A stretch of 64,000 nt of DNA from Desulfosporosinus sp. Sb-LF. Its GTDB lineage: Bacteria; Bacillota; Desulfitobacteriia; Desulfitobacteriales; Desulfitobacteriaceae. Of the stretch, positions 1-64,000 are shown piece after piece. A program made the translations under genes and the position numbers. The notes under the pieces are model-generated. The model worked only from the letters and a program-made list of their open reading frames with translations. It ran no database searches and was not told where the DNA came from. The number at the start of each line of letters is the position of its first letter. The first letter of the stretch is position 1. The stretch is from the NCBI RefSeq assembly GCF_004766055.1, contig NZ_SPQR01000003.1:62001-126000 (forward strand), given 5' to 3'.

Positions 1-486
1 AGCAGCTTCTGGGTACCATTGATCCCAGCAGACCCCCACACCAATTTTCCCAAAACGGGTATTCCAGACCTTAAACCCTGTATCCCCAGGGTTGAAATAG
101 AATTTTTCCTCATAACCTGGACCATCTGGTATATGACTCTTACGGTATTTCCCCAACACATCTCCATTGGCATCAATGACGGCAAGCGAATTATACCGGG
201 CATAGTTCTTTTTTTCATAGAAGCTGATCGGCAATACCACCTGAAGCTCTTTAGCTACTTGTTTAAAATGCTGAACAGCTTTATTCTGCTCTAATTCCGC
301 CGCATAGATATAGTAATTGGATTTTTCCTTTTGACAAAAATATGGGGTCTCGAATAGCTCTTGGAGCAAGATAATTTGAGCGCCCTTGCTAGCTGCTTCC
401 CTAACCAGCCTATCCGCCTTTTCGATATTCTCATTGGTATTTTCAGAACAGCTCATCTGAGTAGCTGCCACTTTTACGTTTCTCAC
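1..486 (-). CDS. aguB: N-carbamoylputrescine amidase, C-terminally cut by the window edge
   Basis: Nitrilase-superfamily amidohydrolase that cleaves N-carbamoylputrescine to putrescine, CO2 and ammonia, the last step of the agmatine route. The visible 162 codons begin at a GTG (486-484) preceded by GGGAGGAAT. They read RNVKVAATQMSC, then IILLQELFETPYFC carrying the family Glu, then YRKSHIPDGPGYEEK with the Lys, and reach GVGVCWDQWYPEAA, which holds the nucleophilic Cys, at the window edge. The start lies one base after the stop of aguA, so the two form one operon and aguA supplies the substrate. The family is about 290 residues long, so roughly the last 130 are outside the window. Family assignment is firm; the exact substrate rests on the aguA neighbour. 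Confidence 0.88.
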   Translation of the reverse strand, partial: MRNVKVAATQMSCSENTNENIEKADRLVREAASKGAQIILLQELFETPYFCQKEKSNYYIYAAELEQNKAVQHFKQVAKELQVVLPISFYEKKNYARYNSLAVIDANGDVLGKYRKSHIPDGPGYEEKFYFNPGDTGFKVWNTRFGKIGVGVCWDQWYPEAA

Positions 487-487
487 C

Positions 488-1525
488 TTAATTCCTCCCC
501 TCAGGCATCTGCTGGGTTGTGCAATGCACATTTCCGCCCTCGCGGATAATCCCCATCCCATTGACCGTTCGAATCCGCCTTTTAGGGAAAACTTCGCACA
601 ACACCTGCGCCGCCAGGCGATCCGTCTCTTTCGCCTTACCGCCAAATACGGGCAAAATGATTCCCCCATTTACAAAATAGAAATTTAGATAACTCAAGGT
701 ATAACGCGTATTAGTCTCGGTGTGGCATAATTTCGGCGGCTGCTGGATGGGGATGATTTCAAAGTTTCTTCCCAAGGCATCGGTTTCCTCACGAAGTATC
801 TTTAAGTTTTCTTGGGTAATCGCATAATTTTCATCCTCTGGATCGTCACAAACCTGCAGCAAGATTTTCCCGGGAGCCGCAAAACAGGCGACATTATCCA
901 CATGCCCGTCGGTCTCATCCCCGTCTAACCCTTTTTTCAACCAGATGACTTTCCGCACATTCAAAAAGTTCTTTAACTCAACTTCGATCTGTTCTTTAGT
1001 GAGTTCTGGGTTTCGGTTGGGATTCAGGAGACACTCCTCCGTTGTCAAAAGCGTGTCTTCTCCGTCTACATGAAGGGAACCTCCCTCCATCACTAGAGGA
1101 GCATCAAACCGTTTCAATCCAACAGAATCAAGAATTTGCGGAGCTACCTGATCGTCCAAATCCCACGGGGCATATTTGCCACCCCAAGCATTGAACCGCC
1201 AGTTTACCCCTGCTAACTCCCCGCTATCATGGACTAGAAATGTCGGCCCATTATCCCGTAGCCACGCATCATTATGCTCGATAGAAAGGCATTCAATCCG
1301 TTCGTTCTGAAATATTTGAGCGAGGTTTTCCAGATCGCCAGGATTCACCACGACAGTCACTGGTTCAAATTCGGCAATCGCCTGGATAATTTCGGCATAG
1401 CCCCGGCAGACTGCTTCGAAGTCCTCAGGATAACACATGGAGGCTTGAACAGGCCATGAAATAAACGTGCGCATATGCTTGGCCCATTCTGCAGGCATTT
1501 TAAAGTTTAAATTAATCGGATACAT
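488..1525 (-). CDS. aguA: Agmatine deiminase
   Basis: Porphyromonas-type peptidylarginine deiminase family enzyme converting agmatine to N-carbamoylputrescine and ammonia. At 345 residues it is full length. Visible family motifs are DAWLRDNGP near residue 90, MEGGSLHVDGEDTLL near 146-160 (Glu/His substrate contacts), DGDETDGHVDN near 200-211 (His and Asp) and the C-terminal GGNVHCTTQQMPEGRN, with the nucleophilic Cys at 335. The ATG at 1525 follows AAGAGGGAATGCA. It is the first gene of a two-gene operon with aguB one base downstream, together giving putrescine from agmatine. Confidence 0.95.
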   Translation of the reverse strand: MYPINLNFKMPAEWAKHMRTFISWPVQASMCYPEDFEAVCRGYAEIIQAIAEFEPVTVVVNPGDLENLAQIFQNERIECLSIEHNDAWLRDNGPTFLVHDSGELAGVNWRFNAWGGKYAPWDLDDQVAPQILDSVGLKRFDAPLVMEGGSLHVDGEDTLLTTEECLLNPNRNPELTKEQIEVELKNFLNVRKVIWLKKGLDGDETDGHVDNVACFAAPGKILLQVCDDPEDENYAITQENLKILREETDALGRNFEIIPIQQPPKLCHTETNTRYTLSYLNFYFVNGGIILPVFGGKAKETDRLAAQVLCEVFPKRRIRTVNGMGIIREGGNVHCTTQQMPEGRN

Positions 1526-1668
1526 TGCATTCCCTCTTATTCATAGTTTTATGGACTATTCTTCTTATTCTACTTCATCATATAAAGAATATAAACCTTA
1601 AGTAACCTAACCTTCATTCTAAATATATTTCTAGATCTACTATCCTGATTCTAATCCAGTTTTCTCAA

Positions 1669-2292
1669 TTAGACCACACGCACTACAATTTTGTGTAGAA
1701 CGTCTGTGGTATATCCTAAAAAAACTGCGGCATCTTTGATATGATGATAAACTTCTCTATATTTCAAGGCTTGCATCAGATCTGGGCTCTTAAATAGCTC
1801 TACCATACCTGCTCGATACTCATCTTCAATGGTCATCTGAATCTTACGTATAGTTCCTATTTGAATTTGAGACTTGCGAGGAACATCTTTTAAAAGATCG
1901 ATTGCCTCCACAAGTTGATCTGTCCCTCCCTTTAATTGCTGTACCATATTTTGAATAATAGTATCCGTTACCACTTCAAAGGCTTCCATTTCTATAAGCG
2001 TAGATTTCGCGTATTCAACAATTCTATCCATTTCCACGGAAAGCGAATATATATCCTGCCGATCAAATGGAGTGACAAAAGCTTCTATTAAATTGTCTTC
2101 CATAGTAAAACGATACCTGTCCGCAGCATCCGCTTCACGAATTAAAAGCTGGTAGTCTTCTTCTGATCGACTGGTAAGCCAAGAACATAGATGTCCCACT
2201 ACGTTAGTTGATGCTTCTGCTTGATCTCTTATCATTTTATAAAAGTCACGTTTTACTGGAAACAACCTCTCCCAAAAATTCGCTTTAGCCAT
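1669..2292 (-). CDS. DUF47/PhoU-like phosphate transport regulator
   Basis: 207-residue all-helical protein of the DUF47 (YkaA/TIGR00153) family, distantly related to PhoU. It begins with the characteristic FWERLFPVKRDFYKMIRDQAE, followed by helices rich in acidic and branched residues (EDYQLLIREADAADR, MVQQLKGGTDQLVEAI). Members are cytoplasmic and are usually encoded beside PiT phosphate permeases, whose activity they are thought to control. Here it lies 47 bp downstream of the permease on the same strand. In many genomes the DUF47 gene comes first. The start is set by AGGAGGTAGTA before the ATG. Confidence 0.88.
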   Translation of the reverse strand: MAKANFWERLFPVKRDFYKMIRDQAEASTNVVGHLCSWLTSRSEEDYQLLIREADAADRYRFTMEDNLIEAFVTPFDRQDIYSLSVEMDRIVEYAKSTLIEMEAFEVVTDTIIQNMVQQLKGGTDQLVEAIDLLKDVPRKSQIQIGTIRKIQMTIEDEYRAGMVELFKSPDLMQALKYREVYHHIKDAAVFLGYTTDVLHKIVVRVV

Positions 2293-2339
2293 TACTACCT
2301 CCTATGTTCTTTAAAAATAAGCATAAACTTCGACTATGA

Positions 2340-3371
2340 TTACATTAACGAAGATATGTAATATACCAAAGCCGCAACTATTGCGGACGCGGGTATTGTG
2401 ATACACCACGCAATAATGATTTCTTTACCAATCTTCCAGTTAACCATCCGGAATTCATCCGCCCCTCCAACTCCTGCTACACTACCAACAACAACATGCG
2501 TCGTAGAAACGGGTGCCCCAAGAACTGTTGCCAAGACAATGCACCCACCCGAGGATAGTTGAGAATTCAGACTATGGATCGGGCGAATCGTATAGATGCC
2601 TCTCCCGATGGTTTTCATGATAGGCCAACCTCCAAGCAACGTACCTGCGAACATGACTGCACCAGCTAATCCTTTGGTCCAGATTGACCCACCTTGGCCG
2701 CTTGAATAACTTGCTGAAGCTAGAGCTAGCGATATTATTCCAACCGTCTTTTGAGTATCATTAGCCCCATGGCTATAAGCCAATAAACCGGCAATGACCC
2801 ATTGCATTCTTTTTATCCAACGATTGATTGAGAACTTTGCATTTCGCAAGGCAATATTCGAGATTGTTTGAAGCATAAAAGCAACCATAAATCCTAGCAC
2901 AGGAGATAATATTAAGGCTGCAACAATTTTCGTGATTCCTATCAATTGGTGGCCTGGACCAATTAGCTCGCTCCACCCCCACAAAATGTAATTCGAACCA
3001 CGAGCAATCCACACAGCTCCCACTAATCCACCCACCAAAGCATGAGTGGAACTTGACGGGAAACCAAATTTCCAAGTGATTAAGTTCCATACCACAGCCC
3101 CAATCATTGCGGCCAAAAGTACTTTAAGCAAGGCCGTTTCTGTCGGTATTATTACTATGCCAGAAACGGTATTTGCTACAGCGCTGCCACTCGTCAGCGC
3201 TCCGACAAAACCACAGATTGCCGCCAAAAATATCGCCTGGCTCGGGTTCGCCGCTCCGCAGGAAATAAAGGTTGCCACAACAGAACTGGCATCGTGAAGA
3301 CCATTGGTTAACGTAAAAATTAGCGCAGCAAAGATTACAATAGCTAGAATCAGTACCGAGGAAATAGACAT
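2340..3371 (-). CDS. pit: Low-affinity inorganic phosphate transporter, PiT family
   Basis: 343-residue integral membrane phosphate:cation symporter of the PiT/PHO-4 family. Both inverted repeats carry the signature: N-terminal FTLTNGLHDASSVVATFI (canonical GANDxANxxG region altered to GLHDASSVVA) and C-terminal YSHGANDTQKTVGII, with STTHVVVGSVAGVG near residue 295. About ten membrane segments are visible. The ATG at 3371 is chosen over an upstream TTG at 3386 because GGGAGGTGG lies directly before it; the TTG would overlap this Shine-Dalgarno. It is co-transcribed with the DUF47 gene downstream. Confidence 0.92.
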   Translation of the reverse strand: MSISSVLILAIVIFAALIFTLTNGLHDASSVVATFISCGAANPSQAIFLAAICGFVGALTSGSAVANTVSGIVIIPTETALLKVLLAAMIGAVVWNLITWKFGFPSSSTHALVGGLVGAVWIARGSNYILWGWSELIGPGHQLIGITKIVAALILSPVLGFMVAFMLQTISNIALRNAKFSINRWIKRMQWVIAGLLAYSHGANDTQKTVGIISLALASASYSSGQGGSIWTKGLAGAVMFAGTLLGGWPIMKTIGRGIYTIRPIHSLNSQLSSGGCIVLATVLGAPVSTTHVVVGSVAGVGGADEFRMVNWKIGKEIIIAWCITIPASAIVAALVYYISSLM

Positions 3372-3413
3372 TCTACCACCTCCCAAAATACTTTGTCTAA
3401 AATGGACTCAAAA

Positions 3414-3450
3414 TGAAGGCTAGTCCCTCTAACATCGGGTCTAGCCTTCA
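3414..3450 (-). terminator. Terminator of the hyu operon
   Basis: Perfect 10-bp arms (TGAAGGCTAG and CTAGCCTTCA) around a 17-base centre that can pair further (ACCC with GGGA). On the minus strand the stem is followed by TTTTGAG. It lies between hyuB and the PiT gene and should end leftward transcription from hyuAB. Confidence 0.75.
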
Positions 3451-3496
3451 TTATACAATAATGCTTCCTTATTTTCTTGTTTCCCTTCCCATTGAT

Positions 3497-5191
3497 TTAA
3501 TCACTATCTTCTAAGACAACCCCATAGTCCTGCCTGGCCTTGGACGGAGATATAATACCATTTATTACATCTTGCCGTACCCTCTCTGGATCTCGCTGCA
3601 AGGGGTCTCCCCACCCCCCCCCACCTGAAGTAATCACAGTGAGTACCGTTCCCTTTGGCAACGAACGATCACTTTCTTTACTTTCCATAGTGATCCGTTG
3701 TCCATCTTCCATTGTCAATTCGGCAAAATTCAGACTGCCCGATTTCCCTGAAACAGAGCCAAAGGGTGGAATTTTCATCCCGTCACCGAACATGACAATA
3801 TTGGTTGGTTCACCATAAAATTTCAGACTATACCGAATACCTGGTCCCCCACGCCACATCCCTGACCCAGCACTATCCATTTCCATCTCGTGACATAACG
3901 TTAAATGAGGATACTGGATTTCATTGGCTTCAATATTAGGGGCACGTACTCCTCCATAGTTAGATAGGGGTGCCATATAGGCGTAACCATCCCGCCCAGC
4001 AATTCCTCCGCCAGAACCCAGAGCACAAAAGGCGAAGCCGACGTAAAATTCCTGGTTACGAGGGTCAATGCCATAAAAAGACGGGCCACAGTAACGTCCA
4101 AAACCTGCGGGTAATCGGTCCCCAGCGACCGTGTCCAAGGCTTGAAAAATGGCGCTAATGATTTCACTTGCTGGAGTCAACGTACTTAACGTGACCGGCG
4201 CAGGATCATGTGGATTAACCAAACTCCCTTTAGGCATATTTACCTTAATCGCCCGGAAAGCCCCGCTATTACGAGGAATATCTGGTCCCAAGGCCCAAAG
4301 GGCACCAATCCAAGCTGCAGTCGTACTAGTAACCAGAGCAGTATTTACAAAGCCTTTGACCTGAGAATCAGTCCCGTCAAAGTCAAGAGTCATTTCCTCT
4401 GCACGAACTTTAACCGTAACCTTAATTTTGATTGGATTCGTTTGGAAACCATCATCATCGACCCATTCTTCCCCAATGTAATCTCCATTTGGCAAACCTT
4501 TGATGGCTAATCGAGTGAGTTTTTCAGCATGATCTAGAAGATACCCCACCGTTTCCTTGATTCGTGCTGGGGAGTAATTGTTAAGCAATTCTTTTAAACG
4601 AACACTCCCAATATTGTTGGCTCCCATTTGCGCCCACAAATCATTTTGCAGCATTTGCGGATTTCTGACATTGCGAGTGATCAGGTCCATAACCTCGTTG
4701 ATAACCCGCCCCTGACTCACAAGTTTAATCGGGGGAATACGTAAACCTTCCTGGAAAATCTCGGTCGCCTTAGCATTATAACTACCGGCAACAGACCCAC
4801 CAATATCTCCGTGATGAGCCCTGCTAACACAGTAGAATAGAACCTCTCCATCCACGACCAGTGGGGTGATTATGCCGATATCCGGAAGATGATTCCCCCC
4901 TTGATATGGATCATTTATGATAAAAACGTCGCCCTCTTCGACCTGTCCAGGATATTTCTTAATAATTTCCTTAACGCTAAATGTTCCTGCAGCTGCTAAG
5001 ATAGGAATGCCATTGATCTGAGAGACTAAATCTCCATCTCCGTTACAGATCCCACAGGCGAAATCGCAGGCCTCGGCAAAAATAGGGGATCTGGACGATC
5101 GTTCTAAAGCATAGCCCATTTCCTTGGTAATCGTATCCAAACGATTGGCAATAACTGCCTGCTCGATAACCTCATCCATTTTGGCATTCAT
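3497..5191 (-). CDS. hyuB: Hydantoinase B / oxoprolinase-type subunit (HyuB)
   Basis: 564-residue member of the hydantoinase B/acetone carboxylase alpha-subunit family. Recognisable blocks are ALERSSRSPIFAEACDFACGI near residue 30, FIINDPYQGGNHLPDIGII near 88, SRAHHGDIGGSVAGSYN near 122, and the C-terminal SGGGGWGDPLQRDPE typical of the family. It acts with HyuA in ATP-dependent opening of a cyclic imide/amide (5-oxoproline, N-methylhydantoin) or in ATP-dependent carboxylation. The sequence does not decide which. The start lies two bases after the hyuA stop, so the pair is translationally coupled. An alternative start 12 bases inward is possible because the GGATGG Shine-Dalgarno is distant. 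Confidence 0.87.
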   Translation of the reverse strand: MNAKMDEVIEQAVIANRLDTITKEMGYALERSSRSPIFAEACDFACGICNGDGDLVSQINGIPILAAAGTFSVKEIIKKYPGQVEEGDVFIINDPYQGGNHLPDIGIITPLVVDGEVLFYCVSRAHHGDIGGSVAGSYNAKATEIFQEGLRIPPIKLVSQGRVINEVMDLITRNVRNPQMLQNDLWAQMGANNIGSVRLKELLNNYSPARIKETVGYLLDHAEKLTRLAIKGLPNGDYIGEEWVDDDGFQTNPIKIKVTVKVRAEEMTLDFDGTDSQVKGFVNTALVTSTTAAWIGALWALGPDIPRNSGAFRAIKVNMPKGSLVNPHDPAPVTLSTLTPASEIISAIFQALDTVAGDRLPAGFGRYCGPSFYGIDPRNQEFYVGFAFCALGSGGGIAGRDGYAYMAPLSNYGGVRAPNIEANEIQYPHLTLCHEMEMDSAGSGMWRGGPGIRYSLKFYGEPTNIVMFGDGMKIPPFGSVSGKSGSLNFAELTMEDGQRITMESKESDRSLPKGTVLTVITSGGGGWGDPLQRDPERVRQDVINGIISPSKARQDYGVVLEDSD

Positions 5192-5193
5192 CG

Positions 5194-7359
5194 TTATCGT
5201 CCATCCTTTCCTATTCTAATCCTTAAGTTGCCCGCCAGATCTAGTTCAGCCTGACAGTTCTCTTCTACTAAGATGGTCACAAAGTCCTTTCTAATTAACG
5301 CTGGGCCTCTTAACTTCATTCCTGTATATAAGTCTCGCCCCTGATAAACTTCTATCTGCTGAAAAGATCCATGCCAATAGACCGATTGTAACTTATTAGT
5401 TTCAGGTATCTCTTTACTACCATTATCACCTTTACCCCTTGTGCCCCGTAATTCCCCTGTGTTCCCTATATCCCATTTCGCTCTTTTGTTGTCCAGTGCT
5501 CGTCTTGTTTTCTCCAGGTACGAGCGTGTTTTGATCCTTTCTTGAAAGAAATCTTCCTTTTCCTTAGCTAACAGTCGCAGGTTCACAAGTTCTAAGAGCT
5601 TCTCCGGCTGGCTATAACCGTAAAGTCTACGATGGTTATTGTGAAAATTCTGAGCTAACTGTTGCCAAACTGATGGATCATTCGTACCACAAGGCAGGGC
5701 TGTGTTAATTTCATGATGCTGATCAGGGTACTTTAAATCTGCAGACCAAACGTACTCACTCTGATCGATACTTACGCCGAGGCGAGACAACTCTTGATCC
5801 GCTTGCCGTTGAAGTTCCATTACGATTTGATTCCAACTTGGGCCTGGCGTCTCACCTAACACTATAAAGAGACTGCGCAAGACTTCAATCTGAAAACAAG
5901 CGTGGTGCAGTCCTTGGGCACAGAAAACGGACGCTAGCTCAGGAACTACAACTTCCTGAATCCCTACCCCCGCTGCCAAAGCTGTCGCAAACAACGGCAG
6001 TGCACCACCGACAGCGGCCAAGGCGAATAAACGGGGATCATAGCCTTTCTTGACGGTCATAAGGTAAACGGCATCCACCATCAAGGAGAGCGCCACCTGA
6101 TAAATGGCATAGGCTGCTTCAGGGACGGATAAACCTAATGGTTGAGCAATCTTCGTTTCAATAGCCTTATAGGCTAATTTCTCATCTAAAGCCATGCGTC
6201 CACCTAAAAAACCCGAACTGTCTAATAGACCCATGATCAAAGCCGCATCAGTGATGGTGGGTTCTTGACCCCCTAAACCATAACAAGCAGGCCCAGGCTT
6301 CGCACCGGCAGAATGTGGTCCAACCCGCAACATTCCTCCCTTATCCAACCAAGCAATACTTCCCCCACCTGCCCCAACTGTATGAATATCTAACATCGGC
6401 AATTGGACAGGGTATCCGGCGATCTCGGCCTGATGGTTCACTTCCATCGTTCCTTGCCTAATTAGGGAAACATCAAAGCTTGTCCCCCCCATATCTGCCA
6501 CGACCAATTCGGGCAAATCCTGTTCATGAGCCAAGGCCCATCCCCCTTTGACCCCTCCAGCCGGACCGGAAAACAAACTGTGCACAGCACGCTGACTTGC
6601 TTGCCTTAAATCCGTTAAACCGCCATTATTCTGGGCGATGGATATTGGCACTTGAAGACCGTTATTACGCATGTGAGACCTCAAATCCAGTAGATAATTA
6701 CTTAACACAGGACTTAAGCGTGCATTTAGAACTGTTGTGGTAGTTCGTTCATATTCCCCAAGTTGGGAAGAAAGTTCAGACGAAAGCGTGATAAATACGT
6801 TGGGCAAAAGACCTTGCAATTGATCTTTAAACCCTTCTTCATGCTCCGGATTACGACAGGCAAAGAGCAAACATACCGCAACGGATTCTACCTCTTGTTG
6901 CCGCAAGAAATCGGCAATCTCCTTTATTTGGGCGTGATCCACGGATTTGATAGACATACCCTTATAATCCATACGTTCCCGAAGCCCTATGCGCAAATAC
7001 CGCGGTACTAAAACGGGGGGTAAAGCAACACGAAAATCCCATTGTTCAGCCAAACGTGAACGTCTTAATTCCAATGAATCGCGAAAGCCCTCGGTCGTGA
7101 TCAAAGCTGTTTTTGCACCTTGACCCTGCAGCAAGGCATTGATACCTACAGTCGTCCCATGAATAAACTTGTCGGTTTGCCCAAGGAATTCTGAGAGTGA
7201 TAAGCCGAAACCCTGCGCCAAATCAGTTAGGCCTCGCAAAATCGATTCCAGAGGGTTTTCTAGGCCAGAAGGAACCTTGGTGGTAAAGGAACATCCATGC
7301 TGATCCCGAACCACAAAGTCCGCGAACGTACCCCCTACATCAACTGCAATTTTGTACAT
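5194..7359 (-). CDS. hyuA: Hydantoinase A / oxoprolinase-type ATPase subunit (HyuA)
   Basis: 721-residue subunit with an ASKHA-type nucleotide-binding fold. The N-terminal phosphate-1 loop reads IAVDVGGTFADFVV, followed by GTTVGINALLQGQGAKTALITTEGF near residue 93 and a second ATP motif VADMGGTSFDVSLI near 290. The DIHTVGAGGGSIAW and GPHSAGAKPGPACYG blocks define hydantoinase/oxoprolinase A. It provides ATP hydrolysis for HyuB. A low-complexity polar insert near residues 620-660 breaks the conserved C-terminal domain. The ATG at 7359 is preferred over the ATG at 7368 because GGGAG sits nine bases before it but abuts the earlier codon. Confidence 0.87.
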   Translation of the reverse strand: MYKIAVDVGGTFADFVVRDQHGCSFTTKVPSGLENPLESILRGLTDLAQGFGLSLSEFLGQTDKFIHGTTVGINALLQGQGAKTALITTEGFRDSLELRRSRLAEQWDFRVALPPVLVPRYLRIGLRERMDYKGMSIKSVDHAQIKEIADFLRQQEVESVAVCLLFACRNPEHEEGFKDQLQGLLPNVFITLSSELSSQLGEYERTTTTVLNARLSPVLSNYLLDLRSHMRNNGLQVPISIAQNNGGLTDLRQASQRAVHSLFSGPAGGVKGGWALAHEQDLPELVVADMGGTSFDVSLIRQGTMEVNHQAEIAGYPVQLPMLDIHTVGAGGGSIAWLDKGGMLRVGPHSAGAKPGPACYGLGGQEPTITDAALIMGLLDSSGFLGGRMALDEKLAYKAIETKIAQPLGLSVPEAAYAIYQVALSLMVDAVYLMTVKKGYDPRLFALAAVGGALPLFATALAAGVGIQEVVVPELASVFCAQGLHHACFQIEVLRSLFIVLGETPGPSWNQIVMELQRQADQELSRLGVSIDQSEYVWSADLKYPDQHHEINTALPCGTNDPSVWQQLAQNFHNNHRRLYGYSQPEKLLELVNLRLLAKEKEDFFQERIKTRSYLEKTRRALDNKRAKWDIGNTGELRGTRGKGDNGSKEIPETNKLQSVYWHGSFQQIEVYQGRDLYTGMKLRGPALIRKDFVTILVEENCQAELDLAGNLRIRIGKDGR

Positions 7360-7451
7360 TTCTTCCATCTCCCTGTTAGCTAAAAATAAGTAAAATAAGC
7401 TTTAAAACCACCTTGATTCTTTTAGACCCTTCTCTCTAGTCATAATGAAGA

Positions 7452-7470
7452 AGTCCCCATTGTGGGGACT
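7452..7470 (-). terminator. Small hairpin between the ubiD-like gene and hyuA
   Basis: Perfect 7-bp arms AGTCCCC/GGGGACT with a 5-base loop, followed on the minus strand by TTCTTCATT. The poly-U tract is poor, so this may be a weak terminator or a processing site that lowers hyuAB expression relative to the upstream gene. Confidence 0.35.
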
Positions 7471-7515
7471 AAAGCTAATAAAAAATAAGCATTCAACAAT
7501 CCATTCGAACCCCAG

Positions 7516-8889
7516 TTATAGGCCGAAGGACTCCATAAAACGCTGTACCTTATGCTGAACCTCAGATGACATCTCCACTGTGGGCGCAAAACCTGAAAGG
7601 GGTTTCGTCGCATCAATACCCATTTTGGCAGTTCGACTTAATTCATCACTCGAAGGATCTAAAGTACAGCCCATACCCATATGCTGCGGTATGATCGTCA
7701 CTCCTCTATCCGCTTGAAGTCTAGTGGCCATGGCCCAAAGCACCTGGCGTTCATCGAAAACGTCCACATCTTCATCGACTACAACGACCATCTTCAGATT
7801 ATGATCCACCGAGAAGGCCGTAAAGATGGCTTGCTGGGCCTGTCCCTCAGCAATCTTCTTCATGGAAATGTAACAGTGGAACAATCCACAAGCCGAAATG
7901 GGAGCATGAACACTTTTAATATTAGGCAGAGTCCTTTTCAGCGCATTCAGGACATCCCCTTCTCGCTGTACAGCGACAATCGTAATATGCTCTGAACTCA
8001 TGGCTGGTGTAATATCCTGAAAGAGCGGTTTCGTGCGGTACTGAATTGCCTTAACCTTGAACAAATTTTCCGTGCTGCGATAACAGGCATAATTTGTGAA
8101 TTCTGCAAAAGGGCCTTCAGCTTCTCGTTCTCCTGCGACGATTTCCCCCTCGATGATAACCTCAGCATAAGCAGGAACCGTCAGATCGACCATCTTGCAG
8201 CGAGCGACCTTCAGCGGAGACCCAAATAATCCCCCCATCGCTGCAAATTTACCTTGATCATAAGGGATCAAGGCCATTGACCCCATCGAAATATTAGGGT
8301 GGATACCGAGTACAATCGTCGCTTCGAGCGATTTACCCATTTCTTCCGAGCGGCGGAAGTACTCCCATAAACGTTGCCTAGAATGGAGGCTAATCCCTAA
8401 TTTGTCCCTACCCTTTAACTGCATCCGGTGATAACCTGCTGTATCAGCACCCGTCACTGGATCTTTAGCAATGACCAAGCCTGCTGTAATGTAGGGTCCA
8501 GCATCAATTGGGAAGTGAGTCAAAATTGGCAATTTATACAAATCAACCTCTGGGCCTATAACAACATTCTCCCGAAACGGAGCATCAGCTATCTCGACAG
8601 GCTCGATCCGCTGATTGATTCGCTTGGAAAACTCAGCGGCAAGATCGTTGGGATGAACACCCATAGCCAATGCCAAACGCTCGCGAGGAGCCAAAACATT
8701 AGTGACAACGGAGATATCATGCCCTTTAACGTTATCAAAAATCGTCAGCGGATAGCGCCGCACTTTCTCTAATTCCATAATCAAGGTACTAATTTCATAC
8801 TTTGGGTCAATCTCCTCATGAATATGGACAACCTCTAAGGGGTTTTGCTGCTTAACTCGTTCGATAAATGATCTCAGATCCTGCTCCAA
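7516..8889 (-). CDS. UbiD-family prenyl-FMN decarboxylase
   Basis: 457-residue member of the UbiD (de)carboxylase family, which uses prenylated FMN to reversibly decarboxylate aromatic or alpha,beta-unsaturated acids. Family features seen are the N-terminal RSFIERVKQQNPLEVVHIHE, TAGYHRMQLKGRDKLGISLH with the Arg of the cofactor site near residue 155-170, VAGEREAEGPFAEFTNYACY near 250-270 with the conserved Glu residues of the ERxxEGPFxE block, and DEDVDVFDERQVLWAMATR near 373. Translation starts at a TTG with GGAGGCGTAGAAG just before it. No ubiX-type prenyltransferase gene is in the window. Position suggests co-expression with hyuAB. Substrate unknown. Confidence 0.88.
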   Translation of the reverse strand: MEQDLRSFIERVKQQNPLEVVHIHEEIDPKYEISTLIMELEKVRRYPLTIFDNVKGHDISVVTNVLAPRERLALAMGVHPNDLAAEFSKRINQRIEPVEIADAPFRENVVIGPEVDLYKLPILTHFPIDAGPYITAGLVIAKDPVTGADTAGYHRMQLKGRDKLGISLHSRQRLWEYFRRSEEMGKSLEATIVLGIHPNISMGSMALIPYDQGKFAAMGGLFGSPLKVARCKMVDLTVPAYAEVIIEGEIVAGEREAEGPFAEFTNYACYRSTENLFKVKAIQYRTKPLFQDITPAMSSEHITIVAVQREGDVLNALKRTLPNIKSVHAPISACGLFHCYISMKKIAEGQAQQAIFTAFSVDHNLKMVVVVDEDVDVFDERQVLWAMATRLQADRGVTIIPQHMGMGCTLDPSSDELSRTAKMGIDATKPLSGFAPTVEMSSEVQHKVQRFMESFGL

Positions 8890-8951
8890 CTTCTACGCCT
8901 CCTCAAATAATCATGTTAATATTTAATAAGCCTCAATGAAAGTGGAGCGAC

Positions 8952-9173
8952 CTATTGAGCTGATCCACTTTTATGTAAGGCATCAACAACAAACTTAGTC
9001 AAGATAGTACCTCCAATGATACTTACATCCGCCGTCATACACGACGAAATCAAAACGACTTTAAGCGGTAACTTCAAAACTATAAAGAGACCTGCCCCAA
9101 CGCAGAAGTTCCCGACAAGTTTGTATCGACCTGTGCCAATAGTAGTGACTCCACTTAATGTATCGCTAATCAC
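8952..9173 (-). CDS. Small hydrophobic protein of unknown function under the cobalamin riboswitch
   Basis: Open frame of 73 codons starting GTG at 9173, the first frame after the riboswitch and its terminator. The product has a glycine-rich start (SGVTTIGTGRYKLVGNFCVG), one hydrophobic segment (AGLFIVLKLPLKVVLISSC) and a C-terminal amphipathic stretch, so one membrane helix is possible. The GAGAGGTGA before or overlapping the GTG is a poor Shine-Dalgarno, so the start is doubtful. I do not recognise a family. It could also be leader sequence without a product, but nothing else fills the space before the ubiD-like gene. Confidence 0.4.
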   Translation of the reverse strand: MISDTLSGVTTIGTGRYKLVGNFCVGAGLFIVLKLPLKVVLISSCMTADVSIIGGTILTKFVVDALHKSGSAQ

Positions 9174-9209
9174 CTCTCATTCTCACCCACAATGCAAAAA
9201 GACAATAGA

Positions 9210-9242
9210 AAAAGCCCACAGTCCTATATGACTGTAGACTTT
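9210..9242 (-). terminator. Expression-platform terminator of the cobalamin riboswitch
   Basis: On the minus strand GTCTACAGTC and GACTGTGGGC form a 10-bp stem (two G-U pairs) with a 6-base loop, followed by TTTTTC. It starts about 40 bases after the riboswitch P1 stem and precedes the first downstream ORF, so cobalamin binding probably terminates transcription here. Confidence 0.7.
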
Positions 9243-9283
9243 ACCATCGCCCATTATTAGCCTTATCAAAAAAGGCTAAGTTC

Positions 9284-9450
9284 AATATTACAGGCAGGTC
9301 TTCTGGCTCAAAGTTCATCATCGCCGTACGCCTTCCCAGCAAATGCCAGTGGCCAGTGTACAGGACTCCCTCTTCACAGTGGTGGGTCCGCTCAGGATTA
9401 ATATACTACCTGATTCCCTATTCTCCCCAATTGGGGCACCTGTAATAATT
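9284..9450 (-). promoter_or_regulatory. Cobalamin (B12) riboswitch
   Basis: On the minus strand the element opens with TTATTACAGGTGCC, contains GGGAATCAGGT, GCGGACCCACCACTGTGAAGAGGGAG, then CCACTGGCATTTGCTGGGAAGGCG, and closes with the B12 box AGCCAGAAGACCTGCC followed by TGTAATA. The ends pair as P1 (TTATTACAGG with CCTGTAATA). Order and spacing match the cobalamin riboswitch class. It faces the 73-residue ORF, the UbiD-family gene and hyuAB, not a recognisable cobalamin biosynthesis or transport gene. Confidence 0.93.
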
Positions 9451-9583
9451 CCTTATTACCAATCCACCATGAATTAAGAGTGGATTATGTGTTTTTTATA
9501 TGTTTCGACGCCATTATTAAATTCCCTGCTTCTAATCATGAACTAGGGTAAATTCTTTTTCGATGAGTTTCGTTGATAGACAG

Positions 9584-9625
9584 ATCAAAACGGTAAAACC
9601 CACGTCTGAGCCTTACCGCTTTGAT
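9584..9625 (-). terminator. Probable terminator of mch
   Basis: Arms ATCAAA-CGGTAA and TTACCG-TTTGAT (each with one bulged base) enclose a 16-base centre, about 110 bases after the mch stop on the minus strand. The T-run after the stem is weak (CTGTC). It separates mch from the riboswitch. Confidence 0.45.
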
Positions 9626-9732
9626 ACTTATCAATTTTATTGTTTTCCAGAAGCATTTACCTATATTCTAAACCATTGATCTTAATTATTTCTAAACAGT
9701 TTATAAACAATCTATAAACGAATGCTCTACCC

Positions 9733-10710
9733 TCAGTTTATTCCTAGCCCAAATGAATTACGCAAAATATCAGGACGCAAGGATCCGGCATGAAACGAGT
9801 TACCACTCTTTAAATTACATAACCACACTTCCGCAGGGCTAAACAGACGTGGGTCGATATCGTAAAAATCCCCACATTCCTTATACACCTCCGCAAAAGG
9901 TCGACCATATTCCCGAGAAGACGATGACGGAACCAGCTTCACCAGAGAATCGAGAGCTTTATCATCATCATGAAGGTAATAAAGTACTGTCGAACCATAA
10001 AGAAGCGCATCGTTTGTCCGCCCAAGGGCACTTAGATTATCACCCGCTACTGGTGATAACGGACAAATACCCGAACCGGATACTATGTTCTCTATATTAT
10101 AGCCCAGTTCCATGAGTTTAGATAAGCCAGTTTCCAAGGCTCGTGCCGCTATCTGAACTGAACCCACCTGTGACGCAGTAGGGGCTACCATGATATAGAG
10201 ATTTGTGGGATCGCATTGACACTCCTCTAAAATATACCGAACCACCTCTTCTGAAGGAAGTTCCTCACTTTCCAAACAAATGATCGCTGTCTCCGAATAA
10301 TCCTCATAGCCTGAAACTTCAAATACTTCACCCTCATGAACAATAGCACGTCCCGGACCAGAACCCATTGCTAATAACTTGCCATTTTTAATAGGCCATC
10401 CGGCATATTGGGACGCCAGACAAGCTCGGATCGGATGATCAGAGACTACTTCAACTGCGGGCCAGTGCAACCCATTAAAGTCTGACCAATGTTGTTGAAC
10501 CTGGGCTAGCCCTCCGAGGCAAACAGACGCGAACAAGGTCCCTGCTTCCCAGCCACCCTGAACATGAACACCGCAATCGATCACTGTTACCCCATTTTGT
10601 TTGTGAACCTTGACCCGAAGCAGTTCGCTCCGGGAGAGGAATTTCTGAACCAACGGGAAAGCCTGACGGTTAGGACTTAATTCATGGGTTTGGCTAAGCG
10701 GCAAAAGCAT
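9733..10710 (-). CDS. mch: Methenyl-tetrahydromethanopterin cyclohydrolase
   Basis: 325-residue protein matching the Mch family along its whole length. Mch hydrolyses N5,N10-methenyl-tetrahydromethanopterin to the N5-formyl form in methanogens and in some methylotrophs. Family blocks: VTVIDCGVHVQGGWEAG near 37, SVCLGGLAQVQ, WPAVEVVSDHPIRACLA near 82, AMGSGPGRAI near 114, ICLESEELPSEEVV near 142, VAPTASQVGSVQIAARALETG near 175, LSALGRTNDALLYGSTV near 228 and IDPRLFSPAEV near 286. The ATG at 10710 is preceded by GGAGAAGGG with suitable spacing; an in-frame TTG at 10728 overlaps that site. No fae, mtd, ftr/fhc or methanopterin-biosynthesis gene is in the window, so the physiological substrate is open. 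Family assignment is firm. Confidence 0.92.
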   Translation of the reverse strand: MLLPLSQTHELSPNRQAFPLVQKFLSRSELLRVKVHKQNGVTVIDCGVHVQGGWEAGTLFASVCLGGLAQVQQHWSDFNGLHWPAVEVVSDHPIRACLASQYAGWPIKNGKLLAMGSGPGRAIVHEGEVFEVSGYEDYSETAIICLESEELPSEEVVRYILEECQCDPTNLYIMVAPTASQVGSVQIAARALETGLSKLMELGYNIENIVSGSGICPLSPVAGDNLSALGRTNDALLYGSTVLYYLHDDDKALDSLVKLVPSSSSREYGRPFAEVYKECGDFYDIDPRLFSPAEVWLCNLKSGNSFHAGSLRPDILRNSFGLGIN

Positions 10711-10742
10711 AGTGTTTCCCTTCTCCAAGTGAAATTATTGTT

Positions 10743-11030
10743 CTACAATCTCTCGTACTCACCCTTAGCATTAAGATATTGAATATCCCTGCAACCATAA
10801 TATTCTCCATACATATCTAACGGATCAAAGCCCCTTGGTCTAGTACAGTCATCCGAGTAGCCGATATAGTAGACTTCCAGGTCCTGGTCTCTCATACGGA
10901 ATATATACTGTGGTTCAGCTTCAAACTTTTTGATTAGTTGTTCAAATTCCTCAGTACCTTTTTTAGCGTCCGAAGAGAAATACTCGATCATGGATTTTTT
11001 TTCGATGCAATCCTCAGTAATCTTAAACAT
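10743..11030 (-). CDS. Hypothetical 95-residue acidic protein
   Basis: Small soluble protein with many Glu/Asp, Lys and aromatic residues (EEFEQLIKKFEAEPQYIFRM, DLEVYYIGYSDD, DMYGEYYGCRDIQYL). No membrane segment, signal peptide or motif I can name. The ATG at 11030 follows AAGGCGG at good distance. It lies 32 bp upstream of mch on the same strand, so it is likely co-transcribed. It is the only gene that could share a promoter with mch. Codon use looks like its neighbours, which supports a real gene. Confidence 0.6.
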   Translation of the reverse strand: MFKITEDCIEKKSMIEYFSSDAKKGTEEFEQLIKKFEAEPQYIFRMRDQDLEVYYIGYSDDCTRPRGFDPLDMYGEYYGCRDIQYLNAKGEYERL

Positions 11031-11040
11031 ACTCAAACCG

Positions 11041-11305
11041 CCTTCACTCTAATCTCGAATTTTCTGACTTGATATTATCATACCATATATTTAGTCAGCA
11101 AGCCGTATCCGGACGGGTTTTAAGCCCTTTGTCCAAGACGACTTCAAAGCCATCTGAAAGCATTCCTTTCTTACTGATTTTCACTGTTCCGCAGAATGCC
11201 CTTATGTTAGAATTACTTGTACACCCTTAAATGTGGACCCTACAAGTGGTTTAGCACTAAAGGATGGTAAAAGCATGTTATGAAAATTGAAAGGGTCTGT
11301 TTTTT
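11041..11305. other. Intergenic region between divergent genes, with a possible gene fossil
   Basis: Divergent promoter region for the 95-residue/mch pair and the amidohydrolase. On the minus strand, 11214-11095 reads as an open stretch of 39 codons ending in TGA (VKISKKGMLSDGFEVVLDKG in the middle) that looks protein-like. It has no proper start and may be a degraded gene or chance. No hairpin terminator is evident. Confidence 0.3.
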
Positions 11306-12919
11306 ATGTACGATATTGCAATAATTAATGGTTTAGTCATAGATGGAACCGGTAACTCGCCAATTCAAAGTGACGTTGGTATTAAGAACGGGACAATAGT
11401 TGAGGTGGCTAAAACTCTGTCAGCAAAGGCTACCTTGATTATCGACGCCAGACACAAAATGGTGACACCGGGGTTTATTGATGTGCATAGCCATAGTGAC
11501 TTGGTGCCCTTTATGTCAGGTTCAATTCGTGAAAGTAAGATAAGACAAGGGGTTACAACTGAAGTAGTTGGGCAATGTGGTTTAGGATCAGCACCGTTCA
11601 TAGATACAATGCAAGACTGGCGTAATTACTTAACCCCCATCTTAGGAACTGGGCCTCAAACTTGGGATTGGCCCAAGTTTGAGACGTTTATGCATGATTT
11701 GAGCCAAGCAAAAAAGCCTAATAACTTAGCGGTATTACTTGGTCATGGCGCAATAAGGGCACAAATTTTAGGGTTGGAAAATGTCGCGCCTTCAACATCG
11801 GATCTTTCGGCTATGTGCAGGATTGTCGATGAGGGGATGTCACATGGCGCTCTCGGAATTTCCTACGGTTTGGCTTACTTACCAGGAATGTTTGCGACTC
11901 AACAAGAACTTATTGCCTTAAGCTCAGTCGTGGCGGCTCATAAGGGCTTCATGATGATTCATATTCGCAGCCACTCTCTCCAAATTCGTGAGAGCATGAT
12001 CGAAGCCTTAACCGTAGCCAAAGTATCCGGGGTTAAGTTGCAAATTTCTCATATGCGTTCCTATGCTAATCGGGATTATGGTATATCTGGTCAAGCCTTA
12101 CTAGAATTAGTGGAACAAGCTAGGGCTGATGGCGTAGACGTCACGTTTGATGAGCACCCGTATCGAGCAGGTAGTACCCTATTATCTCAAATCCTTCCTC
12201 CATGGGCAAAGGAAGGTGGTAGTCCTGAAATAGTACGCAGACTAAAGGACCCCCAATTGCGGGCTAGGCTAAAGGAAGAATTGAATAATCCAGGACTCGA
12301 TTATCCGGGTTGGGATAACTTTGTTGGAATGGTTGGCTGGTCCAACATCATGATAAGCTCAGTGTTTAGCCAACAAAATAAATGGACAGAGGGTCAAACA
12401 GCAGCACAGTTAGTCACGAAAATAGGCTTAGAAAAAACGGAACTGGTTCATGAAATTATAGATCAGATCGCTGAACTCTTAATTAGTGAAGATAGCCGAG
12501 GTTCTATGGTGATGCAGAATCTATTTGCCGAAGAAGATATTATTGAGTTGCTTAAACACCCCTTATGTCAAATAGGTTCAGATGGAATCCCTACGGGCAA
12601 ACCTCATCCCCGTTTATATGGTACCTTCCCTAAGTTTTTGGGGGAATATGTCCGCGATAAAAAAATTATGACTTGGGCAGAAGGGGTTAAGAGAATAACT
12701 GGAGACCCAGCCCTTAGGTTGAACTTAGCGAATAAGGGATTTGTCAAAACGGGCTATAGTGCCGACCTGGTAGTCTTTGACCCTGAAAATATTAATGCCC
12801 CCGAAGATTATAACAATCCCTCTGCGTCTCCCATAGGGATAAATTACACAGTAGTCAATGGTCACGTCTCCATGGCAAATGGCGAGATTTTATGTACTTC
12901 AGCCGGAAAACTGATCTAA
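11306..12919 (+). CDS. N-acyl-D-amino-acid deacylase-like amidohydrolase (D-aminoacylase family)
   Basis: 537-residue metal-dependent amidohydrolase. It starts with the family opening YDIAIINGLVIDGTG. The metal-binding PGFIDVHSHSDL block is at residues 56-67, a conserved Cys lies in EVVGQCGLGSAPF near 97, an LGHGAIR block near 148, KLQISHMRSY near 246, the SDGIPTGKPHPRLYGTFPKFLGEYV block near 428, and a C-terminal ADLVVFDPENI. These match D-aminoacylase/N-acyl-D-glutamate deacylase, which release D-amino acids from N-acyl forms. It could complement the hydantoinase genes by hydrolysing N-carbamoyl or N-acyl products, which is inference. ATG with AAAGGG ten bases before. Confidence 0.85.
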   Translation: MYDIAIINGLVIDGTGNSPIQSDVGIKNGTIVEVAKTLSAKATLIIDARHKMVTPGFIDVHSHSDLVPFMSGSIRESKIRQGVTTEVVGQCGLGSAPFIDTMQDWRNYLTPILGTGPQTWDWPKFETFMHDLSQAKKPNNLAVLLGHGAIRAQILGLENVAPSTSDLSAMCRIVDEGMSHGALGISYGLAYLPGMFATQQELIALSSVVAAHKGFMMIHIRSHSLQIRESMIEALTVAKVSGVKLQISHMRSYANRDYGISGQALLELVEQARADGVDVTFDEHPYRAGSTLLSQILPPWAKEGGSPEIVRRLKDPQLRARLKEELNNPGLDYPGWDNFVGMVGWSNIMISSVFSQQNKWTEGQTAAQLVTKIGLEKTELVHEIIDQIAELLISEDSRGSMVMQNLFAEEDIIELLKHPLCQIGSDGIPTGKPHPRLYGTFPKFLGEYVRDKKIMTWAEGVKRITGDPALRLNLANKGFVKTGYSADLVVFDPENINAPEDYNNPSASPIGINYTVVNGHVSMANGEILCTSAGKLI

Positions 12920-12984
12920 GAAAACAAATCTCTAATCGCAGAGAAGGCAACTGAACGAGCGGAAGCAAGATAATTAAAATAAAC

Positions 12985-13067
12985 AGCCCCCGACTTTAGT
13001 TGGGATGAACGCGAACAACGTTTCTTTACGTTATAAGCGAGCTAATCTGCAACTATCGTCGAGGGCT
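12985..13067. terminator. Large convergent terminator hairpin
   Basis: AGCCCCCGAC-TT-TAGTTG pairs with CAACTA-TC-GTCGAGGGCT across a 47-base centre that itself contains AACG/CGTT pairs. A T-rich tail follows on the plus strand and TTTATTTT on the minus. It lies between the convergent amidohydrolase and ilvN genes and probably serves both. Confidence 0.65.
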
Positions 13068-13107
13068 TCATTATTTTTATCAAGTGTAATAACATTCAAT
13101 TTGATGC

Positions 13108-13605
13108 TCATTGATCCTTGGCTGGAATTGGACCCCGTGAAAGAGCGATCTTCCCCGTTCGTGCAATTTCGATAATTCCATGGTCATCGTCTAGTACTTG
13201 GCATAGAGCATCTATCTTTGTTTCATCACCTGAAAGTTCTATCACCATCGTCTCCCGATTAACGTCGACAATGCTTGCCCGAAAAATATCGACAATATTA
13301 ATGATATCCGAACGTGTCTCTACACTTGCTTTAACCTTAATTAAAGCTAACTCACGCTGGATCGATTCTACCGCTGTAAGGTCACTAATCTTGATAACAT
13401 CTACTAACTTTGACAATTGGTTGACAACCTGTTCCTGCTCGATCTCATCCCCTTCAACCACAATTGTAATCCTAGTGGTATCAGGTTCTTCCGTATATCC
13501 GGCTGCTATACTTTCGATATTAAAAGCCCGACGACTAATCAGTCCGGAAATATGAGTTAAAACCCCCGGTTTATTTTCGACTAAAACGGCAAGTGTGTGT
13601 TTCAT
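13108..13605 (-). CDS. ilvN: Acetolactate synthase, small regulatory subunit
   Basis: 165-residue regulatory subunit of acetohydroxyacid synthase, which senses valine and activates IlvB. The N-terminal ACT domain reads HTLAVLVENKPGVLTHISGLISRRAFNIESIAAG (residues 3-36), followed by TRITIVVEGDE and the C-terminal ALCS-type domain (IELSGDETKIDALCQVL, GIIEIARTGKIALSRGP). Length is standard. The start is 4 bases after the ilvB stop, so the pair is coupled and co-transcribed. Confidence 0.95.
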   Translation of the reverse strand: MKHTLAVLVENKPGVLTHISGLISRRAFNIESIAAGYTEEPDTTRITIVVEGDEIEQEQVVNQLSKLVDVIKISDLTAVESIQRELALIKVKASVETRSDIINIVDIFRASIVDVNRETMVIELSGDETKIDALCQVLDDDHGIIEIARTGKIALSRGPIPAKDQ

Positions 13606-13609
13606 GCTA

Positions 13610-15298
13610 TTAACCTCCCATAATCATCTGATCCAATCGTGCACCTGCCGGAACCATTGGCAATACATCCACCATTTCTGGAGTCCGAATGTCGACGACC
13701 ACAGGACCGGGAGTAGCCAATGCTTCTTCAAGGACGGTGCCAAGTTCCTCCGGTTTTGTCACCCTTAGCCCTTTAACACCCATCGCTTCAGCCAATTTCA
13801 CAAAATCAGTATGTCCCTTGATGTTTGTATGTGAATATCGTCCACCGTAAAACATTCTTTGCCATTGGGCGACCATCCCCAAGGTCTGATTATTTAAAAT
13901 AAGGACTTTAACTGGAAAATTATAATCAGCCGCAATCGCAAGTTCCTGGCAGTTCATCATAAATCCACCATCACCAACAAAGAGGATAACTGCTCTATCC
14001 GGTAAACCACACTGTGCTCCCAGAGCGGCGGGAAGACCATATCCCATGGTACCAAGCCCACCTGATGTCAGAAACGAACGTGGATTTGTAAACCCGTAAA
14101 ATTGAGCTGTCCACATCTGGTGTTGACCAACATCGGTCACGATCACAGCATCCCCCTGGGTCAACCGACTGATTTTCTCTACAACCGTCTGTGGCATCAC
14201 AAGGTCAGCTTCCTGAGGATAAGTTACCGGATTTTCCTGATACCAGCGAACAACTTGCTCGGTCCAAGAATGCACTTGTTCTTTTAACACTTCAGAAACG
14301 TCGTTAACTCGGTGTAACAAAGCAGGTATCGACCATTTTAGGTCTCCAATAACACGCAGATGGGCCAAGACATTTTTGTTAATTTCAGCTGGATCAATGT
14401 CAAAGTGGATGATTTTGGCCTTTGGGGCAAAATCACTCAAAAGTCCAGTGACTCTATCATCAAAACGAACCCCTATCCCTAAAAGCAAATCACATTCCGT
14501 GGTCGCCACATTTGCCGCATAGGTCCCGTGCATTCCAACCATCCCTAAGTATTGGGGATGATCAAACGGTATACAACCCAAACCCATTAAGGATGAGATG
14601 ACTGGAAACCCTGTCTGTTCAACAAACTCTCTCAAGGCCTCAGACGAATCGGACAGATTGACTCCTCCGCCTACAAAAATAAGAGGCTTTCGGGCTAATT
14701 TCAATTCCGCAAAGACTTGATTGATGGTCTCCATATTCCCTTCATATATAGGGCGATACCCCCGTAACTTGACCTCTGTCGGATATTGATAATCGATCGA
14801 AGCGGCGAATACATCTTTAGCAATATCGACAACCACAGGTCCGGGCCTCCCTGTGCGGGCAATATAAAAGGCTTCTTTAAGTGCCCCCGGTAAATCTTCA
14901 ACCTTCTTTACCAAATAGTTATGTTTCGTAATAGGGGTCGTGATCCCCCGAATATCTGCCTCCTGAAAGGAGTCTCTTCCAATTAACGGAACAGAAACTT
15001 GACCAGTAATCGCAACTAAGGGAATAGAATCCATATAGGCTGTGGCAATTCCAGTCACCAAATTAGTTGCCCCTGGACCGGAAGTGGCAATGACAACCCC
15101 GACCTTTCCAGTAGCCCTGGCATAACCGTCAGCTGCATGGACCGCTCCTTGCTCATGTTTTGTGAGAATATGTCTAAAATTCGACGTATACAAAGCGTCA
15201 TAAAGCGTTAACACTGCCCCACCGGGATAGCCAAAAACCACGTCTACGTTTTCATTTTTTAAAGATTCTATGATTGCCTCTGCGCCAGTGATTATCAA
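13610..15298 (-). CDS. ilvB: Acetolactate synthase, large catalytic subunit
   Basis: ThDP-dependent acetohydroxyacid synthase that condenses two pyruvates, or pyruvate with 2-ketobutyrate, at the entry to branched-chain amino-acid synthesis. Blocks: GAEAIIESLKNENVDVVFGYPGG at the start, KHEQGAVHAADGYARATGKVG with the ThDP Glu, FQEADIRGITTPITKHN, GGGVNLS, the FAD-site GMVGMHGTYAANV, and GDGGFMMNCQELAIAADYNFP with the Mg-binding GDG...N motif. I take the TTG at 15298 (562 residues) because AAAGGGCGG precedes it. The in-frame TTG at 15352 has no ribosome site and adds a non-conserved leader. No T-box lies upstream. Confidence 0.94.
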   Translation of the reverse strand: MIITGAEAIIESLKNENVDVVFGYPGGAVLTLYDALYTSNFRHILTKHEQGAVHAADGYARATGKVGVVIATSGPGATNLVTGIATAYMDSIPLVAITGQVSVPLIGRDSFQEADIRGITTPITKHNYLVKKVEDLPGALKEAFYIARTGRPGPVVVDIAKDVFAASIDYQYPTEVKLRGYRPIYEGNMETINQVFAELKLARKPLIFVGGGVNLSDSSEALREFVEQTGFPVISSLMGLGCIPFDHPQYLGMVGMHGTYAANVATTECDLLLGIGVRFDDRVTGLLSDFAPKAKIIHFDIDPAEINKNVLAHLRVIGDLKWSIPALLHRVNDVSEVLKEQVHSWTEQVVRWYQENPVTYPQEADLVMPQTVVEKISRLTQGDAVIVTDVGQHQMWTAQFYGFTNPRSFLTSGGLGTMGYGLPAALGAQCGLPDRAVILFVGDGGFMMNCQELAIAADYNFPVKVLILNNQTLGMVAQWQRMFYGGRYSHTNIKGHTDFVKLAEAMGVKGLRVTKPEELGTVLEEALATPGPVVVDIRTPEMVDVLPMVPAGARLDQMIMGG

Positions 15299-15444
15299 AT
15301 TCGTGTCCGCCCTTTCTATGTCTATTTTTATAGTAGTTTTGAGTTTGCTCAAAAAAGCACTTCAACGCTTCCGAATTCCTCGGACCGATAAGGACGGAGC
15401 TTATTTAAGAAAGATATATCTGCACTTCTCATTCCTATACATAC

Positions 15445-15473
15445 ATAGTATATCAGTCGATCAATACTTTCAA
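15445..15473 (-). promoter_or_regulatory. Candidate sigma-A promoter for ilvBN
   Basis: On the minus strand TTGAAA (15473-15468) and TACTAT (15450-15445) are separated by 17 bases, about 150 bases before the ilvB start. No T-box consensus (GGTGGNACCGCG) is visible in the leader, unlike leuA and aroF in this window. Confidence 0.35.
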
Positions 15474-15540
15474 GACGAACATATGCTAGACAATTCGGCT
15501 TCCAAGAGGGCTTACCAATTCTTGATAAATAGACGGCAAA

Positions 15541-15573
15541 GGATCTGTTCCCATATTATCAAGGAACAGACCC
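15541..15573 (-). terminator. Hairpin downstream of the small HTH gene
   Basis: GGTCTGTTCC and GGAACAGATCC pair on the minus strand across a loop of about 11 bases, followed by TTTGCC. It should end transcription of the 73-residue HTH gene before the ilvB promoter. Confidence 0.5.
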
Positions 15574-15652
15574 TCAGCAAGTTATGCCTGTTATTTATAC
15601 CTTTATCAAGAAACTATACAGCTCAAATTACGAGGACGTCCAATTAAAAATC

Positions 15653-15874
15653 TTAGGCGTACTTATAGCGATACCCTTCCTTGATTAACATCCTTTTAAC
15701 TTTAGTCAACTCCTTGGGGTCAAAGAAATGGACCTCTTTCCCGCTACGAACCGTCCAAACCTGTGGAGTCAAATGCCCTTCCTTAATAAGTTTTTTGAAT
15801 TTGAAACTTGATACTTCGAGGTAATATGTAGCCTCTTTGGTGTTCAAAACGTCATAGTTATATTGATGGGTCAT
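15653..15874 (-). CDS. Small helix-turn-helix (excisionase/MerR-type) protein
   Basis: 73-residue basic protein. YDVLNTKEATYYLEVSSFKFKKLIKEGHL looks like a winged-helix DNA-binding fold of the excisionase/HTH_17 type (layout: tyr-x-ser-x-lys turn, then recognition helix), followed by a wing-like RSGKEVHFFDPKELTKVKRML. AAAAAGGAGGCTGAAACG precedes the ATG. It stands alone with no integrase nearby, so a role as a free-standing regulator is more likely than phage excision. Function unknown. Confidence 0.7.
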   Translation of the reverse strand: MTHQYNYDVLNTKEATYYLEVSSFKFKKLIKEGHLTPQVWTVRSGKEVHFFDPKELTKVKRMLIKEGYRYKYA

Positions 15875-16228
15875 CGTTTCAGCCTCCTTTTTAATTTAGG
15901 CATTCACTTGAAGAAGAAATGAATCTTATCGGACCCGACGCTTGAAAGATGGATTATTCGTCTCGGATATATATGGCGCACCAAAACGAATTAGCACCCG
16001 CTACCTTAATAATACACCTTATTTATTAAGGTAGTGTTAATAAAACTTTAAACTTTAGTATATAAGCTATTATCCGCATTAAAAGCCGATACATCTTATT
16101 TTTATGCCAAAATATTTCCATTCGGGCTAAGTCAAATTAACCTGTTATGCATTCACTAATTTCATTAAAATAGATTTAAATTCTATGGTATAATCGACCT
16201 AAAGTGCCAAATGAAAGGGATGGAGCTT
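15875..16228. other. Intergenic region with a likely -10 element
   Basis: A+T-rich gap between divergent genes. TATAAT at 16189-16194 is a good -10 for the wall hydrolase but no convincing -35 lies 17 bases upstream. No RNA gene or repeat seen. Confidence 0.4.
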
Positions 16229-18280
16229 GTGAAAAAGATTATTTTATCGATTATTACTTCGCTTTCAGTAGTTTTATGCACGCCATTTATAACACAGGCG
16301 AGCCCCTTAGTTTACTCAACGGAGCGAATTTCCGGACAGGATAGGGTCGAAACGGCTCTTAAGATATCGCAAAAAGGATGGGACTCAGCTCAAACGGTGA
16401 TTTTATGCGAAAACTCCGATTATCCGGATTCTATCGCCGCAACACCGTTTGCGGTTAGCTTGAATGCTCCAATTCTTCTGACCAAAGGGAACTCTATTGA
16501 CCCACGTGTTGTCAAAGAACTGCAACGGTTGAAGCCCCGAAATGTCGTTCTTCTTGGTGGAACCGCCTGTTTGAACCTTTCTATAGAAAAGGAACTTGAA
16601 GAATCATCGTTGGAATGGGAGCGAATCGGTGGAATGGATCGTTATGAAACGTCCATCCTTCTCGCTAAACATTTATCGAGCGATTCACTCATTCTTGCCA
16701 ACGGTGATGATTTTCCTGATGCGTTATCAGCGGCAACGTTTGCAGGTATTAAACAAATCCCCATCGTCCTTACATCAACAACCCTTCCCGAATCTGTCAT
16801 AGGATACTTAAATGAAACTAGTCCTAAGCACATAATCGTCATTGGCGGAGAAGTTGTCGTTCCTTCCAAAGAGTTAACGAAAAACAATTTTACCATTGAA
16901 ACCCGTTTGGGCGGGCTGGACCGTTACGAAACCAATGCTAAAGTCACGTCTTATATGAAAGACGTCTATGAATCGAATGATCTTTTCTTAGCCTCTGGCA
17001 TTACATTTCCTGATGCCGTAGCTGGTACTGTCCTGGCTTCAAAATTCAAGGCTCCCCTTTTAATCACAGAACAAAAAGATATCCCGCCCTCTGTTTATAG
17101 CCTCATGCGAAATCATATGAAAATTGAACCCCCCGTTGAAAGCACAAGTGATAATGTAAACAATGATTTAACTAAAGGACACATTACTGCATCAGGGGGC
17201 TTAAATCTTAGAGAAACTCCCTCATCCACAGGAAAACTACTTGTGACGATTCCGAAAGACACGACTATTGACCTTATCAACCAGGAAAACCACTGGTACA
17301 AAACGACCTATCAGTCAAAAACTGGTTGGGTTTCTGCAGACTATGTAACTCTGGGCTCTATGAGCAACTCCACTACGACGCCTAATCTAGATTTAAGTGT
17401 TAATGGTACCGTTTATATTTTAGGCGGAACGGGTATTATTAGTTCTAAAACACAAACTATTATTGAGGGAAAAGCTTCTTCTAACTATAACGATAATCTT
17501 AAAGACTTCCCCCCACTACCCTCAGAAATCAAAGAACCCACACAACCTTCAAGAGGTGGCGACATCATTACCCCTCCCCCGTCTAGCGATACTACCCCAC
17601 CTTCTAGCGGTACCCCCCCAGTTGAAACAACTTATGATCCCTCTAAAGAAGTACTCATAAATCCCTTTGAGGGAATTCCCGCTAACGCCTTATCCGGCAA
17701 GACAATTATGCTAGATCCTGGACATGGGGGACCTGATACAGGCGCTGTCGGTCCTAACCATACGTATGAAAAAGACAACAACTTGGCAATAGCGCTCACC
17801 TTAAATGATATCTTAAAACAAGCAGGAGCAAAGGTTATCTTAACTCGAAACAACGATACATCTCCTGCCTCCAATTATTCGGAAGAAGAGGATCTTCAAG
17901 CCCGTATGGACTTGGCTAATAAAAGCACAGCAGATTTATTTATATCCATCCATAATGACTCATACAGCAGTCCCGATATTCAAGGCACTTCAACCTATTA
18001 CTCCGAAGTAAATCCTAAGCAAACTGAGAGCATACAGCTGGCTAACAGTATCCAATCCGCTGTAATCGACACAGTAAAAACCAAGAGCCGTGGGCTTAAA
18101 GAAGCTGGATTTTATGTTTTACGCAAGGCAACCATGCCTGCCATTTTGCTCGAGACTGCCTTCATTTCCAACCCCTATGAAGAAGCAAGATTAAAAAATC
18201 CGACTTTCCAAAAAAATATTGCTGTAGCCATCTTCCATGGCCTCTATAACTATTACAAAAACCCTTTACCCAAGGACTAA
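16229..18280 (+). CDS. Secreted N-acetylmuramoyl-L-alanine amidase with CWB2 repeats and SH3 domain
   Basis: 683 residues from the GTG at 16229; AAAGGGATGGAG lies before it, whereas the in-frame ATG at 16211 has none. A signal peptide (KKIILSIITSLSVVLC...QASP) is followed by cell-wall binding repeat 2 units at about 32-125 and 130-222 (each GxDRYETA-like, ending VxxxGG). The third starts at 224, and its expected final strand (VYILGGTGIISSKTQTII) appears only at 395-412. A bacterial SH3 domain at about 316-377 (GLNLRETPSSTGKLL...GWVSADYV) is inserted between. A Pro/Thr linker leads to amidase_3 at about 491-680. Zinc ligands H499 (DPGHGG), E514 and H575 (SIHND) and catalytic E642 (LLETAF) are present. 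It should cut the lactyl-alanine bond of peptidoglycan on the cell surface. Confidence 0.92.
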   Translation: MKKIILSIITSLSVVLCTPFITQASPLVYSTERISGQDRVETALKISQKGWDSAQTVILCENSDYPDSIAATPFAVSLNAPILLTKGNSIDPRVVKELQRLKPRNVVLLGGTACLNLSIEKELEESSLEWERIGGMDRYETSILLAKHLSSDSLILANGDDFPDALSAATFAGIKQIPIVLTSTTLPESVIGYLNETSPKHIIVIGGEVVVPSKELTKNNFTIETRLGGLDRYETNAKVTSYMKDVYESNDLFLASGITFPDAVAGTVLASKFKAPLLITEQKDIPPSVYSLMRNHMKIEPPVESTSDNVNNDLTKGHITASGGLNLRETPSSTGKLLVTIPKDTTIDLINQENHWYKTTYQSKTGWVSADYVTLGSMSNSTTTPNLDLSVNGTVYILGGTGIISSKTQTIIEGKASSNYNDNLKDFPPLPSEIKEPTQPSRGGDIITPPPSSDTTPPSSGTPPVETTYDPSKEVLINPFEGIPANALSGKTIMLDPGHGGPDTGAVGPNHTYEKDNNLAIALTLNDILKQAGAKVILTRNNDTSPASNYSEEEDLQARMDLANKSTADLFISIHNDSYSSPDIQGTSTYYSEVNPKQTESIQLANSIQSAVIDTVKTKSRGLKEAGFYVLRKATMPAILLETAFISNPYEEARLKNPTFQKNIAVAIFHGLYNYYKNPLPKD

Positions 18281-18366
18281 GCCAAAATCAACTATTGCAT
18301 CAGTAAGTAAACAACTAGATTAAGCCATAGGAACAATTTACACTAACCAACGCAGGAGGATTGACG

Positions 18367-18693
18367 ATGCCCCAGATAAAGATTCGTGGAATTGAAACAG
18401 AAAAGATTCGCAAACTAAGTAAACCGTTGATTGACGAACTTGCAATGTTGACCCAATCTCCACGGGACTATTTCACCCTCGAGGTGATTCACTCGACCTT
18501 TGTTATGGATGGAGAAGTTGTCCGAGGATATCCCTTTGTAGAAATAGCATGGTTTGACCGTGGACAAGAGATTCAAGACCAAGTAGCCCAAGTAATCAGC
18601 CGATTGATTAATGAAGCGGGTTATCCAAACGTAGACATAATCTTTACCATATTGGAAGAAGCACGCTATTATGAAAATGGGCAGCATTACTAA
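18367..18693 (+). CDS. DUF1904 family protein
   Basis: 108-residue soluble protein of the DUF1904 family, related in fold to tautomerase/MIF-like proteins. It shows PQIKIRGIETEKIRKLSKPLIDELA, SPRDYFTLEVIHSTF, GYPFVEIAWFDRGQEIQDQVA and VDIIFTILEEARYYENGQHY. The initiator-adjacent Pro2, which is catalytic in tautomerases, is present. The ATG at 18367 is used with AGGAGG seven bases before; the TTG at 18361 is too close to that site. Function not established. Confidence 0.8.
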   Translation: MPQIKIRGIETEKIRKLSKPLIDELAMLTQSPRDYFTLEVIHSTFVMDGEVVRGYPFVEIAWFDRGQEIQDQVAQVISRLINEAGYPNVDIIFTILEEARYYENGQHY

Positions 18694-18771
18694 ACACGGA
18701 AGGGCCTTCCTTAACAAAAGGGCGTAATGAGACTTAAGATCCTTCCAAGGTGGTAGAGCGCTGTCCTAAAA

Positions 18772-18809
18772 AAGCGGATTACACCTACAAAGTGGTGGAT
18801 AATCCGCTT
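18772..18809. terminator. Terminator-like hairpin, GGATTA-CACC family copy 1
   Basis: AAGCGGATTA and TAATCCGCTT form 10-bp arms with inner CACC/GGTG pairs. It closely resembles the hairpin at 56247-56299. Confidence 0.55.
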
Positions 18810-18835
18810 ATATATATGAGATTTCCGAACAGAAT

Positions 18836-18872
18836 GGGGTTGTAACAAACTGAAAAGAGTTTAGTTACGCCC
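18836..18872 (+). repeat. Dispersed hairpin repeat, GGGGTTG-AACAAACT family, copy 1
   Basis: GGGGTTGTAACAAACT pairs imperfectly with AGTTTAGTTACGCCC and is followed by TTTTATTATT. Related copies lie at 40990-41034 and 50227-50270, each just after a gene. Confidence 0.6.
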
Positions 18873-19117
18873 TTTTATTATTAGCCTTAATCCAATAACT
18901 CCCTTCATTAATTACCCCAATCTATTCCTACTCTTCCTTGAAAGAGCTTCCATTTCACAGAATCTCAACTTAAAGTACAATAAACTATCATAATTTGCAC
19001 CTTTTACCTTAACATGTTTCGGATATCCTTAAGGAAGTAGTCACCGAGCTCGAGGCCTATTTGCCAAATTCCTTAGGGATCGTGACTAAATTAAGTAGGA
19101 ACAAGGAGGATATAATT

Positions 19118-20338
19118 ATGACTGACGAAATCCACTCACTCAATGACAATAACAACCCCTCTGCTGACACAAGCAGTGACAAAGAGGAAATCGAAATACT
19201 GACCAGCACACAACAATCGATGGCTCAAAATAAACCTAAAAATAAAGTTTTTGCCTTTGCTAGCCTCTGTGTGATTAGCGCTTTTATCGGTGGACTTACT
19301 ACAGTTGCCGTGATTCCCCATATTTATCCTACTACATCCACAGCAATGCAAACATCCAATTCCTCGTTTACACAGGTTGCGAATCTCACTGCCACCGAAA
19401 CTAATTTCCCAGTAGCACAAATTGCCAAGAATGTTGGTCCAGCCGTAGTGGGTGTGTCTAATCTCCAATCTAGTCGAAGTTTTTCAGGGAACTCCGGTCT
19501 CCAAGAAACTGGAAGCGGTACTGGTTTTATCATTGATGCCAAAAAGGGCTATATTGCGACAAATAATCATGTGATCGACGGCGCACAAAAAATCACTATC
19601 AGTTTGAGTGATGGACGTAATCTTGACGCGAAAGTAATTGGCGCTGATCCACGCACAGATCTTGCGGTATTGCAGATTTCGGATACAACAAACCTCACAG
19701 CAGTTAAAATGGGAGATTCTTCAAAAGTCGAAGTTGGCGAATCTGTGGTCGCTATCGGAAATCCTGGCGGAGAAGAATTTGCACGTTCTGTGACTACGGG
19801 GGTCATCTCCGCAACCAATCGCACCCTGGAACTCCAAGGTGAAGCAAGTTACAATTTAATTCAAACGGACGCAGCCATAAATCCTGGAAATAGTGGTGGA
19901 CCGCTCGTTAATTATCAAGGACAAGTCATTGGCATAAACTCGGTCAAATACGCGGAAACAGGCTTTGAAGGAATGGGCTTCGCTATTCCGATTTCAGATG
20001 CCCTGCCAACACTGCAACAGTTGATCAATTCAGGTGTGGCTAAACATCCAGCTCTTTTAGTAAGCACAGACGATCAATATAACACTTACGCTAAAAGCAA
20101 CAATAAGCCCCAAGGGGCCTACATTTCAGGTGTGACACTAAATGGACCAGCAGCTAAGGCTGGCCTTAAACAGGGGGATGTCATCACCAAGATCAATGAT
20201 GGTCTTGTTCAAAATTCTTCTGACCTTATTCGTGAACTCTATAAAAATAATGTTGGGGATAAAGTAACCATAACCTATATTCGAGATGGACAAACGAAAC
20301 AAGTTGAGGTAACACTGGGAGAATTAGCCTCTACTTAA
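19118..20338 (+). CDS. htrA: HtrA/DegP-type membrane-anchored serine protease
   Basis: 406-residue S1C protease with a C-terminal PDZ domain, acting outside the membrane in protein quality control. After an acidic cytoplasmic N-terminus, one membrane anchor lies at about 44-66 (FAFASLCVISAFIGGLTTVA). The chymotrypsin-like domain has the triad H151 (ATNNHVIDG), D181 (DPRTDLAVL) and S259 (NPGNSGGPLV). The PDZ domain covers about 310-400 (GVTLNGPAAKAGLKQGDVI). The ATG at 19118 has AAGGAGGATATAATT before it; the in-frame codon at 19061 has no ribosome site. It appears monocistronic. Confidence 0.94.
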   Translation: MTDEIHSLNDNNNPSADTSSDKEEIEILTSTQQSMAQNKPKNKVFAFASLCVISAFIGGLTTVAVIPHIYPTTSTAMQTSNSSFTQVANLTATETNFPVAQIAKNVGPAVVGVSNLQSSRSFSGNSGLQETGSGTGFIIDAKKGYIATNNHVIDGAQKITISLSDGRNLDAKVIGADPRTDLAVLQISDTTNLTAVKMGDSSKVEVGESVVAIGNPGGEEFARSVTTGVISATNRTLELQGEASYNLIQTDAAINPGNSGGPLVNYQGQVIGINSVKYAETGFEGMGFAIPISDALPTLQQLINSGVAKHPALLVSTDDQYNTYAKSNNKPQGAYISGVTLNGPAAKAGLKQGDVITKINDGLVQNSSDLIRELYKNNVGDKVTITYIRDGQTKQVEVTLGELAST

Positions 20339-20367
20339 TATGCTTATCATCTAATTGATTGCAAAGG

Positions 20368-20424
20368 AATTGGAATTCGAACAAGCTGGGAGCTTATCGC
20401 TTCCAGCCTTGTCGAATTCCAATT
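20368..20424. terminator. Long convergent hairpin
   Basis: About 26-base arms: AATTGGAATTCGA-ACAAGCTGG and CCAGC-TTGT-CGAATTCCAATT with few mismatches, around a TTATC loop. It lies between the convergent htrA and permease genes. No good T-run follows on either strand, so termination is inferred from position only. Confidence 0.5.
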
Positions 20425-20562
20425 AGCGGTCCTATAGTAAAAGCCAACTTCATATCACATTGCTTTTTGTTGCTTATTAAACTCGACAACTTGTTAACGG
20501 CTTCTAGCTGCTTTACATACCTCTCGGACAAACCCCACGGGAGAGCCGATACTGACTAAAAG

Positions 20563-21930
20563 TTAAAACTGCCCCCTAGCGCGTAATTTATACCCAATAA
20601 ATATAATCAGAATCCAAATAGGTCCAATATATAGAGCATAAACCATGTCAGGTAAATACGCCATCAAAGCAATAACCATTACTAAGAATGCTAACGTTAT
20701 ATAGTTCGAAATGGGGTAGAGTGGAAGCTTGAAATTCAGCTTTTCCACTTCCCCTATTTCTTGCTTACTACGCCTGAATTTCAAATGAGTAATCAAAATC
20801 ATGATCCAGTTAAAAATGACCGCGATAGTCGCTACGGAGAGCAAATACAAGAATACTTTCCCTGGGACAAGAAAATTGAGGGCAACTGCGATTAAGGTAA
20901 GGGCAGAAGAAAAGACAATACCATTTACTGGAGTTCCAGTTTTACTGAGATGGGCGAACATTTTCGGAGCGCTTCCATGAAGTGCTAAGCTATGAAGCAT
21001 CCGGCCATTACTGTACAAACCGCTATTATAGGTTGACAAGGCTGCGGTTAAGACCACCACATTAAGTATCCCTGCAGCCGCTGGAATCCCTATTTTGGAA
21101 AAAATCTCTACAAAGGGGCTGCCTGTCGTCCCGACTAAATTCCAGGGATAAATGATGGTCAAAATCAATAAGGCCCCAACATAAAAGATAAGGATTCTCC
21201 ATACGACTTGGTTGATCGCTTTCGGAATGGATACCCTTGGATTATCCGCCTCTCCTGCAGTGATTCCAATGAGCTCAACCCCCCCAAAAGAAAACATGAC
21301 TATTACAAGGGATAAGAGTAACCCCCAAAGTCCGTTTGGTAGATACCCTCCGTGAGCCCATAAATTACTGAGTCCAATTGGCTGGCCATTATTTCCTATC
21401 CCAAAGAAAATAATTAACAGCCCAAACAAAATCATCGCAATAATGGCCACGACCTTAATAAAAGAAAACCAAAATTCTAATTCACCGAAGGTTTTAACAT
21501 TGATCAAGTTAACTATCGTTATGAAAATTAAAAACATTAAGGCTGATAGCCACGTCGGAACAGACGGAAACCAATAGTTAATGTATGCTCCAACCGCCGT
21601 TAGTTCAGCCATGCTCACGACAACATAACAAAACCAATAGTTCCAACCTGAAAAGAAGCCTGCAAAATCTCCCCAATAACGATAAGCGTAGTGGCTGAAA
21701 GAACCTGAAACTGGTTCATCAACGGACATCTCCCCGAGAGCCCGCATGATAAAGAAGACGGCAATTCCCCCGATAATATATGATAAACTGATTCCTGGTC
21801 CAACTAATTTAATCGTGGTTCCTGACCCATAGAATAACCCGGTTCCGATGGCTCCACCCAAAGCAATCATTTGGATGTGTCGGTTTTTTAATGTGCGCTG
21901 TAATTCATCCGGTCTTTCAATGTCTGTCAT
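20563..21930 (-). CDS. Amino acid permease, APC superfamily (AAT family)
   Basis: 455-residue transporter with 12 predicted membrane segments, resembling GABA/proline/aromatic amino-acid permeases. Hallmarks: LKNRHIQMIALGGAIGTGLFYGSG (residues 13-36), PVSGSFSHYAYRYWGDFAGFFSGWNYWF, the FSFGGVELIGITAGEADNPRVSIPKAIN block near 205-235, and NSGLYSNGRMLHSLALHGSAPKMF near 295-320. Substrate cannot be told from sequence. ATG at 21930 or the adjoining TTG at 21933; GGAG is 10 or 7 bases away. Confidence 0.88.
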   Translation of the reverse strand: MTDIERPDELQRTLKNRHIQMIALGGAIGTGLFYGSGTTIKLVGPGISLSYIIGGIAVFFIMRALGEMSVDEPVSGSFSHYAYRYWGDFAGFFSGWNYWFCYVVVSMAELTAVGAYINYWFPSVPTWLSALMFLIFITIVNLINVKTFGELEFWFSFIKVVAIIAMILFGLLIIFFGIGNNGQPIGLSNLWAHGGYLPNGLWGLLLSLVIVMFSFGGVELIGITAGEADNPRVSIPKAINQVVWRILIFYVGALLILTIIYPWNLVGTTGSPFVEIFSKIGIPAAAGILNVVVLTAALSTYNSGLYSNGRMLHSLALHGSAPKMFAHLSKTGTPVNGIVFSSALTLIAVALNFLVPGKVFLYLLSVATIAVIFNWIMILITHLKFRRSKQEIGEVEKLNFKLPLYPISNYITLAFLVMVIALMAYLPDMVYALYIGPIWILIIFIGYKLRARGQF

Positions 21931-22121
21931 CAATAACTTTCTCCTTTTGTTTTTTCCTTCTACAAAATATAATACAGACTTGGAATCTCTTTTATTATTG
22001 CTAGGTTTCCTAGTTTACACTCGGAATATCCTTATACATTTCGCTATCAACTTCCTTTATCAATGCATCATATTTTTGGTGTGACAGGTTTTTCATCAAG
22101 CAGCGCCGATGGAAATAATAA

Positions 22122-22143
22122 CTCCCACTTATAAAAGTGGGAG
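22122..22143 (-). terminator. Terminator of the GGDEF-EAL gene
   Basis: CTCCCACTT and AAGTGGGAG arms with a 4-base loop, followed on the minus strand by TTATTATTTCC. Confidence 0.65.
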
Positions 22144-22162
22144 CCTTAAAATTAGATTAAAA

Positions 22163-24820
22163 TCACAAAAGGAACTCTCTCAAACTGCCTTTTTCAATAA
22201 TACTGCCTAGTAAATCTTTCGGTACTGGTTTCTCAAGTAAAAATCCCTGCAAATAATCACAATTTGCCCTACTCAAGTAGTCAAGTTGCTCTAACGTTTC
22301 AACCCCTTCAGCGATCGTTTTGATATTAAGCTTACTGGCCAAAGCAATAATCGATCCTGTTAACCCGTTATGCTGATCTAAAGAATCAATTTCTTTCACA
22401 AAAGCTTTATCAATTTTCAACAGAGTAATGGGGAGTTTGCGCAGATAATTTAACGATGAATATCCAGTACCAAAATCATCAAGTGCGATTCTCACTCCAA
22501 GTTTTTTTAGATTTCTCAATTTATTGACAACGCAATCAAAGCTGTCTATAAAAATGTTCTCTGTAACCTCTAATTCCAGACTGGTCGGCTTTAGCCCTGA
22601 TAATTCAAGGGCCTGCATCACCGTTTCGCTAAAGTCCTTTTGCCTTAATTGGATCGGCGAGATATTGATAGCCATAACCAGGTCACACCCATATTTAATT
22701 TCTAACTCTTTACAAATTCGACTCGCCGTGTTTATAACCCATTCACCGATCTGAATAATCAGGCCTGTTTCTTCGGCTATAGGTATGAATTCCATGGGAT
22801 TAAGGAATCCCATTTCAGGACAATTCCAACGAATTAAAGCTTCAAACCCACGGAGTTCTCCCGTTTGGGCCGTATATTGAGGTTGATAATGCAATACAAA
22901 ATCATTGTTTATTATGGCATTTCTTAATAGTCTTTCAATGTTTGTTTTTAGTAAAAGATCCTCTTTCATTTTTAGATTAAAAAATTGATAACCATTTTTC
23001 CCAACTTCCTTAGCTTTATACATGGCTGTATCTGCGTTTTTGATAAGTTCGTCAGCTGTTTCCCCATCATCCGGATACCTTGAAATTCCCATACTGGCTG
23101 TTAAATTGATTATGTGATCATTCACCCTAAAGGATTCTTGAAAACTTGATTTTATTGTTTCTAAGAGGGACACTATACACTCTTGCTGTTTAGCATCGTC
23201 AAGCAACAGGGCAAATTCATCCCCGCCTAAGCGAGCAAGGATATCTTTTTTGCTAATACATTTTAGCAACTTTTTTGTGGTTTCGATTAAAACTCCATCC
23301 CCTGTTACATGTCCTAATGTATCATTTGCTCTTTTAAAGTCGTCTAGGTCGAGGAATACAACGTAAACTTTAGTCGCATTTTTTTCAGATAATGCAATTG
23401 CGCTCTTTAATCTATCTAAAAAAAGAACTCTATTCGGAAGATCCGTTAAAAAGTCGTAATAAGCCATATGCTTGATGACTCGCTCATTTTCCTTTAAAGT
23501 GGTTATATCATGATTTGTTCCTATTACTCCAATGATCTCTCGACTTGAATCAAAAATAGGGGATAGCGTTACATTATAATAACCAATACCACTTCCAATT
23601 TTCCGTTCATATTTGTAAATAAAAGAGTTAACTTTTCCCTTATTAATAACTTTTGAAAATTGGTTATGCCATTCTTCGATATAAGCAGAATCTCTTTGAA
23701 TTTCGTTTATAGTCTTTCCAATAATTTCCTTTTCAGGTAAACCTATAACTTCGGAAAATTCTTTATTAATTGTAGTAAACACTCCGTCACAGTCACAACT
23801 ATAAATGACATCTGGGGAATTATTCACAAGCGTTTTATAACGTTCTTCACTAAGTTCTATGATCGCCTTATTAGTTATGATTTCATCAAATTGTTGACGT
23901 AATTCTTCTTCTGTTCCTGTCAATTCCTCATACAAATTCCTTAACACTCTATTCTTTCGTTTTAAATCTAATTCAGAAAGAACACTTGCCGTAACATCCT
24001 GAATAACGCCTAAGATTCTGACAGGCCTTCTTGAGTGACCATATTCCAGTTCTGCTACCGAATGCATATACCTTTCTTCAGAAGTGTTTGCTTTAATGAT
24101 CCTGAAATTAACGTTGTATTCCGCAGTTTCGTTAATTAAACGTTCTAGAGCTTGATCAAGCTGAGCCCGATCTTCTGTATGTACCACCTTTTGAATACTT
24201 TCCAGTGACAAAAAGGGGGTTTCTCTATTAAGTCCATACAAATTGAAGGTTTCTTCAGAAGCCCACACTGTCTTGGTTGCTAAGTCAATTTCCCAATTTC
24301 CTACATGAGCGAGCGCTTGAGCTCGGTTTAGCCTTCTTTCACTCTCTTTAAGGAGTTGAGTGCTTTGATTTAACTCTACCATTTGTTGTCTTAGTTCTTC
24401 TTCAGTAGCTGAAATTTCCTCATATAGCTGGCCGAGTTGTTCATTTTTGGCGAGTGATTCCTGTTCCTTTTGTTTCAGACTCGAAATATCACTAAATATC
24501 GTTGCAAAAAAACCATGTTCGTTAGAAGCTGCCTCAACGCGATACCATCGACCAAAAGCTTCACTATACTGTTCAAATGATGTAGAAATACCTGTTAGGG
24601 CAACATTTCCGTAGACACCTATCCAATCGAATTTATCGGTTGCATAATTTGGTAAAATATCGTTGATTTTTTTCCCGATTACAAAATCACGTTTTAAACC
24701 TGTTAAGTTTTCGAAGGCCTTGTTCACTTCAACAAATTCATAATCTATCGGAAGGCCACCTTCATCTACAATAATCTTTCGATAAGCAAAGGCATGAGAA
24801 TAATTCAATTCAAAATCCAT
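22163..24820 (-). CDS. PAS-GGDEF-EAL cyclic-di-GMP signalling protein
   Basis: 885-residue cytoplasmic protein. Three PAS domains (about 1-115, 160-275 and 325-440) are joined by two coiled-coil linkers that contain the repeated phrase EEELRQQ. Then comes a diguanylate cyclase domain with intact GGDEF near 530 (ARLGGDEFALLLD) and a phosphodiesterase EAL domain with FEALIRW near 658 and DDFGTGYSSLNYLRKLP near 785. The inhibitory I-site expected five residues before GGDEF reads SKKD, not RxxD, so product feedback may be weak. No signal peptide or membrane segment. Both catalytic motifs look intact. Monocistronic. Confidence 0.93.
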   Translation of the reverse strand: MDFELNYSHAFAYRKIIVDEGGLPIDYEFVEVNKAFENLTGLKRDFVIGKKINDILPNYATDKFDWIGVYGNVALTGISTSFEQYSEAFGRWYRVEAASNEHGFFATIFSDISSLKQKEQESLAKNEQLGQLYEEISATEEELRQQMVELNQSTQLLKESERRLNRAQALAHVGNWEIDLATKTVWASEETFNLYGLNRETPFLSLESIQKVVHTEDRAQLDQALERLINETAEYNVNFRIIKANTSEERYMHSVAELEYGHSRRPVRILGVIQDVTASVLSELDLKRKNRVLRNLYEELTGTEEELRQQFDEIITNKAIIELSEERYKTLVNNSPDVIYSCDCDGVFTTINKEFSEVIGLPEKEIIGKTINEIQRDSAYIEEWHNQFSKVINKGKVNSFIYKYERKIGSGIGYYNVTLSPIFDSSREIIGVIGTNHDITTLKENERVIKHMAYYDFLTDLPNRVLFLDRLKSAIALSEKNATKVYVVFLDLDDFKRANDTLGHVTGDGVLIETTKKLLKCISKKDILARLGGDEFALLLDDAKQQECIVSLLETIKSSFQESFRVNDHIINLTASMGISRYPDDGETADELIKNADTAMYKAKEVGKNGYQFFNLKMKEDLLLKTNIERLLRNAIINNDFVLHYQPQYTAQTGELRGFEALIRWNCPEMGFLNPMEFIPIAEETGLIIQIGEWVINTASRICKELEIKYGCDLVMAINISPIQLRQKDFSETVMQALELSGLKPTSLELEVTENIFIDSFDCVVNKLRNLKKLGVRIALDDFGTGYSSLNYLRKLPITLLKIDKAFVKEIDSLDQHNGLTGSIIALASKLNIKTIAEGVETLEQLDYLSRANCDYLQGFLLEKPVPKDLLGSIIEKGSLREFLL

Positions 24821-25096
24821 GTTTTTGCCTCCCTGTAATTTTACCAGTTCTAATGTTTAACAAGGCGCAAAACATCAACGCCTAAACCGGATTTGGTACG
24901 ATATTTGGTCTTAATAATCCATCAAACATCATATTCCTATCCTATTCTTTAAATTATTGGGAAATCCTCCTTATAGATTCCATTATTTTACCTACACTAG
25001 TGCGCAAGAATCATTTATTAATAAATGAAGGACTGAACAAGTTTCGTGTAGAATTAGGGTTATAATACCTTTAGGATTAGGAAGGAGAAACTTTTA
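24821..25096. other. Divergent promoter region
   Basis: Gap between divergently transcribed PAS-GGDEF-EAL and icd genes. TATAAT near 25062-25067 is a plausible -10 for icd; its -35 is not clear. No other structure seen. Confidence 0.35.
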
Positions 25097-26302
25097 ATGA
25101 CTAGAATTAAAATGAATGTCCCCCTAGTGGAAATGGACGGGGACGAAATGACCAGGATCATTTGGAAGTGGATTAAAGAATTTCTAATTGAACCTTATGT
25201 TGAATTAAAAACTGAGTATTATGATTTGGGACTGCAGAAAAGGGATGAGTCTAACGACCAAATTACAATCGATTCCGCCCTTGCCACTAAAAAATATGGC
25301 GTAGCTGTTAAATGTGCGACCATCACGCCCAATGCCCAAAGAATTGAAGAATATAACCTCAAAGAGATGTGGAAAAGCCCTAATGCTACTATTCGTTCCA
25401 TTCTAGATGGAACTGTTTTTCGGGCACCTATCATTGTAGACAGCATTAAACCCTTTTTACGAACCTGGAAAAAGCCTATTACTATTGCCAGGCACGCCTA
25501 CGGTGATATCTATAAGGACATTGAATATAGAGTAGAGGGCCCAGGTAAAGCTGAGCTTGTGTTTACTGGAGAGAATGGTGAGGTACGTCAAACCATCTTC
25601 AGTTTCCAGGACAAAGGGGTCATTCTAGGAATGCACAATATCGATAAATCCATAGAAAACTTTGCTCGGACCTGCTTCAATTATGCCCTCGACATCAAGC
25701 AGGATCTCTGGTTTTCCACTAAGGACACTATTTCCAAGAAGTATGATCATACCTTTAAGGATATTTTCCAGGACATTTACGACCAAGAATACAAGCGAAA
25801 GTTTGAGGAAACCAAAATTGAGTACTTCTACACTCTAATAGATGATGCTGTAGCCCGTGTTATCCGTTCAGAAGGTGGTTTTATCTGGGCATGCAAGAAT
25901 TACGACGGGGATGTCATGTCCGATATGGTGGCCACTGCGTTTGGTAGCCTAGCCATGATGACTTCAGTGTTAGTATCTCCTGACGGTTATCATGAATTTG
26001 AGGCTGCTCACGGTACGGTTACTAGGCATTATTACAAACACCTCCAGGGAGAAGAAACCTCGACCAATTCCATGGCCACTATTTTTGCCTGGACCGGAGC
26101 TTTGAGAAAACGCGCTGAACTTGATGGGCTCGAAGAGCTTATTGCCTTTGCCGATAAGCTAGAAGCAGCTTCCATTAAAACCATTGAAGACGGGGTCATG
26201 ACCAAAGATTTAGCAGAACTGTCTGAGGTGACTAATAAGAAGATTGTAACTACACGAGACTTCCTTATGGAAATCAAGCAAAGGCTCGACCAGGCCCACT
26301 AA
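25097..26302 (+). CDS. icd: NADP-dependent isocitrate dehydrogenase
   Basis: 401-residue homodimer-type (subfamily II, eukaryote-like) isocitrate dehydrogenase, decarboxylating isocitrate to 2-oxoglutarate with NADPH formation. Visible: the start [51 protein letters not shown] with the substrate Ser/Arg loop, [21 protein letters not shown] with the metal-binding Asp residues, and [14 protein letters not shown] for NADP binding. AGGAAGGAGAAACTTTTA precedes the ATG. It supplies 2-oxoglutarate for the glutamate genes elsewhere in the window. A strong terminator follows. Confidence 0.94.
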
Positions 26303-26326
26303 ACCTCGCAAAATTCCTAATACATA

Positions 26327-26364
26327 CCTAAAACGCCAACCATTCATTGATGGTTGGCGTTTTA
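26327..26364. terminator. Rho-independent terminator of icd
   Basis: Perfect 16-bp arms CTAAAACGCCAACCAT/ATGGTTGGCGTTTTAG with a 6-base loop. Confidence 0.85.
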
Positions 26365-26470
26365 GCGTCAAAGAGGGCAAAGGAGATGGAAATAGAGATA
26401 AGGTGGGTGCATAGAATAGCATAGTGTTAAAGCAAAAAGGATTTTCTCTTAGCCAAGCGAAATAGGTGAT

Positions 26471-26661
26471 GACATTTACTGGGTCCCCACTATACCTATA
26501 CCGACACCAGCGGCATCATCCATGAAGTATGGTTTGTTGATTCAATCTATTTCGGCACCCGATTGGACCTAGTCAACAACTACGACATCCGAGGGATTTG
26601 TATCTGGAACCTAAGTGCTGAGGATCCAAAGATCTATGACACGATTAACGCTAAGTTCTAA
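26471..26661 (+). pseudogene. Fossil of a glycoside hydrolase 18 (YaaH-like spore/wall hydrolase), C-terminal piece only
   Basis: From 26488 one frame reads HYTYTDTSGIIHEVWFVDS, then TRLDLVNNYDIRGICIWNL, then SAEDPKIYDTINAKF and a stop. This matches the end of LysM/GH18 peptidoglycan hydrolases, whose last barrel strand reads like GISIWxLGxEDP. Just upstream, another frame gives DDIYWVP, the expected preceding residues, so a frameshift lies near 26487. Stops in the main frame at about 26466-26471 and the lack of the other 350 residues show a decayed gene. No start or ribosome site. Confidence 0.7.
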
Positions 26662-26684
26662 GGAAATCTCTTGTGGATTTTTTG

Positions 26685-28445
26685 TTATATTTCCACATCA
26701 ATCAACTTATGATTAAGCACATCGACTAACCCCAAGTCTGTCAATCCTAGCTTGGGAACAGTAGGTAATGAAATAAAGCAAAGCGTCATAAACGGGGATG
26801 GTAGGTGGCATCCCAACTGTCGAGCTGCCGAATTAACGTTTTCAAGCTCTTTAATCACGATCTCAGCCGGTTTCTCACTCATTAGACCGCCGATCGGCAG
26901 TTCCATTTTGCCTATGACCTGTCCTTCTTTAACGACAACCATACCACCCTGCAGCCTGTGAATCGCATTCGCGGCACAAGCCATATCTTCGTCATTAGTA
27001 CCGACGCAGACGATATTATGATGGTCGTGAGACATGGATGTAGCTAATGCCCCTTCTTTCAGGCGGAATCCCTTAACAAAGCCAATCCCAACCCCTCCGG
27101 TCTTGCCATAACGTTCAACTATAGATAGTTTAAGTATATCCTTTTCTAGGTTACTAAGGATTTGTCCGTTTGCTATAGTTAGTTCTTCTTCGTCCCACTC
27201 GTTAATAATTTGGTCGTCATAAATCCGTATCACGTTCACCCGGGTTGTCGACCCTTGACTTTGAGTTGGTACAGCAAATGAATTAGCTATGACGGGCGTC
27301 TTGAGTTTAATGGTTTCTTTGATCCAATCAGGGTAGTTCCTTTGTTTGCTTTCCACCACGAGACGACCATTTTCAGCAACAACCTTCCCCTCATAAATAA
27401 CCCTGATCGGGGTGATGTTGGATAAGTCTTTAACGAGTAAAATATCGGCCAGCCTACCAGGGGTAATACTCCCTATCTCGTCTTCTAAACGGAAATGCCT
27501 TGCGGAATTCAAAGTTGCCATTTGGATGGCCTGCATTGGCGGCATCCCTAGCAAAATTGCTTTATTCACATTATAGTTAATATGACCTTCTTCACGGATA
27601 TCGATGGCATGTTTGTCATCCGTACAGAAAATTAAATGTTCGTGGCTCAAGCCGTGCTTGAGAACCCCTTTAATAAGCTCCTCGACATTACGCTCTGTAC
27701 TACCTTCTCTAAGCATTACGGTTATTCCTAATTGCACTCTCTCTATCAGATGTTCATACGTAACACACTCATGGTCATCAGACATTCCTGCACTTGCATA
27801 TACGTTAAGCTCTTGTCCAGCACGGCCAATAGCATGACCATTAACGATCTTTCGGTGTTGCAAGGCGACAGCAATTTTTTTAAGATATTCTTCTTTAATA
27901 GTAAGAACCTTTGACGGATCTAATTCGCCCAAGCTAATACTTTCTGTCCAATTTAATATTTCTTCAACTTCAGCAAGGCCAAGTATACCGCCCGTAGTCT
28001 CCAGACCAGGTGCAGTCGGTACTCTAGAGGATACCTGAATAAAGGTTCGATAAGGGAGCGTAGTAATAGAATTGACCAATGCTTTTACACCGTCAATCCC
28101 TGCCACATTGGCAATTTCCATGAGATCAGCCATAATTGTGGTTGTACCCTGTGGTACAAGGACATTCGCCAAGGCCTCAGGTGAGAGAAGGGTTGTTTCA
28201 ACGTGCATATGCCCATCGATAAAACCTGGCACGGCATACATTCCGCCACAATCTAGAGTCTTTTTAGCTTTTAATTCAGCCTTTGGATCAATTGAAACAA
28301 TTCGTTTCCCTTTAATGTAGATATTGGTCGGATATATCTGCGATGAGTAGACATTCACCAGATTAACATTTTCAAGCTTTAGGTCGCAATCGATGATACT
28401 TAACCCTGCTTCAAGTACGGTCTTGATTTCTTCGTAGGTTCGCAT
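26685..28445 (-). CDS. ade: Adenine deaminase
   Basis: 586-residue metal-dependent amidohydrolase converting adenine to hypoxanthine and ammonia. Metal-site block PGFIDGHMHVETTLLSPEALANVLVPQGTTTIMAD at about 75-109; HAIGRAGQELNVYASAGMSDDHECVTYEH near 202-232; FCTDDKHAIDIREEGHINYNV near 273; and the C-terminal ATSMSHDHHNIVCVGTNDEDM near 473-493, all diagnostic of Ade. The ATG follows AAAGGAGTGTAGACA. It lies downstream of a nucleoside/purine ABC transporter on the same strand, which suggests purine salvage. A hairpin in the 240-bp gap suggests partly separate transcription. Confidence 0.94.
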   Translation of the reverse strand: MRTYEEIKTVLEAGLSIIDCDLKLENVNLVNVYSSQIYPTNIYIKGKRIVSIDPKAELKAKKTLDCGGMYAVPGFIDGHMHVETTLLSPEALANVLVPQGTTTIMADLMEIANVAGIDGVKALVNSITTLPYRTFIQVSSRVPTAPGLETTGGILGLAEVEEILNWTESISLGELDPSKVLTIKEEYLKKIAVALQHRKIVNGHAIGRAGQELNVYASAGMSDDHECVTYEHLIERVQLGITVMLREGSTERNVEELIKGVLKHGLSHEHLIFCTDDKHAIDIREEGHINYNVNKAILLGMPPMQAIQMATLNSARHFRLEDEIGSITPGRLADILLVKDLSNITPIRVIYEGKVVAENGRLVVESKQRNYPDWIKETIKLKTPVIANSFAVPTQSQGSTTRVNVIRIYDDQIINEWDEEELTIANGQILSNLEKDILKLSIVERYGKTGGVGIGFVKGFRLKEGALATSMSHDHHNIVCVGTNDEDMACAANAIHRLQGGMVVVKEGQVIGKMELPIGGLMSEKPAEIVIKELENVNSAARQLGCHLPSPFMTLCFISLPTVPKLGLTDLGLVDVLNHKLIDVEI

Positions 28446-28552
28446 TGTCTACACTCCTTTAATTTCAAATGCATGAAAAAGATATATACCGCAATTCAGA
28501 CTCAATTATATACTTATGTAAGGCTTAGAAAGGCTATAGGGGCGCACAACCG

Positions 28553-28583
28553 AAGGAGCCAACTTTATCTAATCCTGTTGGCT
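28553..28583 (-). terminator. Hairpin between nucleoside transporter operon and ade
   Basis: GAGCCAAC and GTTGGCTC form 8-bp arms around a 13-base loop, in the gap between the second permease and ade. The U-tract on the minus strand is poor (CCTTC), so it may be leaky. Confidence 0.45.
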
Positions 28584-28687
28584 CACTTCTTGTCATTTCC
28601 TCAGTTGTTTGTCTCACCCGCAATTAAGTAATAGAGTCACGTTGGGAGATTATAGAGTGCAACCTGGGAACTCGTTTATAAGAGGTC

Positions 28688-29620
28688 TTAGCGTTCCTCA
28701 CGCGAATACGGAATTCCGAGGGCAGCAGGTGTTCCCGAACGTCTGTTTTTTGTTTCGCGTGTGGTAAAGACCAAGACAATAAATGTAAAAAGATAAGGCA
28801 GCATTTGTAGAAAATTGGACGGAATCATGACGCCCAGGGCTTGAAGATGCAGACCCAGTGAAGCAATGACACCGAACAGCCAGGCGCCCAGAAGGGCACG
28901 GCTCGGATCCCAGACGGCGAAGATGACGAGTGCGACCGCAATCCAACCGCGGCCAGCCGACATGTTTTCAATCCAGGAGGGAGAATAGGCTAGCGATAGA
29001 TAGGCACCACCCGCGCCGGCAAGCATCCCTCCGATAATAACAGCAGCATACCGGACGAAAAAGATGTTGTGCCCCAGAGCGTCTACTGCCGATGGATTTT
29101 CACCCACTGCCCTGAGCAGAAGCCCCGCTTTTGTTTTGTAAAAGACAAACCACAGTATGGCAACCAGAATCACGCTGAGGTAAACCATAATGTCCTGATT
29201 AAAAAAGATTTTACCAATCACAGGAATTTGGGAGAGCACCGGGACGGCAACTGCCTTAAAGGTCGAAGTGGGCGGAATTCCCACCAAGCCACGTCCAAGG
29301 TAGGCGGACAGTCCCGTACCGAAAATAGTCAGTGCAAGTCCGCTCGCTACCTGATTCGCCCGGAAATTGATGGTGATAACAGCATGAATTAGCGCCATAA
29401 GTCCGCCCGCGATCAAAGCAACTAACAGGCCAAGCCATTTGTTTTCTGTAAAGGTGCCTACGTAAAAAGCGCTAACAGCCCCCACGAGCATCATGCCTTC
29501 AACGCCTAGGTTCAGGATGCCGGCACGCTCGGCAATGACTTCACCCAGAGAAGCATATAAAATCGGTGTGCCTGCAACGACTCCAGCCGCAAGGATGGCG
29601 ATTATATAGTTTAAATCCAT
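28688..29620 (-). CDS. Nucleoside-type ABC transporter permease (YufQ/NupC-like)
   Basis: 310-residue inner-membrane permease of the BPD_transp_2 family. YASLGEVIAERAGILNLGVEGMMLVGAVSAFY (residues 23-54) is the typical start of the second permease of Bmp-type nucleoside importers. RAVGENPSAVDALGHNIFFVRY near 190 is the EAA-like loop that contacts the ATPase. About eight membrane segments. It starts 4 bases after the stop of the first permease. Confidence 0.9.
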   Translation of the reverse strand: MDLNYIIAILAAGVVAGTPILYASLGEVIAERAGILNLGVEGMMLVGAVSAFYVGTFTENKWLGLLVALIAGGLMALIHAVITINFRANQVASGLALTIFGTGLSAYLGRGLVGIPPTSTFKAVAVPVLSQIPVIGKIFFNQDIMVYLSVILVAILWFVFYKTKAGLLLRAVGENPSAVDALGHNIFFVRYAAVIIGGMLAGAGGAYLSLAYSPSWIENMSAGRGWIAVALVIFAVWDPSRALLGAWLFGVIASLGLHLQALGVMIPSNFLQMLPYLFTFIVLVFTTRETKNRRSGTPAALGIPYSREER

Positions 29621-29624
29621 ACCG

Positions 29625-30698
29625 TCATGCCTTCTTTCTTACCAAACGGTAATTGTTAAAGATTTCGCCTGCCAGCACGAAAAACAGAATCGAACCCTGA
29701 AACATGGAAACCATACTCGACGGAAAACCAGAGGTCTGCAGACTGAATCCCCCCACCAGCAGCCCGCCCATCAGAAAGGATACGAGCAGGATACTAAAGG
29801 GATTCAGCCGCGCAAGCAGGGCAATGAGTATGGCTGTGTAGCCATAGCCAGGAGAAATGGTCTGCTGTAACCGGTGAAGCACGCCGGAAACCTCGGCCAT
29901 CCCAGCAATTCCTGATACAGCCCCACTTAAAAACATTACCATCAATACATTTTTAACATAGCTCATCCCGGCATAGTTGGCTGCCTTGCGGCTCGAGCCG
30001 CTGACTGAAATCTCATATCCCCACTTGGAATATTTGATAAGGATGTACATCGCTACAGCAATGATCAACACTAGAAAGATGGCGTAACTAATACGTGTGT
30101 TGCCGAAAACAGGAATGGTCGCGCTATCAGGAAATGTTTTCGTGAGAGGAAAATTGTTTCCCTTAGGGTCTTTCCAAGGACCGTAAACAAGATAGGCCAT
30201 CCAAAAATAAGCCACATAGTTCAGCAAGAGAGAGCTGATGGTTTCGTTAACATTCCAGAATGCCTTCGGAATAGCCGGAATCAAGGCCCAAAGCCCGCCA
30301 CAAATAAAGCCTGCAATCAGCATGAGTGGAAGCATGATAAGTTTTGGTAGGTCCGAAAAAAACAGAGCGAAATAGGTTGCACCGAAAGCGCCCATATAAA
30401 ATTGTCCTTCCGCCCCGATGTTCCATAATTGCATGCGGAAAGCCAGTGAAACCCCAAGCGAGCAAAGTGCTAGAGGAATCATTTCTACGAGCGTTTCGCT
30501 AAGGCCATAGATTGAGCCAACGGAGGATTGAAAAATCTCATTGTAGAGCTTCAACGGGTCTTTTCCAGTAATCAGCACAAAAAGTCCCGCAAAGAGTAGA
30601 CCTAGCACGATTGAGGTCACGGAGATGCCGAACTTCTTCAGGGCAGAGCTTGTATTTGCTTTTTTAATCTCCCAACTTCCCAACAGTTTAAGATTCAT
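29625..30698 (-). CDS. Nucleoside-type ABC transporter permease (YufP/NupB-like)
   Basis: 357-residue permease forming the membrane channel with the next gene product. Features: FNEIFQSSVG-like KLYNEIFQSSVGSIYGLSETL near 50-70, LWNIGAEGQFYMGAFGATYFAL near 92-113, and GSSRKAANYAGMSYVKNVLM near 232 as the cytoplasmic coupling loop. About nine membrane segments. It overlaps the ATPase gene by 11 bases. Confidence 0.9.
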   Translation of the reverse strand: MNLKLLGSWEIKKANTSSALKKFGISVTSIVLGLLFAGLFVLITGKDPLKLYNEIFQSSVGSIYGLSETLVEMIPLALCSLGVSLAFRMQLWNIGAEGQFYMGAFGATYFALFFSDLPKLIMLPLMLIAGFICGGLWALIPAIPKAFWNVNETISSLLLNYVAYFWMAYLVYGPWKDPKGNNFPLTKTFPDSATIPVFGNTRISYAIFLVLIIAVAMYILIKYSKWGYEISVSGSSRKAANYAGMSYVKNVLMVMFLSGAVSGIAGMAEVSGVLHRLQQTISPGYGYTAILIALLARLNPFSILLVSFLMGGLLVGGFSLQTSGFPSSMVSMFQGSILFFVLAGEIFNNYRLVRKKA

Positions 30699-32208
30699 GA
30701 AGATCTACCTTTCTTTTGCCGGCCATCATCAGACCGATTTCTTCACGCGTTGTTTCGCTCGGCTTTACAACACCCATGATTTCACCCCCGTGCATTACAA
30801 TGATGCGATCCGTCATGGAAAGAAGGTCTTCCAGATCCTCTGAAATAAGGAGTACTGCCTTGCCCTTTTCACTCTGCTCTATGAGCAGTCGTTTGACATA
30901 ATCGGTTGCCCCGATATCAAGACCGCGCATCGGATATACCGCAATAATCAGCTTTGGATCAGAATCTATTTCACGCGCAAGCAACAGCTTCTGGATGTTT
31001 CCGCCTGACATCATTTTAACAGGGTTAGTCGTACTTGCTAACCTGACGTCAAACTTCTGCATCAATCGATCGGTGTCATTTCTAACTTTATCCCATCGAA
31101 TGAAGGGACCAGGATACTTGCGATAACTTTTAAGCGCCATATTTTCATACGCGTTAAGGTCCGGCGCAAGCCCGGTTGTCATGCGATCCTCCGGGACATA
31201 GCTAATACCGAGATTAATTCGCTTTTTACGGCCGGATTTTGTGCAATCCTTTCCGCAAAAGAAAAGGTTTCCCGTCTTGACAGAACGCAGGCCTGCCACC
31301 GCTTCCGCAAGCTCCTTCTGGCCGTTTCCGTCAACGCCAGCAACCCCAAATATTTCTCCGGCATATATATCAATTGAAATATTTTTCAATTTCAGCAAAC
31401 CACTGTCACCCAAAGCTGATACGTTATTCAAGGACATAATTTTTTCGCTTTTTAGGTAGGATTTCTTTTCCAACTGGTCACTGATATTTCTGCCCACCAT
31501 CATTTTGGCAAGCTCTTTTTCATTCGTATTTTTGGTATGAACAGTACCAATGGATTTACCGTCCCTCAGAACAGTAATGCGATTCGTATTTTTTAAAACC
31601 TCATTCATTTTATGAGAAATAAGGATCACGGATTTCCCACTTTCTGTCATCTTTAAAAGTGTCTCATAGAGAGCATTTGCTTCCTGAGGCGTCAGGACAG
31701 CGGTCGGTTCATCAAGTATCAAAACCTTGGCTCCTAGTAACAGTAATTTGATGATTTCAACCCTCTGTTGTTCACCGACCGAGAGTTGCCAAATTTTGGC
31801 CTTAGGGTCAATGGAAAGTCCGAAAGCTTCCGATTGCTTGATTATTTGCTGCTCAATCTCTTTTAGGTTATAAATCTGTTTCAGACCCTTGATACTAAGC
31901 ATGACATTTTCCGCCACCGTAAATGGCTGAACGAGCTTAAAATGCTGGTGCACCATACCAATGCCGTAGTTGACAGCATCCTTAGGCGACGAAAAGTCAG
32001 TTTTTTTGCCTTCAATGTAGATGTCACCCCCGTCGGGACGATAAAGACCTGTGAGCACGCTCATCAACGTGCTTTTACCCGCCCCGTTTTCACCCAGCAG
32101 AGCATGGATTTCGCCAGTGTTAACGTCAAACGAAACCTGATCATTGGCCAGGATGCCCGGAAATTCTTTTATGATTTTACGCATTTCCACCATGGGCGTA
32201 TTTCCCAT
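30688..32208 (-). CDS. Nucleoside-type ABC transporter ATPase (YufO/NupA-like), double cassette
   Basis: 506-residue protein with two ABC domains. The first has an intact Walker A (GENGAGKSTLMSVL), signature LSVGEQQRVEI, and Walker B VLILDEPTAVL. The second has a degenerate Walker A (GVDGNGQKELAEA) and Walker B-like LIIAVYPMRGLDIGA, as is normal for the sugar/nucleoside class. The ATG at 32208 is chosen because AAAGGGTGA lies before it; the GTG at 32235 has no ribosome site. It energises the Bmp transporter. Confidence 0.92.
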   Translation of the reverse strand: MGNTPMVEMRKIIKEFPGILANDQVSFDVNTGEIHALLGENGAGKSTLMSVLTGLYRPDGGDIYIEGKKTDFSSPKDAVNYGIGMVHQHFKLVQPFTVAENVMLSIKGLKQIYNLKEIEQQIIKQSEAFGLSIDPKAKIWQLSVGEQQRVEIIKLLLLGAKVLILDEPTAVLTPQEANALYETLLKMTESGKSVILISHKMNEVLKNTNRITVLRDGKSIGTVHTKNTNEKELAKMMVGRNISDQLEKKSYLKSEKIMSLNNVSALGDSGLLKLKNISIDIYAGEIFGVAGVDGNGQKELAEAVAGLRSVKTGNLFFCGKDCTKSGRKKRINLGISYVPEDRMTTGLAPDLNAYENMALKSYRKYPGPFIRWDKVRNDTDRLMQKFDVRLASTTNPVKMMSGGNIQKLLLAREIDSDPKLIIAVYPMRGLDIGATDYVKRLLIEQSEKGKAVLLISEDLEDLLSMTDRIIVMHGGEIMGVVKPSETTREEIGLMMAGKRKVDLHES

Positions 32209-32292
32209 TGATCTCACCCTTTCAAACATTACCACAAACCGGCGAAAGTCTCGCCGGTTTGCGGGTACATCATTCTTCTGTTTTTAGATCGG

Positions 32293-33417
32293 TTAAGATT
32301 TGGGAATTGTTCCCGATACGCCTTTAACAAACCAATTAATGGAAAGAAGAATATCATCTGTAGCTTTATCGCCTTCTTTGATCTTCAGGTTTCCGCTTTG
32401 ATCATAGACCGGTCCCGAGAAGGGATCGAATTTACCAGCCATAATATCCTGTTTTTTAGCAGTTACAGTGGCTTGGAAGTCTTTATCAACTTTGGAGCTG
32501 AAAGGCGTTATATCAATGATGCCGCCATCTTTAATACCGCCAAAGTATTGTGTAGGCTTCCAGGTTTTGTTCATAACTTCCTTCACAACTTGCACAAAAT
32601 ACGGACCCCAGTTTGATACATCACCGACAAGGATAGAATTAGGTGCAAATTTTGACATATCGGAATCGTGACCGATGGCAAGAACACCTCTATCCTGTGC
32701 TGTTTGAGCGAACGTTGGGGAGTCAACATGCATCGCAAGCATATCTGCACCTGCGTCAATTAGACTATTGGCAGCCGTTTTCTCCGTCGCTGGATCGTTC
32801 CAGGAATTTGTCCAAACAACCTTAACTTGGACTTTAGGGTTAACCGACTGGGCGCCAAGAGTAAACGCATCAATATTGCGGATGACTTCAGGCGTACCGA
32901 ACGGCGCAAGGAATCCTAGAACATTGCTCTTGGTGTATTTGCCAGCCACCATACCAGTTAAATAGCGGGCTTGATAGTCACGATTGAAATAGGTGCCTAA
33001 ATTGTCGGTGGTTTTGTAGCCACTGCAATGCTCAAAGACTACATTCGGGAATTTCTTTGACACATTGACCATGTAATCCATGTAACCATAGCTGGTACCG
33101 ATAACGATATTGTTGCCCTTTTGAGCAAGATCCGTGAAAACACGTTCAGCATCTGCAGTCTCAGGAACATTTTCAACAAACGTTGTCTCAACGTTTTTCA
33201 TATTTGCTTCGAGGAATTTTCTGCCCTGATCCTGGGCGTAAGTATAACCGAAGTCACCCACAGGCCCAACATAAACAAAAGCAACCTTGATTTTTTGAGT
33301 TGCTTGGGAATCCGAAGTCGCCGCCGGCTTACTTCCCTGAGAGCACCCGCTGAGTATCAATGTCATAATCATGGCTAAGATCAAGGTCTTAATGCTTATT
33401 TTCTTACTTATTTTCAT
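32293..33417 (-). CDS. BMP-family substrate-binding lipoprotein of the nucleoside ABC transporter
   Basis: 374-residue lipoprotein. A signal peptide ends in the lipobox LILSGCSQG, so the mature protein is anchored by Cys outside the membrane. The BMP domain covers about 40-360 and includes KVAFVYVGPVGDFGYTYAQDQGRKFLE, NNIVIGTSYGYMDYM and ADMLAMHVDSPTFAQ. The family binds purine nucleosides, consistent with ade downstream. The ATG at 33417 has GGAGGAAAGAAT before it; the GTG at 33435 overlaps that site. First gene of a four-gene operon. I looked for a purine riboswitch upstream and saw none. Confidence 0.92.
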   Translation of the reverse strand: MKISKKISIKTLILAMIMTLILSGCSQGSKPAATSDSQATQKIKVAFVYVGPVGDFGYTYAQDQGRKFLEANMKNVETTFVENVPETADAERVFTDLAQKGNNIVIGTSYGYMDYMVNVSKKFPNVVFEHCSGYKTTDNLGTYFNRDYQARYLTGMVAGKYTKSNVLGFLAPFGTPEVIRNIDAFTLGAQSVNPKVQVKVVWTNSWNDPATEKTAANSLIDAGADMLAMHVDSPTFAQTAQDRGVLAIGHDSDMSKFAPNSILVGDVSNWGPYFVQVVKEVMNKTWKPTQYFGGIKDGGIIDITPFSSKVDKDFQATVTAKKQDIMAGKFDPFSGPVYDQSGNLKIKEGDKATDDILLSINWFVKGVSGTIPKS

Positions 33418-34233
33418 ATTCTTTCCTCCACTCACTAGCTTCTTTATTTAGAATTTATCGATTAATCAAATCTCTTTTCACCCCACCTCTCTTCCTTCTT
33501 ACATATGACAATTACAAAAACTTATGCTGCATCGCCGTTTTTACTTCTGTCTTTAGACATAATTCCTACTCAAACCATCCTCAAGACTTTTTCTGAATCG
33601 CCTTAATGTCCAGTATAATAATTTCGAAATGCCAATGGCAATGCAACATAAAGTAATACGCAAAAATAGGTTATTGGTTATATCTATCTAATTTGGGAAC
33701 TTTTTCTCGAAGTTTTGATAAAATAAAAAGAAGTTATATTATCTCGATTTATGACCGAGAATTATAGCTTCTTTGCTATCTAATCTATTACCACGAATAA
33801 ACTATTGAGTAGATTATAATAGTTTTTAGCCGATAGTTCAAGTAATCTCTGCCTTTTAAGAATTACCATCATCATGCCAATCCTAGATTCTTTGTCTTTT
33901 GTCACCAGCATTCGAATAATCAACTCCGCATCGTCAATTTTGACTTTGGAAATTCACGTTTGGTGATCTTTCTTATACAAATACTCACCGTAAATGCTGT
34001 TTTCTTAAAGGTCGTGCAAGAATCATATGGATTATCTTCGTATGTACTTATCTGATATATGTTATCAATGGAGATTCATAGAGATAATTTCTCCATAAAT
34101 CTCCATTGATCTCCATAAATCTTCCTTGTTACGATAAATTAGCTTTTTTCATTATATTATCTAATCATAAAAATTACAATATTATCTTAGTACAATTTGA
34201 ACATCATACCTCAAGCTTTTTTCATCATCTTCG
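33418..34233. other. A+T-rich 800-bp gap with hairpins and inverted repeats
   Basis: No convincing gene. It holds a hairpin at about 33727-33775 (AAGAAGTTATA/TATAGCTTCTT with inner CTCG/CGAG) and the long inverted repeat at 34064-34110. On the minus strand 33953-33780 is open for 57 codons (middle: RIGMMMVILKRQRLLELSAK) without a ribosome site; this may be a decayed gene. The promoter of the bmp operon must lie here but I cannot place it safely. Confidence 0.4.
34064..34110. repeat. Long inverted repeat with GGAGAT motifs
   Basis: ATCAATGGAGATTCATAGAGA and its near-complement (19 of 21 positions) are separated by about 4 bases. The right arm is followed by a further direct copy of ATCTCCATAAATC (34110-34122). 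It lies 120 bp beyond the end of the lutB-like gene. Terminator, operator or small mobile repeat cannot be told apart. Confidence 0.55.
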
Positions 34234-35439
34234 CTATTCGCCGTAAACCGCTCTCCTACGCAACTCTCCTACCATTGCGGGCACCTCAATACTCATGGGG
34301 CACCGTTCTACACAGCGTCCACAACGTAAGCAAGAATACACGAGCGGAGCAGCTTTTTCTACGCCTCCAGCCACAAAGGCTGTCCAGATCGCGCCAATTC
34401 CGCCCATATATGTGTGCCCAAAATGCCCAGCCGTCACTTGAAACACAGGGCACTCATACATGCATCCGCCACAACGTAAGCAATTCAGTGCCTGGCTGAA
34501 CTTTTCCTCATGGGCCATTTCACTGCGACCACTGTCCACGAAGATAACATAGAATTCTTTAGGACCGTGCGCCCCGTAAGTTGTTACTTTCTCGATGTCA
34601 CCCGTTTTACTCGGTCCGCTAACGATATTAACATAACCTGGTATACCATATTGCGCATAGCGCCAAGTAACCTCTGCCACTTTCATGGCATCCTGGAACG
34701 TGGGCACTAATTTCTCGATCCCCACCATGACGATATGGACCGGAGGCGCACCCGTTGCCAGCCGTACATTTCCTTCGTTTTCAATAATAACCATAGCCCC
34801 TGTGTCCGCCGCCACCACGTTGGCTCCGCTGATCCCGACATCCGCCGTAAAGTACTTATCACGCATGAACTCACGCACGACCTTTACTTCCTCTGCAATA
34901 TCAGGCGGCACTTCTTTGCCAAAAAATTTACTAAAAACTTCAGCAACCTGTTCACGTGGCACATGAATTGATGGTGAAAGAATGTGCATCGGACGTTCCT
35001 TACGCAGTTGTAGTATGAACTCACCCAAATCCGTTTCCCAAACTTCGTTACCATTTTCCTCAAGGTACTCACGCAGATGAAGTTCTTCTCCCAGCATACT
35101 TTTTCCTTTGACGATGGTTTTACCCTGCCCAATAATCCCCAGAGCAATTTCCAAAGCGGCTTGATGATCCTTAGCGTAAAAAGCTTTCCCTTTGTTGCGC
35201 TCTACAGAAGCCATCGCCTGTTCTAGCAGTTCGTTCAAGTTAGCCATGGCCTGGGTTTTGATCTCCTGAACTTCCAAGGCCAATTCCGGTGTGTGCGGAA
35301 AACGTTCCAACGTTTCGGCAACTGTGTTGCGGTAGGAAGTTACTGCCCTGGATATAGCTGTTCGTATGTTAGTGTTTTCGCTGGCTGAATTGAGGGACTT
35401 AGCATAGGTGACAAAGTCCTTTCTTAAATCGACGGTCAT
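34234..35439 (-). CDS. lutB: LutB-like LUD-domain protein with two 4Fe-4S motifs
   Basis: 401-residue protein of the lactate-utilisation B family. The LUD domain spans about 60-290 (GKTIVKGKSMLGEELHLREYLE, GISGANVVAADTGAMVIIENEGN, GIEKLVPTFQDA). A ferredoxin-like pair of Cys clusters follows: CLRCGGCMYECPVF near 310 and CLRCGRCVERCPM near 370. In LutABC it acts in oxidation of L-lactate to pyruvate. Only an A-like and this B-like gene are present; no lutC. It starts inside the stop of the upstream CCG-domain gene (4-base overlap), with GGGGGG before the ATG. The specific substrate is unproven. Confidence 0.82.
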   Translation of the reverse strand: MTVDLRKDFVTYAKSLNSASENTNIRTAISRAVTSYRNTVAETLERFPHTPELALEVQEIKTQAMANLNELLEQAMASVERNKGKAFYAKDHQAALEIALGIIGQGKTIVKGKSMLGEELHLREYLEENGNEVWETDLGEFILQLRKERPMHILSPSIHVPREQVAEVFSKFFGKEVPPDIAEEVKVVREFMRDKYFTADVGISGANVVAADTGAMVIIENEGNVRLATGAPPVHIVMVGIEKLVPTFQDAMKVAEVTWRYAQYGIPGYVNIVSGPSKTGDIEKVTTYGAHGPKEFYVIFVDSGRSEMAHEEKFSQALNCLRCGGCMYECPVFQVTAGHFGHTYMGGIGAIWTAFVAGGVEKAAPLVYSCLRCGRCVERCPMSIEVPAMVGELRRRAVYGE

Positions 35440-36422
35440 GCTTTTACCCCCCTATATAGAAATTCAATGAGATCTTCAATTTTAGCAGAATCCCCTTTAG
35501 CTTGACCGCCCTCCAGTGCTGATAAACAATACGGGCAAGAGGTAAGAATATGCTCAGAACCGCTTTCCTTCAACTCATTCACTCGGCGGGATCCAATGAC
35601 ATGAGATAATTCGGGAAATAGAATTTTAATGGGTCCACCACAACAGGACGTCCACTCTCGGTTGCGCGGCGCCTCTTTCACCTCTGCTCCGACACTTAGC
35701 ATAATATCTCTCAACTCTTGGTGTATCCCCATCTCACGGGCCAAACGACAAGAATCATGAATGACAACAGCTCCAGGGATTTGGTTCATGGCCAGTTTAT
35801 CTCGTCGTTGCCAAACTAGATCCACGAAGGTGAGAATTTCCAAGTCAAAACCCTCAACCATTTTAGGATAGATGAATTTAAAGACCTCTGCAGCATGCGG
35901 AGAAAGGCAAACAATGGTTTTAGCTCCACTCTTTTTAATCACCTTTGCTACTTTTTTAACATATTCCTTCATATCTTCCATATAACCTAGTTCATACAGC
36001 AAAGCACCGCTGTACAATTCCTCATTTCCCGCATAACAAAACTCATAACCTAGCCCTTGAAGCACCTTCGCAGCCTTAAAGCAAATCGAATTGTACCGTT
36101 CCCGATCCTTAGCCAGCACCGAAGAGTATATCTTTTCCGCACTAATTCCGGCTTTGTCTAGCATATTGCGCACACCCATCATCATTGAAAACGCCTTGCT
36201 ACCTTGATCAATGTGGGTAATCGTTTTAACCAAGGAGTCGATAAAGGGGAGCAACTGGTATTCTCCACCTGTGTAGAAAAGCAATTCCCCTTTATCTGGC
36301 AAGTTAAGCCCCTTAGCCCAGGCTGCAACCTCTGAACCCTTTAAGGCCAGCGGATTACCATGTTTAATAATATTGTCGCTGATAATATCCAGTACCATCG
36401 GCAGCTTCATTTTCTCGACCAT
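35436..36422 (-). CDS. lutA: LutA-like Fe-S oxidoreductase with CCG domains
   Basis: 328-residue protein of the LutA/GlpC/HdrD-like group with a cysteine-rich CCG domain: the C-terminal unit shows HDSCRLAREMG, EWTSCCGGPIKILFP and the ending TSCPYCLSALEG. The N-terminal unit is degenerate (CLSPHAAEVF). CCG domains carry an Fe-S cofactor in electron-transfer subunits of lactate, glycerol-3-phosphate and heterodisulfide oxidoreductases. The ATG at 36422 follows GGGAGG by eight bases; the TTG at 36425 adjoins it. Coupled to the lutB-like gene by a 4-base overlap. Confidence 0.75.
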   Translation of the reverse strand: MVEKMKLPMVLDIISDNIIKHGNPLALKGSEVAAWAKGLNLPDKGELLFYTGGEYQLLPFIDSLVKTITHIDQGSKAFSMMMGVRNMLDKAGISAEKIYSSVLAKDRERYNSICFKAAKVLQGLGYEFCYAGNEELYSGALLYELGYMEDMKEYVKKVAKVIKKSGAKTIVCLSPHAAEVFKFIYPKMVEGFDLEILTFVDLVWQRRDKLAMNQIPGAVVIHDSCRLAREMGIHQELRDIMLSVGAEVKEAPRNREWTSCCGGPIKILFPELSHVIGSRRVNELKESGSEHILTSCPYCLSALEGGQAKGDSAKIEDLIEFLYRGVKA

Positions 36423-36469
36423 CAATGCGTCCTCCCTAAAAGCGAAAATAGTAGGCTTAATTCATAAAA

Positions 36470-36496
36470 GCGCGCGTCGGTTATCTCTGCGCGCAC
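36470..36496 (-). terminator. GC-rich hairpin in the leader of the lutA-like gene
   Basis: On the minus strand GTGCGCGC and GCGCGCTTTTAT flank a 12-base centre, about 50 bases before the lutA-like start. It could be a terminator from serC read-through or an attenuator for lutAB. Confidence 0.4.
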
Positions 36497-36623
36497 CTTA
36501 ACATACCCAATCACATGCGATAATTGGCGTTAATCCCCTTCATATAGTATAAAGAAAATTCCCGGTAAAGGTAAGCCATCTAACCTATGTATTCTGTATT
36601 CCTTATACTGAACACCAAAGCAA

Positions 36624-36658
36624 GGGCAGTCTAACCGATGATCCGGTTTCGACTGCCC
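36624..36658 (-). terminator. Terminator of serC
   Basis: GGGCAGTC/GACTGCCC arms with inner AACCG/CGGTT pairs, about 45 bases after the serC stop; T-poor tail. Confidence 0.6.
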
Positions 36659-36702
36659 CGCTTCCTTTACTACTTGATTAGTTCAAGATCACTGTCCCTT
36701 AC

Positions 36703-37788
36703 CTAGCCGTTTTTGCTTTGGAAGGCTTTCATAAATTCAGCCAAAGCCATACACCCTTCGATACTCATGGCATTATAGACAGATGCTCGAATGCCGCCCA
36801 CTGAACGGTGACCCTTTAAACCGATCATACCTTGTTTTGTGGCCTCAACCGCAAAGGTCTTCTCCAATTCCTCGTTTGGCAAACGGAAGGTTATATTCAT
36901 CAATGAACGGCTGTCTTTGACGGCATGCCCACGGTAATAGCCCTCGCTGTTGTCAATAGCATTATATATGACGGCAGCTTTCTCAGCGTTGCGTTTTTCC
37001 GCTGCAACCAAACCACCGTTATTTTTAAGCCAGCGCAGAACCAAATTTACCATATAAACAGAATAGCTGGGTGGAGTGTTGTAAAGGGAATCATTTTTAG
37101 CATGAATATCATAGCGCAGCATCGTGGGGATGTTTGAGGGAATCCCCTCCAATAGGTCCTTGCGAATAATGACTACGGTTACCCCAGCAGGACCCAGATT
37201 CTTTTGCGCCCCAGCGTAAATCAACCCAAACTTAGAAACGTCAACTCGGCGTGAAAGAATATCACTCGACATATCAGCGACCAGTGGAATGTTCCCTAAG
37301 TCCGGGTATGACTGCCATTGAGTACCGAAGATAGTGTTATTGGAGCAAAGATGCACATAGGTAGGATTGTCACTCACTTTGATTTCATCGGTTCCAGGAA
37401 TGCGAGTATAGTTTTCTTCTTTAGTACTAGCAGCAACATTCGTCTTAACAAATTTCGAGGCTTCCTTGTAGGCTTTTTCTGCCCATGCTCCTGTAAGGAT
37501 ATAGTCAGCGTGACTGTCTGCGCTGACCAGATTCATGGGTACCGCGGCAAATTGAGTACTTGCTCCGCCTTGAAGGAACAAAACCCGGTAATTTTCTGGA
37601 ATCTCCAATAATTCCTTAACAAGTGCTTCAGCCTCGGAATTAATCGCCTCATATTCTTTGGTGCGGTGGCTATTTTCCATTACAGACATGCCAGTTCCTT
37701 TAAAATTAAGCATTTCTCTCTGTGCTTCTTCTAAAACCACAAGGGGAAGTGTGGCAGGTCCGGCATTAAAGTTAAAGATTCTTTCCAT
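36703..37788 (-). CDS. serC: Phosphoserine aminotransferase
   Basis: 361-residue PLP enzyme converting 3-phosphohydroxypyruvate and glutamate to phosphoserine and 2-oxoglutarate. It begins FNFNAGPATLPLVVLEEA. It has LFLQGGASTQFAAVPMNL near 70-87, the PLP-lysine block YAGAQKNLGPAGVTVVI with K196, and ends GHRSVGGIRASVYNAMS for phosphate/substrate binding. The ATG at 37788 lies 12 bases after GGAGG and gives the usual family length; the upstream ATG at 37824 would add a non-conserved leader. No serA beside it. Confidence 0.94.
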   Translation of the reverse strand: MERIFNFNAGPATLPLVVLEEAQREMLNFKGTGMSVMENSHRTKEYEAINSEAEALVKELLEIPENYRVLFLQGGASTQFAAVPMNLVSADSHADYILTGAWAEKAYKEASKFVKTNVAASTKEENYTRIPGTDEIKVSDNPTYVHLCSNNTIFGTQWQSYPDLGNIPLVADMSSDILSRRVDVSKFGLIYAGAQKNLGPAGVTVVIIRKDLLEGIPSNIPTMLRYDIHAKNDSLYNTPPSYSVYMVNLVLRWLKNNGGLVAAEKRNAEKAAVIYNAIDNSEGYYRGHAVKDSRSLMNITFRLPNEELEKTFAVEATKQGMIGLKGHRSVGGIRASVYNAMSIEGCMALAEFMKAFQSKNG

Positions 37789-37912
37789 TTTATGGTCAAT
37801 CCTCCAATTTGCATTTCTTTGCACAACCTTATTGAATCATTATATCCCCTTAAATTGACTGTAGCAATATCAAAGTTGAAAAATATATCTATTATATGAC
37901 ACAATCCGCAGA

Positions 37913-39403
37913 TCATTTAGCCAAGGCATTCAAGTAAGCTTTAGCACTAGCCTCAATGATATCCGTCGAGAATCCCTTTCCTACCACAAGACGACCATCC
38001 TCATAGCGCAATTTGACAGTGGCCTCTCCTAGGGCCTCGCTGCTTCGAGTTACAGACTTCAATGTAAAATCTTCAAGCATTGCTGTGTTCCCAGTTATCC
38101 TGTCAATTGTATTAAACAAGGCATTCACTGGGCCATTGCCACAGGCGGCATCCGTAATCATCTTCCCCTCTTTTTCTAAAACGACGGTAGCTGTAGCCAT
38201 CTCCACCCCATTTGTCACAATAGACATACTCCGGAGAACAAGATCATTCGTAGGATTCCCTGAATCGCCCATTAAAACATAAAGATCTTGGTCAAACACT
38301 TCTTGCTTGAGGTCCGCGAGCTGTAAAAACCTTTGATAAACCTCATCAAGCTGATCACCCTCTACTACATACCCTAGTAGCCCGAGACTATATTGGAGAG
38401 CATGTCGACCCGACCTTGCGGAAAGACTGATTAAATTTTGGGGAACACCGATGATTTCTGGTTGAATAATTTCATAAGTTTCTCTGTCTTTTAAAACCCC
38501 GTCTTGGTGAATGCCAGAAGCATGCATAAAGGCATTGGCACCGACAATCGCCTTATGATCTGGAACTGTCACTCCTGTAATGCGTGAAACGAGTCTACTG
38601 GTAGCAGATATCTCCCGAGTGTTCACATGACTCTCTACCCCGTAACCATCCCGCCGGGTGTAAATCGACATAATGACCTCTTCCAAGGAAGTATTCCCTG
38701 CCCGCTCTCCTATTCCATTGATCGTCCCTTCCACCTGGCGGGCTCCCGCTTTAATACCCGCTAACGAATTGGCCGTTGCCATTCCTAAATCGTTATGGCA
38801 ATGAACACTCACGATGGCTTGATCAATATTCTTCACGTTCTTAATAACGTAACCAATCAGTTCTCCGTATTCCCAAGGGTTAGCATAGCCGACCGTATCC
38901 GGGAGATTTACAACCGTGGCCCCGGCTGAAATCACTGCCTCGATGACTCTGGTCAAGAACGCCGGATCCCCACGGAAAGCATCTTCCGCGTAAAACTCGA
39001 CATCACTTACATATTTCTTAGCATACTTGACTGCAAAAACAGCTTGCTCTACCACTTGATCAGGTGTAAGTTTTAATTTCTTGGCCATATGAATGGGAGA
39101 AACTCCTATACCCGTATGAATCCTGGGATATTCCGCTTGGCGCAAAGCTTCTGCACAAATATCAATATCCTGTGCCACAGCCCTAGTCAACCCGCAAATC
39201 GTGACTCCTTTGATTTCCTTGGCAATAGTTCGGACTGATTCCATATCTCCAGGTGAAGAAGCTGGAAAACCGGCTTCAATAATATCGACGCCAAGCTTTA
39301 CTAGCTGATGGCCAATCTCTAATTTCTCTTTGACATTCAAGGTAATCCCCAAGGATTGTTCTCCATCTCTAAGGGTAGTATCAAAAACATATAATTTGCT
39401 CAT
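37913..39403 (-). CDS. leuA: 2-Isopropylmalate synthase
   Basis: 496-residue enzyme joining acetyl-CoA and 2-ketoisovalerate, the first committed leucine step. HMG-CoA-lyase-like barrel: VFDTTLRDGEQSLGITLN at the start with the metal Asp, HCHNDLGMATANSLAGIKAGARQVEGTINGIGERAGN near 200-237 with the metal His pair, and GANAFMHASGIHQDGVLK near 288. The C-terminal regulatory LeuA dimer domain spans about 385-490. The ATG follows AAGGAGGAATTTAAAC. Control is by the T-box leader directly upstream. Confidence 0.94.
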   Translation of the reverse strand: MSKLYVFDTTLRDGEQSLGITLNVKEKLEIGHQLVKLGVDIIEAGFPASSPGDMESVRTIAKEIKGVTICGLTRAVAQDIDICAEALRQAEYPRIHTGIGVSPIHMAKKLKLTPDQVVEQAVFAVKYAKKYVSDVEFYAEDAFRGDPAFLTRVIEAVISAGATVVNLPDTVGYANPWEYGELIGYVIKNVKNIDQAIVSVHCHNDLGMATANSLAGIKAGARQVEGTINGIGERAGNTSLEEVIMSIYTRRDGYGVESHVNTREISATSRLVSRITGVTVPDHKAIVGANAFMHASGIHQDGVLKDRETYEIIQPEIIGVPQNLISLSARSGRHALQYSLGLLGYVVEGDQLDEVYQRFLQLADLKQEVFDQDLYVLMGDSGNPTNDLVLRSMSIVTNGVEMATATVVLEKEGKMITDAACGNGPVNALFNTIDRITGNTAMLEDFTLKSVTRSSEALGEATVKLRYEDGRLVVGKGFSTDIIEASAKAYLNALAK

Positions 39404-39430
39404 GTTTAAATTCCTCCTTAAAAATAAATA

Positions 39431-39461
39431 AACCCTTCGTCTCTGATTGAGACGAAGGGTT
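39431..39461 (-). terminator. T-box regulated terminator before leuA
   Basis: AACCCTTCGTCTC and GAGACGAAGGGTT arms with a short loop, followed on the minus strand by TATTTATTTT, 28 bases before the leuA start. The 5' arm competes with the T-box antiterminator. Confidence 0.88.
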
Positions 39462-39785
39462 AGTTCGCGGTACCACTCAAGTTAACAGCAAATAGCTGTC
39501 TTCTCTGCAGATACGGGAGTAAATCAACAATCGTGGTTCGTTGTTCGTAATTCGACCCAAAAAATAACGTCACCGATCGAACTCCTTACATCGAACAACA
39601 ATCTTTGAGTTATCCGATATCTCCTTCCTTTTAACGGTGGAAGCTCCGTCCGAGCCTACTTTCAACTACGATTTCGGTCAGCTACTCGAGGAAGAGTTCC
39701 AATTCTATTCCGTTACTGCCTTTCACCAACCAGCAGCTCTCTAGAACGGAAAACGCAACTGTACTATTCCCTCTCATCGTCATTT
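39431..39785 (-). promoter_or_regulatory. T-box leader of leuA (probably leucine-specific)
   Basis: On the minus strand GATGAGAGGGAATAGTA opens stem I. The T-box core GAGTGGTACCGCGAAC (about 39479-39464) contains the TGGNACCGCG motif that pairs with the tRNA acceptor end. In stem I the 3' side reads GGAACTCTTCCTCGAG; pairing of GAGGG with CCTC puts CTC (Leu) in the specifier position, which agrees with the gene controlled. Specifier choice is inference. Confidence 0.9.
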
Positions 39786-40346
39786 TAGCATTTTTTTATA
39801 TCTTACACTACTTTCGCTAATTGTCAAGTGTAACAGCGATTTGTTCTCTTCATTTCTGTGATTTTCAAAAGCAAAATCGAGACGCTTTTTGCCGGCCTAA
39901 ATAGACTCCTCGGCACTAGTCAGGTAATTTCGAAACACTGTAGTCCAAGGACAATTCTATGAAATCTATATCATTCGTTCTAATAAAATATTAGCTAGAA
40001 GAATGCCCAAAACCTGTAGAACGATTTTCGCATGAAGTCTAATAGTTTTTCTCTGGTTTGCCAGGAAATTTACTAAAACGACAAACCCCTAACCCACCAC
40101 AAATAATCAAAAGCATGATGGTTATATTAATAACAGGGTCACCAACGTATGACTAGAAAAATTTCCAATATATGGGGATATGAATGAATTATTATACTCT
40201 TTTTGACTACATGGCAATAAGAGTGTGTAAGCTCCGATTTATAGCATTCAAATTAAAGTCCCCCGCTAAGTAATATCTAATTATTCGGGTAACGCTTTCA
40301 GGAATACCAAATAAAATGGGATGTCAAATTTAAGGAGGCGGAATTC
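39786..40346. other. 560-bp gap holding a transporter fossil
   Basis: Between the leuA leader and the orphan gene at 40347. The part 39966-40175 is a decayed TrkH-like gene on the minus strand (separate entry). Nothing else recognised. Confidence 0.5.
39966..40175 (-). pseudogene. Fossil of a TrkH/KtrB-type potassium uptake channel
   Basis: Minus-strand reading in three frames reconstructs a continuous Trk-like segment: PYIGNFSSHTLV, then after a frameshift DPVINITIMLLIICGGLG, then after another frameshift FVVLVNFLANQRKTIRLHAK followed by IVLQVLGILLANILLERMI and a stop. TrkH/KtrB proteins have the order NF..DPVVN...LIIxGGLGFxVLxDL....RxLSLHTKxVL at this place. Only about 70 of 440 residues remain and two frameshifts are needed, so it is a dead fragment. 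Confidence 0.72.
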
Positions 40347-40907
40347 ATGAATGAGCAATCTGAACGCACCAGAACAGTTGAATTTGAATTAGGCCCTGAA
40401 GACCTAGTGATTGTATCGCAGTTAGAACCTGATACATTTCTCATAAAGGTAAAAGTCTATGAACAGAAAGATTTCATCCTTAATCCAAATCCTTTGGAGA
40501 ATGACAATCAAATGGCCGAATACTCTATCTGTCCTGGCTGTTTGACCGAAGCTGTTGCTGACATTAGGGACATGTACACAGGCTGGTCTAAAATTAACAA
40601 AAGTTCGCCTATACAGATAATAGGGATTCACAATCAAGACCATAACATCCTCTTCATACAATTCTGCTTGGGTCAGCGTTATTTTATATACGAACGCTGC
40701 CCAAAATTACATAAAGAAACCGTGTACGAAGAATTATTTGGCCAAAAACATAACTTAAGGCTAAGGGGATTAGGACGCGAGGACGAGCAGTATCTAATTA
40801 CCAATCTAAGGTTTATGCCCAAAGCCAAAAGGGCAATTAGCTTCTATCCCTATAAAACCCAATATATTCTTACTCGAAAGCATCACTCGTTGCCTCATTC
40901 TTGCTAA
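40347..40907 (+). CDS. Hypothetical 186-residue protein
   Basis: Soluble protein with no membrane segment or signal peptide. AAGGAGGCGGAATTC precedes the ATG, and codon use is like neighbouring genes, so it is real. It opens with a beta-rich part (TRTVEFELGPEDLVIVSQL, TFLIKVKVYEQKDFIL). Midway it has a CPGCL pair of cysteines near residues 61-64, and it ends basic and aromatic (AKRAISFYPYKTQYILTRKHHSLPHSC). I cannot assign a family. Monocistronic, followed by a strong hairpin. Confidence 0.65.
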   Translation: MNEQSERTRTVEFELGPEDLVIVSQLEPDTFLIKVKVYEQKDFILNPNPLENDNQMAEYSICPGCLTEAVADIRDMYTGWSKINKSSPIQIIGIHNQDHNILFIQFCLGQRYFIYERCPKLHKETVYEELFGQKHNLRLRGLGREDEQYLITNLRFMPKAKRAISFYPYKTQYILTRKHHSLPHSC

Positions 40908-40989
40908 TGCTTAATAGGCAAGAATTCAAATCAACTGTAACAGTCTATAAAATTGTGAATAATCCTTAAATCCATATATTTATTAATCA

Positions 40990-41034
40990 CAAGGGGGTTG
41001 CAACAAACTGGATAAATTTGTTGCAACCCCCTTG
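40990..41034. repeat. Dispersed hairpin repeat, GGGGTTGCAACAAACT family, copy 2 (convergent terminator)
   Basis: Perfect 18-base arms from CAAGGGGGTTGCAACAAA to TTTGTTGCAACCCCCTTG, between convergent genes. Best-preserved copy of the family. Confidence 0.75.
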
Positions 41035-41055
41035 TTAGGTCTTTAGACACACGCC

Positions 41056-43101
41056 TTATAGGGCTTGAACTAAAATTTCAGCTACATCTAGGACTCTCGT
41101 TTTGTCACTAGCTTCACGAGCATTTATACCGTCATTTATCATGGTTAGGCAGAATGGGCAGGCTGCTCCCACAAGTTCTGCACCAGTTGCAATGGCCTCG
41201 TCCGTGCGCATTACATTAATCCGTTCGCCCTCGTGTTCTTCCATCCAAAAGCGTCCTCCGCCAGCCCCACAGCAAAAGCTCTTTTCCCGATGGTTTTTCA
41301 TTTCCGTGACGTTCAACCCCACGAGTTTTAGCAACTCACGTGGCTCATCATAAATGTTGTTATAGCGTCCGAGATAACAAGAATCATGGAAGGCTACCGA
41401 TTTTGCATCTGTTTTCCCCAGTTTAAGCCGACCTTCCACGGCAAGTTCTTTAAAGTAAGTCGTATGATGAACTACTTTAAAATCCGACCCCAACTGCGGG
41501 TATTCATTTTTCAAGATATTAAAACAATGCGGGCATTGGGTGAGAATCTTTTTGACCCCATACTCCTTCATAACCTCGATATTCTCGCTCGCCAAGGTTT
41601 GGAAGAGAAATTCATTACCGAGTCTTCGGGCAGAGTCGCCGCAACATTTTTCTTCATTTCCTAAGATAGCAAAATTAATTCCAGCAGCACGTAGGAGAGC
41701 GACAACCGCAGTCGCTACTTTTTGATTTCTTGCGTCGAATGCACCGGAACACCCGGGCCAATAAAGAATTTCGGCCTCAGGATTTTCCTCTAACGTTGGC
41801 ACACCTATCCCTGTTAAAAAGTTTGCTCTCGTGGTCCAACCAATCCCCCATGGATTTCCATTATTCTCCATATTGCGGAAGGCAAGTTGTACTTCGGCTG
41901 GAAAACGGCTTTCCATGAGAACTAAATGACGTCGCATATCAATCGTTTTATCAACGTGTTCCACAAACACTGGACACTGCTGTTCACAGGAACGACAGGT
42001 CGTACAGGCCCACAGGTCTTCTTCAGGTATGACTTCTCCGACAAGGGATCTAAGAGACGAGTGCTCACCGTCTTGGGCACTGGCGACTTCCGCTAGGCCA
42101 TCTCCGACTGCTAGCTTTTCCTCTCTTTTCAGCTGATCAAGTGCCCTACCCTCTTCTTCCATCAATCCCTTAATTTCCTGAATTGCCTGTTTTGGATTCA
42201 AGTGCTTGCCACTGAGATACGCAGGGCAATTGTCTTGGCAACGACCACAGCGCAGGCAGGCATCCGTATTGAACAACGCTTTCCACGAGAACTCTTTCAG
42301 TGAGCTGACGCCATAATTTTCTATGGATTCATCCATAAAGTCGATAAGTGTTGGAACGCCAATCGGCCCTCGTTTGCGAAAGAATTGATTAAAAGGCGCC
42401 AATAAAATATGAAACATTTTTGAGTAAGGTAAATACCCGATGAAAACCATTGCTAGTAATAAATGGAACCACCATAGCCAACGATGTAAGGCTAAGAGTT
42501 GTCCTTGACTAAACCATATCTTTAAAGGAGTGGCCAGCCATGATCCAGCGATACTCCACGCTGACCATGGATCCACAAGAACAGCCATGCGTACTCCTTG
42601 AATAACAAACCCTGTGACAAGAATTGTGAAAATCAAGACTAAGGTTATTGCATCATCCGCCCTATTATTCATCGCTTCAGGCCTTAGGATATAACGTCGG
42701 TAAGCCGCCATTAAAATCCCGACAATTGCCGCCAAGCCGAAAAGATTAGCTGTTACTTTAATGAAGAGATAGAGTGTTCCTTGGAAAATGTTCCAGCCTA
42801 AATCAGATTGTAAAGTAATCATCGCTGTGGCAAAGGCTAGAAATATAAAGCCTACAAATATTGCCAGGTGCATGATTCCTGCGTAGCCTTCTTTAAGAAC
42901 TCGTTTTTGCCCGAGAGTATATATCAATATATCTTTAATTCCTTGCCAAGCCTCGCTCCAACGGTTTTCAGGTTGACCCATTTTCCATAGTCTAACGCGA
43001 CGGTATATCCCATACCCAAAACTCAGAAGAGCCAACGCGAAGAAAATATAGAGCCAATGATGGCCTTCAATATTCCAATACACTTGTCGAGTTGCGACCA
43101 T
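41056..43101 (-). CDS. Membrane-bound Fe-S oxidoreductase (NarI-like plus HdrD-like CCG domains), candidate EtfAB:quinone oxidoreductase
   Basis: 681 residues. The N-terminal half has about six membrane helices with a NarI-like cytochrome b fold (HLAIFVGFIFLAFATAM, HRWLWWFHLLLAMVFIGYL with candidate haem His). Two 4Fe-4S clusters follow: CLRCGRCQDNCPAY near 285 and CTTCRSCEQQCPVF near 365. The C-terminal part has two CCG units: YWPGCSGAF...KCCGDSARRLGN...TQCPHCFN, and HDSCYLGRYN...SFCCGAGGGR...ACPFCLTM. This matches the FadF/EtfD-like group that passes electrons from EtfAB of acyl-CoA dehydrogenation into the quinone pool. The neighbouring hydroxyacyl-CoA dehydrogenase remnant supports a beta-oxidation link. 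Redox partner not proven. Confidence 0.85.
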   Translation of the reverse strand: MVATRQVYWNIEGHHWLYIFFALALLSFGYGIYRRVRLWKMGQPENRWSEAWQGIKDILIYTLGQKRVLKEGYAGIMHLAIFVGFIFLAFATAMITLQSDLGWNIFQGTLYLFIKVTANLFGLAAIVGILMAAYRRYILRPEAMNNRADDAITLVLIFTILVTGFVIQGVRMAVLVDPWSAWSIAGSWLATPLKIWFSQGQLLALHRWLWWFHLLLAMVFIGYLPYSKMFHILLAPFNQFFRKRGPIGVPTLIDFMDESIENYGVSSLKEFSWKALFNTDACLRCGRCQDNCPAYLSGKHLNPKQAIQEIKGLMEEEGRALDQLKREEKLAVGDGLAEVASAQDGEHSSLRSLVGEVIPEEDLWACTTCRSCEQQCPVFVEHVDKTIDMRRHLVLMESRFPAEVQLAFRNMENNGNPWGIGWTTRANFLTGIGVPTLEENPEAEILYWPGCSGAFDARNQKVATAVVALLRAAGINFAILGNEEKCCGDSARRLGNEFLFQTLASENIEVMKEYGVKKILTQCPHCFNILKNEYPQLGSDFKVVHHTTYFKELAVEGRLKLGKTDAKSVAFHDSCYLGRYNNIYDEPRELLKLVGLNVTEMKNHREKSFCCGAGGGRFWMEEHEGERINVMRTDEAIATGAELVGAACPFCLTMINDGINAREASDKTRVLDVAEILVQAL

Positions 43102-43131
43102 GTTATCTTCTCCTTTAATCAGTTTTGAAAA

Positions 43132-43776
43132 CTAAGCCCATCTTACACAGCACGAACCCATTCTAACTAATGTATCCACATTCCTCGAAGTTCCGAGTCC
43201 TTCTTCCACGGCGCGAACGGTCTTAGCTTGAGCTACAACAGGTACCTTGCCCATAGCCTGCATCGCTATAGATGCCACGTTCACAGTCTCATCACTGGTA
43301 TCCGACCCACGTATGACTTCCACCTTTCGCATTACCCGGGAAGGATTCGAGAAGCGCAGCCCGACAACCTTATCAGGGCGGGAAGTGGCGGAAGTTAGAG
43401 TACTCATCGACTTAGATGAAGTATTAGTGCCAAATATTGTATCTGGACTGCAAATCTTGGCTAACCTTTCCAAGGCTATCTTCTTGATTTCGATTTCATC
43501 ATAAATAGCCTCAATCACCAGATCAACAGAAGCAAAGTCCTCCATGTTTGTAGTGATGGTTATCCGTTTTAGAATTGCTTCTTTTTCATTTACTGTCATT
43601 TTCTTCATTTCAATTTTCCGACCTAGAGACCTGGAAATATTCTTAATCGCACTTTCTACAAATCGTTGCTCCGCACCATAGAGTACTACCTCGAAACCTT
43701 TCATAGCTGCTAAGTGCGCAATTCCAGTTCCTCCACCCATCGTACCTGCACCCAAAACCCCAATTTTCTTAATCAT
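43132..43776 (-). pseudogene. Decayed 3-hydroxybutyryl-CoA dehydrogenase
   Basis: The frame is open for 214 codons from an ATG with GGGAGGAATTTATA before it, but the family is about 282. The NAD-binding start IGVLGAGTMGGGTGIAHLA is kept. The catalytic HFFNP motif reads RFSNP here, so the active-site His is lost. After PVVAQAKT the conserved stretch with the second Asn-Arg block is deleted. What remains (VEEGLGTSRNVDTLVRMG) matches the EGIASVEDIDTAMKYG region before a new tail and early stop. Substitution of the His, an internal deletion and loss of the C-terminal dimer domain point to a dead or repurposed gene downstream of the membrane Fe-S oxidoreductase's promoter region. Confidence 0.8.
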
Positions 43777-44028
43777 TATAAATTCCTCCCTCAATCTTTT
43801 TAATCTTGTACCATTCTACTTGGCATTAAAGGGCGATAACCTTTCCTATAACACGCATCGCTTAGTATGATAAGTGGATTTTTATACTAATAAGTTGTTC
43901 CATGGATTTAGGCTTAAGCACTTTAATCCATCCCCCCTTGTCATGGCGATATAAGTTACCTATACCAGTTATATAAGCAAGTTTCATGCCAAAACACTTG
44001 TTATCAATATAATTTATTACAAGAGACT

Positions 44029-44076
44029 CTAAAAGGTGCCAATTCACTCAATAGTTTGTAAATTGGCACCTTTTAG
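44029..44076. terminator. Perfect bidirectional terminator hairpin
   Basis: 16-bp perfect arms CTAAAAGGTGCCAATT/AATTGGCACCTTTTAG separated by 16 bases, with A-run and T-run on opposite sides, so usable from both strands. Confidence 0.65.
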
Positions 44077-44557
44077 ATAACTATAAATTGTAGGTTTTGA
44101 ATGCTCTTTTCCGAAAAACGGTTGCATATTAACTACATTTCGGTTGCATTTTAGCTACTTTGTATTCGTTTTGCAACATTATATATATGGATAGCATCAA
44201 CGGCTTTCTCTCTAGCCATTTTCTCTTCGAGCAAAATATTCTTGAGAACTCATTTTGCCATAGGAAATGACTATTGTTCTATCTGCACTTAGAATCATGA
44301 GAATATTTTATACTAATAACGCCATCTTCTCATTACTCTTAGCAGGAAATATCTGAATTAAAAGAGAATACACTATAATCAAATGTAATGGAATGATTAT
44401 AGGATATGATACTAAATTCATATCGATCAAACGGCGAGTGTCAAAAAGAATACTAATATTGTTAGGCCCAGCACAACACTGGATATACACTATACCCCAC
44501 GATACAATAAACCAGAAAAAAGGCACTAAAATATTAACGAAAGGAAGGTAACGTAAA
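44077..44557. other. 480-bp gap with a 22-bp-spaced direct repeat
   Basis: No gene that I trust. Contains two direct copies of CGGTTGCAT-TTA-CTAC at 44119-44136 and 44141-44158 (16 of 18 bases equal, 22-bp period), which is the pattern of a dimeric regulator site. A 25-codon protein-like tail on the minus strand (EEKMAREKAVDAIHIYNVAK) near 44160-44240 may be a gene fossil. Confidence 0.35.
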
Positions 44558-44974
44558 ATGAAAAAATGCGACGAACTTATTCTTCTCCAAAGATTTACTT
44601 CGACCGGCCAAGACAGTGGTATAAGAAAACTGTGCGAATCAGAGGTTGCTAAGTGTAAAGTAATCCACGACGGTCTCATTGCAAGCTTCGAAGAAAAAGC
44701 CGGAAAAGTTTCAGATGGTACTGAGATACAAGTAATCAATAAATTCACAGCGAGCAATGATGAGTGTGTATCTCCCGCGGGGCTAGTCAATGTGAGTCTA
44801 GACTATTTGGCAAAGTTACTAACCTTCGCAGATACGGCAGGCATCCAATGGCAAGTGGATATAACTGAGCGCGTAGATTCTCACTTCAAGGGGTTATTCT
44901 ACTGTAATGTAAAAGTAAATTGTACGAAAGACGAATTTGTGGATCTAGCTAAAGGAAAGGGATTTAGGTGTTAA
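44558..44974 (+). CDS. Hypothetical 138-residue protein
   Basis: Soluble protein starting MKKCDELILLQRF after GAAAGGAAGGTAACG. It contains GKVSDGTEIQVINKFTASNDECVSPAGLVNVSLDYLAKLL and ends CNVKVNCTKDEFVDLAKGKGFRC, with seven cysteines over its length. No membrane segment or known motif. Its 3' end overlaps the convergent sigma-54 activator gene by 30 bases, so the two transcripts are antisense there. Function unknown. Confidence 0.6.
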   Translation: MKKCDELILLQRFTSTGQDSGIRKLCESEVAKCKVIHDGLIASFEEKAGKVSDGTEIQVINKFTASNDECVSPAGLVNVSLDYLAKLLTFADTAGIQWQVDITERVDSHFKGLFYCNVKVNCTKDEFVDLAKGKGFRC

Positions 44975-46393
44975 ACCCTTTACTTTCTGACTCTTTCGAT
45001 ACAGCATGGTACGGTGGATTCCTAATCGCTGGGCAGCCTCACCTACCCGACCGCCACATTCTGCCAGCACTTGATTTATATACTCTTCTTCAACGGCTTT
45101 TAAAACACTTTTCAAAGTCCCGCTATAAGCTATATGTTTTTCAGGCGAACATTCTTCACTCTCTAAACATGTGTTTCTAGTCAACAGGGATTCATCCTCA
45201 AAATTTATAATATCACCGTCTGACGTAATAACTAATCTTTCTACAACATTCCTTAATTCCCTGACATTTCCAGGCCAACTGTAGTTGAGAAATGCCTGAG
45301 TTGTCTGAGTAGAGAATACCTTCTTTAAAGAATATTTTCTATTCAATTCCTCTAAAAATTCATGAGCAAAAACAAGAATATCCTCAGGCCTTTCTTTCAG
45401 AGGGGATAATTTAATAGGTATTACATTGAGGCGATAGTATAAATCGCTTCTAAACAGCTTTTGGCTAATCATAATATTTAAGTCTTTATTCGTAGCCGCA
45501 ATAATTCGGACATCGGTCTGGTAAATTTTTGTATCGCCTAACCTTTGTGCTTCGCTGGATTCTAATACTCTCAGTAGCTTGGACTGCATTGCTAATGGCA
45601 ATTCGGCAATTTCATCGAGAAATAACGTTCCTTTATCAGCAACTTCAAACAGCCCAGGTTTTCCTTGTGGATTTGCGCCGGTGAAGGCCCCTCGCGCATA
45701 GCCGAAGAATTCCGACTCTAGTAATTCATCAGGAATCGCAGCACAATTGACAGGAATAAATAATTCTTTCGACCGGAGACTATTTCGATGAATATACCTT
45801 GCCATTACTTCTTTACCAGTACCTGTCTCTCCAATAAGCATGATTGTACTATCGGTCTTCGCGATCACATTACTGATTTTTATAATTTGGCGCATTTGCT
45901 TACTCTCAGCAACAGGTTCGCTGCTCACCAGATCTTCTTCCACGGTTTTGCTTCGGCTCACTGTTGTTCCATCTTTTGCTATAGTTGCGATATATTCGTC
46001 CACCAAATCCTTGTTGCGTACAGTTGTGATGATCATCACAATCTCGTTATTTTCATCCATTATCGGATTACTTGTAACCATATACTGAACTCCGTGATTG
46101 TTTCTCACATTCCCTAATACGATAGAACGGGTTTTTGTTGCCTTTATCGTAGGGGACCAGTCATATAGACCCTCTTGTATATATTCCTCTACATTTCTTC
46201 CAATCATTTCTTCAACCTTATAACCCACAAATTGTGCCGCCCCTTTGTTGGCCAAAAGCACGTTGCCAAATCTATCGGTCACAAATAGCGCATCCGATGA
46301 ATTATCAATAATCTTTTGTAGTAGAAATTGCTTTTCAATGCTTTTTCGTAATTCGTCCGAATCCTGTATTTCCTTTTTATGGTCATAATCCAC
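44945..46393 (-). CDS. Sigma-54 dependent transcriptional activator with PAS domain
   Basis: 482-residue regulator. A PAS domain at about 22-130 (LFVTDRFGNVLLANKGAAQFVGYKVEEMIGRNVEEY) senses an unknown signal. The AAA+ domain at about 160-400 has Walker A GETGTGKEVMARYIH, the sigma-54 contact loop ARGAFTGANPQGK (GAFTGA intact) and Walker B GTLFLDEIAELPL. The C-terminal Fis-type helix-turn-helix is GGRVGEAAQRLGIHRTMLYRKSQ. No receiver domain, so control is probably by ligand or redox at PAS. GTG start with GGAGGTATTAAA before it. Its target is not evident; I saw no clear -24/-12 promoter nearby. Confidence 0.93.
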   Translation of the reverse strand: MDYDHKKEIQDSDELRKSIEKQFLLQKIIDNSSDALFVTDRFGNVLLANKGAAQFVGYKVEEMIGRNVEEYIQEGLYDWSPTIKATKTRSIVLGNVRNNHGVQYMVTSNPIMDENNEIVMIITTVRNKDLVDEYIATIAKDGTTVSRSKTVEEDLVSSEPVAESKQMRQIIKISNVIAKTDSTIMLIGETGTGKEVMARYIHRNSLRSKELFIPVNCAAIPDELLESEFFGYARGAFTGANPQGKPGLFEVADKGTLFLDEIAELPLAMQSKLLRVLESSEAQRLGDTKIYQTDVRIIAATNKDLNIMISQKLFRSDLYYRLNVIPIKLSPLKERPEDILVFAHEFLEELNRKYSLKKVFSTQTTQAFLNYSWPGNVRELRNVVERLVITSDGDIINFEDESLLTRNTCLESEECSPEKHIAYSGTLKSVLKAVEEEYINQVLAECGGRVGEAAQRLGIHRTMLYRKSQKVKGLTPKSLSFS

Positions 46394-46622
46394 TTTAATA
46401 CCTCCTCAACTAGACTCTCACATGACCACGATCCGTATAAAATTATTATATAATTCCCACTTCACATTCTACTTACTCTATTCAACACGATCTTGATATT
46501 ACCTTCCGTGAAAGACAGATATTACAAGTTGCGCCATTTCATTACTCTATTTCTTCATGCAATCTAGAAATACCTACTTTATCTTTATTAACTTATATTA
46601 GAATCTAAAGACTGCTTCATGA

Positions 46623-46659
46623 AAAAGCCGCAGCACGTTTAGGACGTGTTGCGGCTTTT
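46623..46659. terminator. Terminator of the M20 peptidase gene
   Basis: AAAAGCCGCAGCACGT and ACGTGTTGCGGCTTTT arms with a 5-base loop, 30 bases after the peptidase stop on the minus strand. Confidence 0.85.
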
Positions 46660-46688
46660 CAAACTATGAAATTTAATTTCCATAACAT

Positions 46689-47816
46689 TTATTTTTTAAC
46701 CTTTGCTGCCGCCTTAATAATCTCTACCACATACTTGGCGGTCCTATAGAGATTTTCTTCTTTAATGAATTCCTCTGTTGTGTGAAACTTTTGCATTCCA
46801 GTTCCTAAAACAGCGCATGGTATACCATAAACATTATAAAAGTTCGCATCACTGCCCCCGCCTGTCGCCCCAAGCACTGCTTTTAAACCAGCATCTCTAG
46901 CCGCCTGTAGCGCAAGATCAACAACTTGTGATTCCTCCGCCAGGGTAAATGGGGCATATAACCTCTTTACGTTTATTTCAGCGATCGCTCCTGCTTCCTC
47001 AGCACAGCGCCTAAACGCATCACACATGTGAGCAGTTTGTTTTTCCAGCTTTCCTAAGTTCCGGCTTCTTGCTTCACAAGTGATTTCTACTTTCTCTGCC
47101 ACAATATTTGTGGCTAGACCTCCTTGTATCGTTCCGATGTTGGAGGTTGTTTCCTCGTCAATTCGACCTAATTGAATGCTGGCCATCGCCTTAGCTGCCA
47201 GAACGATTGCGTTAATTCCAGCTTCTGGAGCAACTCCGGCATGGGCTGCTCTACCCTTAATTGTTACATTGATTCGATCTTGCCCAGGGGCAGCAACAAT
47301 AATCGCTCCTGGCTCCCCGTCAGCATCCAAAACAAATCCCAGATCAGCCTTCAAATGAGTTATATCTAAATTCTTAGAACCATTTAGACCGCCTTCTTCG
47401 GCAACATTAAGAATAACCTGAATGTCCCCATGGGAAACTCCATGTTCCTGGATCGTTCTTAGTGCTTCCAGAATCGGTGCAATGCCCGAGATATCATCAG
47501 CCCCTAAGATTGTTGCACCAGCGGAGGTAATTAGCCCGTCTTGTAGTACTGGCTCAACATTGTGACAGGGTTCGACTGTGTCCATATGTGCCGAGAGCAA
47601 TAAGACTGGTGCCTCAGGAAGGTCTCCTTTTAAGTAAGCAAAAACATTACCACAATTGCCGCCAATCACCTGACCAACTTCATCTTCTGTTACAAGCATG
47701 CCTATACTCGAAAGACGATTTTTGAGTAAATCCGCTATTTGTCGCTCATGTTTTGTAGGAGAATCGATTCTGGTCAGTTCGAAAAACTCAGCTAAAAGTC
47801 GTTCACGATTTATCAT
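46689..47816 (-). CDS. M20-family zinc peptidase (PepT-like)
   Basis: 375-residue co-catalytic metallopeptidase. The first metal-ligand block is LLSAHMDTVEP near 71-81 (His, catalytic Asp), the second TILGADDISGIAPILEAL near 100-117 (bridging Asp), then LNVAEEGGLNGSKNL near 133-147 (catalytic Glu pair). The dimerisation domain has GRAAHAGVAPEAGINAI. ATGGGSDANFYNVYGIPCAVLGTG near 312-335 and TTEEFI give the final ligands. The family includes tripeptidase T. The ATG at 47816 has AGAGGGTGA before it; the ATG at 47834 overlaps no ribosome site. Substrate unknown. Confidence 0.88.
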   Translation of the reverse strand: MINRERLLAEFFELTRIDSPTKHERQIADLLKNRLSSIGMLVTEDEVGQVIGGNCGNVFAYLKGDLPEAPVLLLSAHMDTVEPCHNVEPVLQDGLITSAGATILGADDISGIAPILEALRTIQEHGVSHGDIQVILNVAEEGGLNGSKNLDITHLKADLGFVLDADGEPGAIIVAAPGQDRINVTIKGRAAHAGVAPEAGINAIVLAAKAMASIQLGRIDEETTSNIGTIQGGLATNIVAEKVEITCEARSRNLGKLEKQTAHMCDAFRRCAEEAGAIAEINVKRLYAPFTLAEESQVVDLALQAARDAGLKAVLGATGGGSDANFYNVYGIPCAVLGTGMQKFHTTEEFIKEENLYRTAKYVVEIIKAAAKVKK

Positions 47817-47879
47817 TTTTATCACCCTCTGCATTTAAGGTGCTTTCTCACCAGTATTGTTAACTAAGTTGGTCATTTT

Positions 47880-48221
47880 TCAGGAATGCCATCGCACTGA
47901 TCCAGCATCTCCGTTGTAGCGTGGGATGACGTGGACATGCCAGTGAAAAATCGTCTGCCCAGCAGCAATTCCAACATTCGCTCCGATGTTGTAACCATCT
48001 GGGTGAAATCGATCGTCTAGTATTATCTTTACCCTTGTAAGGAGAGCCCCGACACTTGCCATCTCTTCCGGAGTTGCATCAAAAAGATTTGCAGCATGCC
48101 TTTTAGGAACAATCAAGACATGCCCGTCGCTGACTGGGTACTTGTCATAGAAGGCCCGAGTAAGATCATTTTCCGCCAAGATTTCTGTCTCCGGCAGCGT
48201 ACAAAACACGCACTCGTTCAT
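47880..48221 (-). CDS. HIT-family nucleotide hydrolase
   Basis: 113-residue histidine-triad protein. The start CVFCTLPETEILAEND carries the zinc-type cysteines, VSDGHVLIVPKRHAANLFD the substrate part, and the triad is HWHVHVIPRY near 95-104. Such proteins hydrolyse AMP-linked or dinucleoside polyphosphate substrates. The ATG at 48221 lies ten bases after GGAGG; the in-frame codon at 48248 is out of reach of any ribosome site. Confidence 0.9.
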   Translation of the reverse strand: MNECVFCTLPETEILAENDLTRAFYDKYPVSDGHVLIVPKRHAANLFDATPEEMASVGALLTRVKIILDDRFHPDGYNIGANVGIAAGQTIFHWHVHVIPRYNGDAGSVRWHS

Positions 48222-48286
48222 CGTTTCCCATCCTCCAGACTTGCACATACATTCCGAAAATTTCTTTATGCTTCTTAATTTATACC

Positions 48287-48838
48287 TTATTTTACTTCTT
48301 GCTTCTTAGTTCGTCCATATACAATCCAACCAAATAGCATGGAAACTACAATAATAATAGCCGGGTGAATATTAGTTAAATAGAGCAATGCCACAGTCAC
48401 AACCGCAATTCCCCATGTACTGGTAGTCGGGAATGATTTTTTACCCATATCATAAGCGGTATCTGCAACAAGAACAACCACCACTGGGCGAACAGCCTCG
48501 AGCATCGCTTTAAGTTCTGGAGAGTTAGAATATTTCATAATGAGGCTACCTAAGAGAACAACAATGATTACTGTAGGAGCGACTGTTCCAATCAAAGCGG
48601 CTAAAGCTCCCAGCCAGCCAGCTTCTTTGTAGCCGATATAGGCCGCCATTTTCGTAGCAATTGGACCCGGTAGAGCATTCCCAATGGCTAAGGCATCCGC
48701 AAACTCTTCGTTATCCAGCCATTTATATCGATCGACTGCTTCAGCCTTAATCAGCGGAACAACAGCAGGTCCTCCACCAAAGCCAAGGTTCGAAGCACGG
48801 GTAAATGCAATAAATATATCCCAAATTTGCCTTAGCAA
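48287..48838 (-). CDS. chrA: Chromate transporter, half-size ChrA (second of a pair)
   Basis: 183-residue CHR-domain membrane protein with about six helices. The signature FTRASNLGFGGGPAVVPLIKAEAV near 10-33 and ADALAIGNALPGPIATKMAAYIGY near 45-68 are diagnostic. The TTG at 48838 is preferred: AAAAGGGG lies eight bases before it, and the resulting N-terminus (LRQIWDIFIAFTRASN) aligns with the partner protein. Short CHR proteins work as heterodimers of two opposite-topology copies. The partner is 63 bp upstream. Confidence 0.88.
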   Translation of the reverse strand: MLRQIWDIFIAFTRASNLGFGGGPAVVPLIKAEAVDRYKWLDNEEFADALAIGNALPGPIATKMAAYIGYKEAGWLGALAALIGTVAPTVIIVVLLGSLIMKYSNSPELKAMLEAVRPVVVVLVADTAYDMGKKSFPTTSTWGIAVVTVALLYLTNIHPAIIIVVSMLFGWIVYGRTKKQEVK

Positions 48839-48901
48839 AAAAACCACCCCTTTTAAACGCTTTAGTTATGTAAGCAAATAGTGATTTCAAAGACGCTTAT
48901 A

Positions 48902-49429
48902 TTAGCGAAACACCAACAGCCCAAATGCCATAGATATTACAATAATTAAGGCGGGATGTAGCTTCAACCAATAAAACGAAACCACTGCAGCTAAAGCAAT
49001 GCCCCAGGTTGTTAGGTTCGGAAAAGAGCCAATTCCCATATCGAAAGCAGTCTGGGCGATTAAGACTACGACGACAGGACGCACTCCCTTGAGCATTCCT
49101 TTTAGAGTTGTTGAATTCGAGTACTTCATCAAAAAACCAGTCAGCAAAATAACGGCGAGGGCAGTGGGTGCGATCGTACCAATTAGTGCAGCTAAAGCTC
49201 CTAACCATCCATCAATTTGATAACCGACATACCCGGCCAATTTCGTAGCGATCGGGCCCGGTAAAGCATTCCCAACGGCAAGCGCATCAGTGAACTGAGC
49301 GTTAGTCAACCAGTGATATCTCTCCACCACTTCGATTTTGATGAGAGGAATGACGGCTGGACCACCCCCAAAGCCAAGATTACTGGCCCTGGCAAAAGCA
49401 ATTAGCAGATCCCAGAGTTGTGCAAACAT
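48902..49429 (-). CDS. chrA: Chromate transporter, half-size ChrA (first of a pair)
   Basis: 175-residue CHR-domain protein about 65% identical by eye to its downstream partner (FARASNLGFGGGPAVIPLIKIEVV; TDALAVGNALPGPIATKLAGYVGYQ). About six membrane helices. The two genes form a tandem pair typical of bacterial short-chain CHR transporters. They export chromate or transport a related oxyanion such as sulfate. Start ATG at 49429. Confidence 0.88.
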   Translation of the reverse strand: MFAQLWDLLIAFARASNLGFGGGPAVIPLIKIEVVERYHWLTNAQFTDALAVGNALPGPIATKLAGYVGYQIDGWLGALAALIGTIAPTALAVILLTGFLMKYSNSTTLKGMLKGVRPVVVVLIAQTAFDMGIGSFPNLTTWGIALAAVVSFYWLKLHPALIIVISMAFGLLVFR

Positions 49430-49487
49430 TCATTTCATCTCCTATACTTTACATTTGTTTTATTTCATCAATAGCAGCGAATGCTGT

Positions 49488-49745
49488 TTATCCTTCAAAT
49501 CTTCGATTCTTTATATATAAAACCAGATCAGTCGCTACCATTATCATATTTAATGCATAAAGATATATTACATTGTCAAAATTGTAGAAAAACTTATTCA
49601 ATATCCCCGCAACATAGCCTAAAAGAATAACCACTAAAAACGATGCACTCTTTCCTCGGGAAGATTTTGATTTATATGACTTGTAAATAGACAATGGCCA
49701 TGCTGCTCCAAAACATAGTAACATAATTATTTCGTAAATGCTCAT
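49488..49745 (-). CDS. Small three-helix membrane protein, PQ-loop/SemiSWEET-like
   Basis: 85 residues, with hydrophobic segments at about 3-18, 34-52 and 60-77. The first is followed by WPLSIYKSYKSKSSRGKSASF, like the PQ-loop helix (W-P-x-x-x-x) and charged loop of SemiSWEET/PQ-loop proteins. These dimerise to transport sugars or other small solutes. GAAGGAGGTGTTAA precedes the ATG. Family is a guess from the pattern; existence of the gene is well supported. Confidence 0.65.
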   Translation of the reverse strand: MSIYEIIMLLCFGAAWPLSIYKSYKSKSSRGKSASFLVVILLGYVAGILNKFFYNFDNVIYLYALNMIMVATDLVLYIKNRRFEG

Positions 49746-50002
49746 TTAACACCTCCTTCTTCGATTATATACCTAATTTTCTCTAAAGAAAACTCATTTA
49801 AACCTTATCTTTTGAAACCAATTGCACTGCCCCTAAAATTTTCTGTAACCAGTACAACGACAAAGATTGCCTGACAATCCCCGCATGTCGAGAAGAATCT
49901 TAAGGGTTTCTTAAGGTTCGTATCTTATAATAGCATTATTCCCATACTATGGTTAAACACAAAAAAAATCGAAATGAAGATATTCGAAGGGGGATATGGT
50001 TT

Positions 50003-50191
50003 ATGCGTTTCTCAACAGGATTAATGGATTCTTTATTCGGAGAAAAAATCACCCTCGAAGGACATGATGAAAAAGGAAATGTCGTTAAATGCAAAGTATC
50101 TAAGAAATGGCTTGAAGAGGCTCAAGGAGGCGGTGAAATCTCTGATCAGACGGAACAAGATAAGGATCATCTTGTTCATAATGTATATTAA
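50003..50191 (+). CDS. Conserved-looking small protein, 62 residues
   Basis: Starting at ATG 50003 (AAGGGGGATATGGTTT before it): MRFSTGLMDSLFGEKITLEGHDEKGNVVKCKVSKKWLEEAQGGGE and an acidic tail. Soluble, with a small beta-rich core. An in-frame ATG at 49949 would add a Lys/Arg-rich leader but lacks a ribosome site. No family recognised. Confidence 0.6.
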   Translation: MRFSTGLMDSLFGEKITLEGHDEKGNVVKCKVSKKWLEEAQGGGEISDQTEQDKDHLVHNVY

Positions 50192-50226
50192 ACCTGAAAA
50201 GATTTAATAGCACAAAGTCAAAAACA

Positions 50227-50270
50227 ATGGGGCTACAACAAACTCATTCTCTAGTCTGTTGCGGCCCCAT
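50227..50270 (+). repeat. Dispersed hairpin repeat, GGGGTTG-AACAAACT family, copy 3 (terminator)
   Basis: ATGGGGCTACAACAAACT pairs with AGTCTGTTGCGGCCCCAT and is followed by TTTTAT, 35 bases after the 62-residue gene. Confidence 0.72.
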
Positions 50271-50375
50271 TTTATAGTCAAGAATTTCATATGGACCCCA
50301 AATACTCCTTATAACAAAACATCGACTAATTCATATAATGAATTCAGGGATTTTATGTCTTGAGGAGGAATAGCC

Positions 50376-50933
50376 ATGTTTAGTTATAGCAAGCCACTAT
50401 TCTATCCAGTTCACGTTCAACATCCCGACCCGATGTTTGGCCAAGTATTACTTGAACACTATGGTGGAAAGGACAGTGAATATTCCGCCGCAACCCAGTA
50501 CCTCAATCACCGTTCCAACATGAGTAACCGTCATCTTCGTGATCTTTTGGGACTCATAGCCGCCGAGGAAATGGGTCACATGGAAATGATCGCAATCGCA
50601 ATTAACAAGTTAGGAGGGCCACCGCTACATTATGTTAATTCTCAGGGAATTCCATGGAATATAAGTTATGTCGATCAAAACTTAGACCCCATGGCGATGC
50701 TCCAAGCGGACGTTGAAGCTGAAGTCCGAGCACGAATTTTATACAATCAACACTTCATCATGACAAACGACCCCGGTCTCAAAAAGATGATCAGTTTCTT
50801 AGGGGGCAGAGAGGATGTTCACAAACACCTTTTCCAAAAAGCTCAAATGTTAATACAAAGCTCTGCACCACTAGAGCAATTTAATGAGTTAATTGTTTCA
50901 TATAAAATGAGTTTCCAAACATTTACGTATTAA
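50376..50933 (+). CDS. cotJC: Manganese catalase / spore coat CotJC-like protein
   Basis: 185-residue ferritin-like di-manganese protein. The first helix pair gives DSEYSAATQYLNHRSNM near 35-51 and GLIAAEEMGHMEMIAIAINKLGG near 60-83 with the ExxH ligands. The second gives ADVEAEVRARILYNQHF near 111-127 and GGREDVHKHLFQKA near 144-157. Homologues decompose H2O2 and are in the spore coat. It is shorter at the C-terminus than full Mn catalases, as CotJC is. cotJA and cotJB, often upstream, are absent here. TTGAGGAGGAATAGCC precedes the ATG. Confidence 0.9.
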   Translation: MFSYSKPLFYPVHVQHPDPMFGQVLLEHYGGKDSEYSAATQYLNHRSNMSNRHLRDLLGLIAAEEMGHMEMIAIAINKLGGPPLHYVNSQGIPWNISYVDQNLDPMAMLQADVEAEVRARILYNQHFIMTNDPGLKKMISFLGGREDVHKHLFQKAQMLIQSSAPLEQFNELIVSYKMSFQTFTY

Positions 50934-50981
50934 AAAGGAAAGATTAGATCAACAAATTTACATTCGCACAAAAGATTAATG

Positions 50982-51021
50982 GAGCCCTTATCAAGAGGGA
51001 TTGAACTCTTGATAAGGGCTC
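50982..51021. terminator. Convergent terminator
   Basis: Perfect 16-bp arms GAGCCCTTATCAAGAG/CTCTTGATAAGGGCTC with an 8-base loop, then TTTC on the plus strand; between cotJC-like and aroF. Confidence 0.82.
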
Positions 51022-51057
51022 TTTCAAATTTTTTATCACCTTCGCCTCATCTGTAAG

Positions 51058-52212
51058 TTATTTACTTACGAGAGGGCAAACATTCGGGAGATCTCGTTCT
51101 TTCTCTTCAACTAACTTTCGTTTAATTTGAGATTGGACTGAGAACTCGAAAATCAAAGGATAAATCATTTTTACTAATTCCGAAGGAAGTTTCAAATCAT
51201 TACCAAGGTTCACCAAACGCTGAATAACTTCTTTTTCTCGATTGATATCTTTAACTCGATCCAGACGTTTTTGATCCGCTACCTTGCTCACTATTTTCAT
51301 CCGAGTTGCAAGCCGTTCGATAATAGTTTGATCAATGCGGTCAATTTTGGCACGCAATGATTCAAGGGTGTCCCCCTCCTCTTGTCCGCCACAGCTGAAG
51401 ACCCTATTCACCGATTCGGCGACTACATCAAGTTCTCTCGCTAGTTGGATAAACTCTTCAGGATGCAATGATTGAGGTCCATCGCTCACAGCCTCGGCTG
51501 GATTAGGGTGCATCTCAATCAGCAAACCATCCGCACCCGCAGCGAGTGCAGCCTTGGATAAAGATGCAATCAGATCTCTTCTGCCTGCTGCATGACTCGG
51601 GTCGACAATAATCGGCAGGTGCGAAAGCTCTTTGGCCACTCCAACGGCACTAAGATCTAAGGTGTTTCGAGTGCTGGGTTCATACGTGCGAATCCCACGT
51701 TCACAAAGGATCACTTGAGAGTTACCGGCTGATAAAATATATTCAGCCGCCAACAACCACTCTTCAATCGTAGCAGACAAGCCTCTTTTAAGGATTATCG
51801 GTTTGTTAATTTTACCTGCCAACTTCAGTAATTCGAAATTCTGCATATTGCGAGCACCAATTTGAATAATGTCGATTTCATCGACCACCAATTCCAAACT
51901 CGGAGCATCAATTACTTCGGTAACACAGAGCAGGCCCTGTTCTTTAGCGGCTTGGACCAAATAATTAAGCCCCTCTTTACCTAAGCCTTGGAAACTATAT
52001 GGAGACGTACGCGGTTTAAAAACCCCACCGCGAAGGATTTTCCCTCCAGCTTTTTTTACTGTGTCGGCAGATTGACTCATTTGAATACTTGATTCTACAG
52101 CACAGGGTCCACCAATAAGGATAATATCTTTTCCTCCGATTGTTACCCCATTAACCTCAATCGCACGCGTACCTTTTTCAGAAGTAAGTCCTCCCAATAT
52201 CAAATCTTTCAT
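51058..52212 (-). CDS. aroF: Bifunctional DAHP synthase / chorismate mutase
   Basis: 384 residues. The N-terminal KDO8P-synthase-like DAHP synthase domain (about 15-260) condenses PEP and erythrose-4-phosphate. It shows [71 protein letters not shown] and [16 protein letters not shown]-terminal AroQ-type chorismate mutase domain (about 280-370) follows: [34 protein letters not shown]...[12 protein letters not shown]. The mutase domain doubles as a prephenate/chorismate sensor in related fusions. AAGGAGGCAATTAATT precedes the ATG. Controlled by the double T-box leader upstream. Confidence 0.94.
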
Positions 52213-52241
52213 AATTAATTGCCTCCTTCAATTTATTCAAT

Positions 52242-52387
52242 AAAAAAATCCACGGTACATCCCATATTAGGGACGAAAGCCGTGGACTTCCGCGTTACCA
52301 CCCATTTTGGCCAAACTTGGCCCTCTCAACAAAGTACAGAAATATCAAGCCCGTATTTATCGAGTAGTAGTCTAGGTAAACAAAATC
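52242..52387 (-). promoter_or_regulatory. Second, stem-I-less T-box antiterminator/terminator module of aroF
   Basis: On the minus strand, TGGCCAAAATGGGTGGTAACGCGGAAG repeats the T-box core of the first module. A terminator TCCACGG...CCGTGGATTTTTTT follows. Only about 85 bases separate terminator 1 from this core, too few for a stem I with specifier loop. The short leader (GTACTTTGTTGAGAGGGCC) matches the equivalent stretch of module 1, so it is a partial duplication. Confidence 0.85.
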
Positions 52388-52652
52388 AAAAAACTCCTCA
52401 TCCCTGAAGGGACGAGAAGTTCAATCTCGCGTTACCACCCGACTTTGGCCAAAGGGCCACTCGACAAAGGTACGGGAATAATATCCGATACCCCCTTCCT
52501 GTTAACGGTGAAGAACCGTCCTAGCCTACTTGATAACGTTCAGCCGGCAGCTCGGGAGGGAACTTCAGCTAATACCACACATAGAAGAGTTTTCAGTCGT
52601 GACTCTTCCTCCCTGAAAGGTAATAAATAGCGTACTTTTCTCCGTCTTCGCT
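52388..52652 (-). promoter_or_regulatory. T-box leader of aroF, full module (probably phenylalanine-specific)
   Basis: Minus strand: stem I opens with GAAGACGGAGAAAAGTACGC. The 3' side reads GCTGAAGTTCCCTCCCGAGC, where pairing of CGGAG with CTCCCG leaves TTC (Phe) as candidate specifier. The T-box core is GGGTGGTAACGCGAG, and the terminator is CTTCTCGTCCC...GGGATGAGGAGTTTTTT (52421-52388). Phe specificity fits an aromatic-pathway entry enzyme but is inferred. Confidence 0.88.
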
Positions 52653-52739
52653 TTTAATAATTAAGTTATTTAAATTATAACAGTATTAATTAATTTGTCA
52701 ACCGGATATAACAGATGCTAAGAGATTTTACCGTACAAG

Positions 52740-53267
52740 TTAGTATGTTAAACCATACTTGTTCAAATGGACTTTATCAAATCTTAGGTTATTATCCGTG
52801 TGAGGTGATTTAGATTCATCTGGATACCCTATGGAAATAATCGCTACGACCTTTATATTGACCGGAATCTCCAAAACTTCTCGTACGTGTTGTTCTGCCG
52901 TCTCAGTTTCTGTGAACTGGCGCTCTCTAATTTGAATCCAACATGACCCTAATCCCATAGAATTAGCCGTCAAGTGTAGAATGGTGGCCGCAATAGAAGC
53001 ATCCTCCACCCAGACATCGCTAATTGCAGAATCTGCGCAAACTACAATGCCTAAAGTGGCATTCTTCAAATGCCCCGCTCCTTTTTTTACTTTTGACAAT
53101 TCTTTTAGGATTTCTGAATCCTCCACTACAATGAATTGCCAAGGTTGGAGCCCCTTAGATGACGGACTTAATAACGCTGCTTTCAGAAGCAGTTGTACTG
53201 TATCTTGATCTATCTTCGTAGATTGATACTTCCGAATACTCCGGCGCCTGTAAAGACTATCTAACAT
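52740..53267 (-). CDS. Nitroreductase-family FMN protein
   Basis: 175-residue NAD(P)H-type flavoreductase. The FMN-binding start is YRRRSIRKYQSTKIDQDTVQLLLKAALLSPSSKGLQPWQFIVV (residues 5-47). VEDASIAATILHLTANSMGLGSCWIQIRER near 86-115 is the dimer/FMN helix. VKVVAIISIGYPDE near 137 is the conserved C-terminal strand. Substrate range of this family is wide. GAGGTAAAAACAGCT precedes the ATG. Stands alone. Confidence 0.9.
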   Translation of the reverse strand: MLDSLYRRRSIRKYQSTKIDQDTVQLLLKAALLSPSSKGLQPWQFIVVEDSEILKELSKVKKGAGHLKNATLGIVVCADSAISDVWVEDASIAATILHLTANSMGLGSCWIQIRERQFTETETAEQHVREVLEIPVNIKVVAIISIGYPDESKSPHTDNNLRFDKVHLNKYGLTY

Positions 53268-53462
53268 AGCTGTTTTTACCTCCTCATTACTATCCCATTA
53301 TACGACTTTTGAAAGATCGCGTCACATTAGAATTTCCATAGATAAACTATCTGCTCACAAATACTCTTCAACCTTCATTCTCAATGTATACAAAATATTT
53401 ATGATTGATCTATTGCATTGGAGTTTGTTCTTGCGATAAGATTCCAGTATACGCTGCCATAC

Positions 53463-53489
53463 TTGACCTCACAATTTTGATGATATAAG
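53463..53489 (+). promoter_or_regulatory. Candidate promoter of the RecA-like/PPDK_N gene
   Basis: TTGACC (53463-53468) and TATAAG (53484-53489) with a 15-base spacer, short of the usual 17. Transcription would begin just before the hairpin at 53496. Confidence 0.35.
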
Positions 53490-53495
53490 CAAAGC

Positions 53496-53547
53496 AACGG
53501 CGCTTTGGAATTACTCGGAAACAAACGAGTTTTTCCAGTGCGCCGTT
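53496..53547 (+). terminator. Three-tier leader hairpin with T-run (attenuator or terminator)
   Basis: AACGGCGC/GCGCCGTT outer stem, GGAA/TTCC middle and ACTCG/CGAGT inner stem, followed by CTTTTATT, 56 bases before the ATG of the large downstream gene. There is no plus-strand gene ahead of it within 2.5 kb, so it is more likely part of the leader of 53603 than a terminator for an upstream gene. Confidence 0.55.
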
Positions 53548-53602
53548 CTTTTATTGCACCTTATAAGAAATCCTTAACCATGAAATACGAGGAGGTATCA
53601 TT

Positions 53603-56206
53603 ATGGAACTCTCCCAAAAAGTGAGTACAGGTTTTAATACATTAGATCACGTGATTCAACATCTTAGAATGGGAGATAATGTTGTTTTTCAGGTTAAGGA
53701 TATTGAGGTGTATAAAAGATTTGTCAATGCGTTTATTGAGCAAAAGACTAGTTCACATAGAAAGATTATTTATATTCGTTTTGCACAACATGCCCCGCTT
53801 ATTGCAAATATAGCTACTGTAGAAATCTTTTCCGTTGATGCAGAGAATGGATTTGAGGAGTTTTGCTCTCAGATCCACGAGAAAATTACTCAAGAAGGGC
53901 GAGACGTTTTCTATATTTTTGATTGCTTATCTGAACTATTGGATCGTTGGGCTACAGATTCGATGATCGGAAATTTTTTCAAGGTCACCTGTCCCTATCT
54001 TTTTGAACTGAATACGATAGCCTATTTTGCGACCTACAAGAATCGTAACTCGTTCCATACCACAGCTGTGATTCGTGATACAACTCAGGTACTGTTTGAT
54101 GTTTATGAAGCCAACGGCACGACCTATGTGCACCCTTTAAAAGTCTGGAATCGCTATACTTCTACTCTATTCTTGCCTCATGTTGTCCAAAATAATCAAT
54201 TTACACCTGTTACCAGCAGTGGAGAAGTGGCTGCTCTTTATTCTCAATACGGAGAAGATGATGAAAACCCTGAACGGGACCTTGATTATTGGGACCGTCT
54301 ATTTTTAAAGGCTGGAGAACTCCTCTCCTCCTCAGCAAATTTAACTCAAGTTAAAGAACGCATTCATCAATTATCCAGGATATTCTTGACCCGCGATGAG
54401 CGAATTCTCAAACTAATTCATGAACATTTTTCCCTCCAAGATATCTTGTCCATTAAGTCACGTTTGATTGGCTCTGGGTTTATCGGTGGCAAAGCGGTAG
54501 GGATGTTACTCGCTCGAAAGATTTTAATCCAAGCGTCTGAAACATGGAAAGATATCCTAGAGCCTCATGATTCATTTTATATTGGGTCAGATGTCTTTTA
54601 CTCCTTTCTTGTCGACAATAATTTGTGGAAACTTAAGATGGAACAACGCAGAGCACCAAAATACTATTTCGAAAAGGCCTCTTCACTTCGGGATAAAATA
54701 CTCCAAGGACAGTTTAGCGACGTAATAAAATGCAAATTTATTAGAATGCTGGAGTATTTCGGCCAGTCCCCGATTATTGTGCGGTCTAGTAGTCTTTTAG
54801 AAGATGGGTTCGGCAATGCCTTTCCGGGCAAATACGAAAGTATTTTCTGTATCAACCAGGGTACCCTCGAAGAAAGGTACCAGCTCTTTGCGGAGGCTGT
54901 TCGACAAGTCTTTGCCAGTACATTAAGTGAAGAAGCGCTAACCTATCGTGAAAAGCATGGCTTAACCAGTACGGAAGAACAAATGGCTCTTCTCGTACAA
55001 AGAGTGTCCGGATCCAATAAACAGGACTATTTCTTTCCTGATGTTGCCGGGGTGGGTTTTTCTTACAACACCTACATTTGGGATACTCAAATGAATCCAA
55101 ACGCAGGAATGGTACGGCTTGTTATCGGATTGGGTACAAGAGCCGTCAACAGGCTCGAAGGGGACTATGCTAGGATTGCTGCTTTAGACCGCCCCCTCTC
55201 TATACCCTGTGATGGACTTCAAAGTTTTAAAGCCTTTTCACAGCAGAAAATGGACGTACTCAACATCCAAAACAATAGTCAAGAGTGCCTTTCGATTCAA
55301 GATTTATTAGATCAACAAGTCGATTTGCATCAAGCAATGATTGCTGAACGAGACTTTAAAACTGAACAAAGGATGAAACAACTTGGCCTGAGCTGTAAGG
55401 AATCCTGGGTTTTTAGTTTTAACCCGTTATTTTCTAAAACAGATCTTTCTCAAACCTTTTCTAAACTTCTCAATACATTAGAGGCAGCCTATTGCCATCC
55501 TATCGATATTGAATTCACTGTAAACTTCGGAAGCAATGGTCATTATATAATTAACCTATTACAATGTAGACCCTTACAGGTTCAGGGTCCCAAAGAACGG
55601 GTTGAGTTCCCTCACGAATTCCCACTGAATCAAATCCTTTTTAAGAGCAATGGTAATTTCATGGGGGGAAATGTTTACACGACAATTCACAAAGTCATCA
55701 TAGTAGACCCAGATGCCTATAACCTACTTAGCCAATCAGAGAAATACGAGGTTGCTAGAACCGTGGGGAGGCTCAATAAGCAAATTCATAAAGAGAGCAC
55801 CAAAGCACTTCTCCTTGGTCCCGGAAGATGGGGATCACGCATTCCCTCTTTAGGTGTACCCGTTGCTTTTGCAGAGATAGATCGCATTTCAATTCTAGGC
55901 GAGATCGGATACCGTCACTCTGGGTTTTTTCCCGATGTATCGTTTGGAACCCATTTTTTCCAGGACATGATTGAAAGTGAGATATTCTACCTTGCACTCT
56001 TTCCCGAAAAGCAAGATACCCTCTATCAATTAGATTTGCTGGAGAACATCGCTCAGAGATTTCTTACCCTCCCTACAGAAATGTCCCAGCTTCAAGAAGT
56101 TGTAAAAGTGTATGACTTTGAACCTGGGAAATATAGTTTACAATTGATTTCAGATATTAACAAACAAGAGATTCAATGCTTTTATCGTTCAAATGGCATT
56201 TCTTAA
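53603..56206 (+). CDS. PEP/pyruvate-binding (PPDK_N) protein with N-terminal degenerate RecA/KaiC-like domain
   Basis: 867 residues, cytoplasmic. Residues about 6-210 look like a KaiC/RecA fold: STGFNTLDHVIQHLRMGDNVVFQV at the place of the usual pre-P-loop strand, but the GxxGxGKT loop is replaced by KDIEVYKRF. A Walker B-like strand DVFYIFDCLSELLDRW is kept. Residues about 290-680 form an ATP-grasp PPDK_N domain: GFIGGKAVGMLLARKIL, PIIVRSSSLLEDGFGNAFPGKYESIF, GVGFSYN and the end YIINLLQCRPLQ. The phosphohistidine swivel domain and PEP-binding barrel of PEP synthase are missing. Residues 690-867 (LLLGPGRWGSRIPSLGVPVAF) are an unassigned domain. Role unknown. AGGAGGTATCATT precedes the ATG. 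Confidence 0.85.
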   Translation: MELSQKVSTGFNTLDHVIQHLRMGDNVVFQVKDIEVYKRFVNAFIEQKTSSHRKIIYIRFAQHAPLIANIATVEIFSVDAENGFEEFCSQIHEKITQEGRDVFYIFDCLSELLDRWATDSMIGNFFKVTCPYLFELNTIAYFATYKNRNSFHTTAVIRDTTQVLFDVYEANGTTYVHPLKVWNRYTSTLFLPHVVQNNQFTPVTSSGEVAALYSQYGEDDENPERDLDYWDRLFLKAGELLSSSANLTQVKERIHQLSRIFLTRDERILKLIHEHFSLQDILSIKSRLIGSGFIGGKAVGMLLARKILIQASETWKDILEPHDSFYIGSDVFYSFLVDNNLWKLKMEQRRAPKYYFEKASSLRDKILQGQFSDVIKCKFIRMLEYFGQSPIIVRSSSLLEDGFGNAFPGKYESIFCINQGTLEERYQLFAEAVRQVFASTLSEEALTYREKHGLTSTEEQMALLVQRVSGSNKQDYFFPDVAGVGFSYNTYIWDTQMNPNAGMVRLVIGLGTRAVNRLEGDYARIAALDRPLSIPCDGLQSFKAFSQQKMDVLNIQNNSQECLSIQDLLDQQVDLHQAMIAERDFKTEQRMKQLGLSCKESWVFSFNPLFSKTDLSQTFSKLLNTLEAAYCHPIDIEFTVNFGSNGHYIINLLQCRPLQVQGPKERVEFPHEFPLNQILFKSNGNFMGGNVYTTIHKVIIVDPDAYNLLSQSEKYEVARTVGRLNKQIHKESTKALLLGPGRWGSRIPSLGVPVAFAEIDRISILGEIGYRHSGFFPDVSFGTHFFQDMIESEIFYLALFPEKQDTLYQLDLLENIAQRFLTLPTEMSQLQEVVKVYDFEPGKYSLQLISDINKQEIQCFYRSNGIS

Positions 56207-56217
56207 GGCTAGACGGG

Positions 56218-56249
56218 GAACAGAATTTGGATTTTTCCAAGTTCTGTTC
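56218..56249 (+). terminator. Terminator-like hairpin after the PPDK_N gene
   Basis: GAACAGAA/TTCTGTTC with inner TTGGA/TCCAA, directly before the next hairpin; possibly part of a double terminator. Confidence 0.55.
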
Positions 56250-56299
56250 AAAAAAAGGATTATACACCTCTGTAGTGGTGTATAATCCTTTTTTTGAAC
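56247..56299. terminator. Convergent terminator, GGATTA-CACC family copy 2
   Basis: GTTCAAAAAAAGGATTATACACC... and its exact complement GGTGTATAATCCTTTTTTTGAAC enclose a 6-7 base loop. Serves the PPDK_N gene and the convergent ANTAR gene. It resembles the hairpin at 18772-18809. Confidence 0.88.
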
Positions 56300-56325
56300 T
56301 GTTACTAAGTCTCCATAACCCTGTT

Positions 56326-56898
56326 TTATTCATACTTCTTGATGATCTCTTCCGCGACTATGACTTGGGAAATTCGCAAGTCCATGGCCCTTTTTTGAAT
56401 GAGGCGAAAGGCTTGTGGCTCGCTCATATTTAACTTTTCCACAAGGGTCCATTTGGCTTGTTCAAGGATCTTCCGCTCATCGATCCGCTTCTTTAGGGTA
56501 TCACGCTCATTTTTTAATTGTGTCATCGAATTCCGTACTGAAAGTGCAAAACGTGCAGTTTGAAGCAATGTTAAGCGGTTGATTGGTTTAGGAAGAATCA
56601 AAGCACCTACTTTTTCAAGGCTAAATTGCATATTAAGCAAATGCTCGGGCCTTGCGATCACCACGATTCCAGCGGACGTTTTATCATGGGTATCAAAAAC
56701 CAAATCCGTTCCCTGTTCATCGGGTAGCGGAGTGCTTATAATAACCAAATCCAGTAGGGTGTTGAAAAAATTTCGACGCGCCTCATTGGCTGAATGAGCG
56801 CAGTTTACCGGATAAAAACCTTCTTTGATGAGCATGGTCTGCATGCTGCTCGCGACTTCAGCCTTCCCACAGACGATAAGAACACTCCCTGCGCTCAC
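56326..56898 (-). CDS. ANTAR-domain RNA-binding antitermination regulator
   Basis: 190 residues. The N-terminal receiver-like domain (about 6-118) starts SVLIVCGKAEVASSMQTMLIKEGF. The phosphoacceptor region reads DLVIISTPLPDEQGTDLV, so it has no canonical Asp in the usual VLxDxxMP setting and may be phosphorylation-independent. A coiled coil (NSMTQLKNERDTLKKRIDERKILEQAK) leads to the ANTAR three-helix domain LVEKLNMSEPQAFRLIQKRAMDLRISQVIVAEEIIKKYE. ANTAR proteins bind paired hexaloop hairpins and prevent termination. The GTG at 56898 has AAAGGGGTG at correct distance; the GTG at 56907 overlaps that site. Last gene of the nitrogen operon, 32 bp after glnA. Confidence 0.9.
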   Translation of the reverse strand: MSAGSVLIVCGKAEVASSMQTMLIKEGFYPVNCAHSANEARRNFFNTLLDLVIISTPLPDEQGTDLVFDTHDKTSAGIVVIARPEHLLNMQFSLEKVGALILPKPINRLTLLQTARFALSVRNSMTQLKNERDTLKKRIDERKILEQAKWTLVEKLNMSEPQAFRLIQKRAMDLRISQVIVAEEIIKKYE

Positions 56899-56930
56899 TA
56901 CAATCACCCCTTTGAGCAGGGTAACCTCAT

Positions 56931-58259
56931 TTAATAGGTTTTGAGATACTTTTCAATCTCCCAGGAATGAATCGAGTTATCGTAGGCTTCCCATTCCAAA
57001 GTCTTTGCTGCTAAGTATTTATTAAACGTATGCTCACCAAGAGTCGAATGAATCAAGGGGTCTTTCTTCATCTCTTCAAGCGCTAAGAAAAGGTTTGAGG
57101 GTAGCCTCTCGAGTTTAAGGTCTTTCTCCTGTTCTGACGTTAAGTTGTAAATATTAACATTAATCGGATCAGCCAGTGGTAAATGATTTTTTAATCCCTC
57201 AAGCCCAGCCTCTAAGACTAACGCTAAGGTCAAATAAGGATTACAGGTCGGATCCGGACTTCTGAGTTCAAGCCTTGTTGCTTCTCCCCGGGGTGCAGGG
57301 ACGCGAAGCAAGGGACTTCGGTTCATATGAGACCATGCGATATGCACCGGGGCTTCAAAACCTGATTTTAATCGTTTATAGGAATTCACGAGGGGATTGG
57401 CGATGGCCGTAATTCCTTTGATATGACTCAACAACCCTGCCGTAAAATGCTTGGCAGTTTCCGATATATCATTTTCAATCTCGTCCTGTTTAAAGAGGTT
57501 GATCCCATTTCGGGTTAGAGACATATTGATATGCATCCCCGAACCATTGACACCGGGAAGCGGCTTGGGCATAAAGGTCGCATGAAGACCATTGCGCTGC
57601 GCAATGCTCTTGACAACCATTTTAAAGGTCATAATATTATCAGCCGCAGTAAGAGCATCCGTATATTTGAAATCGATTTCATGCTGCCCCGCCGCTGTTT
57701 CATGATGCGACGCTTCGATTTCAAACCCCATTTCTTCTAAAATCATACAAATCTCACGACGGGTGTTTTCCCCTTGGTCGATGGGAGCCAGATCGCAATA
57801 ACTAGCTGAATCATGGGTAATCGTCGTTGGCTGACCTTCGTCATCGTTGTAAAACAAAAAGAACTCACATTCTGGGCCGACTTGGAAAGTATAGCCCAGG
57901 TCTTCTGCCTTTTTCAACGTTCGTTTCAGTATAAAACGGGGATCCCCCTCAAATTGCGATCCGTCATGGTTTTTAATATCGCAAATAAGTCTAACGACCT
58001 TGCCCTGCTGTGGCCTCCAGGGAATGATCGCGAAAGTATCGGGATCCGGAAAAAGAAACATGTCGGACGCTTCAACACCTGTGAATCCTGCAACGGCTGA
58101 GCCATCAAACATGACTCCGTTTTCGAAAGCATTGGCAAGCTGTTTATCAGTAATCGCTATGTTTTTCATTCTGCCGGAAATATCCGTAAACTGCAAACGA
58201 ATAAAGCGAACATCATTTTCCCTTACAAACTTCAGACAATCTTCTTTTGAAAAATGCAA
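56931..58259 (-). CDS. glnA: Glutamine synthetase, type I
   Basis: 442 residues from the TTG at 58259, which has AAAGGAGAGTACCCAA before it; in-frame codons upstream lack a site and would overlap the previous gene. It makes glutamine from glutamate, ammonia and ATP. Blocks: FIRLQFTDISGRMKNIAI, MFDGSAVAGF (GS signature), FQVGPECEFFLF (metal Glu), ASHHETAAGQHEIDFKY, NGLHATFMPKPLPGVNGSGMHINMSL (ATP site), and NPLVNSYKRLKSGFEAPVHIAWSHMNRSPLLRVP. No adenylylation Tyr loop is apparent, as in the Firmicute GSI-alpha group. Operon with the split glutamate synthase genes upstream. Confidence 0.95.
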   Translation of the reverse strand: MHFSKEDCLKFVRENDVRFIRLQFTDISGRMKNIAITDKQLANAFENGVMFDGSAVAGFTGVEASDMFLFPDPDTFAIIPWRPQQGKVVRLICDIKNHDGSQFEGDPRFILKRTLKKAEDLGYTFQVGPECEFFLFYNDDEGQPTTITHDSASYCDLAPIDQGENTRREICMILEEMGFEIEASHHETAAGQHEIDFKYTDALTAADNIMTFKMVVKSIAQRNGLHATFMPKPLPGVNGSGMHINMSLTRNGINLFKQDEIENDISETAKHFTAGLLSHIKGITAIANPLVNSYKRLKSGFEAPVHIAWSHMNRSPLLRVPAPRGEATRLELRSPDPTCNPYLTLALVLEAGLEGLKNHLPLADPINVNIYNLTSEQEKDLKLERLPSNLFLALEEMKKDPLIHSTLGEHTFNKYLAAKTLEWEAYDNSIHSWEIEKYLKTY

Positions 58260-58333
58260 TTGGGTACTCTCCTTTCTTATTAGCTCATTATATCCTGGAA
58301 TGAGTCCCATATGAAGGCATAGTTCATGAGTGC

Positions 58334-59083
58334 TTACCAGCCACAATAAAGATTGCCATAGGGTCTTTTATTATAAGGGATCAACTTGGAAAAGGGTTTA
58401 GCAAGAATCTCCTCAGTATTTCCGCCAAAATATTCAACATAGTCTTTAACATAGTGCTCAAGCTTTTCTTCATCATCCTGCGATAGTTCAACTACTTTGA
58501 CTTCTTTGCCCAGTTTGTGATCTTCCACTTCACCGCGGATATACATGATTCCCCCATGCATCCCTGTACCGCAATAAGAGCCCACAATTTCTTCATGCTC
58601 TTCAAGTCCTAGACCAAGAACGACAATCACTCCACCGGCCATATATTCCCCTAAGAAATCTCCTACTTTTCCTCCCAGGATAATCGTTGGAATCTTCTCT
58701 TGATATTCCTTCATATGAATTCCAACCCGATATCCACCGTTATCCCGAATGAAGATTTTTCCACCCCGCATAGCATACCCTACAGTATCTCCTGAACTGC
58801 CATGAACCACGATTTTCCCGTCATTCATAGTGTTCCCAATACTGTCTTGAGTATTTCCTTCAACATAAAGTTCTAAGCCATTCATATAGGCGGCCATATC
58901 ATTCCCAGGGGTTCCTTTTAATGTCAAACGTGCTTTACCAGTGATTCCATCCCCAATGTAGCGTTGTCCGTTCACATTTTTAACCACGATATCTTCAGAG
59001 CCAGCCGCAAGTTCTTCACGAATCTTGCTGTTCAGTTGCCTATAATAGAGCCCTTTAGCATTGAGTACAATCATCTGTTTCAC
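58334..59083 (-). CDS. Glutamate synthase GXGXG-domain subunit
   Basis: 249 residues forming the right-handed beta-helix domain that in large GltB closes the protein and guides ammonia. The glycine repeats are clear: GDGITGKARLTLKGTPGNDMAAYMNG, VEGNTQDSIGNTMNDGKIVVHGSSGDTVGYAMRGGKIFIRDNGGYRVG, YMAGGVIVVLG and GTGMHGGIMYIRG. It is a separate chain in archaeal-type split glutamate synthases. Its ATG overlaps the stop of the FAD-oxidoreductase gene by 4 bases. Confidence 0.92.
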   Translation of the reverse strand: MKQMIVLNAKGLYYRQLNSKIREELAAGSEDIVVKNVNGQRYIGDGITGKARLTLKGTPGNDMAAYMNGLELYVEGNTQDSIGNTMNDGKIVVHGSSGDTVGYAMRGGKIFIRDNGGYRVGIHMKEYQEKIPTIILGGKVGDFLGEYMAGGVIVVLGLGLEEHEEIVGSYCGTGMHGGIMYIRGEVEDHKLGKEVKVVELSQDDEEKLEHYVKDYVEYFGGNTEEILAKPFSKLIPYNKRPYGNLYCGW

Positions 59084-60342
59084 TTCCTTAGGGTAAGTCT
59101 TTGGCTGCGCAGTTCCTGTGGAAAATGGATATATCCAAAATCATCTTTCAAAAGATGCTCTTGAAAAGATGTTACATCGACTTCTTGGTCCATGAGTCCC
59201 GTGAGAATTCCTGCCCGATCCATGGTATTTAAAGCAATATACCCAACAAGCTTTCCCGCACGCAAAACAATCTTTTTATAGCTTTGCTTGGCCTGATCTT
59301 CTTGGATATATTCTTGGAAATCAGGGGCATTCGGTTTGATAATACCTGCTGTGAGCATCGGAAGGTCAAAAAAACCGATGGCATTCATAGCAAATCCGCC
59401 CAGGTATTCGGAGCTTCCTCCAGCCATATTCACCCCTGCAGTAAATCCCTGCTTATAGGCATTTGGCAGAATCGGCAACACACGGTTCTCTTGATAGATT
59501 TTATCATATCCTTCGGAGACATCGCCCGCTGCGTAGACATCGTCTACACTCGTTGCCATCTGTGGGCTAATCACAATACCCTGATTCAACTTGATTTTCG
59601 TCTCCCGGACAAGATCCAGATTTGGTCTGACCCCAATTGCCAGGATAACCCGATCACAGTCTAATTCTTCTCCGTTCTGCAAGCGAACACCAGTTACCTT
59701 GCCATTCTCACCCAAGATCTGGGCTACTGTATTATTTAATTGGAATTTCACGCCTTGTTCCTCGAGATGATTCTGAACGATTTGAGCCGATGCTTCATCA
59801 AGAATAGCGCTTAAAATGCGGTTTGAGAGTTCAGCAATCGTCACAGTGGCTTCTCTCTTAACCAAGGCCTCAGTTGCCTTGAGGCCGATGAGCCCCGCTC
59901 CGATCACTACAACTCTAATTCCAGGGAAAAGTTCTTTTTCTAATGCTTTCACATCATCCCAGGTTAAAAAGGTGGAAACCCCAGAATACTCTCTGCCCGG
60001 GATGGGGGGAACGATGGGTTTTCCGCCGGTTGCAACTAACAAACGATCATACTGAACCTTCTCCCCCGAAGAAAGTTCGACATTCTTCTCTTCAAGCTTT
60101 AAGGCTTGAACCTCAGTCCCGAGATGAACATCCACTTGTAGGCGTTCATAAAAATCGGGATCTCGATAATACATCTTTTCTGGCGTTACTTTACCCGAAA
60201 GATAATAGGAAATAAGAGGACGGGAATAGGCCGGATAAGGCTCTTTCGAAAAAAGCGCGATTTTCCCTTCACGATCAACACTACGAATTCCTTCTACCGC
60301 GCCAACTGCTGCAGCGGAATTTCCGATGATCACATAATCCAT
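59080..60342 (-). CDS. FAD/NAD(P)-dependent oxidoreductase of the split glutamate synthase
   Basis: 420 residues of the pyridine nucleotide-disulfide reductase-like family. FAD site YVIIGNSAAAVGAVEGI (residues 3-19), the conserved PAYSRPLISYYLSGK, NAD(P)-site RVVVIGAGLIGLKATEALVKR near 144-164, and second FAD motif TSVDDVYAAGDVSEGYD near 262-278. It likely passes electrons from NAD(P)H to the ferredoxin-like subunit and glutamate synthase core. GGAGGAGTAGTAGC precedes the ATG, four bases after the ferredoxin gene stop. Confidence 0.9.
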   Translation of the reverse strand: MDYVIIGNSAAAVGAVEGIRSVDREGKIALFSKEPYPAYSRPLISYYLSGKVTPEKMYYRDPDFYERLQVDVHLGTEVQALKLEEKNVELSSGEKVQYDRLLVATGGKPIVPPIPGREYSGVSTFLTWDDVKALEKELFPGIRVVVIGAGLIGLKATEALVKREATVTIAELSNRILSAILDEASAQIVQNHLEEQGVKFQLNNTVAQILGENGKVTGVRLQNGEELDCDRVILAIGVRPNLDLVRETKIKLNQGIVISPQMATSVDDVYAAGDVSEGYDKIYQENRVLPILPNAYKQGFTAGVNMAGGSSEYLGGFAMNAIGFFDLPMLTAGIIKPNAPDFQEYIQEDQAKQSYKKIVLRAGKLVGYIALNTMDRAGILTGLMDQEVDVTSFQEHLLKDDFGYIHFPQELRSQRLTLRK

Positions 60343-60346
60343 GCTA

Positions 60347-60829
60347 CTACTCCTCCTCTCCTAAAATACTATCCATAAACTGGAGTGCACGATTAGGACA
60401 ATTCTGAACGCAAACCGGCACACTGGGCGCATCCAAGTCATCTGCTCCGCTAGAACAAAGGTCACATTTTGAGGCAACTTTGTGCCCTTGATTATCTCGC
60501 CGAATCGCACCGAACGGACACGCAAGAATACAGGTCCAACACCCCACACATCGGTCTTCATCATTACGTACAATTCCCGTAACCAAATCTTTCTGCATGG
60601 CTCCAGTGATACATGCCTTGGTACACGGTGCTTCATCACAATGCCGACATTGTAACGCAAACGAAATTGATAAATTGTCTTCGACCAAAATTCTCGGTAC
60701 GGGCTTCGTCTTCTGCTTTAAATAGGCTTTGACAATGTCCTTCGGATACTCTGAATGGGCCGCTGCACAATACACTTCACAAAGTTTACAGCCCACACAC
60801 ACTTCTTCTCGGGCATAAACACGTTTCAT
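60347..60829 (-). CDS. 4Fe-4S ferredoxin subunit
   Basis: 160-residue protein with four clusters of cysteines of the HycB/DmsB-like type: CVGCKLCEVYCAAAHSEYP near 11-29, CRHCDEAPCTKACITGAM near 61-78, CVGCWTCILACPFGAI near 93-108, and CDLCSSGADDLDAPSVPVCVQNCPNRAL near 117-144. About four cubanes are possible. It lies between the amidotransferase/synthase genes and the FAD oxidoreductase and should transfer electrons between them. ATG with GAGGATTTCCG. Confidence 0.92.
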   Translation of the reverse strand: MKRVYAREEVCVGCKLCEVYCAAAHSEYPKDIVKAYLKQKTKPVPRILVEDNLSISFALQCRHCDEAPCTKACITGAMQKDLVTGIVRNDEDRCVGCWTCILACPFGAIRRDNQGHKVASKCDLCSSGADDLDAPSVPVCVQNCPNRALQFMDSILGEEE

Positions 60830-60973
60830 CGGAAATCCTCACTTCCTCTCTCCTGAGCTTGGCAAACTGCTTGCTCTCCGTCCAAACAAAATCAGTCTAC
60901 CTGAGCTGTCCTAGCTATCTCATTTATCCGCACAATCCCAATTATTTCAGCTTTCTCAAACTACCTGTTTTAT

Positions 60974-62476
60974 CTACTCACCCGCAGCCAGGACTCCCAA
61001 AATATTTAACTCACGATCCGATAATCCGATTCCCCGAAGCATCAATCGATTTCCTCGTAAGCTCTCAATGGCGTTAATACCCATACCACCGAGGAGTTCT
61101 TTAACCTCATGCTCCCAAGCCCTAATTAGATTCGTGACTCTTTCTGCGCCAATCTCGGGATTCAAGCGTTTGACCAACTCAGGCCTTTGTGTTGCAATCC
61201 CCCAATTACATTTTCCGGTATAACATTTCTGGCACATATGACAGCCGAGGGCCAGAACAGCTGCACTAGCAACATAGACAGCATCGGCGCCCAACGCAAT
61301 CGCCTTGACAATATCCGAGCTATTCCGGATACTTCCCCCGACAACGAGTGACACCTGATTCCGAATTCCTTCTTCGCGTAGACGTGTATCTACTGCGGCT
61401 AAAGCGAGTTCAATCGGAATTCCAACCGAGTCTCGAGTCCGAAGCGGTGCTGCCCCAGTTCCTCCACGAAAACCGTCAATGGCAATGATATCGGCACCTG
61501 CCCGGGCAATCCCGGAAGCAATCGCGGAGACATTATGCACAGCGGCGATCTTTACAATGACAGGCTTCTCATAATTTGTGGCTTCCTTTAAGGAGAAAAT
61601 AAGTTGGGTCAAATCCTCGATAGAATAGATGTCATGATGGGGTGCTGGTGAAATCGCATCCGAGCGTTCTGGAATCATACGAGTGCGCGATACTTCCACT
61701 CCGACTTTCTCTCCTGGTAAATGTCCACCGATTCCAGGTTTAGCACCTTGCCCTATTTTTATTTCGATAGCTACACCCGCATTCAAATACTTTGTATGAA
61801 CACCAAAGCGACCGGATGCAACTTGAACAATCGTATTCTTACCATATCGGTAAAGGTCTTCATGAAGGCCTCCCTCCCCGGTATTATATAAAATACCCAG
61901 GGTTTCTGCCGCTTGAGCTAAGGACTTAGCCACATTAAGACTAACAGAACCGAAGGACATCGCCGAGAACATGATCGGGACTTCCAGCTCAAGCTGAGGT
62001 GGCAGTGGCTCAACAAGCTTACCATTTTCTACTTGAATTCGCTCGGGTTTCCGACCCAAAAAGGTTTTCAGCTCCATGGGTTCTCTGAGTGGGTCAATGG
62101 AGGGGTTCGTCACTTGACTGGCGTTGAGCAGCAAATGGTCCCAATAGATTGGGTAAGGGCGATCCGTCCCCATCCCTGTCAGCAAAATTCCTCCAGTTTC
62201 CGCTTGCCTATAGATTGCTTTCATCGTGCTCGGTGTCCAATTAGCATTCTCACGAAATTCAAGTGGAAACTTCCGAATGGAGAGCGCATGGGTGGGACAC
62301 ATAGTCACACACCGATGACAATTTACACACTGGATGTCATCTGAGACGACTTTTTCTTCTTCTGCATCCCAGCGATGAGCCTCATTAGCACATTGCCTTA
62401 CACATACCTGGCAGTTAATGCAACGATCTTTATTTCGTTCAATAAGAAAGTCCGGCATATTCATACTGAGTGCCAT
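60974..62476 (-). CDS. gltB: Glutamate synthase core (GltB2-like FMN/Fe-S domain) with N-terminal ferredoxin domain
   Basis: 500 residues. An N-terminal 2[4Fe-4S] ferredoxin (CINCQVCVRQCANEAH, CVNCHRCVTMCPTHAL; residues 18-65) is joined to the FMN-binding glutamate synthase barrel: PIMFSAMSFGSVSLNVAKSLAQAAE, NTGEGGLHEDL, QGAKPGIGGHLPGEKV, SPAPHHDIYSIEDL, ADIIAIDGFRGGTGAAPL and the 3Fe-4S type CHMCQKCYTGKCNWGIATQ. It combines 2-oxoglutarate with ammonia from glutamine to give glutamate. The ATG lies inside the amidotransferase gene (38-base overlap), so the two are coupled. Confidence 0.93.
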   Translation of the reverse strand: MALSMNMPDFLIERNKDRCINCQVCVRQCANEAHRWDAEEEKVVSDDIQCVNCHRCVTMCPTHALSIRKFPLEFRENANWTPSTMKAIYRQAETGGILLTGMGTDRPYPIYWDHLLLNASQVTNPSIDPLREPMELKTFLGRKPERIQVENGKLVEPLPPQLELEVPIMFSAMSFGSVSLNVAKSLAQAAETLGILYNTGEGGLHEDLYRYGKNTIVQVASGRFGVHTKYLNAGVAIEIKIGQGAKPGIGGHLPGEKVGVEVSRTRMIPERSDAISPAPHHDIYSIEDLTQLIFSLKEATNYEKPVIVKIAAVHNVSAIASGIARAGADIIAIDGFRGGTGAAPLRTRDSVGIPIELALAAVDTRLREEGIRNQVSLVVGGSIRNSSDIVKAIALGADAVYVASAAVLALGCHMCQKCYTGKCNWGIATQRPELVKRLNPEIGAERVTNLIRAWEHEVKELLGGMGINAIESLRGNRLMLRGIGLSDRELNILGVLAAGE

Positions 62477-63569
62477 ACCCTTGTTCTCCCTTCTTTTCGA
62501 GTGTCGCGATTACAGGTTCTCCACCACGGGGGGCCCAGATCTTTTCAGGATCAGGACAGATTTCCCGGATGGCTGACTCTTCAGAAGCAAGATAGAGGAA
62601 ATCCCCTTTCGTTGCCGCGACCATCGATCGTAATTTTAGTCGGTCATTGAGTGCGATCAAACCTTGGCTTGATCCTAGAATAATGGAAAAAGGTCCGTTC
62701 ATTAATAAATTCCCATACATGGAGCGCACAGCCTTGAAAAGAACTTGTTTCTCTGGACTCATTCGTTCTATGTCTTTCCAAAACGGCGCCGCTAGGGTCG
62801 CAATCGCCACATCCATCGGTAACTTCTGCTTTCGGACTAGAAAGTCAAAAGCATACGTAATCGCTTCAGTGTCAGTTTGCATGGATAGTTTATAGCCATA
62901 CATCTCTAAAAAGCGTCGGTTTGCGCCGTAAGATGAAATTTCACCGTTATGCACGATGGACCAGTCAAGCAGGGTGAAAGGATGTGCTCCACCCCACCAC
63001 CCTGGGGTATTGGTCGGGAATCGTCCATGCGCCGTCCAGCTATATCCTTGATAGTTCTCTAGGCAAAAATACTCTCCGATATCCTCAGGGTATCCCACCC
63101 CTTTAAAGGCTCCCATATTTTTTCCGCTTGAAACAACAAACGCTCCCTTAAATTCAGAGTTAATAAACATTACACTCCGCACAATGAACTCGTCCTCATT
63201 TTCCTCTTCCAACAAAAAGTTGGGTTTAGGTCGGACAAAATAACGCCATGCTAAAGGAGGGTTTTTAATGCCTCGAGTTTTCCGTGTTGGGATTTCACCG
63301 CTTTCTGCAACATGGAAAAAGCGATTGAGATAATCCTCTGTTTGTTCTTTTCCCTCTGTCCCTTCATAGTACAGATGAAAAGCATAGTAGTCTGCATACT
63401 CTGGATAAATACCATAGGCGGCAAATCCTCCACCTAAGCCATTAGAACGGTCATGCATCAAGGCAATCGACTGAATTATATCTTCTCCGGAAAAAACCTG
63501 TCCGCTGCGATTGATAATCCCACTGATCGCACACCCGGACGGAATCCGAACTTCACCTTCTCTAAGCAT
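62439..63569 (-). CDS. Class-II glutamine amidotransferase subunit of the split glutamate synthase
   Basis: 376 residues with an Ntn-hydrolase fold releasing ammonia from glutamine. The likely nucleophile is Cys13 in RIPSGCAISGIINRSG, so a 12-residue propeptide must be removed to free the N-terminal Cys. Other contacts: YSWTAHGRFPTNTPGWWGGAHPFTLLDWSIVHNGEISSYGANRRFLE near 172-217 and QTDTEAITYAFDFLV near 226 (substrate Asp). AAAGGAGAGACAGAG precedes the ATG. First gene of the seven-gene nitrogen operon and directly behind the candidate ANTAR leader. Confidence 0.92.
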   Translation of the reverse strand: MLREGEVRIPSGCAISGIINRSGQVFSGEDIIQSIALMHDRSNGLGGGFAAYGIYPEYADYYAFHLYYEGTEGKEQTEDYLNRFFHVAESGEIPTRKTRGIKNPPLAWRYFVRPKPNFLLEEENEDEFIVRSVMFINSEFKGAFVVSSGKNMGAFKGVGYPEDIGEYFCLENYQGYSWTAHGRFPTNTPGWWGGAHPFTLLDWSIVHNGEISSYGANRRFLEMYGYKLSMQTDTEAITYAFDFLVRKQKLPMDVAIATLAAPFWKDIERMSPEKQVLFKAVRSMYGNLLMNGPFSIILGSSQGLIALNDRLKLRSMVAATKGDFLYLASEESAIREICPDPEKIWAPRGGEPVIATLEKKGEQGYGTQYEYAGLSY

Positions 63570-63589
63570 CTCTGTCTCTCCTTTCGTCT

Positions 63590-63660
63590 TAACACAAAAA
63601 ACTCGTTTATGAATTTTTGGGCAATCTCTCCCGCATAACTACATCACTATGGTTATGCAA
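63590..63660 (-). promoter_or_regulatory. P2 hairpin (loop AGUGAU) and candidate terminator of the ANTAR leader
   Basis: Minus strand: GCAUAACCAU-AGUGAU-GUAGUUAUGC (63658-63633) has nine paired positions, one mismatch and a hexaloop with A at 1 and G at 4. After it GUUAUG can instead pair with CAUAAAC across a GGG/CCC mini-stem, ending at GAGUUUUUU (63606-63596). The two folds share the GUUAUG strand and exclude each other. Confidence 0.6.
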
Positions 63661-63680
63661 ATCCACCCAAGTACCTCTTA

Positions 63681-63700
63681 TTCCCCTTTCACTAAAGAAA
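63681..63700 (-). promoter_or_regulatory. P1 hairpin (loop AGUGAA) of the ANTAR leader
   Basis: Minus strand: UUUCUUU-AGUGAA-AGGGGAA forms seven continuous pairs (three G-U) closed by a hexaloop with A at 1 and G at 4. It sits 22 bases before P2, the arrangement expected of an ANTAR dual-hairpin target. A longer but non-hexaloop fold with the preceding CCUUUUUCA is also possible. Confidence 0.55.
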
Positions 63701-63704
63701 ATGA

Positions 63705-63763
63705 AAAAGGCGTCCTTAAAAAGATGCACTTATATCAAGTACAAAATTCTAATGAGCGCCTTT
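63705..63763. terminator. Bidirectional terminator-like hairpin
   Basis: AAAGGCG and CGCCTTTTT arms around about 45 bases containing a smaller GUACUU/AAGUGC hairpin. Probably ends the partial gene at the right edge, or belongs to the leader of the nitrogen operon. Confidence 0.5.
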
Positions 63764-63910
63764 GCTCTATTCATTATTAGTTCGTACATTTAAAGTAACA
63801 TAAAGACTAGCTTACATTCAACTGTTTTATACCATGTATACAATATTTAAATTTAAATCTCCATTTTATGAAGAGAATTATAATCAAACAATACCAATCC
63901 ATGTCCTTCT
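63764..63910. other. A+T-rich gap upstream of the nitrogen operon leader
   Basis: Should hold the operon promoter. TTGAAT with an 18-base spacer to TACTTT on the minus strand (about 63815-63786) is a weak candidate. No other feature seen. Confidence 0.3.
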
Positions 63911-64000
63911 TTATAACCTCGGGGCAACTGGTTCAGCCTCTAAAGATAATGTAGCCAAAACACCCCCTTCAATTCCTAAGGCAAATTCTATTAAGGCATG
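63911..64000 (-). CDS. C-terminal end of an unidentified protein, cut by the window edge
   Basis: Minus strand reads HALIEFALGIEGGVLATLSLEAEPVAPRL and a TAA at 63913-63911. The 29 residues are open to the window edge and look protein-like, and a terminator hairpin follows at 63763. Too short to assign. Confidence 0.4.
   Translation of the reverse strand, partial: HALIEFALGIEGGVLATLSLEAEPVAPRL

Follow-up and report, generated by a model that had tools for sequence, protein, structure and literature searches.

The mch gene and its surroundings

The window analysed here, a stretch of 64,000 nucleotides from Desulfosporosinus sp. Sb-LF, a sulfate reducer that forms spores, contains an intact open reading frame for a protein of the methenyl-tetrahydropterin cyclohydrolase (Mch) family, together with the features listed in Table 1. 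The protein matches PF02289 at 1.4e-121 (residues 20-326 on positions 3-311 of the 311-position profile) with a score of 406 bits against a cut-off of 25, and scores 381 bits against the TIGR03120 equivalog, whose cut-off is 228.8. The closest solved structures, PDB 1qlm (M. kandleri, 1.2e-94) and 4gvq (A. fulgidus, 7e-81), match it over its whole length. Arg196 and Glu199, numbered on the 331-residue frame that opens at TTG and not on the 325-residue ATG form, align with Arg183 and Glu186 of the A. fulgidus enzyme, for which a 2012 structural study reported catalytic roles. The original prediction of a full-length Mch with every family block is thus borne out, and the poor profile scores that it named as grounds for withdrawing the assignment are replaced by scores far above the curated cut-offs.

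Table 1. Features at and around the lone mch gene, with positions in the window.
Feature	Position	Strand	Remarks
HyuB-like protein	3497..5191	-	nearest caprolactamase beta, below cut-off; neighbour
HyuA-like protein (hydantoinase/oxoprolinase A)	5194..7368	-	nearest caprolactamase alpha, below cut-off; neighbour
UbiD-family decarboxylase	7516..8889	-	neighbour, not a conserved partner
Cobalamin riboswitch	9276..9458	-	106.7 bits; between mch and UbiD
Lone mch, methenyl-tetrahydropterin cyclohydrolase family	9733..10710	-	325 aa from ATG 10710; profiles, structures, catalytic Arg/Glu
mch upstream region	10711..10870	-	160 nt; ribosome-binding site GGAGAAGGG
Amidohydrolase	11306..12919	+	PF07969; PRK09061-like, below cut-off; divergent from mch

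The longest reading frame opens at the TTG at 10728. The ATG at 10710, which was the start originally proposed, is preferred because the orthologues open at the same MLLPL and because GGAGAAGGG stands before this ATG. The GC content of mch (0.470) resembles that of its neighbours UbiD (0.470) and HyuA (0.469); given this and the 391 kb contig, contamination by foreign DNA is an unlikely source of the gene. The context had been read as Firmicute-like, rightly so, the named relatives being Desulfosporosinus.

In the window, the lone mch adjoins UbiD-HyuAB. Copies in other genomes follow a response regulator and an HD-GYP gene, follow ilvBN, precede PiT/DUF47, diverge from a BMP-ABC operon (the three related copies of G008, G009 and G026), or lie beside unrelated genes, and HyuAB/UbiD are also present in the same region at a distance from Mch. 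Genes for agmatine deiminase and a carbon-nitrogen hydrolase often lie within 10 kb of the lone mch; since the intervening genes vary, this points to a shared chromosomal region and not to an operon. Hence, the comparison of neighbours across relatives yields no conserved partner set of the hydantoinase or amidohydrolase type, and the link to these adjacent genes that was first suggested is not supported: as the neighbours are not conserved, a functional tie to HyuAB, UbiD or the amidohydrolase is rejected on grounds of synteny.

The cobalamin riboswitch heads UbiD-HyuA-HyuB, an unusual gene set for B12 control, and is followed by a terminator-like hairpin (9242-9211) upstream of these three genes. 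As it lies downstream of mch, control of mch by this riboswitch is ruled out. At two of the response-regulator/HD-GYP loci, c-di-AMP riboswitches lie directly downstream of mch (L044, 10059-10204; L051, 8598-8745). Many lone-mch orthologues (L032, L030, L036, L039, L044, L043, L051) are preceded, at a distance of about 50 nt, by a motif, GGGTATGCTGAAAA, and its exact form GGGTATGCTRAAAA has four matches in eight genomes, all of them upstream of mch. The motif is not recognisable in the 160 nt upstream of the window's mch, where the best agreement is 9/14, no better than in shuffled sequences. Expression in the forespore through GGGTATGCTGAAAA is not supported: among promoters of genes for small acid-soluble spore proteins in four genomes, several have CATAATA-type elements and GGGTATGCTGAAAA is nowhere well matched, in a comparison where the start codons of some spore genes were assigned automatically, wrongly so in some rows.

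The window Mch is an orphan

The genome (G000; 4.27 Mb, 30 contigs, 99.99% complete, genus Desulfosporosinus) encodes only one Mch. Family searches across the whole genome returned no Ftr (PF01913), no MfnB (PF04476), no Fae (PF08714) and no RFAP synthase match above the cut-off of TIGR00144. The orphan call is defined on these four marker families. The other congeners that have a lone Mch and no operon for tetrahydromethanopterin (H4MPT) likewise have no Ftr, MfnB or Fae, and no RFAP synthase above cut-off. The same searches succeed in operon-bearing congeners, detecting Ftr and MfnB in G019, G020, G021 and G028, RFAP synthase in G019, G020 and G021 (none was seen in the fragmented G028 assembly) and Fae in G021 only, which makes the absence in G000 informative.

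The original prediction saw no H4MPT genes near mch, and for the four marker families this now extends to the whole genome; the option of a pathway scattered over the genome is not supported. Of what is expected around an H4MPT-dependent cyclohydrolase, neither synthesis of the cofactor in the same organism (RFAP synthase) nor the partners Ftr and methylofuran synthesis were found. The window Mch is therefore a true orphan. To our knowledge, H4MPT is the only known Mch cofactor, and this strain is apparently unable to make it.

Distribution, descent and probable transfer of the lone gene

For the purposes of this study, lone Mch denotes copies in Bacillota that have no adjoining H4MPT genes. 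Intact lone copies are present in 22 of 29 Desulfosporosinus genomes, G000 counted, and 19 of these 22 have no Ftr. Four congeners (G019, G020, G021, G028) possess an operon for H4MPT and methylofuran that includes an Mch of its own, where mch stands among fhcABCD, mfnB and other cofactor genes (the G028 operon is split over short contigs), and in three of them, G019, G021 and G028, operon and lone Mch occur together. The operon loci L022, L023, L026, L027 and L028 contain fhcABCD, mfnB, mch, RimK- and CitG-like genes and DUF6513, and D. lacus (G019) has two copies of the operon. Only remnants of lone mch are left in G020 and G001 (L055, L056): in the former pieces lie beside HyuA and beyond HD-GYP, and in the latter the C-terminal 43 codons persist beside the carbon-nitrogen hydrolase gene. 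No lone Mch was found in G002, G010, G013, G015 or G025, of which the G010 and G013 genomes are incomplete. Outside the genus, lone Mch is found in G034 and G044, both without Ftr, in two Oscillospiraceae-type MAGs, also without Ftr, and in Ca. Formimonas, whose genome has Ftr elsewhere. The lone Mch is thus not a one-off but common to most of the genus. Nothing relevant was found in the literature on Mch in Desulfosporosinus or Formimonas.

In the Mch phylogeny, the lone copies form one group in each of three IQ-TREE trees (support 95/79, 99/93 in the fuller tree, and 93/87), nested inside the operon-type Mch of Bacillota. Removal of the long-branched G034 row raises the support in two of the three trees, and in every bootstrap tree sampled a single change is enough to account for the lone label. 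The rows from Formimonas, G044 and the Oscillospiraceae sit deep within this mainly Desulfosporosinus clade, which indicates that the lone mch has probably passed horizontally as a single gene.

Selection and residue conservation

Pairwise dN/dS lies between 0.08 and 0.21 for the lone copies and between 0.06 and 0.18 for the operon copies, and the counterparts of the A. fulgidus catalytic pair are invariant in all lone copies, that of the window included. Given a single clade, the many genomic contexts, this range of dN/dS and the retained catalytic Arg and Glu, the lone Mch is a separate, mobile and selected subfamily.

The reference for residue changes was a set of 31 H4MPT-type rows, drawn from archaea and from several bacterial phyla, in which 31 positions never vary. 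Ten of these positions are changed somewhere among the 29 lone rows, versus none among ten rows of the sister operon Mch; an earlier version with 32 positions had 5-11 of them changed when ten lone rows were drawn at random. The lone clade thus tolerates changes that are absent from H4MPT-linked enzymes. The changes fall mostly within residues 268-298, which is consistent with altered tail binding in the lineages concerned. These changes are lineage-specific, and six lone copies, that of the window among them, show none. Position 203 is His in nearly all H4MPT-type rows (Phe or Tyr in the archaea of the crystal structures) and in no lone copy. Residues changed in lone Mch coincide with those changed in the single haloarchaeal Mch at two of three, which is not above chance (estimate ~0.24). 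Since the window protein retains all 31 invariant positions, it gives no sign of a changed substrate, and by its residues it looks able to bind an H4MPT-like pterin.

Possible functions of the lone Mch

We conclude that the lone mch is predicted to encode a working cyclohydrolase that is no longer in H4MPT service. That some change of substrate or cofactor has taken place is, in our judgement, slightly favoured. The particular reading that we tentatively put first, and hold with something short of even confidence, is that the lone Mch acts on methenyl-tetrahydrofolate (methenyl-H4F), uncoupled from the H4MPT pathway. The gene would have originated from an operon-type, H4MPT-linked Mch of Bacillota, would have come loose from that pathway, and would since have been held by selection and handed on by itself. 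Mch chemistry would be retained, with water added onto the N5,N10-methenyl carbon of a tetrahydropterin, Glu199 serving as base and Arg196 as helper, to give an N-formyl-tetrahydropterin in a reversible reaction. The pterin would be tetrahydrofolate, so that 5,10-methenyl-H4F and formyl-H4F are interconverted; the formyl product is probably of the methanogen Mch type, 5-formyl-H4F, and the role may be accessory to FchA and 5-formyl-H4F cycloligase (5-FCL).

This proposal starts from the movement of lone mch into hosts without signs of H4MPT, such as the Oscillospiraceae MAGs that have no Ftr, which argues for a substrate present in every host. Methenyl-H4F is the closest compound that such hosts already have, and there is a haloarchaeal precedent: for HVO_2573, whose organisms lack methanopterin, a role as methenyl-H4F cyclohydrolase has been predicted (PMC8305020). 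In Haloferax, our family search finds Mch and not Ftr. Against the proposal, G000 encodes 5-FCL and two copies of FchA, and both enzymes are also found in all congeners searched, beside which an extra folate cyclohydrolase looks redundant; the same distribution rules out that the lone Mch stands in for a missing folate enzyme. Two further points against folate are that no H4MPT-type invariant residue is changed in the window copy and that the Mch enzymes characterised so far are in general regarded as specific for H4MPT. Moreover, several congeners lack the gene or have it only in broken form, so that it is not essential. We know of no experimentally proven folate use by a haloarchaeal or lone Mch.

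The main rival to methenyl-H4F is that the lone Mch opens or closes another cyclic amidine, for example an intermediate of purine or pterin breakdown. The original prediction had proposed this in general form; we consider it rather unlikely. The Mch fold does get recruited, as a separate Bacillota clade in catabolic-looking clusters suggests, and the three related lone copies of G008, G009 and G026 are divergent to a BMP-ABC operon. However, the lone clade is unrelated to the catabolic clade and retains Glu153, where every catabolic row has Gln; the lone mch has no stable catabolic neighbours, and the full set of H4MPT-type invariants in the window copy speaks against a foreign ring as well.

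If the gene were left over from an H4MPT operon since lost, in slow decay or retained for some weak side activity, this would fit its loss from several congeners (remnants in G001 and G020, none in G002, G015 and others) and the disappearance of otherwise invariant residues from some lone copies. We judge this improbable, because the gene is intact in most of the genus with dN/dS of 0.08-0.21, its catalytic residues are invariant, and the clade, which occurs alongside operon Mch, has spread to other families by transfer. Least probable is that the strain uses H4MPT scavenged from its neighbours or made by non-homologous enzymes, with Mch in a reduced pathway: the window copy has all H4MPT-type invariants and the cofactor probably occurs in the genus, some congeners having the operon, but the marker families are wanting in G000 and the other operon-less lone-Mch congeners, Mch by itself links no other step, and lone mch was transferred into Oscillospiraceae without Ftr.

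Action on methenyl-H4F thus stays the favoured reading. More broadly, we lean, by a little, towards a change of cofactor or substrate in a bacterial branch of the Mch family that travels among Bacillota as a single gene, separately from the similar switch proposed for haloarchaea.

Comparison with known systems

Mch is commonly used as a marker of H4MPT-based C1 metabolism in methanogenesis and methylotrophy. Here, a whole clade has Mch without the pathway, so that single-gene calls from metagenomes would be wrong in this group. The coexistence of lone and operon Mch in three species offers a natural test of how an enzyme changes between H4MPT and H4F, the great C1 carriers.

The phylum survey also revealed a third Mch clade in Bacillota, a separate group (100/99) in which the catalytic Arg and Glu are kept and Glu153 is replaced by Gln. 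Its clusters contain BMP-ABC or ECF transporters, guanine-deaminase-like amidohydrolases, a FolB-like aldolase and a pterin-binding enzyme, as well as an FMN reductase, regulators, and AOR-like and Fe-ADH genes; the AOR, ECF and BMP calls come from reading the sequences and from resemblance to the BMP protein of the window. A single cluster contains up to four genes of the Mch family (L205). The clade looks like a system for pterin or purine uptake and breakdown, and deserves a study of its own.

The H4MPT-linked Mch (1QLM and 4GVQ; D. lacus L075, Moorella sulfitireducens L074) shares with the window Mch full-length homology, the catalytic Arg and Glu and 31/31 invariant positions; the window Mch differs in its genome, which has no H4MPT or methylofuran genes, in its stand-alone locus and in belonging to its own clade. 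The catabolic-cluster clade (L205-L211, L213, L215, L216, L218, L220, L228) has PF02289 and the catalytic pair in common with the window Mch, although identity is only ~25-39%, Gln takes the place of Glu153, and its genes stand in operons with transporters and amidohydrolases. FchA and FolD, the methenyl-H4F cyclohydrolases, belong to the same reaction class as that proposed for the lone Mch; the lone Mch is unrelated to them in sequence, with matches to PF02289 only, and FchA is encoded separately. The nearest parallel in circumstance is the haloarchaeal lone Mch (HVO_2573; Natronorubrum bangense L230), likewise a single gene in a stand-alone neighbourhood of an organism without methanopterin. 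Common descent of the two is not what the trees give: the one haloarchaeal row, on a long branch, groups with the archaea, whereas the lone clade groups with the operon Mch of Bacillota, which suggests that the haloarchaeal and Bacillota lone Mch arose independently.

Follow-up and report, generated by a model that had tools for sequence, protein, structure and literature searches.

A probable single-hexaloop ANTAR attenuator before the GOGAT-glutamine synthetase operon of Desulfosporosinus sp. Sb-LF

Introduction

The closest described counterparts of the leader reported here are those of E. faecalis eut, K. oxytoca nasF and P. aeruginosa amiE, with the ANTAR proteins EutV, NasR and AmiR (PMC3369931). 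Our leader shares with them an RNA hexaloop with A at its first and G at its fourth position (A1/G4), a 3′ part of the hairpin that also forms a terminator, an encoded ANTAR protein and an association with nitrogen genes. A1 and G4 are both required in E. faecalis (PMC3369931), and in vitro SELEX with NasR selected a C:G closing pair together with A1 and G4 (PMC7496416). ANTAR control of glutamate-synthase, glutamine-synthetase, ammonium-transporter and nitrogenase leaders has been published, including in Desulfotomaculum (PMC3369931), and the glutamate-synthase leaders of Desulfotomaculum reducens have already been reported as ANTAR targets (Ramesh et al. 2012, PMC3369931).

In the EutV case, two hexaloops (P1 and P2) and their spacing are required for antitermination (PMC3369931, PMC8934654). 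The EutV-RNA structure shows that the dimer contacts one hexaloop at a time, and isolated P1 and P2 each bind, which redefined the minimal ANTAR site as a single hexaloop; both hexaloops are nevertheless needed there, whereas the natural leaders described below appear single (PMC8934654). Actinobacterial ANTAR RNAs likewise have A1/G4 hexaloops and an ANTAR partner, but they are dual stem-loops with linkers of 2-25 nt, and translational regulation has also been proposed for them (PMC8164766).

Here we analyse a 64,000-nt stretch of Desulfosporosinus sp. Sb-LF (the window; contig NZ_SPQR01000003.1, positions 62,001 to 126,000). Unlike the eut, nasF and amiE duals (PMC3369931), its GOGAT-glutamine synthetase (GS) leader appears to have one hexaloop, close behind a likely promoter, in a group of leaders where P1 is not generally enriched, and unlike in those systems its regulator is a pseudo-receiver protein linked to glutamine synthetase.

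Results

A probable one-hexaloop ANTAR attenuator lies upstream of gltA

The initial annotation had proposed that an ANTAR-type attenuator precedes the GOGAT-GS operon and had drawn it as a dual hairpin at 63590-63700. An attenuator of this type does exist, but it lies just upstream, at 63703-63769 on the minus strand (Table 1), and it appears to have one C:G-closed hexaloop rather than two; we found no proper second one. The hairpin is identical in three congeners that have the operon (L004, L005 and L006). It overlaps a strong intrinsic terminator (dG -21.4, z -4.8, with 0 of 200 shuffles as good), and the two structures are therefore mutually exclusive. Forcing the hexaloop hairpin in the window leader costs ~6 kcal/mol, so that the terminator is the predicted default without a binder.

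The window hexaloop matches both the NasR SELEX result (PMC7496416) and the E. faecalis A1/G4 rule (PMC3369931). Compared with dual-hexaloop ANTAR RNAs, the leader has the A1/G4 hexaloop on a stem of at least 3 bp, the C:G closure, the overlapping terminator and an ANTAR protein in the genome, and lacks a second, upstream A1/G4 hexaloop at a linker of about 2-25 nt. An Rfam scan returned nothing relevant in the leader, either at the gathering score or with the E limit raised to 10, and a search of plasmid DNA for leader similarity gave no match.

A likely promoter precedes the hairpin, as judged from conservation of TTGAAW...TATGTTA in orthologous and gltB leaders; it was not picked up by a simple sigma-70 scan. 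The segment AATATTGTATAC, which lies just before the presumed -35 at ~63836-63848 (minus strand), is conserved in the window and in L004-L006 and is inverted in L009 and L010; it resembles an operator to which a DNA-binding regulator would bind.

Table 1. Positions of the leader elements, operon genes and second attenuator in the window
Feature	Position	Strand	Remarks
Likely promoter TTGAAT, 18 nt, TG-T-TACTTT (extended -10)	63792-63821	-	start expected near 63784
Weak candidate P1, UUUA[AAUGUA]CGAA	63781-63794	-	top pair broken; overlaps presumed start point
Antiterminator hairpin GAGC[AAAGGC]GCTC	63754-63767	-	hexaloop 63758-63763, A1 and G4, C:G closing pair
Intrinsic terminator AAAGGCG...CGCCUUUUU	63703-63763	-	5′ arm is the loop and 3′ arm of the hexaloop hairpin
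GOGAT glutamine-amidotransferase subunit, first operon gene (gltA)	62439-63569	-	Pfam GATase_2
GOGAT FMN-domain subunit, ferredoxin-like, pyridine-nucleotide oxidoreductase and GXGXG subunit genes	58334-62476	-	Pfam
Type I glutamine synthetase	56931-58346	-	TIGR00653, 523.8 bits, cut-off 429
ANTAR protein with pseudo-receiver, proposed attenuator reader	56326-56907	-	PF03861
PPDK_N-domain gene downstream of second attenuator	53603-56206	+	PF01326; convergent with ANTAR gene
Second attenuator CAAAGC[AACGGC]GCTTTG, overlapping terminator AACGGCGC...GCGCCGTT-CTTTT	about 53490-53552	+	loop 53496-53501

Both structures covary across related leaders

We collected 95 leaders of the same first gene, gltA, 15 of them from related genomes and 80 from named ones. 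Hairpins of the form C[AANGRN]G with 4 bp or more are present in 25 of the 95, whereas 100 dinucleotide-shuffle rounds gave 1.16 on average and never more than 4; the comparison is somewhat favourable, as we chose the loop form with a few leaders already in view. Loops of another composition are less frequent. Across 14 leaders, 10 of the 15 terminator pairs show two-sided changes; in the 14 attenuators the terminator has 38 two-sided cells (13.8 when shuffled) and the antiterminator 8 (1.9 when shuffled). Both structures thus covary beyond shuffled and slid controls. The 100% pairing of the antiterminator follows from the selection of seeds, while its two-sided changes do not.

The attenuators form a nitrogen regulon

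A covariance model, R1, was built on these 14 attenuators, whose seeds were picked by the motif. The gltA leader, itself a model seed, is the top match in its own genome (E 1.1e-9) and reaches E 1.7e-11 in a window-only search. It is followed in the genome by an amtB leader (4.3e-7, also a seed) and by two non-seeds, the leaders of a second amtB (6.7e-6) and of glutamine synthetase III (GSIII; 5.6e-4). These are the four matches at E<=6e-4, and the next best stands at 0.07. A restricted hairpin pattern finds 8 genomic places, among which the only leaders are those of gltA and amtB.

Within the window, R1 also matches a second attenuator (window-only E 5e-4; dG -34.1, z -7.5), which precedes a PPDK_N-domain gene; the same gene with the same leader is found in four other genomes of the order (L223, L224, L231 and L242). 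The attenuators thus form a nitrogen regulon comprising the GOGAT operon, two amtB genes, glutamine synthetase III and the PPDK_N-domain gene. Two candidates were set aside: the R1 match at 50972-51024 is a plain terminator without a C[A..G..]G hexaloop, and a genome search with the pattern CAAAGGCG was uninformative, its frequency being the same as that of the reversed control.

In a scan of the order, 44 of 60 genomes have R1 matches at E<=0.01. About 79 of the 109 genes downstream of the attenuators, a set that includes a handful of seeds and in which congeneric leaders are not independent, belong to clusters of glutamine synthetase (29), ammonium transporter (25), GOGAT (21) and P-II (4). 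The 109 also include seven PPDK_N-domain genes and single nifH, eutA and asparagine-synthase-like genes.

The matches co-occur with ANTAR proteins. In a 299-genome sample of the phylum, R1 matches at E<=1e-4 occur in 32 genomes spread over 29 genera, and all 32 encode an ANTAR protein, compared with 113 of the 267 genomes without a match and 145 of the 299 overall (Fisher p 1.2e-11, uncorrected for kinship). At E<=1e-3 in the order, a match is present in 37 of 50 genomes with an ANTAR protein and in 1 of 10 without; the genome behind this single exception is 85% complete.

A second hexaloop is not generally enriched

We looked for an upstream hexaloop by a criterion like that of the literature (A1/G4, at least 3 bp, linker up to ~25). 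In the order, 10 of 84 attenuators have such a hairpin, while shuffled sequence gives 7.3+-2.5 (5.8+-2.5 with a longer shuffled stretch). With stems of at least 4 bp the count is 7 of 84, somewhat above the shuffled 2.5+-1.7, and five of these seven belong to one leader family, that of the window's own leader. C:G-closed P1 candidates of at least 4 bp number 0 of 84 in the order and 4 of 26 in the phylum set. Elsewhere in the phylum, convincing dual hexaloops were detected (L297 and L301), and the test is thus able to find second hexaloops. A second hexaloop downstream, inside the terminator, is not enriched either.

In eight leaders (L175, L179, L195, L216, L220, L285, L291 and L293), promoters with at most 2 mismatches to TTGACA-N16-18-TATAAT end 9-10 bases before the stem, so that transcription would begin only a few bases ahead of the hairpin, with no space for a P1. 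The window leader is a less clean case, since its promoter is inferred and overlaps a degenerate P1 candidate. Taken as a group, the attenuators of the order appear to be a single-hexaloop variant of ANTAR attenuation, for which binding and antitermination are predicted.

The last gene of the operon encodes a pseudo-receiver ANTAR protein

The operon was correctly annotated as closing with an ANTAR gene: 56326-56907 ends a run of seven same-strand, tightly packed genes. The ANTAR gene of Clostridium glnA-nitR-gltAB also adjoins GS and GOGAT genes, a likeness in gene arrangement. An ANTAR gene falls inside the retrieved flanking sequence at 27 of the 80 named gltA loci, usually in the same orientation.

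The encoded protein is homologous to Rv1626 and EutV over its length, and its C-terminal ANTAR domain (PF03861) scores 59.6 bits against a gathering score of 27.3. Its receiver, in contrast, falls below the Response_reg gathering score. It reads LVIISTPLP where the EutV and Rv1626 comparison gives LVLMDIQMP and LVIMDVKMP, with Ser at the phospho-Asp, so that it lacks the phospho-acceptor Asp of REC-ANTAR regulators. Operon-type orthologues have Ser or Asn at this position (IISTPLPDE region), and the loss of the acidic pocket is common to them and the window protein. Phosphorylation by a kinase is therefore unlikely, and a ligand or protein partner is the more probable input. By analogy with AmiR, the signal probably reaches the protein in this way (PMC3369931); from gene order, one may speculate that the partner is glutamine synthetase or P-II. 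At the EutV RNA-contact positions, K143, the aromatic residue at 164, M172 and R175 are kept, and K147, N173 and R177 are changed to Q, D and S.

The locus has a history that bears on its regulation. Several congeners without GOGAT genes have kept the attenuator ~300 bases before glutamine synthetase, and in four of them (L158, L159, L162 and L167) decayed remnants of the GXGXG gene lie between the two; over 192 bases, the DNA of the L159 remnant is 79% identical to window 58277-58467. In GOGAT-less congeners an operon-type ANTAR gene follows after ~2 kb, in the same orientation and on the same contig (for example in G020 contig 18, G023 contig 33, G019 contig 21, and G017). The attenuator-GS-ANTAR unit has thus outlived the deletion of GOGAT, which fits autoregulation. 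Because the ANTAR gene is also the last in an attenuator-led GOGAT-GS operon, an autoregulatory loop is probable. This much survives of the self-reinforcing loop originally suggested; the leader element on which that loop had been placed does not.

Alternative readings of the leader

The dual hairpin first placed at 63590-63700 (minus strand) is a very improbable ANTAR target and is already largely refuted. The letters of two A1/G4 hexaloops 22 bases apart are present as described, with P1, UUUCUUU[AGUGAA]AGGGGAA, at 63700-63681 and P2, GCAUAACCAU[AGUGAU]GUAGUUAUGC, at 63658-63633; both loops can be drawn, and the P2 stem is partly conserved in congeners. P1, however, is at chance level (dG -4.0, z -0.76, with an equally good fold in 51 of 200 shuffles), and a longer fold of the leader has its 3′ half paired with CCUUUUUCAUU. 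P2 does fold as a hairpin (z -3.1), but its MFE loop is the tetraloop AGUG; drawn as a hexaloop it is left with a top helix of only 2 bp that is closed by U.G and sits on a C.A mismatch. The proposed P1 and P2 are closed by U:A and U:G across their 22-nt linker. In L004, L005 and L006 the aligned P2 loops are GAGGGA, UAUGGA and GAUGGA, all missing A1, and P1 is absent. Each 1.75 kb of strand in the window yields roughly one such pair of A..G.. hexaloop hairpins (at least 3 bp and at least 2 bp, within 22 nt), and a pair resembling P1 and P2 is therefore not unusual.

The terminator that had been said to share a P2 strand and to end in a U6 tract (63601-63596) fares no better. P2 and the AAAAAUUC/GAGUUUUU hairpin are both present at once in the MFE of 63590-63658 and are thus not mutually exclusive, and the poly-U is not kept in the same three congeners. 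A terminator scan found no minus-strand terminator in 63590-63700, though it also misses the one at 63703-63763 because its loop limit is 8 bases. As a separate conserved RNA, 63590-63700 offers only 2 compensated pairs across four species, too little to name. Between the attenuator and the gltA start, at 63610-63670 (minus strand), four congeners partly retain an outer stem, UUGGG/CCCAA, that encloses a hairpin, together with AGAUUGCC.

Three further readings concern the element at 63703-63769. The leader could be a canonical dual one, with a start further upstream and the weak candidate of Table 1 as P1, 13 nt from the hairpin at 63754-63767 as P2. UUUA[ARUGUA]UAAA, or a 3-bp form of it, recurs with A1 and G4 in six congeneric gltA and GS leaders at linkers of 11-18 nt, and duals with a C:G-closed P1 exist elsewhere in the phylum, as in L297 and L301 and also in L070 and L088. 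We still regard this as unlikely: the candidate stem is broken in the window and in L005, is closed by A-U instead of C:G, overlaps the presumed -10 and start point, and is missing in L187 (AAUCUA) and in gltB leaders with the same promoter, and upstream hexaloops are not enriched across attenuators at >=3 bp. A little less likely still is that the attenuator is read mainly by the second of the two ANTAR proteins encoded by this genome (L001, contig 7, 193 aa). Some congeners with amtB or GSIII attenuators have only one ANTAR gene, which in G009 is of the L001 type; attenuators are also found, however, in genomes with the operon-type ANTAR only (G017, G033, G062 and G063), and it is the operon-type protein that is linked to gltA and GS leaders. 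That the element is the ordinary terminator of an upstream gene or sRNA, its loop conserved for some other reason, seems improbable. A same-strand reading frame does seem to end upstream near 63912, and the terminator is strong, but many genera carry the same element ahead of unrelated nitrogen genes, frequently right after a promoter, and the phylum matches at E<=1e-4 all fall in ANTAR genomes.

Discussion

We consider a single-hexaloop ANTAR switch before the GOGAT-GS-ANTAR operon to be the probable explanation of the locus as a whole. Transcription would begin shortly before GAGC[AAAGGC]GCUC. In the default state, the hexaloop and the 3′ arm of its hairpin would pair with CGCCUUUUU, and RNA polymerase would terminate at ~63704, before gltA. 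Under nitrogen limitation, the operon's ANTAR protein, possibly helped by L001, would bind the single A1/G4 hexaloop as the hairpin emerges and hold it; the terminator would thereby be blocked and the GOGAT, GS and ANTAR genes transcribed. The same switch would act before the two amtB genes, glutamine synthetase III and the PPDK_N-domain gene, making up a nitrogen regulon. The input to the ANTAR protein is probably a ligand or protein partner, as for AmiR, and not a kinase. In this scheme the two exclusive structures with their conservation, the regulon, the co-occurrence with ANTAR proteins and the missing enrichment of a second hexaloop come from computation, and ANTAR binding, antitermination, the direction of the nitrogen response and the signal are inferred. 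EutV antitermination depends on two hexaloops and the distance between them, so one hexaloop might bind the protein and still fail to antiterminate.

In a search of the open-access literature we found no paper on single-hexaloop ANTAR leaders. As far as the searchable literature shows, what is new is that the natural attenuators of this group are mostly single-hexaloop and often lie directly behind the promoter. We lean towards a broader view in which one-hexaloop ANTAR attenuators at or near the mRNA 5′ end are widespread and are read by GS-linked pseudo-receiver ANTAR proteins that sense nitrogen without phosphorylation. If this is true, the dual hexaloop is no requirement of ANTAR antitermination. 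In the accepted model an ANTAR dimer must visit two spaced hexaloops, whereas many leaders here appear to fit only one, and they make the need for a second hexaloop directly testable. Covariance searches built on the dual motif may overlook a large share of the nitrogen regulon in these anaerobes, for which the attenuator is a candidate global switch of ammonium uptake and glutamine/glutamate synthesis.

Other RNA elements were seen alongside the attenuators. Tandem hexaloop elements, the second just after the first terminator, occur in L175, L179, L195, L216 and L220 and in L169, L217 and L229, and include leaders before P-II/amtB genes and before a GntR-aminotransferase gene. In the window itself, Rfam identifies two T-box leaders and one cobalamin riboswitch, at 39445-39786, 52405-52657 and 9276-9458, all on the minus strand.
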